This document shows positions 1 through 64,000 of a DNA stretch of 64,000 nt, one piece after another. Source of the DNA: Oxyruncus cristatus (lineage: Eukaryota > Chordata > Aves > Passeriformes > Cotingidae); the NCBI GenBank assembly GCA_013399855.1, contig VXAY01002198.1, forward strand, positions 181,761-245,760, written 5' to 3'. The notes under the pieces are model-generated. The model was not told the DNA's origin. It did not search any database and worked only from the letters and a program-made list of their open reading frames with translations. The stretch's first letter is position 1. Every line of letters begins with the position of its first letter. The translations under genes were made by a program, and so were the position numbers.

Positions 1-3000
1 TAGAGCCTGGGGTGGGATTTGGAGTTTTCTGGACCATCTGCCTGCTGATGCCAGGGCACTCAAAGCCCAACAAGAGAGAAGTGAGATGTTTGTTGATTAA
101 GGGTGAGGTTCTAGGCTTGTTTTAAAATTTCGGTTATTCTCTAAGAATGGAATTATGGCGTTTTTGACATACAGATCATAAATATATTTATTAATGTCTG
201 TATTAATAGCACTCTTCTTCCTGTACATGTAAAAAATCCTCCCAATTCCTTCTCGCTCCTACAACCAGAAAGGACAGGGTCAATCTAAAACAAAGAAAGG
301 TTGCCAGAGGCTTTATTTCCAAATAGCTTCCCTCTTTCTCTGAAGGATGGAATATTGCCCTGTGCTTGCAGCATAAGGACAAAATTGGGGTTTTCCCTCC
401 CGTCTCTGCCTGCCCCAGACAGCAGCAGCACGGCAGGAACCGTCTCAGCAGAGACAGCCCGGCTTGGCTTTCTCTGAGTGTCACCACAGTGATTATTAAC
501 TCGGACACACGAAACCAGAGGAAGACAAGGGGTAGGGGAGGGGCAGCTGTCCCACAGCTGGAGCCTCCCTAAACCAAGGCTGTGTCTGGACCACCCATCC
601 CTTTCTCCTTGCGCTCGCCACCTTCCCCCAGCTCTGCCTGACCTGGTTCTGCCCTCTCCCACCCCGGGGCTGCTTTTTGCAACACTTCACGAGGAGGGTC
701 TGAGCTGGAAAATAAGTGACTTACTCGCCAGGCTGGTTTTCGGCTCCCCTCAGCTCCCCCATGCTTTCCTGCATCAGGGAGGGGACAGGAGCAACACAGG
801 TGGGGTGGGACTGCCAGTCCCCCCACCAGTCCAAGGTCCTGCAGAACTGCACCCCCAGCTGCCTGTGGGCAGGTATTTTAGTGTGTTTATTCTCCCAAGA
901 AGTTACTGGAAAATGGAAGGGGGCAATTATTCAGGGGCTGTGTCAGCTGCCTGTGCTGTACATCTGCAGAAACGGAACTGGGGCGAAGCAGAGCCCCAGA
1001 ACTGAGTAGGTTCTGTGCATTAAAAAGACAATGTGTTACCACGTCCCAGGGGCCCCTTTTACAGCCTTTCATTTCCATATTTCACCCGCGGATGCACCTG
1101 GAGGTGACCCCTCTGTCCTTTCCCAGTGACTGGGCTGTCCTGGGGTGCCTCAGAGTGCAGTTATTCTGCTGCTGTTTCACTGCGTGCCTGGTGGGGATTC
1201 AGGTCCTCCGAGGCTGCTGGATGCATAAATCCGCGCAGTCATTGCCTCTCTGCTCCTGGTCCGATGAGGGTGCAGGGATGGGGCAGCGCTGCCTGTGTGA
1301 ATTCGAGGAGCTGCCAGCGCTTTAGAGCAGTTTGATCTGGCAAATCCCATGGATGCTCCCAATTTTCTTCTTCTCAGAGCTGTGCTCTCTTTTCCAAGCA
1401 GAAAAGATGACACATTTAGGTCTGCTCTGCAGAAGGAAGCCTTCAACTGCCTACAGCCGGGTGCAGTCCCTCCTCTGCCTGTGCTGAGGCACTGGGAGAG
1501 GACTTGGATGGCAAAGATCCCTGCCAGTCTGAGCTCCAAGACGTGTTCCTGCAGGGCTTGGCATCTGACCCCTGCACCATCCTGCCCACAGCCGTGGGTA
1601 CAGCCAGGAGAGATGCTTGTGCTCCGTCCTCTGAGTGAGGAGCTGGGCTGGCAGATGGCCTGAGGCTGGGACTAGAGCATGGAACACACTTACTGTGTCT
1701 TTAAGTGTCAGCAGAATGCTCCCTTCCCCATCCCCAGCCCAGGTTTTTTCCTGGGTTGTGATCCCACATTTCATTCCCAACTGTGCCAGGGCTGGGAAGG
1801 ATGTGCTGCTCCCACAGACCTGCCTTGGGACCCTGCAGACTTGCAGCTCCCTCTGATTTCCCTGGCTTTGAGCTCAACCCTGATCCAGGGCTTTACACAC
1901 AGTGCAGGGTTTTCTATGAAGTTAAACAGAAAGTTAGACAGAAGACCCTTCCAACAATCCAAATCTGACCATTCCTCTGACAAACCAACCCTGACTCCCA
2001 CCATCTCTGCCTGTGACAAGGGCCTGATCCAGGTCGTTGGGATTCTTCTGCATCAGGAATTTCCCCCTGAGCACATGGCCTGCACACTTCAGTGTCAGTC
2101 CAGAGGGGAAAAACCTCCCTTTGCCCTCAGGTACTGCACACCAGTGTGGAAAAATGCTCCTTCCAAAAAAACATCTTATGAGCCTGACTTAAGGATGGCC
2201 AAACATTGCAGGGAAGAAAGGATGCCGTGAAACAAATATCCTCCGCTTTTTCCTGTCTTTGCAGAGGGGAGTCTAATGCTGTGGGCCCAGGCAGCAGCTT
2301 CTCTTCCCAGCCCGTCCTTTCCTTGGAGTATTTTCTCCTGCTTGAATCGTGGTTGCCAGGAGAGCAGCTGGCATGGACAGTGTCATCCTCGGGCAGCCCT
2401 GCCTCATCTTTATTCAGTTACCTGCAATCCCCTTTGGATGAAGACACCAAATCCCTAGATACAGCCAGGTTAGGAACTGATTAGTTACCTGTGCATCCCA
2501 GGCTGGGACGATGGGATTACCTGGCAATTAGAGAAGCTCAGGCTCGGCTTATTGAGGGGGATGCTGACATCTCAGAAACAATTCTGACAGGCATTTCACG
2601 CTGACCATCCTCGCCCCAAATACCTTTCAGGCATATTAAATGAACTCTTAAAAGTTGGTTTCTTAAACCCGTTGTGGTTTGTGCTCAGGGGGTGAGGGAC
2701 AAGAAAGGCAAACTGCTGGCAATTACCCTTGTCACCATCTGTCTGAGTGCCAGGCAGCACCATGGTGACAGCCCTGCTCAGGCTCAGGTACTGACCTGGA
2801 AACACTATACAGCTCTGTGGGGGTGTTTCATCTTTGAAAGGAAAGGTAATTGATGCCTTGGAGCGGCTGCTGTGCCCTCAGAATCTTAAAGAGCTACTGA
2901 CTCTACAATAGTTTTTAATAACTAGTCACGTAAACCTAGGGTGGCACTCATGCATTTTAATAGCCATGAATATTATTGTTCATTAATATCCAGCTCACAG

Positions 3001-6000
3001 GGGAGTGTCTGTTGGCTGATTCACACCAGGTAAGGGTTGGCAGCATCACTGAATGTTTTCTGTCCCTCAGTGTGTGTCTGTCTGCCCAGGCCACTTCTGT
3101 GCTGTTGGCAAAGCTCAGCTACAGCTCACAGGGATGAAGTGGTTGCAGAAATCACGTTGTTCCTGGAAGTTCCATGGAAATACATAGGGAGGTAGAGGAG
3201 CCATTGCTTGTCTCCCCCACGGGAGGCTCAATCACTCCCTCTGCTCCTGCAAATGCTTTTTGTCCTGCAGTGATGCCCCCCTCCCTCCCTCTTTAAAATG
3301 CAAGGATCTCCTCCCAACTGGCTGTTAAGTTTGGCATCTCAATCCTTCTCAAGCACCGAGGACTTTTCTCCTTTTTCCATTCCTTTTTCCCATTCTTCTT
3401 CTTTAAATTCGGGCTCTAAAAATCCTTGTGCACACCTTCTCCGTATTTCTCCCTAGTCTACATGGATTATATAAACGGTTCTTCAGGGAACAGGTAACTG
3501 TGAGGCTGCAAGATGTGTCCCACAGAGGTGTTTTTCCCAGTGAGGGAGAGTCATGGAAAGCCCTGGAAAGGGAGATGAGACCAAATCTAACTAATTCCTG
3601 CTCTTTTGCCCATCACGTGGGTCACTGGATGTGTGTGCTGGGATTGATCAGCAGAATCATCCCTGACTCCTGCACTGCCCTGGGCTCATGAAATTAGGCA
3701 GGGAAGATTCCTTTCTTTGGTTTTTTCCTTCTCACTTCTCTGGGACACAGAGGAAGGGGAGGGAGAAAGCTGCCAGGACTCACAAGAGCTGCTATGAGCA
3801 GCAGCCCGCAGGGGCTGGGGGAAGCTGAAGTTGGGGAAATGGAACCTGGCAGCCACCTGAGACACCAAAACCATCATTTCTTTCCACACACGAGACCAGA
3901 GAACCTTTAAGAAAGAAACACACAGAAAAAAACCCCTTCACTCCAAAGCACAAACACCGTGGAAAAAGAAAGCAACGGTCCGAACGGAGTTTTCTCTCCA
4001 AGGAAATCTGAGGATGATGGATGTGCCAGCTCCATGATCTGTGCTCCTCCTCACAGGCATCTTCTGAGGCAGAAAGGGGTGGGGGGTCTCCACCAGCTCC
4101 CTCCTGCCCCTTCCCCTGGAGAGGAGCTGCATGTGCTCGGAATGGCAGCAATCCCTCAATTCCAGCCGCGGGAGGGAACAGCACAGGGTGTGCTGGGCAG
4201 TCAGCACCCCAGGCTGGCACGTTGTCCTGCTGGGAAGTGTCAGAGTGATGGCCCAGGGACAGTGCTCCTTTATAGCAGTCCTTCCCGAGGGGAGAATCCA
4301 AAACTGCCAGATCTCTCACCCCCACAGGGCAGTGGGATGAAGTACCTTGCAGTACAAGCACAACTGGTGTGTCTCCTTGTTTTAGGCTACAGAACCATCT
4401 TCCCTCAAATCAGAGAGGTGGGAACTTCTAGGGGGGAGGGGAGGTTGGAAAGAGAGAAAGTAGGAAAAGAACTAAAAGTGGTTTTATCCCAAATCCCCGG
4501 CTGAAGGAGATGGTGATGTTTGTGAACAGTAATGAAACAACAGGGCTGACCTTGGCCTCTGGTTCTGGCCCCGACTCAAGCACTGGAGATTTTGGTTCTG
4601 TTTTTTTGTTGTAAACTGCTTCCCCTAACTAATGATATTAAAACTACCTTAGAGGGAAAAAAAAAGGTGTTAGGAATGGCTTTTCTTGGCTAAGACGGGA
4701 CAGTGCTTTAACTCTCCTTATCTTTCCCTTTGATCCTCTCTCCAGTTTGTTGCTGATGCTGGTTTTAGTGGTTTAGGTTGGTCTGTGTACCAGTTGAGGG
4801 TGGAAGGAGTGCTCCTGTCACGTGTCTAAAGGCACCATAGGACTAGGCAGGACTCCTGATCCTCAGTGGTCGGTGTTATTTACATATGTGCAACTTTGTC
4901 CTTAAAACCGATGCCTGGAATGTCTGGGGAGATGGCTGCTTTTGCAAAATTTTATAAATCTTCCTGATTACCTCATTTTCCCCCCGTAATTTGTTTTATG
5001 TTTCTAAGGTTACATACATACTAAGTTCGTACATAGATTTAAAAGTTCAAAACTTGTGCTGGGGTGCCGTAGCTGAGAGGAGCAAGTGTTGTTTGCTGTG
5101 TCAGCTGATGGTGACACTCTCACCACTCACATGGACAGCAGGGCCAGGGAAGAGGTAAAAGCGTGGAGTGAAAGGGGGCAGGAGGACTTGGGTCATGGCA
5201 GATGTGCTGGTCTGCAGTAGGGAAAGGGAAGGGAAGAACAGCCACGGGCTGTAAAACCTCTTGAAATGAAAAGCAGATTGCTAGAGCGCCAAAATTCAAG
5301 GAGAATCCGTGGCGGGGAGAGTTGCTGCTCTGTTGCTAGGTGATAGATCTGTTATCATGCTAATGGCAATGAGGGATGATACTGGTACCAATAAAGCATC
5401 TTTCATCTCAGAATTACCCAGGGTTTTCCAGACAGCAAGGCTGTATTATTCTCATTTACTCAAGGCACAGACAGAGATGAATTGATTTGCCAAAGGTCAC
5501 TGACGGATTTCAGAATAAGAAATTGCCCCATTTGAGTTTTATTAGGCTGGGGATTGCCATAAAACCTTTCTTTGCAATCAATCCCTTCCCCTTCCCTCAT
5601 CAATCACCCCACATCCCCCTCTCCTGAGGCGACATGCTCCTGTCTTGTTTGTCATCCTGGGCCTGTTTGGATCACAAGATCCCCAGAGTGTGGCTTGGCA
5701 GGGCTTGTGAAGGGCACAGCAAACGCCTGGTCCAGGCTGAGCTCTTCTGGGGCTGCGGGAACGAGAGGAAAATTCGGGGCCCAGCTGGACACAGGGGCTG
5801 TGTGGGAAGAGATGCAAACCTTACTAAACCCACCTATAACATCTCTCGCTGAGTGTGTGCTCGGCTCCTCCCGGTGTTGGGGCTCTCAGGTGTGAATCAG
5901 TGAAGGCGTGAGTCAGGCACAGCTTTTTCTGTCACTGTTTCCCGCTGGAGATCGTGAGGGAAACACGGGTGAGCCTGAATTCTGGCACTCGGAGGAAAAT

Positions 6001-8530
6001 AGCAGTTTGATTTCCCCTGAAGAACAGAGTTTCCATGATGAGGAGGAGCAGCCTGCAGTGCCTTGATGAGCTGCTGTAACTGTGGAAGGGAGCAGGGTGG
6101 GAACACAGCGGGGATGCCACCGGAGAGGTTTTACTCTGAGTCATCCTTCCCTCGGGGGTCCAGGCTGGATGTGTATCCCCACCAGGTGCTTCCTACTGTG
6201 CTTCCAAAGGCACAAACTCAGCAGCTCCCGCTATCTCTAAGAGGAGTACTGGGACTAGGCACCAAAACAGGGCTTTTATTCTTTATTTTAATCTTTATTT
6301 CCTTTTCTTTACGTGTATAATGGGGACGCATCTCATTTGTATCTGGCTGACGCTGTGAGAAATTACCCGGTATTTCCACAATGCAAGTGGGATGCAAATT
6401 GCATTCACGGGAGGTGTTAAGTGTTTAAACGACTCTCCTCGCCTGTTTTTCCTACTTCTCAGATTCATGGCAAGTTTTTCCTACTTCTCAGACTCATGGC
6501 AAGTTTTTCCTCAGTCTCACGTATTTCAGTGCTGGAGGACACAGCCCCAGAATAACTGAAGTACAGGAGCAGCTCTGTGGGGTTTGTTCAAATTGTGTAG
6601 AAGACCAAGACAATTTAAAACCTCGGGGTATGTCTGTCAGATAGATCCTACTGGACTGCTACATCCTCCTAATTGATGTACGGCTGCTAAGAAAAAGTCT
6701 GTGGTAGCCCCAGTCCTGAAAATCTTGTGTTGTAAACGTGAATTTAAGGTTGGCATGCGCTTTGCTGGATTGGGACTGGTTTCCTTTGCCATGGGAAAAA
6801 CAAAATAAAACAAAAAAGAGAAAAACCCCAAATCCCCAAAATGGGACCTGTAGCTTTTTTAGGCGAAAGTTGCACCCTGGGCAAGCAGGGATGTTGAGAG
6901 CAATGGAGAGCAGGGTAATGTGATCCAAGGAAAAGCTCACTGTGACAGCGCTGCCCTTAGACTTCAGGTTAAGCCTGCCTTGCAGGAGAGCCTGGGAGCT
7001 CTGCACATGATTAATTCCTCCCAAAAAGTGGAGATGGGCAGAGCAGGCACTCTCTCACACACCCACACACATCCCCGTTGCTGCTCCTCTGCAGCAGCTG
7101 CAAACAGCTGCCTTGGCTGTGCTGAGCTGCGTCCTCTCCCTCCCCTCAGCTCCAGGGACTTGTCCCCACGGCGGGGGCTGGCAGCCAGGCTGAAGTAGGG
7201 AGTGTATTAATCAATTATTTGGTGGGATACAGCAGTCACTTCTCCCAGCAGCTTTCCTGACTCTCTGGAGCTTCCACTTGTGTGGAAATACCCCACTCTC
7301 CACACAGCCCAGAGACTGGGAAGGGGAAGATGCCATCTCCCGGGCTGCAGCTAGGAAAATCCTTTTTTGCCAGGTTCCCTGGGCACTCTCTCCATCCAGC
7401 AAGGCTTGTCCCCAGCTGCAGTACTGTGCTGGGACTCCCTAACCCTCTCCCATGGGCCAGGCCTGGCCCCTGAGCTCTCCCAGGAGCTGCTGGAAGGGAC
7501 AGGGAGCAGCAAGAGGGAGGCAGAACAAGCTGCTCTTAGAATTGCTTAGAACTTATCTTTGATAATAAAGCTCCCACAGGTTCACTCCCAAACCATGACT
7601 GAGAGAAACAATGAGTAAATATCTCCAAACCAGCCCTGCAACCCAGATAAGGGCTCTGTCCAACACATGGGAACAAATACATGTTTGGGACACTGGGAGA
7701 AGGTTAAACAGAAAAACATAACCTTAAACTGCCATTTTCTGTTATTCTCTTCATATTGCCAAAAAAACCCCCAAAACAACACAAAAAGGACACAAACTGA
7801 TTCAGAGTTGCTCCAGGTTTGCACCAGTTGCTCAGTGTGGATCTGGGTTACACTGCAGGAGCACCTGAACCTGAGCTGTCTGCCTTTGACTTGCAGCCAG
7901 GACTTTCCTGAGGTGGCCCCTTTCCAAAAGCACCCCTGGGCCTTCTGTCTCAGCTGCAGCCCTGGTGGAAGGCACACTGCTGGACAAGGTCCTGCTGATA
8001 CATCCCAGACAGATCTGCCTCACAGCCAAGCTCTCTCCACAGCCCAGCCTTCCCTTGGGCAGACCCTTTCAAACCCCTCTCCAGCAGCTCGCTCCGAATC
8101 CTGAGCCTAATCCTCTCCTCACCTGAGCAGTAATGGGTGGCCAACCTTTGGATGCTAACCAGGGTCATCAGGATTTGGGAATCCTGGCACTTTTCTTTGG
8201 GAAGATCCCACGAGGTGTGGGAAAGAGTTAAAGAGCCTGAAATTAAAATCGTGTTTGTTTCAGTATTTGGAAGGAAACAAAGAGAGGAGGATTTCAGAGG
8301 AAGGAGCAGTGCATGCCTGTCCCTGTGAGGGAGCAAGTTGTTCCTTTAATATAGTATGTGAGTAGCTGGAATGACTGGAATGATTCAAGGAGCAGTGAGG
8401 AATTCGTGCCAAGTACTGTGCCCATGATCAGGATGGTTCTTCTCCCAAGGATCCTTCAGCAAACAAATGGAGAAGAGCAGGGTAACAGGGAGATAATTTT
8501 GGTCAGTGTGATAAAGTGTGTTCTCATCCA
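1..8530. other. Non-coding DNA, no supported gene
   Basis: I see no exon with family similarity, splice sites and phase on either strand. Open frames here are short, have no domain character and are contradicted by similar frames on the opposite strand. One short tandem duplication (6,445-6,511) is listed separately. The stretch could be intergenic or a long intron of a gene outside the window. Confidence 0.6.
6445..6511. repeat. 29-bp tandem duplication, about 2.3 copies
   Basis: The unit at 6,445-6,473 recurs at 6,474-6,502 with one visible difference (gattc versus gactc), and the first nine bases start again at 6,503. The near-identity suggests a recent local duplication or replication slippage. 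Confidence 0.85.
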
Positions 8531-8630
8531 GAAGGGATGCCTGTTTTCTGCAGGCCCTAAAAAAAAAAAAAAAAANNNNGAAGGGGTTCCTTTTTTTTTG
8601 AGGGCCAAAAAAAAAAAAAAAAAAAAAAAA
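8531..8630. other. Assembly gap (4 N) with probable false duplication
   Basis: Four N stand at 8,576-8,579. The segment before the gap (8,531-8,575) runs gaaggga, a T-rich stretch, an aggccct-like core, then poly-A. The segment after the gap (8,580-8,630) repeats the same order with small changes (gaagggg, T9, gagggcc, A24). The two sides look like two imperfect readings of one locus, not real adjacent sequence. Confidence 0.75.
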
Positions 8631-8673
8631 GGAGCATTTATGTGGGGGTTAGGAGGGAAAGTCTAAATTAGTT

Positions 8674-9247
8674 TTACAGATGCTTAGAGGGGAATTTCCC
8701 CTCAAGTTCCGTGGGGAGATCGGGCAGGGGCTGTTTGCTGATGGAGCTCTCCTGGTGGGAGATGACAAGGGAAGGCAGGAGGCTGGTGAGGGCCACCGGG
8801 CACCTGGGGTGTGACAGGAGGAGGACAGGCAGCCACAGGGTGGGCTGGATCCTACTGGATCCCACCCTGATCCCGACAGGGAATAGATCAGTCTGCTCTG
8901 CATCAAGCAGCCCTGTGACAACAGCCTTCCTGAAACAAGCAGGGGAGGAAAGCAGTGAGTCCTTAAAATTCAGGCACCGGCTCTTGCTTTTGTCTCTCGC
9001 TCTTGTCAAAGCCCATTTGTCAGAGGCTCTGCAGGCACAGCACCCAGGGCTCCTCTGCACATGAAAGGCTGAGCCCCCTTCCTCCCCACCTCCCCAAGCC
9101 TTTTCCTTATCAACCAACATTCGTTTCAAGGACAGGAGCTCATACACCGAAAATATGATCGTACAGGCTTTGTAAGCGATGGTGCAGTAGGCCCAGATCC
9201 ACCCCAGCATCAAAGAGTTCACAGCAATAACACAGCCACAGAAGAAG
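8674..9247 (-). other. Unassigned open frame with a hydrophobic start; doubtful exon
   Basis: On the minus strand a fair acceptor (tttttccag) precedes 9,247. The frame behind it begins with a strongly hydrophobic, cysteine- and tryptophan-containing stretch of about 35 residues that could span a membrane, followed by a basic patch (LKRM). It then runs about 140 codons with no domain character. I do not recognise a family and find no convincing donor just after the hydrophobic part and no partner exon nearby. Chance is the likelier explanation; a missed exon of a membrane protein is possible. Confidence 0.15.
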
Positions 9248-11429
9248 CTGGAAAAATCATTTCAGTGACTGTATGGACTGTAAACCACACTGGGTTCAGT
9301 AACTTGTGGCCTTGCACAGCCACACACAAGTGCCAGGCTGCCTTGGAAGAGAATGGAAAGTCTTTAGGATCTCAGGCTTCCCAGCAAAGTGTTTCTGAAT
9401 CCAAATGTCTTCTGTCCTCAGAGCCTGAAAAATCCCTCCATGGTGCACTGTGTCTGCAAGTGCCTCTGGCTGATTTCTCTGACCTGTTTATGATTTCTGC
9501 TTCAGATCCTCATGTTTTCCTGATCGGACAGGAATAATATAGGCATAATTATATATCTTGTTAATTCTGCCCTTGACAGGAGCATCTAGTATTGCTCTGT
9601 GTTGGTTGGGATTTTGTTATTTATGATGGTAATTTTGCCTTGGAAGAGGAAGGGTGGCAATTCCAATGGCCTGTTATAATTCAGTATTTGGTTTTGTTTT
9701 TTTTTTTTAAATCATAAATGAAGGTGGGGGGTTCTGATACTGAGGCCTCCTGGTTTTAGAGTTCCTATTAATTGTAGTTTTGTCCGTGAAGCAGCTCAGG
9801 CGTCCCTGTTTGTCTGCCAAAGCCCTCAGAGCAAGGGCAGTGGGTTGGCTGCTGTGCCACTCCTCGGCCACCACCTGCCCCAAAGGGAAGGGTCTCTGTG
9901 TTGTCCAAGGTGTCACCCTCATGACAAGGAGGTGGCAAACTGCTGCACACAGGAGAATGTAACTTTGGACAGCATGGTGTGGGCAGGAAAGAGGTCAGAA
10001 GCCTCTTCAAGAGCTGATTTCATGGTGTTCCACCTCGAAGCATCACGTGTGGCAAAGCCATTCACTTCATGCTCAGCACAGGGACTTTCATGTGAAATGG
10101 ATGCTCCACCATATATAGCTGTGTCATGATGCTTGTAGGACATGTTGGCATCACACATCCCACTTGACGTGCCCTATGAACGTGGGCTGAGTAATTTTGG
10201 GCTGTATTTAAATAAAAGTGACTGTATTTTTTCCTGCAAGCACAAGTCAGTTAAAAATACCCTGTTGGTTACTGCTTTGAAAATGCCTTAACACCAACTT
10301 ACTCTCGTCACAGAAACAGGGCAGTGGTGACAGTCACATTCAAATATTCAACTGCAGAGCAAGCCCACACAAAGATCAGTCAGTGGGAGCAGACCTTGTG
10401 TTAGGATCCAGTTATTATCATTTTGACAATGTTTAAGACACTAAAAACATTTCAGTCCATCACATCTTGCCATAAGGGCTGCCTTTCCCTGGCCACCACA
10501 GCCATCCCATTGACCCCAGCTGAATATGGCCCTGATTAATAGTATTTTCATTATTATGCTCAGAGCCAGTCTTGGTTAAAGCTTTCATTCCTCAGCTAAT
10601 TACTGGTGGCTGACATTAAGGGTCATCCATAAAAACTTGGTGACTAAACCCCAGAGGAGTTTCCCAAAACCTGGGACACTCAGGTGAGGCTGGGACCTCA
10701 GCTGGACATGACTCTCTTTTAACTGATTCTGTAAGAAACACAGATGTTCCCTTTTGTCCCACGGGGAAGGAGCTGCAGCTCAGGGCACATCCTGTCCTTG
10801 CTGTGCTGAAGATTTGATTAACATCCTGCCAGGCCTTGAGACCTCCGTGCAAGGAGGCATTTCCCAGTGCAGTTCATTCAGACACAGATATATCTGTTTG
10901 ACACAGAAATCTTTATTTGATACAGATATATGCACACATTTATATAAACACAGACATATGAAGGGGAAATGGAAATACGCCATGTCAGCCTCTTGTGTTA
11001 ATTCACATGTGAAAGTCTCCTGGCTGGTTAAGTAGAGCCAGGACAATAATTGAGCACCCCACCCCAAACTGAAGAGCTCCTAAAGAAATCACAGAAGTGG
11101 TCAAAGGCCCTCATGTCTTATTATTTCCACATTATTTCACAATTTCACTGGACAAATTGCTTTTGACTGACAGATTTTACTTTTCTGAGACACCACACAT
11201 ATGGAATTATTCAGGACGTTGCTGGATACAATGCTGTGCTAGAATAATTTAGTTTAATTCCCCATGCTTCCAAAATCCTAGAGGAACTTCAAATACTCTT
11301 TAACATTTGTATGTGCACGTTGGCATGTTTGGTTTATCTGAATGACAGTGTAAAAAACCACTGTGAATGGAACGCTAAACCAGAGGCTGAGTCCATACAC
11401 AGAAATCAGAACTTAGGCATTACTCTTGC

Positions 11430-11521
11430 AGCAGTTTTTATTTGCTATTACTTGCTATTTATTACTATTTATTATTTGTTTATTATTTATAACTATTACT
11501 TGTTATTTACTTGCTGTAAAT
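11430..11521. repeat. AT-rich degenerate simple repeat
   Basis: Repeated tattactt / tatttatt words with almost no G. This is low-complexity sequence and produces a spurious tyrosine-rich open frame. Confidence 0.75.
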
Positions 11522-13741
11522 AAGGGCTAAATCCCATCCAGTTTGTCTGTCAAAGAGGTTCAGGAAAGCAGTGATGGTGTAACAGGCAATGATGCAAAAC
11601 TCAGCTTATTTATAGAACAGGAAGAGGAAAATATACACAGACCACCTCTCCCATGGCAAGTTAAGGTTAGTTTTTGCCTTAGGCTGAGTTAAAGCTGGAC
11701 CAAAAGGAAGGAACAGGGTGTTTGTTCTTGCTATAGATTTTGTGTGGTGAATGAGGATGATGTCAGGGTATTTGTTTGGAGTGTGTATTGAGGGAAGACA
11801 GACTTCTCATACCTTGCTGTTGGAATTGTTTGGATTCCCCAGTTTGTTTGCTCTTTCTGAGTAGCTCTTTGAAGGGCAGGGAAACCTGCCTGACCCCCAG
11901 CTTTCATTATGGAGAGAGGAAAACTGTAACTGGACAGACACTTCAAAGAAGAGTGTCCTGAATTTGTCAGAAAAGCCAGCAAACAAGATGAGGGAAAAGG
12001 TTCTCCATGAAGAATTCCCTGGCTTTTTCAGCACAGCATTCCCTGTCACTGCTGCATTTGACTCCTGCTCACTATCCCCCACTATCCCACCTCTAAAAAC
12101 AGCTGATGCCAAAATGCTGTGTTATTTATAGCTGCACAATAAAGGAGAATGTCTATGAAGTCTCTTAGGAGATGTAAATTGTTACAGTTCCTCCAGCACT
12201 GACAAGTGAGGATGTGCCAAAATGTTCAAGTTTTAGCTGTCCATCACCACTTGCATTTCGGGTTCTTTGCTCTCTCAAAATTCACCCAATCACTCTGAAA
12301 GTGAACGTGTGTCTGTGGGAGAAAGGAATTTGTACAGGGCCGGGGAAGGTGCCTGTTACCACCAGTACCTCAGCCCTTCATGCCAGCTCAGCTGCATCTG
12401 TGTTGGGGACCGCAGTAACACCACTCTTTTGGCAAAAAGTGCACTTCTCATCCAAACCCCATTAGCAGAACAGAGGCCAAGCACCATCAGCCTCCCTACA
12501 GCTGATGGGCTCTCCCGCCGCCGCCATCAGATGAAGTACAGGAAAAGGAATTATCCCCCTTCTCTTGCTTCTATTTTGAAAGGCTTTGATTACCATTTAA
12601 ATAGCAAGTTTAGCAGTTGCCCTGTGTTGTGTATCATGCACATCTGCAGCCACCTCCTCTGTAAGTCTCTTGACTGTGCAACCTTTTGCCTTTCCTTTTA
12701 TAGTTCTCTTGGTAGCTTCCTTACCTCATTAGGCTTTTGAATTCCGGAATAAAAACTCGGTGCCTGACTCCTCTGTCCCGCATTTGTTTTAAAGCCCCAT
12801 TTGAGGACATTAAATCAAGATCAGAGCCAATAACATTCTGTTTTAGGAGCACAGAGTGACTATTTAAGGTGTCTGGGACCTCCATTTGATCGTTCATCAT
12901 AACATTATCCCGGTCCAAATGTTTAATCATGGCATATTTTCAAATCCCCTTCCAGAAGCTCTATAAATACCTCAGCAACGTCTAAAGACCGATTTAGCTG
13001 CCAACACCTACAACTATCTTTTCACACAGCCCGGCCTTTGCTTTCTCTGCTGCTGGAGGAGATTCTGTTTACATCCCTGGTTTTCATCTGGGAGCCCATA
13101 AATGTTGGGTCCTTCCTCTGGCTCCTGTTTGGTTGGTGCCACCAGGGGCTGAATATCTTGCTCTGCAGATGTGGCCCTGTGCTCTTGCTCTTCCAAAGGG
13201 GCAGGCGAAGGTGTCAGTTGAAGGCTTCTCCCGAACTGTGGTCCTCAGCAGTGGCGTCAAGCTGTTATTCCCTGTAAACCAGTGCCACATTTTGGTGAGA
13301 GGCATTTTGGAGACAGTTTGGTGCTCAAAGCAGAGTGACTGCTAAGTGCCTTCCCTCTCAACTCTCCATCCTCTATAAATGAAATTAAAACCTCAGGCAA
13401 AAAAATAGAAAACGGGGAAGCTTTTACACTTTCCCAGCACACTGGGAAGGGCAGTCGCAGGGAGGAAGCCTGAATGCTTTGTGGCCTCAGGACATCTTAC
13501 CCCCTTTGGTCCCTTTCAGATGAGCTCCTGAGGAGGGCATGTCTGCATCTGACCTCTCTAGTACCACTAAAAGTCTTCGGTGGATAAAGAAAGACGTATA
13601 AAACCCAACTTCACGGGCACCAGTTTGGTTGGGCTTACTTGTTTTCACTGTTCAGAGCGTGGGAAAGCAACTTTAAAATAGACATTTAGCACATTGGATG
13701 AGTGATATTTAGAAGGTTCTGTGATAGACTAGGCAGAACCA

Positions 13742-13772
<31 letters not shown>

Positions 13773-13773
13773 T
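13742..13773. repeat. TG/TA dinucleotide microsatellite
   Basis: A run of TG dinucleotides passes directly into a run of TA dinucleotides. Likely polymorphic in length. Confidence 0.9.
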
Positions 13774-13859
13774 TATAGTCAAATAGTAAATTTATTGAAA
13801 AACGTGGCCTCAGTCTTCCAGGAATCATCAGTGGCATTGAAACTGTCTGGGCTCGTACA

Positions 13860-13897
13860 TTTATTTGGGGAAAATACCTTTATTTGGGGAAAAGATT
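13860..13897. repeat. 19-bp direct duplication
   Basis: The word tttatttggggaaaa occurs twice, 19 bp apart, in a head-to-tail pair. Confidence 0.75.
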
Positions 13898-14162
13898 CAT
13901 AAAACTGCCTGGAGGTTGGGAGATGGGAGTCAACTCTCCTCAAGCAGAAGGAAAAGAACTAAATTTACCCATATCCCAGTGAGTCTTTTAAGACCTAAAA
14001 TGGTTCAAAAAGGGGACAGTTCTTGCTGCAGTTTTTAATGCCTTTCTTTCCTTTTTGTTTTTCTTTCACAAGACCAGAAATCCACATTTTGTCCAAGCTG
14101 AAGGGCTTATTTTGTTATTTCTTCCAAAATGCTCTTTATCTAATGACATTTAGGATAAAAAC

Positions 14163-14395
14163 ATGGAATGGTTTGGGTTGGAAGGGACCTTAAAGCTCAT
14201 CTTGTTCCAACCCCCCTGCCATTGCTCCAACCTGGCCTTGGACTCTTCCAGGGATGGGGCAGCCACAGCTTCTCTGGGCAACCTGTGCCAGGGCCTCCCC
14301 ACCCTCACAGGGAAGAAATTCTTCTCAATATCTCATTTAAACCTACTCTCTTTCAGCTTGAAGCCATTCCCCCTTGTCCTATCTATCTATATAAT
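14163..14395 (-). mobile_element. CR1 LINE 3' fragment
   Basis: Read on the minus strand this gives the CR1 3' region: the contracted motif for leaving-in-sections of the last ORF, then the terminal ggtcccttccaacccaaacc-type end at the left. Key visible words on the plus strand are gggttggaagggacctta, ctccaacctggccttgga and ggcaacctgtgccagggcc. CR1 is the main avian LINE; copies are typically 5' truncated, as here. Confidence 0.9.
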
Positions 14396-14399
14396 TACA

Positions 14400-16690
14400 T
14401 ACTAAAATTTAAAATCTTTAAAACATGTTTGCAACCCCGGGCAAAACTGAGCAGTGGGAGGCACTCCTGGAAACCCATGGCCTGGTGATGTATGTGGAGG
14501 GCACAGCTCAGCTCAGCTGCCATCACTTCCAAAGTGCTACAAAACCTATAAGCACTTACCCAACCCCTACTGAAAAAAAGAAAAAAAAAAACCATAAAAA
14601 TAAAATAAAATAATATAATTTAAAAAGATTCCCTCCCACTGCTAGGAAAATGTCAAGCTGCTCTGCTTAAAACTTTGGTGGCACTTAAGCCTCACACCCA
14701 CCTTAACAACAGTCCTGCGAGTATTTTAAGGTAGGCTTGAGAGCTCAGTGTGTGGGCAGGTCCCACAGATATCACGCTGCTTTATTTTGTAATTTTCAAG
14801 GTTCTTTTACACACCTTTCTGAGAGCCTGATGCCAAGTTTCCTCCTAGTTGGCTGGCTTGGCAGGTGTGATGCTTTCTCCCGGGCCTGCTCCTGCTCTGC
14901 TCCCTCTCTCTAGGAACTGGCTGTGATTTTTCTGGTCAGGCACGTTGCACCTGGCAGGTGGAACACGCCGTCCCACGGATTTTAGAAAATGGGAGAGATG
15001 TTTGTGTTGAACCGCAGAATAAAGAGGAAAAAATAACCCTTGCTAGAAATCCAAAATATGAATGTGCTGGAGTCAAGGATGACACCATCTCCTGGCCCTG
15101 TTCCACTGGCTCTGCTCCAGGACCACCCACTTTCAGTCCTTGGTCTGCATGATTGGCCAGCACCCAGCAGACTGGCTTTAAATCTCTTGCCCCTTTTTCT
15201 TCCCCCCAACCTCCACCTGACAAACAGTTTCAAAATTCCCATCACTAACCCTGCAGTCAAGCACAACAGCAAAGCCAGGTCCCCTTTTCCCACGTGCATT
15301 AGCAGACCTGGAAAGAGCACAGGTAATAATTCAGGCACTGTCCATTCCCGTGGTCCATGCCAACCTTGGAAGGGAGCCCCCAGTCCTACTGGTTTCCAGA
15401 AATGCCACCTGATAAGCAGCAATTTTCCAAGAGGCTCCCCCCTCGAGATGAGCGTTTCCAAACTGCTCTGCCTGGGGGAGAAAATCTTAAAAGAGACTCT
15501 GCAGCCAAGGCCATGAGAGGAGCTGTGAAATGCCCTCCGTGGCTGTAGCAGAGCTTTCCTGCATCTGAGATCTCCCCGGTTCAGCAGAGCTCCAAGGGAA
15601 AGCTGCGGATGGGCCACGATTCCCAGGGCCTGGCTGCTCCATGGTTGGGCAGGGTGTGAGACTGGGCACGAACCCGGATTCCAAATTGCTTCTGCCTTCA
15701 GGGAAGCCGAGAGTTTCATTTTTGTGTTTGACATCCCACTCAAAAAGTGTTCCTCTCCATCTTGGTGTCCCCATGCCAGCAGATGCAGGGGGACATTAGC
15801 ATATCATTAGCATATTGCAGTGACTTTGGTATGTAGAGTCACCTGATTGCAATTAAAAGTCATTTCCATTCCTGCTCAAGCACATTCAGTAGATGATCAG
15901 ATAGGTACAATCAGGATTCCGAATCCTGCGGTGACTTTCAAATAACTCTTGAATTATTTGGCTGCTTGAGGGTTCCCAGGACTGAGACCTGCAAACACCT
16001 TGAAACTGCAAACACACTGAAATACTGCCTGGAAGTTTTATTGCTGGGGCTGGTGTTATTTAATGTATTCAGAGCACATATGACTTTGTAGGATTAAACC
16101 TCCCGGACCTGCTGACTGAAAGGGGAACTTCTCATCCTCATCCTGTTGGCTATTTGTTGAAGGTTTTAAGTTGTAGACAGACAAGATCTGGAGCAAAGTT
16201 ATTTTTAAATTAAAAAAAAAAAAAATTAGGAGAGAACAAGAGAAAAAAAGCAGAGAAGCTGTGATGGTGTGTTCACAATGCAAGGACAATAAGACCTCCG
16301 TGTCCTTAAAGGTGTTTCCAGGTGGACCAGCTTTGGTGGGTCTCCAGGTGTCCTTGGCCACCCTGCAGTGTCCCCAAGCAGCCACTTTGTCCTTCAGCTT
16401 TGCAGTAGTTTAACCAAACCAGCCACTTTCTCAGAGAGTTCCAATTCGGACAGAACCAATCACAAAAAGGGCCTTTTGAAGACAAAAGGCAAAAATGATG
16501 AGCAATATTAACTCTTTGGCTTTAAGAGTTGGGGTTTTTTTATTCTTGTGAGGAATTGTGTGATGATTCGTGTTAATTATTCAAAAGACACCCTCAATAA
16601 GAGCCTGCGCTGACATTGCAACTGGGGAATGAGGCCAGCAAAACTTATAACAAGTCTTATAAAGTTGGTATTTATGAAAACAATATATAA
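14400..16690. other. Non-coding DNA, no supported gene
   Basis: Includes an A-rich stretch at about 14,573-14,630. The 253-codon minus-strand frame at 14,982-15,743 has no domain, no splice context and an overlapping plus-strand frame, so I treat it as chance. Confidence 0.55.
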
Positions 16691-16693
16691 AAT

Positions 16694-17277
16694 TGTAGCC
16701 TTAGTTGTTTGTTAAAACTAACTTTTGGATACAATAGCCTTGCTTGCTTCTGCTAACTCACGGATAAGATTTGGTTAAGTCCTTAGCAAGAACAGGAAAC
16801 CCGGAGTTTTGATAAGGAGCTTTGAAGTTTAAGAAAAGAGACCTTGAAAGTTGATAAGAAGCTCACAGAGATGATACCAATTTTGAGTTAAGTGGACAAT
16901 GCCAGCTCAGCAGTGAGTCCCAAAGTTGAAAAGTTCAAGCCTGAGGAAGACTTCTTACTTCATCCAAAGAGCTCCAAAAGAAGACCCCAAAGGGGCATTC
17001 TGAGGCGGAGCTATAGGAGCGGTGTATGTTAATGATTTCCCCTCCTACTTTCTGGACTTTTCTGACATAGCTAATGCATATGTAACACAACTAATGTCTA
17101 TGTAATACAATTAATGCATATGTAATGTTATCCTGCAGAAAAGCAGCTGAACAAAGGGAACAGGTGTGTGATTTTGGTGGGCTTAGGCTCCATCACACCC
17201 CGCGCTGTTTGCTCACTCTTTATTAAATAAATAACATCGCTGCGAAGAATTCTTGATTATGAACTTCATTTATAACA
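16694..17277 (+). mobile_element. Solo LTR (same family as the LTR at 59.2 kb)
   Basis: Aligns by eye along its length with 59,171-59,803. Shared landmarks in order: tgtagccttagttg start, the gccttgctt...ctgctaact block, the ataaggag...tttgaag block, gaggaagacttcttacttca, ggggcattctg, taggagcggtg, the tandem taatgcatatgtaa units, and gctgaacaaag. A polyadenylation-type tttattaaataaataa lies near the end at about 17,218. The start at TG is clear; the end is approximate. No internal retroviral genes flank it. Confidence 0.8.
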
Positions 17278-17279
17278 TT

Positions 17280-20200
17280 CTTAAAAATACCCCCAAACAA
17301 ATGAGTTCTGAGGTGCCTCTTGGAAAAACAAAAGGCACTAGAAAGTACCTTTTTTATGTCTTTCACCTGCCTAGAATTAGAAGAGGAAAAAATGTCCTGG
17401 TGCTTGTATTTTACCTGAAGTCGAGTTTCTACACGGAGAAAAAGAACAGCATGAGTGATATATATATACATATATATATAGACAAACAGCTGCCATATGG
17501 ACCATCAAGTGCAGGAAATTAAGGACAACTCAGAACCCTGTTCCCCTCCCATTTCCCCTGCTCATGGTTAGAGAGCACAATTAGGAGGAGGCACCTGCTT
17601 TCAATTAGGTCAGAGGGGAGGACCCGCCTCGTTCCTAAATGAATTGCAGATAAAGCTTCCCAGTAGTGGGGCTCCTTCCCCCCCGGGTGGGCATAAATCA
17701 GGGAACGCAGTGGTTACACCAGGGAAAGTGGGTCCAGCTTCCCAGGGGTCTCATCCTGCCCTGAAAGGGCATTGTGGGCTGGGGCAGGACAGCTTTGTCC
17801 TCCTTTTGCTCACTGTTTCCGCCATTCCTTGGTTTATAATGATTAACACATATGTGTTTCATTCCCTGCCTTCAGTGTGGAAGGGGCAGGGGGGAGGTGG
17901 TCTCTCTTTCTAAGTCCTTGTCAAGAAGATGGAGGTGCTGGAATGATCTGAAGGGGAAGGGGGAGTTATTTTTGTCGACATGATTTCAACAAGTAACAGT
18001 TCTGGCTAATTACACTGTCACTGACTTGGCACGTTAACATGGACTTCCAGGGAATCTCCTCGTGGTTTTACCCATTACAATGGGATTTGGAAATACAGGC
18101 TGCTTTGCTTTAAAAACAGAAATACAGCAAATAAAACAGGGCAATTGCTGAACTCCCTCAGGCCCAGGGGATTTACAGGTTAATACTGGAAAACCAGACA
18201 CTTCTATAGGAGGAGCACTTTAGGAAAGCAGATGACCAGGGTGACTGGGCACTGGTCACCCTGCATTGGCTGAGCCCCAGCAGTCACCAGGCAGATTTTT
18301 CTGTCCTTTTATTGTCCTAAAACCTTTGGTTCACAATGATTTTTTTCCTTGAGGATTTTTAATAGGAGAGAAAATAACTCTGCATTTACATGGGAATCAA
18401 AAATCACCATTTCAGATCTACATTAAGGGGAATTTATGAAAGTGCAGCCTCACCCCATCTCTTCCCCCACATGCCTCAGAACTGGGGCCAACTGGTGCTT
18501 CGAACTAATGCTGGGGAAAAGATTTCCTGCTATCCAAAATGTTCTAAAATTGTCCAGTCCTTGTTCTGCAGCATCTGGCATTGGTCACTTCTTGAAGTCA
18601 GCCTACAAAGGATGAATCTGAACCTAAAGGAATGGGATAAAAAGCTCTGCTTGTACGAGGCAGTATTAACACTTTCTCCTGTAAAACATGATCTCTCCAG
18701 TGCAGTGTCGCATCTGAGAGTACCTTCAGGTGTTCAGCCTCAACTGCATGGACAGGAACATTGTCAGTGCCCTGGGATTCATCCAGTCACGAAACAGCTC
18801 AGTCACCTCAAACATCTGAGGCCAAGATTATGCTTTCCTCTGATAATTACTGTATTCTGTGAGATTTAAAAATATGACATCAAAAAGCTGATTTACAGCA
18901 TCCCTCACAGGGTACTATGTTTTATTGTGACATCACTGCATGTGATACAATGGGCTGATTTAGCTTCTTCCTTCATTGCCTCCAAGGGCACTATGTCCCA
19001 AATGCTCTTTTGCAGAGGAGGTGCTTCCCTTGCCGAGTTAAATGCCCCATACACGGTCTGAAAGGAAACAGCGCACACATGCCCTGCCTTGCAGAAATAC
19101 AGTATTTCTTTGGGCAGGGAGCACAGTGGAATGTTTTCTCTGTGGGAAGGCGACGGCTGAAGCTGTGGCATAGTCACATGTAGGACAGAAATGTGCTGGG
19201 GACTGTCCCCATGCTCACCCTGGAGTGCAGAAGAGCCCTCACTGAGCCCTTTGGAGATCATTGCCCAGCTTCACTTTACTCCTGCAGGGCCACGACTTCC
19301 AGAGCTGAGCTGACCTAACGCTGGGATAAAAGGATGTGTCACACTCTGTGGGCTGCTCCACCTTTCAGTGCATGGACAGTCTCTGGAAATGAGGGATGTA
19401 AGGGAAAGAAAATAAGTTTTTTCTGTGACTTCACGGTTTAACATGGCTCCTGTGCTGGGCACCACTGGAAATGCTCTGAAAGCACATTCCACATGTGTTT
19501 GAAGGCCCTCAGAGGTGCACAAGCTGTTTGTGGATCCTCTGCATGGGGCTGCATTCATGGTCTCCTATTTTTTTCCCTAGAAAAACAGTGACCAGACATG
19601 TCCCTCCGAACACTGGGGCCTTGTTATTGCAGTGGGATGTGTGGGGCAGTTTGATGTATGAATGTACTGATAGCGATGGAAAAACCTCCACTGGATGGAA
19701 CGGGCTCGGGGCCAGGCCCACAGTGAAGCCTTGTCTGTAGCTGTTACTGTGATGGTGGATTCTGTAACAACTGTATCATAAAACACTTTACAAAAGAGTC
19801 ATGAACTCTGGGAAAGACTAAGGCTTATAAATTCTGTTTAAACAGAGGAAGTTGCTCAGTGACTTGGCAGCCAAGCACAACCCCCAGTTCTGGGGAACTG
19901 AAGCCAACATCAGAGAAACTGTATAAGCAGAGAGTTAATATCAAGACTCACATCTTTGCAGTCTGTTACTGATTCTTGAGAGTATTTCTGAGCTGGATCT
20001 AGAGATGGAGAAGAGGAAAATGAAAGTGATGTGTGATGGGGGTGACAGCCCCCTGCATGCAGACAGCCCGGGCACAGGTTTGTGCAGCCTGTCAGGTCAC
20101 TGTGTGAAATTGCATTTTCAGTGGAATCAATAGCTGAACTCCTCTTGACATCGGTGGGGCCAGGGCTTCCCGTTTTGGGCTAAAATGTCAGGGGCTGAAG

Positions 20201-23200
20201 TGAAGTAGCTATCACAGAAAGAAAGAATGCAAATGTAAATAGAATAGAATGGGGTGAAATTAGTACCTGACAGATATTCCTTCCTAGTGGCATGGAAGAT
20301 CTGGAAGACAGAAAAACACTCTGTAAAGAATAAATGAATCCCCAGGTTTCTGGTTTTGAATGATAAAAAAATGTCTGAATAAAAGGAGAGGGAGGAAATG
20401 AGAGGCAGGAGCACATAACTTTTCACTCAGAAGGGTCTGAATCTTGGCTGGGAGAAGGCTATAGTGTAACATCATTTTCTTTTATTCTTGGGCCAAGGTT
20501 TAGTAGGATGGAGGCTTTGGTGACAGCACTGACTTCAGTAGGTGCCCTCCCTGGCCTCTAATTCCCACTCCTGTGTCTGTGGAGCCATTTTGTGAACAGG
20601 CACAACTAACTCACCAAGTTTAGAATAACAGCTCTGCAGGAGTGTTAGGAAGCTGTTGGGAAGATGGTGATGCCATCAGACCTGGCACGGGCATGGACCT
20701 CGTGACACCAGGATGCTTGATCTGTCTTCGCATGTTCCCTGGATTGGTCAGGGAAAGCAGCCCTCCTTCTCCCCATCCTCCTGATCACAGGGACAGGCTG
20801 GGCTTCTACAGTATGATGGGGGCAACAGGTTTGGAGTGTTGCCCTGCATGAGCTGTAGTCAAGCCCAGGACTGCCTGGCATGAAAATGTGATCCCACGAT
20901 TACAGTGCTTTACCCTCCCTCTATTAATCCTTCTTCTGGCTTTGCTCTGCTTTCTTACTCCATTTCTCCACCCCAGGCTTCTTCTAAATAAACAACCCAG
21001 CCATAATTACTTTTTCTTCATGTGGCCCAGCTTTGCTACCCCTGTGCCAAATGTGGTGTTTCTGACACTGGCACCTGGGCAATATTGTCTTTACATGGTC
21101 GTCCTGGGTATGTGAATTGTTTGCCTTGCAGGGTCCTGTTCCCTGAGAGGTTCCCCAATGCTTCTGCCCAGTTATCTGTGACTTGTGGCCTCTGCTCACT
21201 TAACACCTCCCTAACCACCTGCAAAATCCAGCTCTCTGTGACTCCTGTCACCTTATCTGTCCTTATCTCTCAGGTCCAGCAGTTTCCCACGACCTGTTCG
21301 GTCAGATTAACTCCAGGCCCGGGCTCAGCCTCTGCCCACGGCTCCGCAAATAGAGGAAGGAAGGGGCAGATAGTGACATTGTATTTCTCAGTCACTCGCT
21401 ATCAACCTGGGAGGCTGCCCTGGGCTGGGTTCCCCGGGGATCCCTCCTGGAGCCAATGCCACTCATCAAGGCCATCAGACATTAAAATTGCAGCTACCAA
21501 GTCTCTTTGCTGGATCCCACCGGTGGTGACTCTGTATCTTTCTGCTTTGATCCTTCCTTTCTCTTTCTTTTCCTTGTAATTTTTCTTAAGTGTTATTTTT
21601 ATGGTTTTTATATTGCTCTGTTACTATAGATTAACAACCATGACAGCTACATTCCGTTGTCTGTGAGGAAAGTTTTTTCTAATGAGCTTTGGACAAAGCT
21701 CAGGACCAGCTTGCCTTGGGAAACTGTGGAGCCTTCAGCAGGGAAAGTTTTTGAGAACTCTCAGATCAAAAATATCCCCAGAGGGGGATTTTATTTATGT
21801 TTTATTTATATTTTAGAGACAGCAAGTCTTCACCTTCCTTTTTTCCTCCTTGCTTCCCACCATTCATCCCTTCATATCTGTGATTTCATTTTGGGAGGGG
21901 ATGCCTGGTAACATGTAGGTATTTCTTTCAGTCTGTTTCTTCGACAGTTTGAAGTGAAAGAGGTGACTTAAGCATGCACATTCAGAAAGATTTAATTCAA
22001 ATCAACCCCATATTATGAATGACTAAAATCTCCCCACAAACTGAAATGGCAACATATGCCAGGCAACAAAAATGGCTTGGTGTTAGTCACGGTTGTGAAT
22101 GATGCTTTAGGTGGAAAATTGTGAAGAGGAGCTCAAAGGAGCCAGGTGAATGAAAAGTAAGGTATTTATTCTGACACTGTCAGATGCTGGCGTCGTGGAA
22201 TTATGCAGGTGAACTCTGCTTAGACTGGGGGAAAAAACCCACACAAAAGTCAGCTGCAAAGCAGTTCATGTTAGCGGCAGATGCTCTGTTTGTTTAACAA
22301 GTACTTTCAGGCTTTTTTTGCCTCAAGTGCAGTGTCTCCTTTTTCATGTTAATGGGGATGGTTCTTTTAAAAACACCAATTTAAGCAGCGAAGAATAAAC
22401 CATATTTATTCTAAAATGGAAAGGCAATTACCTCAGTTGATGTTCCCCTGGGCATAAAAATCTACATGCACTACTCGGTGGAGCTACAGTAACTGCTTTT
22501 GCAAGTCGTTTAGCTTGTAGAATTGAGTTGTTTTTAATTGCTTGTTGAATTACCTGCGTTTCAGCCTGAGCCCTTCCAGTCGTAAATTGGTTACAAGCTG
22601 AAGTGGGAAATGCTGAGGAGCTGCGGTTTCAAAACAAGCCTGTAAACTGCTTTCATTTACGTAGAAGGAATTTCCAATTTGAATTGGCATTGTTCTCCCA
22701 CCTCAAAAAAAAAAAAAAAAGGAATTGCTGGGAAGGCACTGCTCAGACATCTGAACACATTTCTCATTCTGGGTCTTCCAGGTGGAGGAAGAAGAGCTTT
22801 TGGGTAGTTTTGACTTAGTTTGGCCTCAATGATGTTTAATTAGTTAATGTGCAGGAACAGGTTCACACCCACAATAACTACTTTTGTTTGGAAACCTCTG
22901 GCACATGGAAAGATGAGTTTAAGTGGAATTTTTAAACGGGTGGATTTTCTTCAGGTAGCTGAGGGTGGTGGTTGCGCTGCTAAAAAATCCCTTCTGATCC
23001 CTGCTGTTAGTTTTGGGGGAAATAGCATTTTCAGCAGCAACAGGAATGCAATCCTGGAAGCTGGTCTGGAGAAGAAGTGGTATCACCACAAAACGTCAGG
23101 TAGCTGAAAGCCAACTGCTTGAGGCTGAGCTGGACTTGAGTGGTTTCTACGGCTTGGTAGCTGAAACTCCCACCAGGGTCGAGTGCAAACCTCCATGTGT

Positions 23201-26200
23201 TTGCCTTGATGTGGAAATGCACCCCCTCCTCAGCCAGAAGGTACAGCTACACGGCAAAAACTAGGGGGAAAGGGGCTGCATCACGAACTGCAGGAACTGA
23301 CTGGGAGATGATTAACATTTCAAATATCAGGGAAGCTGGACCCTCAAGAGCAACCCAGAGCAACCAGCTGAGCTTCAGAGCCCTGGAAAACAAAGCTGAG
23401 ATGGCAAGTGAAGGCAAAGCCAAGTCCTGCGGTGAAGATACCTCTTAATACTTTCCAAATGTGAATGTTTTGTTCTGTCAGACTGGTTTGCTGAACTCCA
23501 GCCTGATGCAATTGGAAGGAGCTGGGATCTCTTAGTCCTGTGCAGACCCACTGAGACTCCACCACAGGACTCTCCCTCCTCTTCACCTGGCAGCAAGGAT
23601 AGCTGCCACCAGAGCCTTCAGCACCTCCGCGTCTCCCTGGTGGCACAGACCTGTGCCTTGGAGGGAAGCTGGCCTGCTGACCCCCTGCCCCTTTTCGCCT
23701 TGGGAGAGACAAGGACAAACCCTCATCTGGGATTCCGCCCCATTTGCTGCTCACAAGCCACCAGGGTTGTAAAGTGAGTCAGGGTGAGTCCAGCTCCCTG
23801 CTGGAGGAACACAGATGCTCCACGGAGAGCCTCCCCACGGAGGTCCAAAGTAGGCTGTGACAGGGGGCATCGTGGAGCAGTAACACATTAAAGGTAGAAC
23901 AGCCATAATCAAGTGTTGAGCTTAAATCAGTGGAAGGGCAGCCAAGGAAATCGTAGTGTCCACGTGCTGCTGCTCCTGCCAAGGCAGCTCCTGCAGCACG
24001 TGCAGCACAGACTGCCCAGGCCCTGCCTCGCTGGGTGTTGCCCTGAGCTGCCAACACCTGCCATGAAAACTCCGGCAGGAACAGCCCAGTCAGCACACGC
24101 GTTACATCACACTCATGTTTTCATCTTCCCTGGCAAATTTTCACTGGCATTGTTTTCCCAGTGTGATTCAAATACCAGCCTGAAGAGGTCATTCAGAAGG
24201 AAGGGTTTGGTCTGTGTGTGGCTGGCTGGAAACCAGCGTTCGGCTTCAGGCACGACTGTGCATCAGGACCCAGGCAGCACACAGTGTTTAGGTGTCCTGC
24301 ACAAAGCTGTGGCCTCCTGTCACTGCTCTGCAGTGAGTTACCCCCTGCAGTAAGGCAAGGAGGTGTGTTTTTCTGTGCACACACAGAACGGGATCACGAG
24401 TTCTGCTTTTCACCCCATGGCTCATTAAAAGCTCGCAGACGTTGCTGGAAAGTCTCCCACTGGCTGTGATGGTCTCTGGAGCAAACCTGCTCACAGCACA
24501 ACTGCCTCGTGGTAGGATGCAGCTGCACATCCCACAGTGCTCCCTGGAGCAGAGATGAAATCCAGGCTCATATCCTTGGTTCAGGATCGCTGTTAGACAC
24601 TCTCACGGGAGAGGAAGGACGTGCAGGGGGGATTTCTTAGGTGGGAGGGCCCGAGTGTCCTGTCCCACCAGCACACGTGTGCTCTCTGCTGTGGGATGTG
24701 GTAGTGGACAGGTAAGCCCTCAGTGCCCCCTGCATCCACAGAAATGTCCCTGTGGACATGGTTTCAAGCCCACAGTGACAGCTGTGACATTGCAGAGCCC
24801 AGCTCAGCGGGCTGGCAGAGCAGAGAGGCTTTTCATGCAGAAAGGGCACTCCTCCCTCCTTTCTGGTTCTGCCTTCCTTAGGGGAAGTTTTTGATATGGC
24901 TTTGGTCCAGCTGGCTCTCTGAGGAAAAGAGAGTCTTTCCACACATAAACCTGCCGTGAACTTTATGATTTTTTGAAAAAAAAAAAAGCCAACCAAACAA
25001 AAAACCAACATTGACAGAGTTAAACATGTCAGTTGTCAGCTGGTTTAAGGGGAGAAGGGAGGGGAAAAGAGGTCGGTTTAGGCATGTGAGACCTCTTGTT
25101 CTTAAAAATTAAATGGAAACTTAAACCCAAACAGTGCTGCATATGGGCCCGAATGATCTCTGCAGGCAAAAGGAATGCAAGTAAAGGTTATTTTAAGGAC
25201 TCAATAAGTAATCAAGTCCCCCTTGAGGCTGGGCTGATCACGGGCTAATGAATAGCGACTCCAATTTCAGAGCAGCCTGGGGAAGTCACAGCCCTGCCCG
25301 GGCTGCCCTTTAAAGTACTTGAAGCCTCTCTGTGAGAGTTAATTTGAGGACAAAGGGAATAAAATGGGAAGCACATCACTTTGTCCATGTGTGTCCTATC
25401 TGTTACAGAAAGCATTCTCCCACAGGGAGGAAAAAAGAACCGATTTTCACTGGCACGGCAAGGCTGTTCTGCTCTCACAAAGGGCATGAAGTAGATAAAA
25501 ACCTTCTCCAAAATCCATCCAGATCATCCCTGCCTGGTAATTTTATGAGGAATGGGGACTACAGAGAGCTCTTTGAAAGGAGCCCTATTAAGGAGCATAT
25601 AGTGCCACTGCCTCCAGAAAAAAATATTACTCCTGAGGCCACTTATGGAGTTAGAAATAGTCCTTTTGGTCCAGTGCAATAGGTACAGGTGGACTGGCAA
25701 TAAAACGGACCTGACTGACTGCAGGGCACTTGTCTGGATTGGCAGCAGGAGATTTATAGTGGCAGACCAAGGGATTTAGTGGAATGTGGGCATGTGGAAC
25801 AGGACAGGCTGGATTCAGCACTGGTGGAAGCAGCACAGCCAAGCCCTCTTTTTGTTTTAAGGGCTCCCCAAAAGGGAGTGATGCCTTTCTCTGGGGTGCA
25901 GCTCAGGGAAACTGGGCACGTGGAAGGGAACCAGAGACGCTGGAGAACTCTGTGAGCTTGCCTCTACCACCTCAGAGAAGCCAGTGGATTCCTGAGCCCC
26001 ACAGAATGTGGATCTGACCTTATTTTGGCCTCTCCTCCGCGATAAGCCAGTTAATTCAATCTGCAAGCCTGACTTGAGTCAGAGACTTTTGTACCCAGAT
26101 AGACAGTGCAATTAGGTGATAATTCAATTGAATTTCTGTTGAAGATGTATTCCTGGAGTAAATAAAATTATTTAGACATAGAACAGGAATTCAGGATGAG

Positions 26201-29200
26201 CATAATGGAGAAATTAGTTATGTTGAGTGATATTTGTGGATGTTTCTTAGCTGTAAACAGATGACAAAGATGTTTTAATGCAGTGACTGAGGACTTACCT
26301 CAACATCTTCCCAAAGTGAGGGCTGACACAAAGGATTCCTCCTCATGGAAAACAGGGAAAAATGGATAAAAATACACAGTGAGCCAACTGAAAGGAATTT
26401 AGGGGAAAGCCAATTTACCATAACTTCTACTTTGCTTCTGTTCTGCTGCCCCACAAGTCAGATAAAGGAGTTGGTAGGCACAGGAAAGCCATTTTTTGCT
26501 GGTGTCTGTGTACAGGTATCACTGTGCACGTACTAATGTACAAAATTTGCCCAGAACGTGTTTCTTCTCTGAATCAGCATCCCAATAGGCTCAGGGTTAA
26601 GTGCAATTCCTCTTGAAGAAAAGGATTATTGCAGTTCATTAGCAGACCAGGAACTGTGTTCTCTTTGGAGAGCACACTTCAGAGCCCACACTTCAGAGCG
26701 CTGCCTTTTCTTTCCGTTGAACCGAGGCAAAATCAGGTTTTGAAAACAAAAATAATCAAAAAGTGCTGTGTAAATCTAAATGCCAACAAGGAGAAGAAAA
26801 CCACTTTTAACGCTAGAGAAATCCTCTTGCCCTTTAAAGTTTGTGTGTAAAATCTTGCACTTCTAGAAGCCAAAGGCAAGGCTCCCACTCCTTTTAGCAG
26901 GGCCAAGATTTCAACAGGCCTTGTGAATTCTCAACGTGCAGAACTTGATCCCTTCTAAAGAGATTTATAGCAGGCAGGAGAAGCTACAACACTATAAAAT
27001 GTTGGTGTGTGCATACGAAGTGAATTAGGAGGCACAAAAGATTTTGACACTTGGGGTCAGGATTGAAAGTGGAACCCTTTATCAGCTTGAGGAAATGCGT
27101 ATAGTAAATCCAGGTAATTCCTGTAGCACGGCCTGCATAGTTCTGGGACTGTGGTTTCTGTGTGCTAGACTATTGACTCTGCAATCAGCAGCAGCTCTGT
27201 CTGAGTGAGGACTCAGACCACATCCCTGTAATGCATTCCAGGATATTCTGTTCCCAATGCATTTACCTCCACAGACAGCAAGATGTTAAATCTGGACGCT
27301 TTCTGTAGGGAATTCAATTGATTTTCCATACCCCCTATACAGTGACATGAAGGAGAATCACATGCCTGGGTACAACACAGAGTTTTTTAAAATATTATGC
27401 CATGAATTTTGCATGAAGAGGAAACATGATGAAAGAAGTCTAAAAAAGTCGAGCTGTGGCTTTTTAAACAAACAGCCCAGCATTAAGTGAATATATCTGA
27501 TAGCAAAAGACAGGCATCATGTTGATTGTGCTACATAGATGGACTCAAAATTAATCTTGACAAAGATCTGTAAGCAACCTAAATTCCCTGGAAGTTATGA
27601 AACTCCAGGTTGACTATTGCTCTGGAATGAAAACTCATTTTTCAATGTCAGGGTTTCCTGAGGCACGGAAAGGCCACTTGACTGGGCAGGTTGGTGTAAA
27701 ATTGGTTCTGGATTCCCTTTCACAGCAGGTCAGACACAGACCACCTTTGTGGCACAGGCAAGTGATCTGCTCCTGGGCTTTCATCCGTGGGTTTAGTGCT
27801 TGGAAAACTGCGTTTCCCAGAGTTGTCCCATCCTGCTCAGAGCCAGCTGGGGCCGTGGGTGCCCCAACACGGGGCTGATGAGCTGGCAGAGGTGGCAAAT
27901 CCAGTGTCCTCTCAAGGGCAGTAGCTTGATGGTGCTTGAGTCCTACCCCTCTCCCACCCCAAATTTCCCTGGAATGGGGTTTATGAGCCACTGTGCTGCG
28001 GCACTTTAATAAAGTGGGGATTGGGAGTGCGGGAGGCGGTGACTCTGTGGGCAAACAGAGCTGCCATTGTGTGCTCAGCGTGTTCTCAGCATTTGGGTCT
28101 GATTTATGGAGGGGATAAGCACAGGCCAGAGGGGTGAGAGAGGTTGTCATGTCCTCACTGCAAAGTGCACCATGACCTCTTTAAATGTCAGCTGTCCAGC
28201 CAGGGACCAGAAGGACCTCACTGAGAGAGACTCTTCCAGCTTTTAACCAGGTAACTTTTCAAGGATTAAATATCCCAGCTGATAGTAAAGGTATTAATCT
28301 GAAGCGCTGCCTACGCATTTACCTACATTGCCCATAAACAATTTTATTTCACGTTTGATTTCATTCCAAAATAGACTTGCATAACCCTAGCTCTCCATCT
28401 TGGCCAAAGGAAAACAACATGTATGTGAAATAGGCTGTGCGAGATCCAAAGGCAGTATAGTTTCAGCCTCAGGGCTTGCCACAACTCCCGTGCTTGGGGC
28501 TACAATTAAACTTTTCAACTTCAAAAAGAAATATTTTTAAAAACAAGAATAATCTCCAGCACTATTCCAACACTAGCTGGAATGTTTACTTTGCATAAAT
28601 CAATGGGGGATAGTTCTGTGCCACTGGGAAACCTAAAACAGGAGTCAAGGTGCTGGGAGAAATTTAACAGCTACAACATTCAGGCCAAGGCAGAGCGGGG
28701 AGTGTCCCGGTGACAGGCAGGGGTACAGGATGAATTAGTCAGGGGGAAGATTTATTATGGATTATTACGGATTTCTTAAGATCTTAGAGCTATTGAAACA
28801 CAGTTCCTAACCCATTAGCAGTCTGGGTCATGCATTATGTAAAAGGTACTCCCTTGCATGTTTTACAAAGGATTTAAATGAGTAGTAGATATAAGAAGTC
28901 GCTGACACGAAGGCATCAGTAGGAGCTTGATCCTACAGATCTCACTGACCACTGGTGTCTGCCACCCCTTTCTTCTAAGCACAGTGAAATACTTTGAGAG
29001 CTGGGGAAGGTTTGCAGCCTGATCAACGCTCAGACCTTGACTAGCCAATCACTAAATGAACAAAAGAAGAGCTGTGAGGGCAAGTGGAGAGACTGGAGTG
29101 TTTGAAAGCAGTGTGCTGGGAAGAACTGTCCCACTGGTGTTTCTGGGATGAGGCAGAATCCATCTGTACTCTCCACTAGCTCACCTTACCTGCTCACAGG

Positions 29201-32200
29201 TGCGTAGGGAAGGCGTGCAGGGCCCAGGGTTGGGAATATGTCCTCCTTCCCCAGAAACCACCTCTGCTTCCAGGGATCAGAGGCTACAAGACACACTTTA
29301 AATCACAAAGCAAGGGTCTTTCTTTGAAGATTGCTCCACTTGCTTCCCTGATAAATCCTTCCATACATTTATTCCCAGGATACTTTCCTGATTTTCTCTT
29401 GCTGAACTATTTCAGTTCAATCTGAGTTTAGAGCAACAATTTCTCCTCTGCACTCCCCTCCCTGATTCTTGCCCTGCCCAACGATCGGAAGCAAACTGGG
29501 ATATTGAGTTCACAGGGGGCTTTTTGGCTGGTTTTTATCTCTTGTTCCCACAAAAATGTGGGAATGACGAACCTGTTCTCTGAGGGGGCCTGACCTGCCC
29601 TGGGTTGGGTGTTCTCCTTTGCCTCAGCACCAGCAAGGCTCTCTGCACAAACCTTCACGTTCATACAGCAACAAAAGCTGATTGCAGGAACAGTTTGGCC
29701 TTTTCAAAGTAATACTGCTTTCTGCTCTTGGCAGGCAGGAGAAGAATTATGTTCCCCTTTATATGACAATCTCAAAAGAAGCTGGTTCAAAACAAACAGT
29801 AAAATGAGCTTGGAGGCCCCCCTGACTGTGTCACAGAATAATGCTGTGTGGAGCTGGCTGAAATATCTGCAATTTATTAGAATCAACAAATTGCCTGAAG
29901 CGTCAAACCCTGCACCAGACAAATCATTTCGGGTTGACACGATACTACGGTTTCCTTGGGCTCCCTCTGCCCTTCCCTGGCTTGTCTCATGCTCATCTTG
30001 GGAATTCTCTGGAGCAAGGAGTATGTTTTTACCCTGTTTGCAGCGTCCCCAGCAAAAATAGGTTCCAGCTCTGCCTGGTGGGTGTTGTCATCGTGGAAAT
30101 AATTGCTAATATCAGATTTACAGCGGGGCCGCCATCGCTCTTCTTGAGGTTACACAGCAATGTTTTCCTTAACTTTGCAGCCTGATTTGCAAACCACACT
30201 TCGTTCTGGGGGAGTTTCTGACAGGAACTTGGCCTTTGGCAAGCACTTAAGCCCGTGAATTGTTGCTATTACACCGGAGTGAAATGCCTTCTTGCACAGG
30301 GGTGGACCGAGTTCCACATGTACGTGTTTTGCTGTGGGTGTTTTCAGAAGCTCGCTGCCCTGGAAGATGTGTTGCCTGTCTTACTCCTCTCCAGGCCCTA
30401 ATTGCATGTGTTTCTGAGCCAGGTTGTTTCTCTGAGGTGGCACAGCTCCTCCTCTGGAGTGTGCAGCGGGCTCCCAGCCAGTCCATTAGTGCCCGTGGGG
30501 AGGAAGTGTGACCACATGCAGAATGAGGCAAGCCTTGAATTACTGGAACTGCAAACAATTTGCATTATTCATGGAAAACAGGCCTTTCCTCAAGATCCCT
30601 CCTGCCAGCATCAGTGGCCAAGCTGAAGCATCAGCTGCATATGTTACTCTTCTTGCTGGGATTATTACTAATATGCATCACAATGAGAAAGCTGCTCCCT
30701 ATTGCTAATGAACAGAGAGGATTTAAACAATTCCCTTCTAGGGAAAACAGGTGATTCATCTCTCTTACTGGGAGGAAAGACTGACATATGCTGAACATAT
30801 GTACCCTGGCTTCTGAAGTTATAAAGCTTCCTCTGGAGGCAAGGATCACTCAGAGGAAAATGCCTTCCTTTGCTCCCCCTTCCTTCCCCTTCCCTGCCCA
30901 TTTGATCCTTCCCCGGGCTGTAAACAAAGCTGCCTGTGTGCAGTTGGGAAGGGCTGCTCCAAGATGGGAGATCTACAACTGGAGTCAACCACAGAGGCAA
31001 TGGCTGAGGCTTGGCTAAATTTGATTAAAGTCATCCCCTCACTTGGGCTGGGAACCCAGACAGTGTAAAAATACTTTGGTCCTCTTTTCTGGCTCTGATT
31101 TGAGGCTCGTGCTCTGCACTTACTTCTTTCTTTCCGGCGACAGAAAATGTTACCTAAGTGCTTGTAGGTTTGTTTGTGGAGTTTTTTTTTTTAATGTGGG
31201 TTTTTCACAAATCCTTTTCTGAAAGCTGGGGCGGACCTTTGGGGAATAGCACATGTCCTGTGCATGGGTCAGGTATGTTCTAGCCTAGAGCCGTTTGACT
31301 GTTAGGGGAAAAAAAAAGGCCGGTGCCTGGTTTGTGGTGGGAGTTTTTTAGACTGAAGCAAAATTCCTACCCTGCCTTTTTTTCCAGCATGTGACACAAG
31401 CCTGGTTCCACCAGCTCAGCTTCTGCAGAATGGCCCCAGAAGTGTTAACGCCCCAGTTTTGTCTTTGGGCAGAAGGGCTGGATTAACAAAAGGAACTCTG
31501 CTTTCCACCAGACTGACCTCTCGGTGTGTGCAGCGCTGCCACCTCTGAGGGCTGCTCTGGGCTCATCTTCCTTGGCTAATTTTGAATTAAGGGAAGAGGA
31601 ATTGTCCAACTTCCTCTGGTTGCCTTTGTATTGAGGCCTGGATCCTAAAAATATGTTGAAGCTCGTGGAATCCAAGCTGAATAGTTTTCAGCAAGTGGGT
31701 TGGGTTGTCACTGTTAGAAACAGAGATCAACATTTTGTAACAGTTTTTAGGTTGCTGATTGCTCTTTCTGGTTTTATTAACCACTGGTAAGGAAAGAAAT
31801 GACCTGCCAGTCACACCGAGATGGAAAAATAAGAAAAAATGGATTTTTTTCCCAAACGTGCTTCACTACCAGAACCTGGCACCAAACCCAACAGAGCGAC
31901 CTGCAGTCCAAGCCTCCCACGGGTCGAGCTTTGCCTCTGGGGACCTGCCCTGCAAGTTCTGCCCCATTCACTGCACCCCTGAATGTAAAGGAGATCCTGA
32001 AATCCAGGGAGGCACCTTGGCTTGTGCCGTCCTGCAGTGTTACAGCCCAGAAGCAGCTCTGCAGGGGCTGAAATCAATTACTGGAAGTGACAGCTTGACA
32101 AAAGGGTCAGGGAAAGGATTTTAAGTGAGTTTCCATAGCAGTGGCTGCTCAAGGACTGAAATCTGGCTGAGATTCTGACTAGTTAATCACTGCAAGTGAG

Positions 32201-35140
32201 GCTTTAACCTTTAGGTATCTGAGAAGTGGCCACCCATAAGAGAAATCAGGCTTGAATTTATGGTCCCATTTCAATGAAGAGCTCATGGCACTTTCCCCCA
32301 GCGTTTTTTTTGGTGTTACTGCTGTGTTGAAACCATGGTATATAAAAACTGTCAAAAGGCTTGGGGAAAATGGACAGGGAAAGGAAAACCAGTTGAATTT
32401 TAGAAGTATAAGTAACTTAAGAAGTCAGAAGATTCCAATAATAGATGAAACTTGCAGTCAAAAGAACTTTATAACATTGGGGTAAATGTTAAATACTTCT
32501 CCCTAAAAAGTCAGAACACTTAAAGCAGGTGACTCTTCTTTCCCAGGCAATAAAATCACAGAAAAACGGAGTTCTAGGTTAACCAAAGCTAGTCACAACT
32601 TACATTGCTTCAGTTGGGAAAAAAAAAAAAAAAAAAAAAAAAAGCCTTCAGAGAATTTTAAATGTTTCAGCTTCTATTTTCACACCGGCGTTTTCAGCTT
32701 CTCAATTCACAATGACATTTCCATTTCAAATCGACCTTAAAAAAAGATTTTCGAGAAAGGAAGGTGAAACATTTGGATCATCCTCAGGCAATTCCCTCCT
32801 TTGTCCTCAGTTTCTTTGCTGCTAAGGGTCCAAATCAGCCCCCCACACCAATATTCCTTTGAGCTGCGTGATTTTTAAAGGAGAAGGAAATCTCCCCAGA
32901 ACTGGAAATATTCCACATACCAGCCACCTCAGATTTTTTTCCTGAGTTACAGATGTGACCAATATAGTCACAGATCCCTTCAGACTGTGGACAGAACTCA
33001 TTTACTCTGGAATACTTGCAGCAAATGCCAAGGGTGCCCTTATTAATATTCCACAAAGGTTTTAGGATCAACAGTAGCATGCATAATAGTGTTTAATGAC
33101 AGCAGGGCTTATTATCAGAATGGTTTGGCCTCATCTGGCCTCTTTTGGCAAAATAATGTGCATAATAAGGTATGTTAATGCTGGGCTCTTTGGCAGGTCT
33201 TAGAAGATGAGACAGTACAGCTGGCAGGACGAAACGGGAGCAGCTGGAAGGGGAAGATTTGGTTTCTCCATATTAAAACATTTGACATTTGGTATCTGAA
33301 GGGAACACTGTTTAGAGCTAATAAATAACTCACCAATGATGACAACCTGTAATGACAGCTTTTGTTATGGTCTGGTTAATCCTCCAGTTCAGCTTGGTCC
33401 TATTAGACCATCTGCCCTCCATTTATTTTTTTTGTTACAATTTTTTGGGCGTAGTTAAGTGTCGTGCACTTGGAAGGTTGCGGCCACGCAATTGTGGGAA
33501 GCACGTCTGGGAGTCGTGGCTTGCACAGGGAGGGGAACAAGCAGCAAGGCTCGGAGGGAAAGATGCAGAAATGGGTGCACAGAGCACTACTTTTCCCTGG
33601 ATCCCCTGGTGTTCTCCTCAAGGTGACGGTGAAGCATCAAACAACGTCAGCACCGATGATTTCGTCAAGGCCCGGGGTGATAACCAGGCAAGGCCACACG
33701 TATTCCCTCCTGGACACACCTGGTCCTGAGGGCTGTGGTGCTCCTGTGTCTGCCACAGCCCTCATGATGTCTGATGTCACTCATTTTTTGCCACGTTGTC
33801 AGATCTAATCACTCTGCCTGAAAAACAATCGTTTGCACAGATAACCCACCAATGTGCCCATTGTCTGGGAAATCCGGACCAGGAGCCGGAGCTTCTGTTT
33901 GAATTGACTGCACAGTGTCTTGTGTGAATCTTGGAGGGGACAGACTGGCTGAAAACCTGCCCTGGGACTGATTTCCGGGTGCAAAAATGTCGCCAACCTG
34001 GAGTGACTGCAGCTCTCAGAGCACAACATGTGCTGAAGGAAAGAAGGATCAACAAGGATATTATAAAAAAAGAGGGAAGTGATCTGGAAGGGGCAGCACC
34101 TCCAGCATCTCAGGAGGTGTTTGGCAGCTTGTCATTAGTTAGGAAATAGGCTCCCTTGGCAGTGCAATGAGTTGGAGGCACTCTTGTCTCAGAAACTTAA
34201 TTTGCCAGGTTAGCACAGAGGGAAAGCAGTGGAGGGGAGTTCGGAAAGGAAGCCGGTTGTGGACAGGTCTGGAAGTCACCCATTTCATAAAGCAGATTCA
34301 CGGAACAGGTGCCAACACTGCAGGAGTTAAAAAATGGGCAAAAATGAAGAAGGACTTTAGGTTCCCCTTAAAAACACCAGTGTGCAGAAAAGCTTGTTCA
34401 TCTCGCAGGAAAGGGCCACACTCTCTGCCCTCTCTGAGCCCACCAGCAAGCTCCTGGGAGGGATGCTGTCCCTATCCTCAGGGCACTGGGCTGTGCTTAA
34501 AGGGGGTGGTCTTCTGGGATGTACTATAGAAACAAATGCTTGAGACTAGAAAAAGCAGGATTGATAACACTGCAGCTACTTTAAAAATATTCCTTAGCTT
34601 GCCTTAGGGAAGAAATTAAAAACTTCCAAAGGAGCGGTTCAGCCTTCAGCTGTGTGGGTTTCCTTTTGTTGTTTCGTGAGTAAGATCCCAAGGAAGAATT
34701 GAGTGCCCTTTTCAGAGACTGTCTCATGTACCAGTGTGTTTTTCCACCTGTTAATTATTTCCATCCCATTACTCACACCTCACTACCCATCACAGCAGCC
34801 TTCTCTGAATATTGAATGCAATTCATAAAAACAGCTCTGTCTACTGATCGTGCACTTAATCATAATTAATAATGCTTAAATATAACCAGGGAGAGTGATT
34901 AGAATCAGGAGGGAGCATCTTACTACTGATTTCACTGTGGGTTTTTTTCTGTGAAGTTTCCTTTGAGATACTGAACAAAATGAATCAAGGAGAATGTTTT
35001 AACACAGTGCTGCTTTATATGAGTAGCCCAGAATGACCAGCAATTCTAAACTTACTTACAAACAGGCTCTAATTAGGCCACTTACATTAGTCAGGCAAAA
35101 TGAATGTTTACATAAGAAAAAAAATTAAATTTAAGTTTAG
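17280..35140. other. Non-coding DNA, no supported gene
   Basis: About 18 kb with no exon I can support on either strand. Longest open frames (for example 18,390-18,869 and 21,022-21,579, plus strand) show no domain, no biased composition and no splice pattern. A poly-A run at 32,617-32,643 is listed separately. The DNA is mostly unique in appearance and may contain regulatory elements that cannot be identified from one sequence. Confidence 0.55.
32619..32643. repeat. Poly-A run
   Basis: About 25 consecutive A. It could be the tail of a decayed retroposed sequence, but nothing recognisable precedes it. Confidence 0.85.
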
Positions 35141-35144
35141 TTGG

Positions 35145-35217
35145 AGTTAGGTCAAAGGTTGGACTTGATGGTCTAAGAGGCCTTTTCCAACCTCAGTGAT
35201 TCTGTGATTCTGTAAAT
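35145..35217 (+). mobile_element. CR1 LINE 3' tail
   Basis: Contains the typical CR1 terminus: ggttggacttgatggtct, then ccttttccaacctcagtg and the duplicated attctgtg word that forms the CR1 3' microsatellite end. Only the last 70 bp survive. Confidence 0.85.
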
Positions 35218-35219
35218 TC

Positions 35220-37415
35220 AATAGAACTTGTGAGGTCCTCAGCCAGCAGAGCTGGAGTTGCTGAGAGACACCCTTAAAAAAGCATCAGCCTGGAGAACAA
35301 ACATATTTCTGCCTCTTTATAAAGTGCTGATAAATCATGTGACAAAGGCAGAGAGAAAATCAGGACACTGAAGGTTTTTTCCCACCATGCATGGCCTGAT
35401 CATGACAGAAACATATGTAGGAAAGAGCCTGATATCAGATAGTCTTGGCTTTTTTTACACTGGATGAGCCACAGATAAGTTATGAAATACATGTAAATAC
35501 ATTTGTCACTGGGGGAGGGGGGGGGGGTAATGTCTCACTCCTGTCTTTCTGTGAGGCTTTGATTGAACTTCTTAGGAAAAGCAATGAAAAACCTTAATTA
35601 AAATTTTGCTGCTCCCTGGACATCTGTTCCAGAGTGTTATGTAAAATATTACACATGGTTATAAATACACATTCATATTTTATTTTAAACACATTAGTAA
35701 TTGGGTTTTACAGGGCCACGGTGATTTATTAGGCACAGGATTGCAGTGCTGGAGGCACGTGTGCACTCCTACAGAGACACATATGCGCTCATGTATGGAA
35801 CTTTGGGATGTCAGCAAACTTCTGGGAACGCTTTTTTGGCAAGGAAGCAGCTCAGCTTCCACACCTGCAGTGGGTGGTTCGCTTCTGATGTTCCTGTCAG
35901 ACTCATCCACTGCAAAAATGCCTCAAATGTCCTATGAGGGGAGGGTATTCAGGGACCGTGATAACCCACAGCAGCTTTGGTCATTTCTGGTGCTCTATGA
36001 AGGGCTACAAGGTATGTTATTCCCTGGAAAGCAGCTCCTTAGGAATGTTAGTTACCTCCAGCCGGTCAAAACCATCCACAGAGAACTTGGCAATCAGTGC
36101 TCCAACACTTAGAAAGGATGCAGAGAAGGCTGTGAAGGCTCATCAGGCCTTTGTTCACCCGCTCTGGGTGATCCAACAGATGGAATTATGTCTTTCCCAT
36201 GAACTTTTGAAAGAACTTGTGGTGAGTTTAAAGACATCTAATAAAATCGTGCCTGGTAATGCGGTTCCCGGTACAGCCCTGAACCATTTCTGGAGTCTCA
36301 GCCTTCCTGAAGCTTCTCTGTGATCCCTGCACATCATATGACAAATGCGTTGCTAATTAACAGCAACTCATTCTTGGAAACTGCTCCCACAGTGTTTCAT
36401 CCCCATCTAATGATCAGCCAGGAGGTTCAGCAGCAGAGGCCCTGGAGCAGCTGCCTCAGGAATGCTCCGGCTGCACAGAGTCCTGCCTTGGCAGCAGACA
36501 CCACGGGAGGACAGGTTGTCTTTCAAGAAGCCTGAGCACTGCAGAGCAAAAGCTGGGGGTGGTGAATAGGCAGAACAGTGCCAGCAGCAAAGAAACGTCA
36601 GCGGTTCCTCCAGTGTCACATCAGACAACACGGGACAAGGGCAGCAAGTCACCCGCTACACGGACTCTGTCAGATCAGTTGCCTGTTCCATTTGGGACTT
36701 CCCCTGAACTCCCATCCCTCTTTATTTTTATTCTTTTTCCCTTCTGCACCATCTGCAGAGCTGTCTGTCACACTGGCCTCTCCCAACCTGTGCAGATGCA
36801 CAGAGCTTTTCCAGCTCAACGGCAGAAGCTCGACGTGGGAACATCCTGACGTTGCCGACTCGCTGGATCAGGAACATTTTGTCTGCAGCGAGCAGCTTCA
36901 GTGAGTTTATCATCCATGCCAGTGCACAGGACACAGGGAAGAACCTGGGTCAGACTCACAGCACGTTCCCTGCAGCTGGTGTCCTGGTGGGCTTGCAGCC
37001 CAGAGACCTACAGCTAAATGGAAAATCCTGACAACTCCAGTACCACCTGGAGCACAGCTGCAGGAATTCCCACCTGAAGCAGAGTTTGCTGTGGGTGCAT
37101 CCAAGTCATAACATGTGTTGGCAGATGATCTGTGGGACGCACTGGGCTCTTGCACAAGTGTCTGATGCTGGGTTTATCTGCAGGAGAACGAAGCCCCACA
37201 AAAGGTTTGTTCTTGTCCTTTGGTGGTCAGCAGTGGGAAATCACATGTGGCTGTTGAGTTCCTGCCTCTGCACTGGCAGTGTCAGCAGAGGCCCTTTATT
37301 TGGTGTTACATGGTATATATTATTTCACATTATTCCTTGTCCTCCTTTCCCAAGTACTTTTGTAAGTCAGAGACTTACTTACTGACTTCCCAGCTGTCAG
37401 GAACCCTGGGTTTGG
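35220..37415. other. Non-coding DNA, no supported gene
   Basis: No exon supported. A G-rich run lies at about 35,513-35,527. Confidence 0.5.
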
Positions 37416-37416
37416 A

Positions 37417-37571
37417 GATGGATGGATGGATGGATGGATGGATGGATGGATGGATGGATGGATGGATGGATGGATGGATGGATGGATGGATGGATGGATG
37501 GATGGATGGATCGATGGATGGATGAATCGATGGATGGATGGATCGATGGATGGATGGATCGATGGATGGCC
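37417..37571. repeat. GGAT tetranucleotide microsatellite array
   Basis: About 38 units of GGAT, interrupted near the right end by ATCGATGG and GAATCGAT variants. Both strands give spurious repeated open frames (MDGW on plus, IHPS on minus). Length is probably variable and may be mis-assembled. Confidence 0.97.
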
Positions 37572-38027
37572 ACCCTCTCAGGGCTGATGACACCAAAACA
37601 CAGCCAGTGTCCCAGGGGGGTGTAACTTCCTGCTCCTTTTCCCATCCCTCAGCCATCAGGAATTGTTACAGGAGACTGGCATAACTCTGGCAGTGGGGGA
37701 GGCTGTGAGGATCCTTCCCCCAGGGCAGAACACGCCTTGTTTCATGCAGAAGTGGACTTGGCAAGCCTGACCTACATTTTGGATGGCTCTGGTGCAGCAG
37801 ACTGGAAACCCGGTGGCAGCTCCAGATAAAATGAAAGTGGGGCAGGCTTCTGTTGGATTACGGAAATGATTAGCATGAAACATGAGTCTGTGTCTTACTT
37901 AATTGCATTAATTGAATGTTGCCCCATCATGTTTTGTGTTCAACATGCTGCTGGATGTCGGATGGAAAACAGCCATGCAGAAGGGAGCTGAATGTTTTGC
38001 CTGGCAGGGAGAGAAAGGGTGAGATCC

Positions 38028-38048
38028 TTTTTTTTTTTTTTTTTTTTT
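38028..38048. repeat. Poly-T run
   Basis: Twenty-one consecutive T. No recognisable element adjoins it. Confidence 0.85.
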
Positions 38049-38489
38049 GCTGTAGAAGCATAAGAACATATCTGGAATGAGTCTGTACGTTGGATGTTCC
38101 CACTAAAATGAGAAACGGGTGAACAGTGGAATGTTTGCATTGTCATTGTTGGGTTCCAAAGTTAACTGCCACAGACACCGACATGCCAGATGAAGGCAAA
38201 TTGCTCCTTCTTTGGACACACCTAATTCCTGTTCTGTGTCCTTGCCGGATTCCCAGCCAGAAGGACATTGTCTGGCAGCGCTGGTCTGGTTTGCAGCGCC
38301 TCGGGCTTTGAATAAAGAGGGAGGGATGCACACAGGCATCAAGGAACACCTTGGAAGGGAAGGAGAGGGAGAGCTTCAAGCGCTGGGCAGCCTGAAGTCT
38401 GTGACCTCAAGAGGCACCCGGCTGTTGTTGTCCCTCGTTAAACATCAGTGATGTTTTCTGCTTCTTCCTCCCCCAGTTCTTCCCAGAGA

Positions 38490-38830
38490 AAAGCCCCCCG
38501 GGCGGTGCCGAGCGGAGGTGGAGGCCGGGCGGTCGCTCCAACACAAAGGTTTCAAGAGGCCGGGATGCGGCATCCTGGAAGGAAAAACAGAACCCGGGGG
38601 GGCGTTTCCTCCTCACCCGTGAAAAGGTGTTTGGGGCTGGGAGAGCCTCTTTTCTCTCCTCTTTGTCTGCGGCTGGAGAGGGGCTGGGGCTCAGCCCTGA
38701 GCTCCTTTGCTGGGGAGGGAGCCGGAATTGCTTTTCCAGATGGATTGCCCGGCAGCATCCCCAGGCACCCTGGGAAGGAGGAGACTTTATGGAGCCCTTC
38801 GCGACTCTTTTGTTTACATGCCCCGGGCTC
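38490..38830. promoter_or_regulatory. CpG-dense patch, possible promoter or enhancer
   Basis: Between about 38,490 and 38,640 I count roughly a dozen CpG dinucleotides in 120-150 bp, amid DNA that is otherwise CpG-poor for tens of kilobases. GC content stays high to about 38,830. An acceptor-like tract (ttcttcctcccccag) ends at about 38,477. No coding sequence is recognisable beside it. It could be the start of an unannotated non-coding transcript, a distal regulatory element or a GC-rich fluctuation. Confidence 0.35.
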
Positions 38831-40097
38831 AGAGTCACTCGGAGAAGTGACATCGACACAGCCCTGCTAGGTCTCTAACACGGGAAGAATTCCAGGTGCC
38901 CTTGCAAAGCCGGTATCATTCCCATTTTGGCGCTTCTGTGGATGGGTAAATGCTTGGCTCAGATTTCTGGACGGGGCTCCCGCACCAGGTCCCGGATTCT
39001 GGGAGAAAGTGCAGTGTTTGCTTTGAGGAAGAGGTTTAATATTCGAATTAATGAGGATATAGAGTGGCAGGAAGGAGAGATGTGGTAGAAGAGAAGGGGA
39101 GGAAGGTTTTTAGCAGCAGACAGTGGTTTCCTCTGCTGCTGGGCCTGGTGGGGAGGACACACAGGGAGGTTCCCCCAGAAAGCCATAAATGAGGTCCTGC
39201 TGTGGGGGCCTGTTGAGGATTGTCTCCAAAGAGAACTGGAATATTTTCCTTATGGTGAACCACAAGAGAATGTTGCTACATCCTGCGCCTTGCATGGCTT
39301 ATAAATAGAAGGAGGAAAGGAATGACTGGTTAACTGTTTGACCTCAGTCTGGGGGGGAAGAGACTCCCAAGAAACCTCAGGAACTCACCCCATTAAGCAC
39401 ACAGGAAAACGTCACAGATCTGGCACCTTAATTATATACTAATGACATCCTAACAGGAGGAAAAGCTTCAGATGTCTGAAAGAAAAATACCTGACTGCGA
39501 AGGGCTGTGTGTGCTCACAGCGCCCTTTCTGACAACTATTCCCTCTCTCTCTTTGTTTTTTTTTAATTTTTTTTTAGCATTTGAAAAACAAAAGAAAACC
39601 AAAAAGCAGGCTGAGGAACTAGGTGAACCTTTGACATTTGTGTTTGATTTTCAGCCCCTGAGCATGAACTGAAAACAAAACAAATCCCGCTGCAGAGAGG
39701 TTTGTCAAACGGGCAGACTTTCAATGACCCTTCTGTTCAGAATGTTTTTCTGATTCCCTTTTAGCTAAAATTGCAAATGGTCTTCACCCATCACCTTCTG
39801 GTGAACTTGTCTGCAAAATACCTGTTCTTTTCCTATAAATTTATTTGCTCCACACTGATAAAAAAAAAAAAAATTGGTTAATATAAATACTTAGCAAATT
39901 TAATGGAAGTATAGCCAGATATGCAATCCAGGTATGTGTTAGGATTTTTTTTTACTTATTTGTTTGTTCAGATTATTGTTTCCCAAGGACTTTGCTTTCT
40001 ACCTGAGTCCTTGGAGAACCCTCTACTGAGAGCAGGAGTTAATGGTGCCATCTACTTGGACAGTTTGACTAACTCAGATTTACACTCATTCACATTA

Positions 40098-40395
40098 TAC
40101 AAAAACCAAACAAAACCCAACCAACCAACAACACCGGCGCAAAAAAAAATCAATCAAACAACAAAAACAACCCACAAAAACAGCCCAGGAAGGACAGCTG
40201 GACAAAACCAAACCAAACAAACCAAGAAAAAAACAACTAAAAACCAAAACCAAACCAACAAACAGAACCACAAAAACCCAAAATTGGAAAAACAAAAAAA
40301 ACCAAAGAAACCAAACCAAAATAAAACCAAAAAAACCTCAAAACCAACAAAACCCAAACAAAAACCAAACAAACAGAAAGAAAAAGAGAGAAGAA
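40098..40395. repeat. A/C-rich low-complexity block (CAAAA/CCAAA-like)
   Basis: About 300 bp composed almost only of A and C in aaacc, caaaa and aacaaa words. It generates a 178-codon Lys/Asn/Thr/Pro-rich plus-strand frame and a Phe/Leu/Val-rich minus-strand frame, both artefacts of composition. Confidence 0.9.
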
Positions 40396-40897
40396 GAGGA
40401 AAAGCCTCCATTATTATGATGGTAATCTCAAAAATAATGATAGAAAACTTGCTTTGACAGTAACAAAAATGATGGGGGCCAAGCAAATACTGTTGTATAC
40501 TGTGGGAAACCTAGTGGGATACTTGCTATTCCAGTCATTTTCTCCAAATCTTTACTTATAAGTCATGTCCTGCTGACTTCCCAGGGATATCTCACACATG
40601 AAGGTGCTGCAGACCTGAGACCACCCCCTTGCTTGTTACAAAACCATGGAAATATTTGAGGTTTGCTGCCATATTGTTCCCCCTTTCTCCTCTAGAGTGG
40701 CTGGTTTTGCCTTTCATTAAGTGGGGTCTGTAATTCTCAGCAAAGGCTGAGAATGTGATACTGTAAAATGCCACAATCCCTTTAGGTTTTATGTAGGATC
40801 TGGGAAACAGCCCTGACCCTTGTAGAATAAGCAGAGGGTTGCTTTCTCCTGGAGGACATAAATTGGGTTAACTAGATTTAATTTATTAATTGAATGT

Positions 40898-40920
40898 AAA
40901 AAAAAAAAAAAAAAAAAAAA
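40898..40920. repeat. Poly-A run
   Basis: Twenty-three consecutive A following AT-rich DNA. Confidence 0.85.
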
Positions 40921-43911
40921 GTTGTGTTTAAATTATACTAAAAATAGCAGCCTTGTGTGTGTCCCTTGTGTGCAGTCATGGGACACATCAGGGTGGTTCT
41001 CAGGAGACATGGAAAGGAGTCAGCTGAAGTTAACAAGAGGTTTTTTTCTTCCCTGCTGAAAGATGTGCTGTTTGCTTTGATATAACCAACCATGGGGGCC
41101 TGGCAGAAGAAAAACCCCATCAAAGCTCAAAAGCTTTGCTTTGAGAGAGATTCGCCAGGTCCTTCTGTCGCTGGGGTTCACCTCAGCAGGTTGGTCTGGG
41201 GATAAAACAGGAGGACTGGGCTCCTCTTTTTTGATGCTTCTCGGGGCTGTTCGTTTTTGTCTGGCACAAAAACGTTCTCCTTTTGTACTTTCCCATATCT
41301 GAGCAGTGAAACCATCCCAGTCTGGGATGGTTTTGTGATGTGATTTGATGAACAAAAGGCTCTTGGAGGTGCCATCCTCTGCTCTGCATCACTTCTGGCT
41401 GCCCCTGCTCCATCTCTGTTCCTTGTCTTGGGGGTGGGATGCAAATGCCATTTGCAGTGCTACACAAAGCAATGGATTTTCGTATCTAGGGGTGCATTCC
41501 TGTCCTGATTTAGAGCTAAGCAGCTCAAGGACAGGTAAAAGGCATAAATAGGTGTTTCTGGGGTGAGGACACGCAGTGCCAGCAGCCCCGCTGGGCCAGC
41601 CAAGCCCGCCAGAGGTTAAGCTGGCAATTAGGCATTTGCTCTGTGAAGTTCATCACGAGAAATGCACCATTTTTCAAAAAAAACACATTTCCATGTGTTA
41701 CTGACCCCTCACAGACCTCACAGCAAGTTTCTCTGCCTGCTCAAGCGCGTGAGGGCAGGTCCTTCCTGCTGCCTCCATCCCGGGTGAGGGGATGGGGCCC
41801 TCCCTCCTTGTAGGCGTTATTTGATGATCCTTTCAGCAGTTCCTGGGGAAGATCTGTACATCCAGAGCCATCCCACCCTCAGCATGGCTATCTCCAGCTG
41901 AGGTTCCTGCTTCCAGCATGGGCTATGAGACACCACCGGGCATTCCCGGGATCTGCAGACATGCTAAGCAGGAGCTTGGATGGACAAGTGGGGTCAGGGC
42001 AGTTCTTCCAAAGCCTCTGCTGGACATTTCAGCTCCCACAGCAGCACGAAAGGCACCACTCCTCACTCACCTCTGCTCCATGGAGCTGCTAACTCCTTCC
42101 AGATGAGTGGTGTTTATTTAGCTTATTGAACAAAACAGTTCCTGCCTCTAACAGGAACCTCACGTTTTCCAGAGAGACAGATACGAAACATTGAAACTGG
42201 TGATCATTCCCCTCTACCCCCCCTTTCCAGAGGGTATAGCTGCTCCTTGTGACGAGGGGCTGTGCAGCTACAGAACCAGGAGCCTGAAGAGGAAATGAAA
42301 GCAAGTTCTGCTTGAGAGAAACTTCTAGAGCATGGGTGGCTGAGTTTTTTTGGGTTTTTTTGTTTTTTTAACCTAAAAATACTAATTTCCTTCAGTATGA
42401 AAACTGAGATGGCATCAGCTTGACTCACAAAAATCTTTAGATTAACTTGCCACACTGATACACTAAACAAAGGGTTTGAATAGAAGAGGAGGGAGAATGT
42501 GGGCCACAAACCCAAACATAAAGTATAAAAGCTGTAGGATTTCTTATGGAATGGTGTCTCTGATCCCTGCTCTCTTTGCTGATGCTGCAGCAGCTCCAGC
42601 TGCTCCATGTCCCCCCTCACGCCCATCCCAGAGGAGGTCTGGCACGTGCTGCAGCCCTTCTGGGGCCAGAACAGATAATAATGTCGTTCTTCCCACTTTT
42701 CCCTCGGTAGGACCCTGTCTGTCATTTCCTCACCGTGCTTGCTGAGCTTCACAAAGCCCTCAGTTACCTCGGAGACTCTTCCCCCTCCCTGAAACTTGGC
42801 TGCAATGCCCATCAAAAGCTGCTGCAGGGAGAGAGGAACCTACAGGCAGCCAGGCAAGGCCGTCTCCATCAGTAAAAACCGATCAGTCACCCAGGGGGAC
42901 GTGGAACACGTTCAAAGACCAGCTTTAGGAGACTCAAATGCACGTGACAAGGCAGTGCCACCAGCTTTCCTGAGCACTGCTGAGGGGGCTCCTGTGCAGC
43001 AACCACCCCCTTGGTTGTCAGACTTCCAGAGGGAGGCCCTGGGGCTGCTGCAAACAAAAGCTGGAGCATCCTGGAAGGAAATTGCCTTCTTGTTCCCTCC
43101 TGATAGGGAGTTAACCCCGGGGAGCATCCAGCTGAAAGCTGTACATGTGGAATACTCTCCCTTTCTGCTAAGAAAACATCCAAGGCAGGGCGTCTTTCCT
43201 GCAGCTGGGAGAAATTGCAGCAGCCTGCTGAAACCTGATGGCTGTGATACAGGAAAGATCCCAGAGGAAGGGATGTGCTGATGTCCCTGCTGACTGACAC
43301 GTGGCACTCCACCGCACATTCCCTCGGGCTCCTCTGCATTTCCTCTCCAAGATTTCTTGCCACAGCAAGTACAGAGACAGTAAACAATTATTTTTGCTGG
43401 GAGATGCCAATTTATCTGTAATGCATCTAATTCTCTGGTTGTCCTCATATCTTTTTCTCCAGGAAGGAAGGAAGGGAGTTACAGCTGTGCTGGAAACCAG
43501 TGTGCATGAAGTGATTGAATTAGTGAAGCAGTTTCAAAGTTCACTTCAGCAAAAGATTCAGGGTTTGATCTTCCTTCCTCTGCCAACGTTGGCAATCTCC
43601 CCACTAGTTCCAGTGGAAGCAGGAGCAGAGCTTCGGAGCTGACACCTCAAACAGCACTAAGTTATCAGCCTGAGACAATAGGAATGAGGCTCAGTGGAAA
43701 GTCCAGGTTTAAGTGAGCAAAACACACGGGTTAGCCTAAAAAAGCAGGGAGAAGTAAAGGAATGCCCGGCACTGCTCAGTGCTGCTGGAATTAGGGAAGT
43801 TCCATTCAAGTTTCACACAGCATGTTTGGAAATTTTGGCACTTTGTTGACTGTCCTGCAGTTTGCTCACAACCAGGAGCACAAAGACAGGCACAGCCATA
43901 AATATGGAATT

Positions 43912-44372
43912 GTAGAATCCCAGAATGGCCTGAAAGGGGCTGGAAGGGACACATTCCGCTGATCCAGGTTGCTCCAACCTGGCCTTGGGCATTTCCAGGG
44001 ATCCAGGGGCAGCCACAGCTTCTCTGGGCAACCTGTGCCAGGGCCTCACCACCCTCGCAGCCACAAATCCCTTCTCAATATCCCATCCAACCCTGTGCTT
44101 TGTCCATGTGAATCCATTCCCTGGGTCCTGTTCCTCCCTCCCTTGTCCCCAGTCCCTCTCCAGCTCTCCTGGAGCCCCTTTAGGCCCTGCAAGGGGCTCT
44201 CAGCTCTCCCTGGAGCCTTCTCTTCCCCAGGGGAACCCCCCCAGCTCTCCCAGCCTGGCTCCATGTCAGAGGGGCTCCAGCCCTGGAGCATCTCCGGGGC
44301 CTCCTCTGGACTCTCTGCAGCAGCTCCACGTCCTTGTGCTGCTGTTCCCAGCGCTGGAGCAGCTCTGCAGGA
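43912..44372 (-). mobile_element. CR1 LINE 3' fragment
   Basis: On the plus strand it starts with the inverted CR1 end (attgtagaatcccagaatgg, ctgaaaggggctggaaggga) and continues through ctccaacctggccttggg, gggcaacctgtgccagggcc and agcctggctcca to a ctgctgttcccagcgctgg block. This is the minus-strand CR1 3' region, about 460 bp and 5' truncated. Its open frames (for example 43,985-44,572) are inverted CR1 sequence, not genes. Confidence 0.92.
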
Positions 44373-44374
44373 AA

Positions 44375-47300
44375 ACAAAACAAAGCAATCTTCAAGGAGA
44401 AGGATGTGATCATCCTCCAAAAAACCTTGTCCTATGGCACCAGGGCAGACAGATAATTCTGCGTGGTGGCAGCCACTTGCTTAGCTGGGTGTTCAAGATG
44501 TACAAAAAAACACTTCTGGGAAACAGTCTGATTTTCCTGGCATTTAAGGTATTTGGGGTTTGTGTTTCCTGAGCAATCTGGGTTAGATAACGTTTCTGCT
44601 CTCTGCTGCTCTGCTCTGAGCCCTGGCAGGGGGGCGTGTTTCTGTGTTCCCCGATGGAATTTCCAAACACCGCGTTGTTTAGCAAACTTTTCAAACAGAG
44701 TTTCCTCCTGCCAGCGTGGAAGTGGAACTGCCCCACCTGAACGGCAGACCAACAGAGCCTTGAGCAGTTTGGGGCTTTGGGGGCCAGTTCCTTGCTGATC
44801 CCAAGGCTTTTCCTCTCGGCTTGGTGGAACCTTCTGTTGTGAGAAGGTGTGTTTTAACCCCGGATTTGACAACAGCAAATCTGACAAATTTTGTTTGGCT
44901 TGGGCCGGTAACTCTGCAAAGGCAGAGTAATCTGAAGAGTGTCACTGGTGCACACTGCAAACATGCAGAGTTGGGCCCCCACTGAGAAGCACATCCAGCA
45001 TCCCAAACGGGGTGTGGACCTTCCCCAGGGACTGAGGCAGCCGCTGGACAGGAGTGATGCTGGTGACAAGGGCCTGAGGAGGTCACAGCTCTTGGGAGGC
45101 AGGATATGTGTGCTCACCTGCTCCCTGAGGGCCCACGAGACACCTGGACAGCAGAGGGGGCTGGGGTTTTTAAATTCCCTTAAGTGCCAAGGGGTCTTGT
45201 TTGGCCAGAAGATGGACTATGTTTAAAATGTCTCTTGAAGCTCCTGGCTGACCCTCAGGAGCTTCAAAAGGGTGAGTGAGAACTCACCACCAAGATTTTT
45301 TTTCAGCTCAGGACTGATAACAAAGACAACCATCACTTTAAACCTCACTGGCCAGGGCTTTGTCAAGGAGAAATGCCCTGATGGGAGTCTGGCCCCACCA
45401 CCTTTGGGGGGGTTATTCTGCTGAATGAAGCCTTTGGGACTCACCACCAGTGCAGTCAAAAGCCCCTCCAGACCAGAAAAGGGGTTTGCAAGTGGTGTCC
45501 CTGAGCCCTGGCTCCAGCCCCCCGGGGGCTGGGTTTGTCCCCAGCAAGGGGCTTGATGACACCCCGGGATTAATGAGAGCCCGGGACAGATGGAATAAAC
45601 AGCCTGGGATTTACCAGCAGCCTGCTAAACAAGGACTTTCACAGCTAAGCCCCCCAGCCCCCTGTATTGCCTGGGGCTGCGGGGGAGATGCTTTAAGAAA
45701 AGGCTTCTGGCAGCAGCAGCCACGAAGAGCTTGTGAGTTTGCAAATTGCTTCCAAGCCTTGTTAATCCTTGCTCAAATAGGAAGCTTTGTAAGCTTATCC
45801 CTCCTTTCTCACCGGCCGCTTTCAGGAAAGCCCCGCTGGCCTGGTATAATGCAGAGCTTTGCTTAGGCGAGGCTTAAAGTGCAGCCGGGAAAAACCAGTG
45901 CCGGTGTCAGAGCACCCTCAGTTTTCAGGGGTTCCCCGTAAATCCAGCGTTCCCCTCGGGATGTTTGCTGCTCCCAGCTCGAAGAAGGACGCCAAAACTG
46001 GTGACTCGAAACAGAAATACAGAAAACAATTGAAATGTGAACAATGCAGAGCCCGTTGTTGCTCACAAAGGAATCACTGCATGAAGTCACTGTGGCCCGG
46101 GGTGTTTTTAAATAGATATTCAGTGGGTAGATGTTTTGGTTCTCTCAGGGGCTGTCTGAGATTCACCAGCAGTGTTAATTAGCTACTGCTGAACGGTGTG
46201 CAGTTTGCCAGTCAAAATTTAGGCTGTGGGCTCCTTTTCTAGAGTATCACAGGTGCCACTGAACACTGAATTACGGTCTATTTATAAAATCTTTAAATAG
46301 GCGAGTTTTCATGTTTTCGACCTCACTTTGCTTTTTAAAGATCAGTTAAATGGGTTTAGTTTCTGTCAAATCAGGGAAATTTGCTTCTCAGCCAGGCTCC
46401 AATGAATGCTTGTTATGTTTTATTACTTCTACAACATCCTATATGCCAGAAACAAAAGACAGATGTGAGTCCCCATCTACTCTCAAAATTAGAAAAATCT
46501 GCCTTTTTCAGGATTTGTGTTTTTTTCATAGAAAGCATCCCTGTAATAACAGCACATCATCCCCCAAGAACCTCAGAAGAGTAACAGATGAGAGTCCTAC
46601 AGGCTCCTTCGTGGCTCCACCTTAACAGTTTTGAGAATTTATTCCACAAATCCACACCTCTTACTTCCCAGTGTCACGGCAGAGCAGAGTCTCCAGCCAA
46701 CCCGCAAATTCATCTTGAGAAGGAAAGAGGGGGAAAAAGGAAGGCAAAACCCCGCAGCACTAAGTAGTGAAACCCCAAAGTCCTGAGCGAACAGAACGAG
46801 CTGGAAAATCCTACTTGGCGCTGCTGAGCAGCAGTGAAATCCCTGATGGAGATGTGCCCTCTCCTGGCGGCCCCGGGAAAGCCTGGAGGGACACCACAGT
46901 GGGAGGGTTTGGGGCCCTGTGCCACTCTGCTGAAATATTAGCGGGATAATAAATGAGAGGCCTGATTGGGATGGATCGACAGACAACACTCCAACTTCTG
47001 CTCCCTGACTAAGCCAAACAGTTGGAATGGTTAAAATCTTTAACGAAATAAGGCATATTTTGCTGTCGTTAAGACACTCCTGCCCTCTTCAACAGCATCT
47101 CCCTCTTCAAACCATGGATGTGGAGGAGCATCATGGTTTTCCAAGAGCAGCTCTCCCTCTGCCCAGAGCAGGAGCATCTCCTAGTCCAAGCCTCTGCTGG
47201 ATTTAGTGTCCATTAATTAATCCTTCCATGTGAAACACCCCAAGAAACACATCTGTGCCAGATCCCCTCCTAACAAAACCATCCAGAGGGAAAAAAAACC

Positions 47301-49340
47301 AAAACTGCTTAGGAAATTATCCTGAGGTATTTAAAGTGAAGCAGCTCCACCAACGGAGCAGCTCCATGTGATGGAACACAGTGGTGTTTGGATGTTTCTG
47401 GCACAGCTAAACAGTAAGTTAGAAAAGCAAAGTGCATCTCTGTCTTTGACTTTCTTATCTGAACCTTCTGTTTGCCACAATGAGAGATCTGGGAAGTTTT
47501 CTCTCAGTTTTTAAAGGATTTGGAACAAATCTTCTCTGCCATCCTATGTAAGCAGAAGCCCTCAGGGATCAAGGGGAAAAAAAAAAAAAGCAGCTTTCAC
47601 AGCATCAGAGAGCGAAAACAAGGGGATCTTACCTGATTTGTGTCCTGGCAGTAAACACAGAGCCTTGTACTATAAAACTGAACAGGTTTGGTCTCCTGGT
47701 GGCTGGGCTGGGCTTGAAGTTCCTGGTGATTTAAAAGCAAACACGATTGTGTGTTTATTTTCAAACACTCTGCTCCTCCAGGCGTGGGTGATATATTACC
47801 CGAAGATCAGACCAGCATCTTCCAGGCCTGGTAACATTTTATTTCTAACTCTGCAGACCAGAAAGACGGCAGTGGGCAGGAACAGCATCTGGCTGTCCCG
47901 AAAAACCCCACCACCACCATCAGCACATCACCTGGGCAAGAACCATTGAATTACCTGCATCCGAAGGGGAAAAAAACCAAACCAAAACAAAAAATCCCCT
48001 GCAGGCCACAGGCAGAGAGGTGGACAACAATAATAATAATGGGAGAATGCCGGTGTCATTGTAACTGTATTAACAGCAGCTGCTTGGTACTATATTTATT
48101 GGAATGCTGAACCAGTTCGTTACACTTCCACGTCGCAACTCTTGACTCCCTCCAAGAGGAGCCAAGTGTTCATTTCAAGCGTTTCAGTTCTCGTAGTTCA
48201 TGTGGACGTTGAGTGAAAAAATACCTCTTGTTTTCTTCCTGTTATTCTTTTCCACTGAGAATTTTGGCTGTTTTTCAGTGACTTTCTCTTTTCAATTATG
48301 GGCTGTATTTTCTGCAATCCTCTCCTGCCCTGAAGACTTGTGAGAAGGGTTTCCAAGGATCTGCTGCCTTGTTCATCTGCACTCCAGTGCCTGCACTGGT
48401 GTTTCCCCTCATCCCCATACAAACACATTTTGGGAGAATAAACATTTTTGTTTTATCCCAGAAACATTCTGCTGTGCCTTTGCCTGCCAGCAGCTCTATC
48501 TGCCAGTTGGAATCTGATGTTCAGATCCCTGTAACTACAGCAGTTCAGGTGCTTCACTCCCCTTGGAATTGCACTTCTATTCTCCTCCTGCTTCCTCCCA
48601 CAGTGCCGTGCTTCCTGTCAGGAATTATGTGCCAGTTTTCTATCCTTCACCTTCTGTTCCTTCTCCTCTGCACATTTTCTCCAGTTCAGGCTCTTTTGCA
48701 GCTTTCCTCGACCCTGTCAACTGAAGAGGAGAGAGGACTGGATGGAGGCAGTTTTCCAGCTGGTGGATTCCCAGAGCTCAAGTGTGAATAAACTGCAGGA
48801 CTCTGAAACCCCAGGGGTTCCTGGCAAAAGGTCCAGTCCACTTTCCACACCTCCAGAGGAGAAGGCCACCTTTAGTTATGGAAGAAGCCTCTTGCCTTGT
48901 CTGTGGAAGACACAGAGATCCCACAGATCCCAAACTCCTGATCTCGAAGCTGCTCCTGTCTCACTGCAGCACAGCTATAAGAGTGTCTCCCCTTTTCTCC
49001 CTCCTTTCCTACTAATTTACTACTTTTATTACCAAACCAAACACTGAATCCAGGGCCTTGGAACATCAAGGATCACATTAGGGGAGGTGTGAGGGAGAAG
49101 TGGATTGTTTTCCTTGGTTAGATGGACCAGTGCTGATGAAAACACTGGAGAACACGTGGTGCTGAGTGGATCCAGGGCTGGAGCACTGCCCTTGGTTTGG
49201 TTAATTGTTTTCCTTTGCTCAGAAGCCTTGGTACAATCCTCTCTCCAGAGCAGCAGGAGAAGAGGGATTCTGGTCCCAGTCCAGCACTGCATCCATGGAA
49301 GGAGGGGAATAGCTTAGAGTAATGACCAGTGCTTGTAAAA
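44375..49340. other. Non-coding DNA downstream of DNAJB13
   Basis: In mammals the UCP2/UCP3 genes lie just past the 3' end of DNAJB13 and point towards it. I looked for mitochondrial-carrier signatures on the plus strand here and found none. A short A-rich stretch lies at 47,577-47,589. No gene supported. Confidence 0.5.
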
Positions 49341-49368
49341 ATCAAACCAAATAAACACTGAAATGGAC

Positions 49369-49374
49369 TTTATT
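49369..49374 (-). terminator. DNAJB13: DNAJB13 polyadenylation signal
   Basis: The plus strand reads tttatt, giving a canonical AATAAA on the minus strand 42 nt past the stop codon. Cleavage would fall near 49,345-49,355, making a 3' UTR of only about 65 nt. Confidence 0.75.
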
Positions 49375-49415
49375 GAGCTGCAGCACAGAGGTGTTCAGGG
49401 AGGAGAGGGGGAAGC

Positions 49416-49578
49416 TCACTCTTCTTCAGGCACGAGGGCATTTTTCAGGAGTGTTTTCATCTCAGGGCTGAGGCTCTTGGGGAAGCAGATGTTGAAGTAG
49501 ATGAGGAGATCCCCCTTCTGCTGGGGGTCCTGGGGCAGTGGCATTCCCTCCCCGGGAACCACCTTGCAGTACTTGGGG
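49416..49578 (-). CDS. DNAJB13: DNAJB13 exon 8 (coding part)
   Basis: Residues about 266-319 and TGA. It carries the conserved [11 protein letters not shown] stretch and the GDLLIYF strand of the C-terminal domain. Acceptor ttggcag at 49,579-49,580. The end is slightly more acidic (PEEE) than in mammals. Confidence 0.95.
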
Positions 49579-52500
49579 CTGCCAAGCAAAGGAAGGGGCT
49601 GAGAGGAGCCCCGGGATGATCCCAATGCAGGAATCCCCAGCCCCACCGGCAGAGTCCCCCGGGGGTGTCTTAGGTCAAGTCCAACTGGAGACTTTTCCTC
49701 CTCTTTCAGGCTCCACCATCCACCCTCATCTCCCTCATGACTCCCATCCACCCAAAACCAGCCCCAGACCAGAAGAGTCACCCCCTGTGGGCACCCTCCT
49801 CCTCCTCCTCCAGCCCCAGACCTGCTGGGAAACGCTTCGGAGGTTCCTCGGAGCGCCTGCTCACCTCCATGCTCACCAGGATCCAGGGAAAAGCCCCATT
49901 TCCACATGGCACTTACTCCACAATGTCGTTGATGGGGATGTTGAGCAGCCTCCCATCCAGTGTCCACATATCCAGGGTGCATCCAGTCAGTGCCTGCTGG
50001 GCACGGAGCAGCACCGGGAGCTGCTGCTGCAGCTCCAGGGGCTGGAGGTGGAGCTCTGTCCCTTCCCTTGGCTCTTTACCTTTCCCAGCGGGATTGAGGC
50101 GACGTAAATAAGGTTGTTGTCGATTCTTCTAAACCTTGAGTGAAGCTTCTCTTGGACAACAAAGATGATGTCAGCTGGAATGACGTTGGGGCCCTAAAAT
50201 TGAGGGGAAAAAAGAGATCAGGGAATCGCAGGATGGATGATAAAGCTCATCCAGTTCCACTCGCCTTCCACAGACTCTCCACACCTTCCGCTACATCAGG
50301 TTGCTCCAAGCCCCATCCAACCTGGCCTTGCAAACCTGGAAATGATTTTACACAGGGAAAGCTGACACAAACTCCTGCTCTTTTGTTGCCACTTTCAGCT
50401 GGAGAAGGGAAAGGTATTTTCTTTCTTTAAGGAAAAAAGGAATCTTTTCTCAGACTCCTGCTCAGCCAAAGGAAATCAAACTGGGCTTCCCAAGTGCCAG
50501 GCAGGAAACCACCCCTTCCAATTATTGCTTTTAATCTGAGGAAAATCCAGGCAGGAATGGCTCTTCAGAGTGTTTCTGAGCACTGGAATGCTGGAATCGC
50601 TCCATTGGTTGTGCTGCCAAGTGCCCTCAGCAACGGGAAACCAGAACTTCATGTCACAGGAGAACTTCTTTCCATGGAAGGTGAGGTTCCTTCCAGCCCT
50701 AAGAACTCTGGGATCCTGGGATTACCTGGTCTCCTTCCTTCTCAAAGGTGATCCTGGTGCCGCGCTTCCATCCCGGCTGCACGTCGATGGTCAGGATCTT
50801 ATCCCTGATGGTGCTGGTTTGGCCATCCTCGTTCATCACCTGGGGAGGACACCAAAGAGGGAGGGTCAGGACTGCTCCAATCCCCTGGCACAGGCCAGCA
50901 GAGAACAATCCATCCTTTCCATGGATTGTACTCCGTGGTGGCTCCAAATCAGATCATAGAACTGTGGGATCAGTGAGGTTGGAAAAGCTCACTGAGACCA
51001 TTGAGTCCAACTCTCCCCAGCACTGCCAAGGCCACCACTAACCCCTGTCCCCAAGTGCCACATCCACACAGCCTCCAGGAATGGGGACTCCAGCACTGCC
51101 CATAGCCCATTCCAATGTCTGACCACCCTTTCAGGGAAGGAATTTTCCCCAATGTCCAACGTAAGCCTCCCCTGGCACAACCTGAGGCCGTTTCCTCTTG
51201 TCCTAGAGTAGGGGAAACTCAGGACTGGATCCAGGAGACAAAGGGCACAATGGAGAATGAAAATGGAATTGTGGGAGCCCAGAATGTGCCAAGCTCCTTC
51301 TCCACCCACCTCCCAAATTAGCCCTTGCTTCCCACCAGCTCCTGCATCACCTCCCGTGCTGAATTCCCTGTGCCAAGCCAGGAGAGGAGGACACTGGTTC
51401 AGCTCCCGCTGGGTTTGGTGCCGATCCCTCCCTGTGGCACAGCCCCAAATCCTCAACATCCCACACAGAGGGCAGAGCACATCCCAAAACACAGCTCCGT
51501 GGCCCTACCCTGCGGGAGATCTTGATCTTCTTGGTGCAGCCATGGAACAGATCCTCGAGGGACACGTAGAGGTCCCGGACGACGGGGGGGTCCTGGCGGA
51601 GTGCCCCCCGGCCCCGGGGCCCTCCGAAGGGCAGGAGCACCTCCGAGCCATCCTCGGCAAAGAATTCTGCAGGAGGGAGCACAGGAATGGCCCCTCCCTC
51701 GGGTCAGAGCTGGGGGGGCCTCTGGGGTCTTCACCTCCCTTCTTCTCCCACCCAGAAGCACCTGAAGTGGTTTTTTCCAGGGGTGTTTCTGCCTCACTCA
51801 TGTTTATGGCAGCCTTGCCTCCCTAATCCCTCTTTTTGATGGGAATCCTCCCAGGAAAGGTCACAGGAGCAGCTGGGGAGAGCTGACAGCCTGAACGTGC
51901 ACCTCCAGCCCTCTCTCCCACCCATGGCTGGGGGAAGTCAGGACCTAACCTCCAAGCACCAGAGGGATCCAAGAGTAGCTGGGCAGGGATGTACAGGGTT
52001 CCAGGATGTACATCCCTGGAAAGCTTAAAGCTCCAAGCATGGAGTCACAGCATCTATGGATGGGGTCTGTGCCACCACCCCAGTCCCCCCCATCCTACCT
52101 GCAAAGGGGTTGTCCCCACCGAAGAACTCCTTGAAGGTTTTTTCGGGGTTGTTGTGGAACACGTATCCCACGCTCCAGGGGTTGTCACTGGCCAACTCCA
52201 GGGGGATGCCACCCTTGAGCCCCTCTTCTCCAAACTTGTCGTAGATGCCTTTCTTCATGGCTTAGGGAACAAGGAGGGGTTGGGAATGGGGGAGAGCCTC
52301 AGCCTTAGATCCGGGATTTGCTTGGGTGGAGGTGGGACAAGCGGGTTCCCAGCAATGGGTGGGATGGACGTCGGAGCGTGTGCCAGCTCCCAGCTGGGCT
52401 GTGCGTCACACAGCTGGTGGCACCTCCCTAGGGTGCCAGGAACCAGGGATTCACACCCACTTCCAGCCCCTCCTGCTCCTAAAATCCATGAAAGGGAACC

Positions 52501-53322
52501 CCCCTCCCCACTTACGGTCGCTGAGCACATCGTAGGCCTCTGCCAGCTGCCGGAACCGCGAGGGCCCCCAGGGCTCCTTGCATTTCAAGGGGTGGTATTG
52601 CAGGGCCAGCCTCCGATAGCTGCAGGTCGTGGATGGCTTGGGCTGGGAAGGACCTTAAGGATCATCTCATCCCACCCCTGCCATGGGCAGGGATGCCTCC
52701 CACTAGCCCAGGTTGCTCCAACCTGGCCTTGGACACTTCCAGGGATGGGGCAGCCACAGCTTCTTGGGCAACCTGGGCCAGGGCCTCCCCACCCTCACAA
52801 CCAGGAATTCCTTCCCGATATCCCACCTATCCCCTGCCCTCTGGCAGTGGGAAACCATTCCCTGTGTCCCGTCCCTCCATCCCTTGTCCCCAGTCCCTCT
52901 CCAGCTCTCCTGGAGCCCCTTTAGGCCCTGCCAGGGGCTCTCAGCTCTCCCTGGAGCCTTCCTTTCTCCAGGGAAACCCCCCAGCTCTCCCAGCCTGGCT
53001 CCAGAGCAGAGGGGCTCCAGCCCTCAGAGCCCCCTGGACCCTCTGAAGGGGAGAGCACAGAGACCCCATCCCCACATACAGCCGCTCACAGGCCTCCCAG
53101 ACCGTTCCCCCCTGCACCCTGTCCCACTGCGGGGCACATGGGGATGCCAAGTGCAGCCACCCCTGAGGTCGCCCCCTCTCCCCCCACTCCCCCCCCAACG
53201 CCCTCGGCACCCCCCCCGTCCGGGGGTCTCTCCGCAGCCCCGGGGGTCCCTCACGCCTTCTTGATGTCGTCGGCGGTGGCCCCGCGGTCCAGCTCCAACA
53301 CGGCGTAGTAGTCCAGGCCCAT
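49416..53322 (-). CDS. DNAJB13: DNAJB13, axonemal DnaJ (Hsp40) family protein, complete, 8 exons
   Basis: DNAJB13 is a type II J-protein of motile cilia and sperm flagella, a component of radial spokes; loss causes ciliary dyskinesia in humans. Coding exons (5' to 3' on minus): 53322-53255, 52619-52516, 52260-52099, 51666-51509, 50839-50726, 50193-50080, 49993-49917, 49578-49416. All introns are GT-AG and all phases close, giving 319 residues plus stop; the human protein has 316. The N-terminal J-domain covers residues about 4-66, followed by a short linker and the C-terminal DnaJ peptide-binding and dimerisation region (about 140-310). There is no zinc finger. The J-domain loop reads HPL (residues 32-34) where canonical J-proteins have HPD; human DNAJB13 shares this, so it is a family trait and implies it does not drive Hsp70 ATPase in the usual way. 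The start is fixed by similarity, exon 1 phase and a promoter signature just upstream. PAAF1 precedes it on the same strand. Confidence 0.96.
49917..49993 (-). CDS. DNAJB13: DNAJB13 exon 7
   Basis: Residues 241-265 plus two bases of the next codon. Contains LLNIPINDI, near-identical to the mammalian protein. Donor gtaagt. Confidence 0.93.
50080..50193 (-). CDS. DNAJB13: DNAJB13 exon 6
   Basis: Residues 203-240, phase 0 at both ends. Contains IPADIIF and IPLGK, conserved positions of the DnaJ C-terminal fold. Acceptor attttag, donor gtaaag. Confidence 0.93.
50215..50340 (-). mobile_element. Old CR1-like fragment in DNAJB13 intron 5
   Basis: Inverted CR1-type words: agctcatccagttccact, caggttgctccaag, catccaacctggccttg. 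Degenerate and short, 20 bp upstream of exon 6. Confidence 0.65.
50560..50722 (+). mobile_element. Probable old CR1 3' end in DNAJB13 intron 5
   Basis: The right end reads aggttccttccagccctaa then ctctgggatcctgggat, a decayed CR1 terminus. It ends within about 5 bp of the exon 5 donor site. The left limit is a guess. Confidence 0.5.
50726..50839 (-). CDS. DNAJB13: DNAJB13 exon 5
   Basis: Residues 165-202, phase 0 at both ends. Contains [19 protein letters not shown] and EKEGDQ, the most conserved block of the DnaJ C-terminal domain. Acceptor cctccccag, donor gtaatc. Confidence 0.96.
50955..51215 (-). mobile_element. CR1 LINE fragment in DNAJB13 intron 4
   Basis: Inverted CR1 3' region: atcatagaactgtgggatca, gaccattgagtccaactct, ccaagtgccacatccacaca, ccattccaatgtctgaccac and cacaacctgaggccgtttcc. 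This belongs to a different subfamily from the copies at 43.9 and 52.6 kb. Confidence 0.88.
51509..51666 (-). CDS. DNAJB13: DNAJB13 exon 4
   Basis: Residues 112-164. The first half is a GC-rich, glycine/proline-rich linker that differs from mammals; the second half ([22 protein letters not shown]) begins the conserved C-terminal domain. Acceptor cctcctgcag, donor gtaggg. Confidence 0.95.
52099..52260 (-). CDS. DNAJB13: DNAJB13 exon 3
   Basis: Residues 58-111 plus part of 112. Covers helix IV of the J-domain ([13 protein letters not shown]) and the GYVFH...FFGGDNPFA segment. Acceptor ccctaag, donor gtagga. Confidence 0.96.
52516..52619 (-). CDS. DNAJB13: DNAJB13 exon 2
   Basis: Residues 23-57 with split codons at both ends. 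Covers J-domain helices II-III with the HPL variant of the HPD loop and AEAYDVLSD. Acceptor acctgcag lies directly beside a CR1 tail; donor gtaagt-like (gtaagtg). Confidence 0.95.
52630..53045 (-). mobile_element. CR1 LINE 3' fragment in DNAJB13 intron 1
   Basis: Inverted CR1: atggcttgggctgggaagga, ggttgctccaacctggcctt, gggcaacctgggccagggcc, agctctcccagcctggctcc. It fills most of intron 1 and its 3' terminus is about 10 bp from the exon 2 acceptor. Confidence 0.92.
53255..53322 (-). CDS. DNAJB13: DNAJB13 exon 1 (coding part)
   Basis: Residues 1-22 and two bases of Ala23. ATG at 53,322-53,320 begins MGLDYYAVL, the first J-domain helix. Donor is GC|gtgagg; reading it as a GC donor three bases earlier would break the phase into exon 2. 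Confidence 0.95.
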
Positions 53323-53330
53323 GGCGTCCC

Positions 53331-53344
53331 GTTGCTATGGCGAC
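53331..53344 (-). promoter_or_regulatory. DNAJB13: RFX X-box motif
   Basis: The minus strand reads GTCGCCATAGCAAC, fitting the two half sites of the X-box consensus (GTnnCC-AT-RGnAAC). RFX factors use this site to switch on ciliary genes. It lies 8 bp upstream of the DNAJB13 ATG. Confidence 0.75.
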
Positions 53345-53350
53345 CACGGC

Positions 53351-53360
53351 ACTTCCTGTC
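53351..53360 (-). promoter_or_regulatory. DNAJB13: ETS/GABP-like site
   Basis: Minus strand GACAGGAAGT contains the GGAA core of ETS-family sites, common in TATA-less promoters. Confidence 0.45.
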
Positions 53361-53373
53361 CGAGTCGCGCGGG

Positions 53374-53392
53374 GCATGACGGGAGTTGTAGT
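53374..53392 (-). promoter_or_regulatory. DNAJB13: ZNF143 / SBS-type element
   Basis: Minus strand ACTACAACTCCCGTCATGC matches the well-known ACTACAACTCCCAGCATGC promoter element bound by ZNF143 (and overlapped by THAP11), with two differences. It can act bidirectionally, but PAAF1 ends here and does not start. Confidence 0.7.
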
Positions 53393-53507
53393 TCGCCCGC
53401 TCGCTTCCGCACTCTGCCCCATCCCTACCCTCCTCTTTTTTTCTTACAAACCTCCCCAATTTCCTTGGGAAATTCCTCTCCCACACCAGTATTATCAAAG
53501 CAGCCGC

Positions 53508-53513
53508 TTTATT
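53508..53513 (-). terminator. PAAF1: PAAF1 polyadenylation signal (distal)
   Basis: tttatt on the plus strand gives AATAAA on the minus strand, followed downstream by a GT-rich tract. An overlapping pair of AATAAA motifs at 53,561-53,570 could serve instead. The PAAF1 3' UTR would be about 250-330 nt. Confidence 0.6.
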
Positions 53514-53817
53514 TCACTCCATACTGTGACACAGTAACTTTCAGCACCCGCCACCCCCCATTTATTTATTTCCCCCCCTACAAACAGCACTTTTTCAGCA
53601 TTGAAAAACAAAATCAACACCATTGCAACACAACATCGTCTCTACATTAAAATTTGATCCCAGTTGTGTCAAAGGAAGAAATATTATCTGCCACTAAAAC
53701 ACTCTGTATAGAGCCTGGTCACCACAAGAGCCTCAAATTGTGCATACACATCCCAGGAAAATCAGCTTGGAAGAGCCATCCTGACACATTTCCTCACTAT
53801 TTGTTCCCTTAAAACAC

Positions 53818-53895
53818 TTAAAGGTCAGAAAGTTGGTATCTCCTCACTATCCCATCTCTGCAGCACGTGTAAATCTCCTTCTCCCAAGAAGCCAC
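53818..53895 (-). CDS. PAAF1: PAAF1 last exon (coding part)
   Basis: Last 25 residues and TAA; contains YTCCRDG and ends RRYQLSDL, identical in pattern to the mammalian C-terminus. Acceptor cttccccag. Confidence 0.95.
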   Translation of the reverse strand: MASWEKEIYTCCRDGIVRRYQLSDL

Positions 53896-56800
53896 CTGGG
53901 GAAGAGGGGGAAAAAAAGCAGTTTTTACACAGGAAGGGACACTTCCACATAAAATCCTGCTTTTTCCCTCAGGATCTTTCCTGGATCCTTAATCCACACT
54001 TTTAATAGAAACACAGCACTGCCAGAGCCACTCCAGCTCCACAGTTCTGCTCCTGCAAGATGGAGATGAAGCCAGGGAATAGCACAGAGGATTTGTTTAT
54101 GCAAAATATTGGGAATATTCAGGAGGAAAAACTAAAGATAAGCTAAAAAAGTCAACTGTGTGAAGGAACCTGCTGAGGGAAAAGGCAGCTTTCCCTCTTC
54201 CAGGTTCTCCTCGGGGATACTCCGTACTCCTTACCTTGTACACGGGGTCGCAGTCGGCCTCGGTGAGATCCAGGACATAATCCAGGTCTTGCTGGAGGAT
54301 GAAGCAGGTGCCATCCCCTGGAAGGGAGGGACATCAGCCAGTTAGGGAAATGAGCTCTTAATTACAGACAGAATTCCATCGGGAAAGGCTCCGATGGGTC
54401 CCAATGGAGGGACACAAGGCAAAGGGGCAAGAGGACAATTCCCAAAGAGCACAGAGTTCCTTGATTCCATTGCAGGATTTCTCCCAACACAGCACTGGAA
54501 TTACCTTGGCTGGCAATGAATCCATCTCGGTATGGGAGCAGGGAAAGCACCGGCGCTCCCGATTTGTGGATGACCTGGATTGGAGTGCTGGAAAAAGGAG
54601 CAGAAACAAGGGATGAGGGATATTTCCCAGAGCAGCTCTGGCTGCCCCACCCCTGGACTTGTCCAAGGCCGGGTTGGACAGGACTTGGAGCAACCTGGGC
54701 TAGTGGAAGGTGTCCCTGCCCATGGCAGGGGGTGGAATGGGATGAGTTTTAAGGTCCCTTCCAACCCAAACCATTCCACGATTCTCTTCAGGGAACACCA
54801 GTAAAACTCCACAGCTCAGTTCCAGTCCTACACTGGAATGAGGATCGGGATCCTACAAAGATGCTCAGGTGAAGGAAAGGAAGGGGCTGGGGATTTTTTG
54901 GGGGGTGATACTGATGTTAAGAAGTTTTCTACTCAACTTATCTACATTTACTGTGTACTTGGATTATATATATGTATAGATCTGTAAAATAATACAGATG
55001 TTTATATAACATAATATGCACAGTACATTGGCATAACTAATAATTATATAACTATAATACTGAATATAAATAATTAATAAACAATATAGAATGAACAGTA
55101 AAAACAATAAAATAAATAATTATAATTATTATGTAGCATACAGAATTATTCTATAGAGAATATACATAGAATACATACATAATAAAAATTAACATACATT
55201 ATATATTATGTATATATTACACATATATAATATCATGATGTATAATAATATTAATATGTTCTATATAAGTATATTATTATAATTAATAAACAGATATTAA
55301 AAAAGCAATAATCTGCAAGGTAAGGCTATGCCAAGAGGACCCCTGGTCATGGATCAAGATGGAAAAGCTTTCCAGGAACTAAGGAATCTGCCTGGAGCCT
55401 GTAGTCTTTTAGGAGGCACAATTAAGTCACCCACCTGAGCAGCAGGAACCTCTCCAGTGCTTCCCAAGAGAAAGAACTGGCTGCCAGAGGCTCTGCAGCT
55501 CCTGGTGCCATGGGATGCACCCCTTGGAAGTGGGACTGCCTGCCAGCCCCCTCCACCGAGCTCTTTTCCCACCAAACCCTGGTTGTTTAAAGCCTTGCGG
55601 CCCCAGGCACTCACTCACCTTGTGCTCCTCACGTCCAGCTGGTAGATGTTCCCATCCTGAGTCCCTGCCAGGATGTAGGTGCTCGAGAGGAATGTGCAGC
55701 AGTTGAAGGCGTCGGATCCCACGAAGAGGAACAGCTGGAAATTTGGGAACGAACTGAATGTGAACCTCAGTGGGAGACAGAGCTGGGATAACACTGACCA
55801 CTTTACCTGTCTAGGTTTATCCTGGCTCAATTCCTCATCCCAGTGCTCTGGCAATCCCAGATCCTTACCGGTTGCCTGCTCTGCAGTCCCACTCCCTGAA
55901 GCTTTTTGTCCTCCCGGGCCACCAGCAGGATTTTCCCTTCTGTCCCGATCTCACGCTCACCTGGCAAAAGGACAACAGGTCATTCCAGCAACAGATCCTG
56001 ATGGGATCAAATCCTGAGAGTTTGGATCACTCCTGCTGAACTTGGGGCAACATTCCCCCAAATCCCAAGACACCAGGAAAGCTGGTAATAGAGCAGAACT
56101 CAGTTTAATCACCCAAACTGCTCGATAAGGCTCAATTCCTGCCCAGGGCTGGAGTGCTCTGCTCCCTTCCCAAGGGATTCCTGGTGACAAACCTCAGCAG
56201 TTTGGGACAGGGAAGTGAAGGGGAATTTTCAGAGGAAGAGCCTTACTGGGAGGATTTTCAGGCATGCCCAGGTTCAGGGAGTCGTTGGCAGTGCCCACGG
56301 CGATGCCGTTCACGGGGGAGCCACAGTCGGCAATGACACCCAGACAGGCGGATTTCCCGCAGTCCCAGAGCCGGGCAGTGCCATCCCTAGAGCAGGACAC
56401 GACATTCCTGCCCCGATCCACAATGGCAGTGTCCAAAATCCCTGCATGGAAGCAAAGGCTGTGTTCAGACAGACACAAAAAGCACCTCGTTGCCCAAACC
56501 GAACCCAACGCCCCAAGCCACTGCTCCCAGTGACACCAGCCACACACAGGCAAGTTGTGCCTCTGGGAAAAGGTGCCTGTGGAAGGAAGCAGCTCCCAGA
56601 AAACCTTACAAAGCGGGAGCCACCACTTGGCACAAAGGGAAGATATTATCCATCAAATGATCGGCAACACCTCACCTCACTGAGCCGACACCGCACAAAA
56701 TTAATTTGGGCAAAAAACATCCTCGCCTGGCACTCTTAAATGTTCCCAAGTTCATCCCTGGATAATCCCAAAAGCAGCATCCCTGTTATCCAGTTACAGC

Positions 56801-59800
56801 AACACCCAAGGAGCAGCCTCTGCAGGTGCTAAGATCCCCTAACTACTTTATTTTACTGTGGGCTGTCAAATCTGGATGTGAAAAATGACCCAGTGGTTTT
56901 GTAGCAGGGAACAGTCAGATGGTCAGGAGATTTAATTTGACACTTTCCCTACAGAAAGAGTCGTTAAACTTGACAAGGGTAAGCCAAGCAGAGTGACTGC
57001 AGCAGTTTGGGCTGGAGGCATAGGCAGGGAATGAAGTCACCTTGAGAGCCACAGCCAAGGCACTGTCACAACACCCGCCACGGTTTGGGTACAGGACACC
57101 TGTGCCAAAGCCTTTTGAATCCACACAAACAGATTATGGAATTGGAAGGGACCTCCAAGACATTCTAGTTCCAATCACCAAATTGCACTAGGACAATGCC
57201 AGGTTCAGTGTAAGGTGGGTTTTTGAGCTAATCAAGTTTAGGGGTTTATTAATCTCTCTGTCAAGCCCAGCACCTTGTGAGGCAGAAAAGCACACCCACC
57301 CCTCACTTGGACTTGACCCAATTGCTCCAGTTGACATCCCTTGGGAAGGAACCACCAGCCATGAGCAGACAGTGGCCACTGTGCTCTGGGGCAGGCGTAA
57401 ACAGGAGCAGGAAGAGGTGGCTGCCTAAGCACTGGGCCTAAATCCCAAACCCTCCCAGTGGAGGGTCCTGGAAACCAAATCTTCTTTCCAGAGATCACTT
57501 GAGCATCCTCCCAGCTACTCTTGTCCTGCTTTACTCCCTTTAACCAGCACAGGGAGCTGCAAGTCCGTAATAATAAACTGCTGCATGGTTTTCTGAGCAA
57601 GAAAAAAAAAAAAAAACCAAAAAAACGAAACAAAAACCAAAAGGAAGAGGCTCTGGAGCTACTGAAGATGAGCAGGATTATCTGAGAGCAAGCAGGAGGC
57701 ATTCCCAGAGCAGGCAGCAAAGCTCCTGGAAGCAGGATGGAGCTCTGGAGAGCTGAGACTGCTCTGGGGGAGCAGAATCCCTGTGCCTCCACCTCCAGAG
57801 CAAGAGGCTGCTGTGTTGCACCCTCCCTCTTTTTAAATTAATTAATGAAGCAAAACCAGGTTGGAGAGAAGAACAAGTTTTTTTCTCCTACGAACAACTC
57901 CCAACCTTTTTATTCAAGTTCTGGGAGCTTAAAAAATGTAATGGTGAGTGAACATCAGCCCTGGGGTGCAAGGCAAGTCCACACGCAGCAGATGAAGCAT
58001 TTTAAAGGCTCTGTACCTCCTCTGTGACCTTTAAATGTCACTACACAGCTGGCATCCTCTGCTGACCAGATCTTGAGCTGGGCATCCATTCCCCCGCTCA
58101 GAACCACGAGGCCAGATGGGAAAAACCTGCAACAATTCACATCATACACATGGCCTTCCAATAGTCTCTGGAAAAACAAAGAACTGTGTGCTAGTTCCAT
58201 TGTCATCACCTTCACACCAAGCAATCTTGGAGCTGTGACACTGGAAAATATGGAAATCTCACGTGGGCAAGAGGATTAAGCTCAAATCCTCAGGGTTTGT
58301 GTTGCTGGAATGGGCTTGTCTCAACTCGAGGTGGAGAGGTGACACTTTGGGCTTCCCTCTACCAGTTGAGCAGCTAACTATGTAGCAAAGGACACTAAAC
58401 TTGCTTCTAATTACAGGTTAAATGTCTTTATCCTCTGCCAAACAAGGAGCTGAAGGTCAAGCTCCACAAAGAAGCACCTTCACTGGGCAGGCAGATAAGG
58501 CAGGATGTGGTTAATCTAGCACAGAAATATTTTTTAATAATTTCTTTTCTAATAGTCTTCTTTGACAATTTCATTAATAATCTATAATCTCCTTTAATAA
58601 TTTCTTTTTTAATAATCTGCTCTACTGCAGAACAAATTCAGTGTTTGTACCATACCTGCTGCACTCAATCCCTGTTATTCCTAAGCCATTCCATTTTTGC
58701 CCTGGGACTCTGGATCGCTGAGCAACATTTCCCCTTGGGAGAAGACACCCCTCCCAACAGATTTGACTTAAAGCCTCCAAGATGGCAAATCTCAGTAAGA
58801 TTTTCATTCAAAAGTCAGATTTTTCCCAGGGTGTTAACAGCCTGACCAAAGTCAGGGCCAAAGGACGTCAGGAATGTCCCACCCAACACAAAACATCAAA
58901 TCCAGATGCTCTTACTCTTATTTCTCCATTGGCAGCCTGCCAGATTTTCATGGTCCCGTCTGTGCTGGTGGACACACCGAGTCCTCCACTGCTGGAAATG
59001 TCAAGGCAGGTGATCTGCAGGAGGGGAAAAGCACCAAAATTTAGCTTTATAGAGAAATTTCTGCACAAGATCCTACTTCTGTACTGGGGGAGACGCGCTA
59101 AGTACATCATTGCACAGTTCTAGGTGATACTGATAAAGGGTGATTAAAACATAAAGTGCTGACAAAAGATTGTAGCCTTAGTTGCTTAGTAGAGCTAATT
59201 TTCAGATAAAATTAGGATAGGGCCTTGCTTGGTTCTGCTAACTTACAGACAGGATATGGTTAATTCTATAATGAGGACTCTAGCCGGGACAGAAAACCCT
59301 GGAGTTTCAATAAGGAGTTTTGAGGCTTAGAGGGAGAGACTTTGAAGGTTGATAAGGAGGGGCTCTAGGAGAAAGAGGCAAGACGAAACCGGTTTTGAGG
59401 TAACTGGCCAGTGCCAGCTCAGTTCTTAGCCAAGGTAAAAAGTTCAAGTCCGAGGAAGACTTCTTACTTCATCCAAAGACCCCCAAAAGAAGACCCCCGA
59501 GGGGCATTCTGGGGCGGAGTTATAGGAGCGGTGCGTGTTAACGACTCCCCTCCCACTTCCCAGGAATTTGCCGACACAGGTAATGCATATGGAACACGAC
59601 TAATGTGTACGCAACACGACTAATGCATATGTAATATTATATCGCATGAGAGGAGCTGAACAAAGACAATGGGCGGGCATGCTGGGCGGAGATATCCCCC
59701 CATGCACCCGGCGCTGTGAAGAAACATACCTGCTTCGATACTCTCTGGGAGTTCTGGGGTTCGTTTCCGCAAGTCATAGTACCCGAATATTGAAACAACG

Positions 59801-62800
59801 ACATCATGGGTTTGGACACGGAGGGGCTGGAGCGTGGGCAGGGAAGGGAAGGGAGCGGGGAAGGGGCTGGAGCAGCAGGAGCAGCTGAGGGAGCTGGGGG
59901 GGCTCAGCCTGGAGCAAAGGAGGCTCAGGGGGGACCTTCTGGCTCTGCAACTCCCTGACAGGAGGGGGGAGCCGGGGGGGGGTCGGGCTCTGCTCCCAGG
60001 GAACAAGGGACAGGAGGAGAGGGAACGGCCTCAGGCTGGGCCAGGGGAGAGGCAGGTTGGACATCAGGAGGGATTTTTTCATGGGAAGGGTGGTCAGGCC
60101 TTGGCAGGGGCTGCCCAGGGAGGTTTGGAGTGCCCTGCCCTGAAGGTGCCCAAGGAAGGCCTGGCCGTGGCACTCAGTGCTCTGCGCTGGCCGAAAAGGT
60201 GGGGATCGGACACAGGGTGGATGCGATGTAATTGCATTTGCACTGCCATTCTTTAATTGCATTCGTAGTCCGTGCATTGGGAGAAAATGCTGCAGCGGTG
60301 AAATCCCTGGGAGGAACAAGAAATGCTGATCCACGATGGAAAGGGAAGGTTCCAAGCAGACAGGGTTAACTTTTCCACCCGCAAGAGGGGCAGGGCCAGG
60401 ATGAGAGGCGATCCCGCCCCTCCATGCGCGGGCAGGACAAAGAGGAGGCGCGTTTTCCCGCTTTCCCTCCTTCCCGGCCGCATCCCGCGTGTTCGCTCCT
60501 CGTTCCATCCATTGCTGTTCCCAGTGAGTTGTTCTTATCTCAACTCCCGTCCTTTGCCTTTCGTGCCTCCAATTCCCCTCTGCCGCCACTGGCTGGAATT
60601 CGGGAATTCCAGTCCTAAACCACGCCAGCCTAATTCGGGGGCAGGAAGGGTTGGGATAGAACAGACCTGCCCGCAGCGGGTCGGGGACGAGTCGGATCCG
60701 AGCACTGGCTGTATTAGGAACTCGCAATGGATACAGGGTGGCTGCACGTGTTCCTGTGGGTTATGCTCTTCAGCCCTTATTATAAACACCCGTTTGAGCC
60801 CATCCTGAAGTATTACCCCAGAGCAAAGAAAGGGCTCGGCGCTGTTTTGGTGCTCTGCATTGCGATAGTAATTTGTGACGTGACACTCCACGTCCACCAG
60901 TCCAATAATAATCCTGCCCGGTCCGCGGGGAGAACAGGGAAGGGTTATTTTCTCCAGGTTTTCCACCGCGATTACTCCTTCAGGACGCACACAAGAGGTT
61001 TTGAATTGCCTTTCAATGTTATGCAAAACATCCTCGCTTTGCTGTATCTGCCAAGTTTCCTCGGCACGGTCTACAACACGTTTAGAGCCGTGGTCCGCAC
61101 CGTGCTTAGAAAGATAAGGGGATTTTTTAGCAGGGCCTTCCAGGCACTTGTCCCCACGGTGTATAATCAGGAGTGGCAGGGAAGGTGGCAGAAAATCGGC
61201 TGGCTTTTGGAGGATTATTTTCCTTCGGTGCTTTGGAAGTTCACCCCCGAACAACTACAGGACCCTGATAAAATGGCAGAACACTTGAAAGAAAAATGCC
61301 GTGACAATTCCAGAGAGGAGTGACTTATTGCCCTGTGCTGGGCCCTGGCCAGTGCTTACCGGGCACTGCTGGATGCCAGGCAGCTCCCCCGCGGGGAAGG
61401 GAGAACAACAATCACTGCAGCCACTCAGACTGCAGCTGGAGCCCTGCCGGGAGCAGTGCTCCCTGTCCCGAAGAAATCTAAGAGTAAATCAGTGGCCACT
61501 CAGACTGCAACTGAACCCCTGCCAGAAGCAGTTGCCCCTGTCCCGAAGAAATCCAAGAGCAAATCAGTGGCCACTCAAACTGCAGCTGACCCCCTGTTGG
61601 GAGCAGTGGTCCCTGTACAGAAGAAATCCAAGAGCAAATCAGGTCTCCTAGTGAGGCATGAAGAGGAAACAGGGTCCTCAGAAGAAGAGGAGGCAGGGAC
61701 AGTGCTGACCCTGCAGTGCCCATGCCTGGATAGGCTGCGGCATATCCGGAAGTATTTCCGGCGCCAGCTGAACGAGTCGGTGCTGGCCTGGCTGGCCCGG
61801 TGCTGGGCCTTCGGGGCACAGGATATAACACTGGATGGCAGAGAAGCCAGGAGTCTGGGATGCCTGGCCTGGAAAGTGCACATTGATAAGGGGATTGGGA
61901 AGAGGGCAGAACCCCTCAGCCTCTGGAAGAGGCTCCTGTCCAGCGTGAAGGAATTGTATCCTGCCAAGAATGATCTGTTTGCACTCAGGAACGTGTGGTG
62001 GAACCTGGAGGAAGGTCTCCAGTACCTGAGGGAATTGGCTGTGCTGCAGGTGCTCTACGACGAGACTGTGAGGGAGGAGTTCCCCCTGGATCCTGGGAGA
62101 GCCTTCTGTTCGTTCTTCACATGGCACTGGCTCCGAGAAAGCACTCCATGTCTTTACTCCAAGACGTTCCCAGCCATCGGGTGGAGCGCACGGCTCACGG
62201 TGAACAGACTGGTCGCCCGGCTCTGCCAGTACCATGAGGAGCTCTCTCGCCTCGCAGGGGTTAAGCTCCTGCCCTCGAACAGCTTGTTCAAGAACCGTCA
62301 TCGTAATCTCTGCAGAGTATGCTACGAGATGCTAGGAAAAGACATGTGTGAACTGCGGTGTGGGCACGAATTCCACAGGGAATGCATCGAAACGGCGGTC
62401 TTGCAGCTTTCTGGCATCTGCCCCGTCTGCCGCAGCCCCGCTTTCCTTGCCACAGACATCCCTGAGCTTCCTACTTGGAACAACCGCAGCAAACGCAAAG
62501 CCAAACTTTGGATGAGCGGAGCGTTTTAGAAGAGCTCCCGAAGAAAAGCGCTGGAAGAGAGCGAGGTCTCAAAAGAACGGACTGGACTGGTTTCGTAAGG
62601 CTCAGAAATCCAGTGAACAAATGGGAATGAGACCCATGTTTGTGGGGGTGGATGCAGCTGGGAGGGGTGGAATCTGGGCACAATGTAGATGGGGTACAAT
62701 AAGGGGTGGGGATGTCCTGGTTCTGCTGAGGACAGGGTTCAATTTTACAGGGATCCCGGGGGATATTTGGGTGGCACATGTGAGCGTTCTCGTGTGCCCT

Positions 62801-63620
62801 GTCCTATACACTGTTAATTGGTATTTTTGTTTCTGTTAGATTCCTTATTCCACTGCTGTCCCAGTAAATTGTTTGCTGTTATCTAAATCCCTGATCTTTT
62901 GTGCCTCCAATTCCCCTCTTCATCCATTGGGAACACTAAATTAGGGAATACCGTTCCTAAACCACGACAAGATCACAGTTCAATGTCCATTCCAACCCTG
63001 CACACACCAGTCCACGCTCCAGGCCCCACCCAGCATGAGGACACCACTGTCAGGGATGTGTTGTGAAGAGTTCCGTGTCACCTCCAGGGATTCCCCTCTC
63101 ACCTCACAGGATACTCACACTTTTCTGATGAATCCTAGAAAAACTTGTGTATGGGGCCAGGAACTTTGTGGACACATTTTCGTGAGGACAAGAAATGAGG
63201 ATGCTTTTCTAAGGGAGGAAAGAGAGGGGGAAAAAAAGGAATTAGAGGTGCTGTTGGTCCTGCTGAGGAGGAGCTGTGACTCGGAGCCAGCTGTGGGATC
63301 CCAGAGCCCGGAAACTCATGGAAGGGCCAGTGCTGGGCTGGTCTCCCAAGGATGCAGGTGGGAAGGGACACACAGCCCCATCCCTGTGGCATGTCCCAGA
63401 GCATCTCCAGGGATGTGCCCAGCGGGAGGTTGGGATGGCTGGACAGGACCCTGCAGTGCGGCAGCTTTGGGCTGTCAGTGTCCCCCCCTTTCTGTCACCC
63501 CCTCCAGCACTGGCACCTTGGTGACTTCCTGGACCAGGAATCCCTCGGAGGCTGCGATGTCCGGGATGCCCTCGGAGCTGAGCCCGCGGCGGGTGACACT
63601 GCCATACAGGGTGGGCTTCC
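53818..63620 (-). CDS. PAAF1: PAAF1, proteasomal ATPase-associated factor 1, exons 2-11 (partial, exon 1 off the right edge)
   Basis: PAAF1 is a WD40 protein, related to yeast Rpn14, that binds the ATPase ring of the 19S proteasome regulator and controls its assembly with the 20S core. Exons on minus: 63620-63517, 63208-63119, 59014-58916, 58167-58017, 56441-56247, 55960-55869, 55734-55619, 54587-54505, 54317-54235, 53895-53818. All GT-AG and in phase, giving 362 residues and TAA. The human protein has 392 residues with about 30 from exon 1, so nothing beyond exon 1 is missing. WD-type blades are visible at GTMKIW, AQLKIW, GTARLW and GNIYQLD. I searched 63,621-64,000 for exon 1 and see only a repeat array there. 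The intron between the second and third visible exons holds three antisense mobile elements, including an LTR-flanked two-ORF element, but no exon is damaged. The 3' end lies roughly 100-200 bp from the DNAJB13 promoter. Confidence 0.96.
54235..54317 (-). CDS. PAAF1: PAAF1 exon 10
   Basis: Encodes [15 protein letters not shown]...DCDPVYK. Enters with two bases of a split Gly codon and leaves in phase 0. Donor gtaagg. Confidence 0.94.
54505..54587 (-). CDS. PAAF1: PAAF1 exon 9
   Basis: Encodes [26 protein letters not shown], one WD blade. Acceptor ttccag, donor gtaatt. Confidence 0.94.
54640..54790 (+). mobile_element. CR1 LINE 3' end in PAAF1 intron
   Basis: Forward CR1 terminus: gccgggttggacaggacttg, gagcaacctgggctagtgga, ggtgtccctgcccatggcag, ggtcccttccaacccaaacc, attccacgattc. 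About 150 bp, antisense to PAAF1. Confidence 0.92.
54950..55310. repeat. Long AT-rich tract in PAAF1 intron
   Basis: About 350 bp almost free of G and C, made of tatata, ataata and taatta words. It is probably an expanded and decayed TA-type microsatellite. Confidence 0.85.
55619..55734 (-). CDS. PAAF1: PAAF1 exon 8
   Basis: Encodes [16 protein letters not shown]...[17 protein letters not shown]. Phase 0 acceptor (atttccag), donor AG|gtgagt. Confidence 0.96.
55869..55960 (-). CDS. PAAF1: PAAF1 exon 7
   Basis: Encodes [22 protein letters not shown] and GLQSRQ. The first base of the exon completes a Ser codon split with exon 6. Donor gtaagg. Confidence 0.95.
56247..56441 (-). CDS. PAAF1: PAAF1 exon 6
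   Basis: 195 bp encoding [27 protein letters not shown] and the [14 protein letters not shown] region, a WD blade. Acceptor catgcag, donor CCCA|gtaagg. Confidence 0.96.
57130..57200 (-). mobile_element. Possible CR1 tail in PAAF1 intron
   Basis: attatggaattggaagggac followed by ctccaagacattctagttcc and caatcaccaaattgcactag resembles the inverted 3' end of a CR1. Short and decayed. Confidence 0.55.
57602..57642. repeat. A-rich tract
   Basis: Poly-A followed by accaaaaaaacgaaacaaaa-type words inside a PAAF1 intron. Confidence 0.8.
58017..58167 (-). CDS. PAAF1: PAAF1 exon 5
   Basis: 151 bp encoding [36 protein letters not shown] and [10 protein letters not shown]: a complete WD40 repeat with its GH and W landmarks. 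Acceptor ttttccag, donor GGAG|gtacag. Confidence 0.96.
58916..59014 (-). CDS. PAAF1: PAAF1 exon 4
   Basis: 99 bp, 33 codons in phase 0: [30 protein letters not shown]. Acceptor ctcctgcag, donor gtaaga. Confidence 0.96.
59171..59803 (+). mobile_element. Solo LTR in PAAF1 intron (same family as 16.7 kb)
   Basis: Begins tgtagccttagttgc and ends about gaaacaacgaca. It aligns in order with 16,694-17,277, including the tandem taatgcatatg units (here at about 59,581-59,635) and gctgaacaaag. It is antisense to PAAF1. It does not resemble the LTRs of the neighbouring two-ORF element. I see no clear target-site duplication. A CR1 follows directly. Confidence 0.8.
59812..60232 (+). mobile_element. CR1 LINE 3' fragment in PAAF1 intron
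   Basis: Forward CR1: ggagctgggggggctcagcc, tggagcaaaggaggctcagg, ggttggacatcaggagggat, ggtcaggccttggcaggggc, tgcccagggaggtttggagt, ending in ggcactcagtgctctgcgct and gatcggacacagggtgg. It lacks the usual final tail and lies between the solo LTR and the two-ORF element. Confidence 0.9.
60324..60627 (+). repeat. 5' LTR of the two-ORF element
   Basis: Right end (cctaaaccacgcca) is firm from comparison with the 3' copy; left end is estimated from where similarity to the 3' LTR start fades. CpG-rich in its middle (60,410-60,500), unlike the 3' copy. Confidence 0.6.
60727..61323 (+). CDS. ORF1 of the LTR element: 198-residue putative membrane protein
   Basis: ATG at 60,727 lies in a good initiation context (G at -3, G at +4) about 100 bp past the 5' LTR. 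The protein begins with a hydrophobic, aromatic stretch, then has a clear membrane-spanning segment at about residues 36-56 ([19 protein letters not shown]). A basic central part follows (about 120-150, [16 protein letters not shown]), then a charged C-terminus. I do not recognise a family. It ends at TGA 61,321-61,323; the frame stays open for another 401 codons. It may be a leader fused by readthrough to the Gag-like part, an independent accessory protein, or an older fusion now broken by a stop. Confidence 0.6.
   Translation: MDTGWLHVFLWVMLFSPYYKHPFEPILKYYPRAKKGLGAVLVLCIAIVICDVTLHVHQSNNNPARSAGRTGKGYFLQVFHRDYSFRTHTRGFELPFNVMQNILALLYLPSFLGTVYNTFRAVVRTVLRKIRGFFSRAFQALVPTVYNQEWQGRWQKIGWLLEDYFPSVLWKFTPEQLQDPDKMAEHLKEKCRDNSREE
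61324..62529 (+). CDS. ORF2 of the LTR element: Gag-like protein with C-terminal RING-H2 finger, no own ATG
   Basis: In frame with ORF1 and open from the codon after its TGA to TAG at 62,527-62,529. Order: about 30 residues of hydrophobic/arginine character, three 25-residue repeats (61,417-61,641), an acidic linker, a region of about 190 residues (61,720-62,270) that I judge related to the Gag-like ORFs of avian endogenous retroviruses, a short linker and a RING-H2 finger (62,311-62,430). The RING ligands are in order C-x2-C-x12-C-x-H-x2-H-x2-C-x10-C-x2-C, all present, so zinc binding and E3 ubiquitin-ligase activity are plausible. A basic tail (SKRKAK) follows. The usual Gag CCHC knuckle is absent. 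The first in-frame ATG is inside the RING, so translation would need readthrough of the TGA, a non-AUG start (a GTG stands at 61,456) or splicing. Similarity to Gag is from memory of the family, not a search. Confidence 0.65.
   Translation, partial: LIALCWALASAYRALLDARQLPRGEGRTTITAATQTAAGALPGAVLPVPKKSKSKSVATQTATEPLPEAVAPVPKKSKSKSVATQTAADPLLGAVVPVQKKSKSKSGLLVRHEEETGSSEEEEAGTVLTLQCPCLDRLRHIRKYFRRQLNESVLAWLARCWAFGAQDITLDGREARSLGCLAWKVHIDKGIGKRAEPLSLWKRLLSSVKELYPAKNDLFALRNVWWNLEEGLQYLRELAVLQVLYDETVREEFPLDPGRAFCSFFTWHWLRESTPCLYSKTFPAIGWSARLTVNRLVARLCQYHEELSRLAGVKLLPSNSLFKNRHRNLCRVCYEMLGKDMCELRCGHEFHRECIETAVLQLSGICPVCRSPAFLATDIPELPTWNNRSKRKAKLWMSGAF
61417..61641 (+). repeat. Three tandem 75-bp coding repeats
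   Basis: Units at 61,417-61,491, 61,492-61,566 and 61,567-61,641. Each encodes 25 residues with an ATQTA core near the start and a KKSKSKS basic end. Because the unit is a multiple of three, frame is kept. Units 2 and 3 are the most alike. Confidence 0.92.
62311..62430 (+). other. RING-H2 zinc-binding domain coding segment
   Basis: All eight ligands (C3H2C3) are present with canonical spacing, including the CGHEFH centre and CPVC end. A Pro follows the seventh Cys as in most active RING E3 ligases. This differs from retroviral nucleocapsid knuckles, which are CCHC. Confidence 0.9.
62701..62712 (+). promoter_or_regulatory. Polypurine tract of the LTR element
   Basis: aaggggtgggga, all purine but one base, directly abuts the 3' LTR start. 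This is the position and composition of the plus-strand primer of retroviruses. Confidence 0.6.
62713..62969 (+). repeat. 3' LTR of the two-ORF element
   Basis: Starts tgtcctggttc after the purine tract and ends accacgaca. About 257 bp. Shares its last 120 bp with the 5' copy at visibly reduced identity, and a weaker match near its start. Confidence 0.65.
63119..63208 (-). CDS. PAAF1: PAAF1 exon 3
   Basis: 90 bp, 30 codons in phase 0, encoding [24 protein letters not shown]. Acceptor cctcccttag, donor gtgagt. It lies only about 150 bp from the 3' LTR of the antisense element. Confidence 0.95.
63517..63620 (-). CDS. PAAF1: PAAF1 exon 2
   Basis: 104 bp; two bases complete a Gly codon from exon 1, then 34 codons including [12 protein letters not shown] and [12 protein letters not shown]. 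Acceptor tttcccccag; donor AAG|gtgcca is weak, but phase and similarity support it. Confidence 0.93.
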
Positions 63621-63639
63621 CTGGGGGAAAAGGGGCAGC

Positions 63640-64000
63640 CCTGAGCCCCACAGCACAGAGCCCCTCAGCCCACCCTCCCTGATGCACAGGGACCCAAACC
63701 CCCCCAGCCCCCCCTAATCCACAGGGATCCCAAACACTCCCAGCCCTTCCTTAGCCACAGGGACCCCAAACAACTCCAACCCCTCCTACCCCACACAGAC
63801 CCCACACGGTCCCCAAACACCAACAACCCTTCCTAATTCAGGGGTATCCCCCCATAGTCCCCTTCCCCTCCTAACCCACAGGGACCCTAAAATGAGCCCA
63901 GTAATGACAGGAACCCACCTCCTCTTCAACCACAGAGACCCCCCCAGCCACCCGCATTCCCTCCTCACCCAGAGGGTCCCCAAATGCTCCCCCCTCCCCC
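63640..64000. repeat. Degenerate C-rich minisatellite in PAAF1 intron 1
   Basis: Repeated units of roughly 45-55 bp built on the pattern cacagggaccccaaac...ccagcccctcctaa, running to the edge of the window. It explains the long proline-rich and glycine-rich open frames here. No exon 1 of PAAF1 is visible in it. Confidence 0.8.

Follow-up and report, generated by a model that had tools for sequence, protein, structure and literature searches.

Co-opted gag genes are known, and so is restriction based on a RING finger. In a 64,000-nucleotide stretch of DNA from the bird Oxyruncus cristatus, hereafter called the window, a Gag-like protein and a RING finger are encoded together between a pair of diverged repeats, which raises the question of whether the locus is a mobile element or a gene of its host. 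An earlier sequence-only reading described a non-autonomous or co-opted element flanked by long terminal repeats (LTRs). The analysis reported here favours the co-opted gene, while the non-autonomous element found no support. The locus is very probably a co-opted Gag-RING host gene of passerines. More specifically, and with a probability of about 0.6, it is a passerine host gene in which the 3' part of the gag of an endogenous retrovirus (ERV) was replaced by a TTC3/DZIP3-type RING and tail, and in which worn LTR-like remnants were kept. The evidence that carries this reading is the fusion itself, its occurrence in Pitangus and 67 other species, the conservation of the RING, the single RING-bearing copy among the genomic matches listed, and the antisense position in an intron.

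Structure of the locus

Open reading frame (ORF) calls place the Gag-like and RING coding region at positions 60727-62529 of the forward strand, in a single frame that contains one TGA. The two in-frame ORFs of the sequence-only reading are borne out, ORF1 being followed, after the TGA and in the same frame, by the open codons of ORF2 (Table 1). A protein of 571 amino acids from Pitangus sulphuratus (P0001) has no interruption and covers both ORFs. ORF1 aligned to residues 1-198 of P0001 without gaps and with an identity of 86% (170/198), and ORF2 aligned with an identity of 78% (310/397), with one gap of 25 residues and one of a single residue, both located in the linker. Because P0001 is uninterrupted and matches both frames, the two ORFs are one gene with a single break in the window copy. 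The linker of the window includes a triplicate, and the Pitangus protein is shorter there by the two gaps.

Both the window and the Pitangus proteins have a hydrophobic N-terminus. The conserved stretch that spans the TGA may represent the matrix. Matches of ORF1 to an F-box model (Pfam F-box_4, E 0.011, with 16 bits where the cut-off is 32) and to a type III effector model (NCBIfam, E 0.057, with 12.5 bits where the cut-off is 75) were attributed to chance. An Env-like reading of ORF1 was dropped, because over residues 45-197 it aligns, with an identity of 31%, to the N-terminal part of a RING-less relative, P0002. A scan of positions 55000-64000 with Rfam gave no matches.

The element occupies an intron of a WD40-repeat gene on the minus strand, to which it is antisense, and an exon of this gene at 56200-56490 (minus strand) matches WD40 proteins. 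We take the gene to be PAAF1, a proteasome-associated factor; that it should host a gene of the ubiquitin type is possibly a coincidence. Just upstream of the element, the segment 59400-60170 resembles, by eye, a further LTR-type stretch with a CR1-like 3' end behind it. A 36-bp tandem array of about 3.8 copies (63669-63804) is located between the last exon of Table 1 and the end of the window.

Table 1 Features of the Gag-RING locus and of the surrounding gene, by position in the window.
Feature	Position	Strand	Basis or remark
Following exon of the WD40 gene	58916-59014	-	Element within the intron between this exon and 63119-63208
Probable 5' LTR remnant, R/U5-like	60490-60627	+	Repeat pair with 62834-62969
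ORF1	60727-61320 (198 codons); TGA 61321-61323	+	N-terminal part of the Gag-like protein
Hydrophobic stretch, predicted membrane-spanning	60832-60888 (ORF1 residues 36-54)	+	Kyte-Doolittle mean 2.58 over 19 residues
Matrix-like stretch spanning the TGA	61165-61400	+	Conserved with RING-less P0002, P0004, P0006, P0007, P0010 and P0012
ORF2 frame	61324-62526 (401 codons); with TAG to 62529	+	Linker, capsid-like domain, RING and tail
Linker tandem repeat, 75 bp, in frame, 3 copies	61420-61642	+	Repeat search
Capsid-like (CA) domain	61729-62253	+	AlphaFold2 and VIA-align
RING-H2 finger (C3H2C3)	about 62311-62433	+	Pfam; ligand conservation
Post-RING tail	62434-62526	+	Partly common to the TTC3-family protein and the oscine fusions
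Probable 3' LTR remnant, R/U5-like	62834-62969	+	Repeat pair with 60490-60627
Next exon of the WD40 gene	63119-63208	-	Ends read by eye
Exon of the WD40 gene	63517-63620	-	AG/GT-bounded open stretch

The Gag-like region

The region that precedes the RING had been read as Gag-like, and its relatives uphold this. A protein search gave 16 homologues, of which 13, ten of them from named birds, have no RING; the three RING carriers are P0001 (Pitangus), P0003 (Climacteris) and P0008 (Emberiza). Behind the capsid of P0013 (Hirundo) there is a weak match to retroviral protease (RVP, 0.0019, below the cut-off). In the Oxyruncus genome, the sequence downstream of a RING-less relative, L004, includes a remnant of a reverse transcriptase (RVT_1, 3.1e-6, with 27.5 bits where the cut-off is 29.6). 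The region is thus homologous to the protein that occupies the gag position in ERVs. The reverse-transcriptase-like fragment of L004 had no match in the PDB at 0.01. The Gag identity is drawn from the relatives, because the Pfam Gag models gave no match, either in the window ORFs or in those relatives that were scanned. A CCHC knuckle was found by Pfam neither in ORF2 and P0001 nor in the RING-less P0002, P0017 and P0012; since these RING-less proteins lack it too, the knuckle is not diagnostic within this Gag lineage.

The capsid-like domain was modelled by AlphaFold2 with block means mostly above 90. When this model was compared by VIA-align, seven of the top eight rows were retroviral (foamy, HTLV) or Arc capsids, the C-lobe of Arc (6tn7) ranking third. 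Foldseek gave no significant match of the capsid to the PDB, nor to viral models, where the best row was the Gag of a walleye retrovirus (E 0.23). A Gag-only profile had no matches among PDB sequences, and a profile of the fusion, run against viral contigs, gave 70 pattern matches of which none was confirmed. In four RING-less relatives (P0002, P0012, P0015 and P0017), between two and five membrane-spanning stretches are predicted close to the N-terminus, which is unusual for Gag; in P0006 and P0007, which start later, none and one are predicted, respectively.

The RING finger and its origin

The C3H2C3 RING is complete, as the sequence-only reading had proposed. All eight ligands are present, and two Pfam models, zf-C3HC4_2 (6.2e-8) and zf-RING_2 (7.3e-7), match over their cut-offs. 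Among the fusion rows, each of the eight zinc ligands is kept in 66 or 67 of 67, with one His replaced in P0075. The mean pairwise identity in 65 oscine rows is 0.895 for the RING, 0.666 for the capsid and 0.714 for the tail. In the same rows, the residues on the E2 side are Ile in 63, Trp in 64, Pro in 65 and Arg in 63, and these columns are presumably the usual E2-contact residues of RING fingers (Ile/Val, Trp, Pro and Arg).

The RING of the window and of P0001 has Ala in place of the conserved Trp, which may weaken E2 binding by the suboscine-type protein. With one break in the frame and no Trp in the RING, the window copy may have a reduced or changed activity, and it may be weakened or decaying. 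That the gene works only in oscines and is decaying as a pseudogene at the window locus, as the in-frame TGA and the missing Trp would suggest, is a possibility of some weight, to which we give a little less than even odds. It has to be set against the uninterrupted record of Pitangus, the retention in both proteins of all eight RING ligands and of the Arg after the last Cys, and an identity of 86% between window and Pitangus not only in ORF1 but also in the CA domain (151/175).

The earlier proposal of a host-type E3 finger agrees with the match of the RING and tail to a TTC3-family protein from Junco, P0087. This protein matches Pfam TTC3_9th (1.1e-18), has a second TTC3 domain just under the cut-off, and ends in a RING followed by a tail. 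Over RING and tail, the identity to P0087 in alignment columns is 45/67 for P0003, 47/67 for P0046 and 32/57 for the window, and the match of P0087 to the fusions runs beyond the RING into a PELPxWN-like stretch. By sequence resemblance, the RING and tail would derive from an E3 ligase of the TTC3/DZIP3 type, the donor being TTC3, DZIP3 or a sister gene. TTC3 domains were not found by Pfam in P0001, P0003, P0028 or the window ORFs, and neither B-box nor SPRY was matched by Pfam in the window ORFs and scanned relatives. As the fusions scanned are without the TTC3 helical domains and their RING is TTC3-like, the names 'DZIP3' and 'HRD1' given to such proteins reflect the captured finger and not the gene. 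The records P0003, P0008 and P0018-P0082, which were automatically named 'DZIP3 ligase' or 'HRD1 ligase', are apparently misannotated copies of the Gag-RING gene.

Distribution and descent in birds

A search with a capsid+RING profile gave 6685 candidates and 73 matches. Among the latter are 67 Gag+RING records of 168-273 amino acids from 67 species, with one listed record for each species. Each record is a cluster of one to five sequences, all are marked partial, and their names are 'DZIP3', 'HRD1', 'HRD1A' or 'HRD1B ligase'. The remaining matches are P0083 and P0084 (Gag+RING), P0085 and P0086 (RING-less Gag fragments), P0087 and an unrelated RING, P0088. We take the 67 species to be oscine passerines; Pitangus and Climacteris, the two whose taxonomy was checked, belong to the Passeriformes. 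When residues 300-571 of P0001 were used as query, only P0001 itself and a RING-less protein from Colius were found, so suboscine-type records are few, with Pitangus the one besides the window.

In protein records, the same fusion is thus uninterrupted in Pitangus and present in 67 further species. The sequence-only reading had named a case that would count against it, a RING merely lying beside a Gag in this one copy. Such a chance neighbourhood, in which an ERV Gag remnant would have come to lie next to an unrelated RING fragment, is ruled out by the same order of the two parts in P0001 and the 67 species. Moreover, the junction is similar in the window, P0003 and P0008, in which the spacing between capsid and RING is alike, residues of the tail are shared and the RING is of the same type.

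A tree of 78 rows was made from capsid columns only. It contains 65 of the 67 Gag+RING records, P0081 and P0082 being omitted as short; P0012, P0015, P0016 and P0083-P0088 are also outside it. In this tree, the window and Pitangus are sisters (support 100), the 65 oscine fusions are united in a single clade (99) and a branch with a support of 95 sets the RING-less Gags to one side, with 28 of the 75 inner branches weak. A more careful tree of 34 rows has the same main groups (100/95). Within the oscines, bowerbird and treecreeper come first, the honeyeater allies are together, and sylvioids and passeroids appear in blocks, an order that we take to be that of the known passerine groups. This agreement speaks for vertical descent, and inheritance among the oscines looks vertical from these sequences. 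The protein records therefore hold a conserved ORF with vertical descent, as far as the passerine groups are as we take them to be. AU tests of alternatives with two origins, for which 21 of the 65 oscine rows were picked to spread over the tree, gave p values of 0.028, 0.157 and 0.052. Together with the meeting of the two fusion clades as long branches, these values favour one origin and do not prove it.

Genomic copies, flanking repeats and age

The search of the Oxyruncus genome (1.04 Gb) with ORF2 scored 103 of its 176 candidates, and the counts given here are therefore lower bounds. There are at least 99 Gag-like matches, and among those listed the RING is carried through by one, the window copy. 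The next best listed match by E-value is 47% identical, and the other listed matches end by residue 332 of the 401 of ORF2, which is the very start of the RING. A RING-like pattern occurs in L001 and in none of L002-L008. Internal stops interrupt 85 of the 98 other listed matches. The RING-less L004 (G000:C1505:951558-952397, minus strand) has a Gag frame of 577 codons that is stop-free and 34% identical to ORF2; either a recent origin or conservation of its own may explain this.

The paired diverged LTRs of the sequence-only reading are in part sustained. The R/U5-like parts aligned with 106 of 125 ungapped columns identical (85%, K2P 0.17) and 24 gap columns in 149, with a score of 117 against a maximum of 62 among 200 shuffles, and both extend to a common CCTAAACCACGnCA end. 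BLAST of positions 60250-63000 against the window gave this pair as the sole repeat besides the element's own 75-bp tandem. The U3 part did not stand out: an alignment of 60278-60416 with 62643-62792 is colinear, but its score of 40 is inside the shuffle range (maximum 51), and a U3 beginning near 60278 is no more than possible. The polypurine tract reported earlier is within chance, the longest purine run in 62527-62850 having 9 nt; of 500 shuffles, 62% gave a run at least as long. A search of 60180-60480 for target-site duplications of 4-6 bases was negative. The missing polypurine tract and target-site duplication could reflect loss in an old element. Overall, the sequence gives good but not complete support to the repeats being LTR remnants.

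Substitution rates of birds are 2-3.5e-9 per site and year. If the repeat divergence dates the insertion, it corresponds to about 0.085 substitutions per site per copy and, very roughly, to 24-43 My, which may be less than the age that we assume for the split of oscines and suboscines. In a simulation of neutral decay of the two frames at this divergence (2000 runs), a mean of 5.3-5.8 new stops arose, and no more than one new stop did so in about 2.6% of runs; at 0.05 per site this fraction was 12-15%. The protein alignment with Pitangus contains no frameshift-like stretch, in contrast to the gap columns between the two repeats. The few stops, relative to the neutral expectation, point to past constraint, as judged from this stop simulation and not from dN/dS.

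These results bear on two ways in which the locus could be a mobile element. The fusion could have been made inside a retrovirus-like element by transduction of a host gene, in the manner of gag-oncogene viruses, and then have spread before its fixation or in the course of it, so that the oscine and suboscine genes would be separate insertions. The window copy does lie between R/U5-like repeats, as a transduced element would, and its estimated age is possibly younger than the split of the two groups. However, multiple RING-bearing copies were not found (one of at least 99 listed matches), each species has one listed record, the oscine tree follows the presumed passerine groups, and neither polypurine tract nor target-site duplication was recovered; we consider this origin unlikely. 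The sequence-only reading had also offered a non-autonomous LTR element that relies on a helper virus for packaging. This would likewise account for the repeats at both ends, but the single RING-bearing copy among the listed matches, the worn state of the repeats, the absence of both insertion marks from the segments searched and the apparently vertical inheritance make it very improbable.

Possible function

For the co-opted Gag-RING gene, the following course can be proposed. An ERV gag would have captured a C-terminal RING and tail from a host gene, and would then have been co-opted. Its capsid-like domain would join lattices or oligomers with related Gag or with itself, and the hydrophobic N-terminus would place the protein on membranes. 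By recruiting an E2, the RING could then bring about the ubiquitination and degradation of Gag partners or of the assembly. The net effect would be that of a dominant-negative, Gag-targeting E3. That the protein acts on Gag at all is a possibility which we hold at somewhat less than even. A passerine-wide restriction factor of novel design, which would bear its ligase finger in the place of the nucleocapsid, co-assemble with incoming or endogenous Gag and mark the lattice for destruction after a single TTC3-like 3' capture that preceded the oscine/suboscine split, is as a whole rather unlikely.

The protein could also be a host E3 whose cellular role is unrelated to retroviruses, its Gag part being an oligomerisation scaffold only. 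The strong conservation of the RING compared with the faster capsid would fit such a role, as would the hydrophobic N-terminus of the window and Pitangus proteins, and co-opted Gags with cellular roles do exist, as in Arc and the RTL genes. On the other side, the keeping together of capsid and RING amid at least 98 related Gag-like stretches suits a Gag-directed role, which is an argument and not a test; the cellular role is plausible, with a chance of perhaps one in three.

If the co-opted gene is real, a gene that welds viral assembly to host protein degradation is present, unrecognised, throughout an order of birds, and public records misname it as DZIP3 or HRD1. It would offer a testable case of Gag-guided ubiquitination, with dozens of natural variants, since oscine RINGs have the Trp and suboscine-type ones are without it.

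Comparison with known systems

TRIM5alpha and TRIM-Cyp are restriction factors in which a RING E3 is combined with a module directed at the retroviral capsid. The bird gene would likewise join a RING E3 to a capsid-directed module. However, its module is itself Gag- or capsid-like, its RING is C-terminal and TTC3-like, and it has no B-box or SPRY match. Fv1 is a host restriction gene that came from an ERV gag and is not known to have an enzymatic finger; the bird gene would have the same kind of origin, but it has a RING. Arc and the RTL/SIRH genes, which derive from Metaviridae and are not known to have a RING, would resemble the bird gene in a domesticated capsid fold, the C-lobe of Arc being the third structural row, and differ from it by the RING. 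In oncogene viruses of the Gag-Cbl type, retroviral transduction has joined gag to a host RING protein. They share with the bird gene the combination of gag and a host RING, whereas the bird fusion is in the germ line and in many species.

A published description of a bird Gag-RING gene was not found at the level of titles and abstracts, nor in the portions available of PMC2717909, PMC3958431 and PMC7226360. CGIN1/NYNRIN, in which a retroviral RNase H/integrase part is joined to KH and NYN domains, is similarly a host gene with a retroviral segment, and the available portion of its description mentions neither Gag nor RING (PMC7226360). The nearest bird precedent that we found is OVEX1, an ERV locus that has been inherited vertically and that has an in-frame stop and degenerate R-like repeats with an identity of 73% (PMC2717909, as far as available). 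Both loci are bird ERV loci with degenerate R-like repeats; unlike the Gag-RING locus, OVEX1 retains Pro-Pol, together with Gag and a third ORF, and a RING is not mentioned in that portion of the source (PMC2717909). As far as we have seen, the union of a co-opted gag and a RING in one conserved gene is new.
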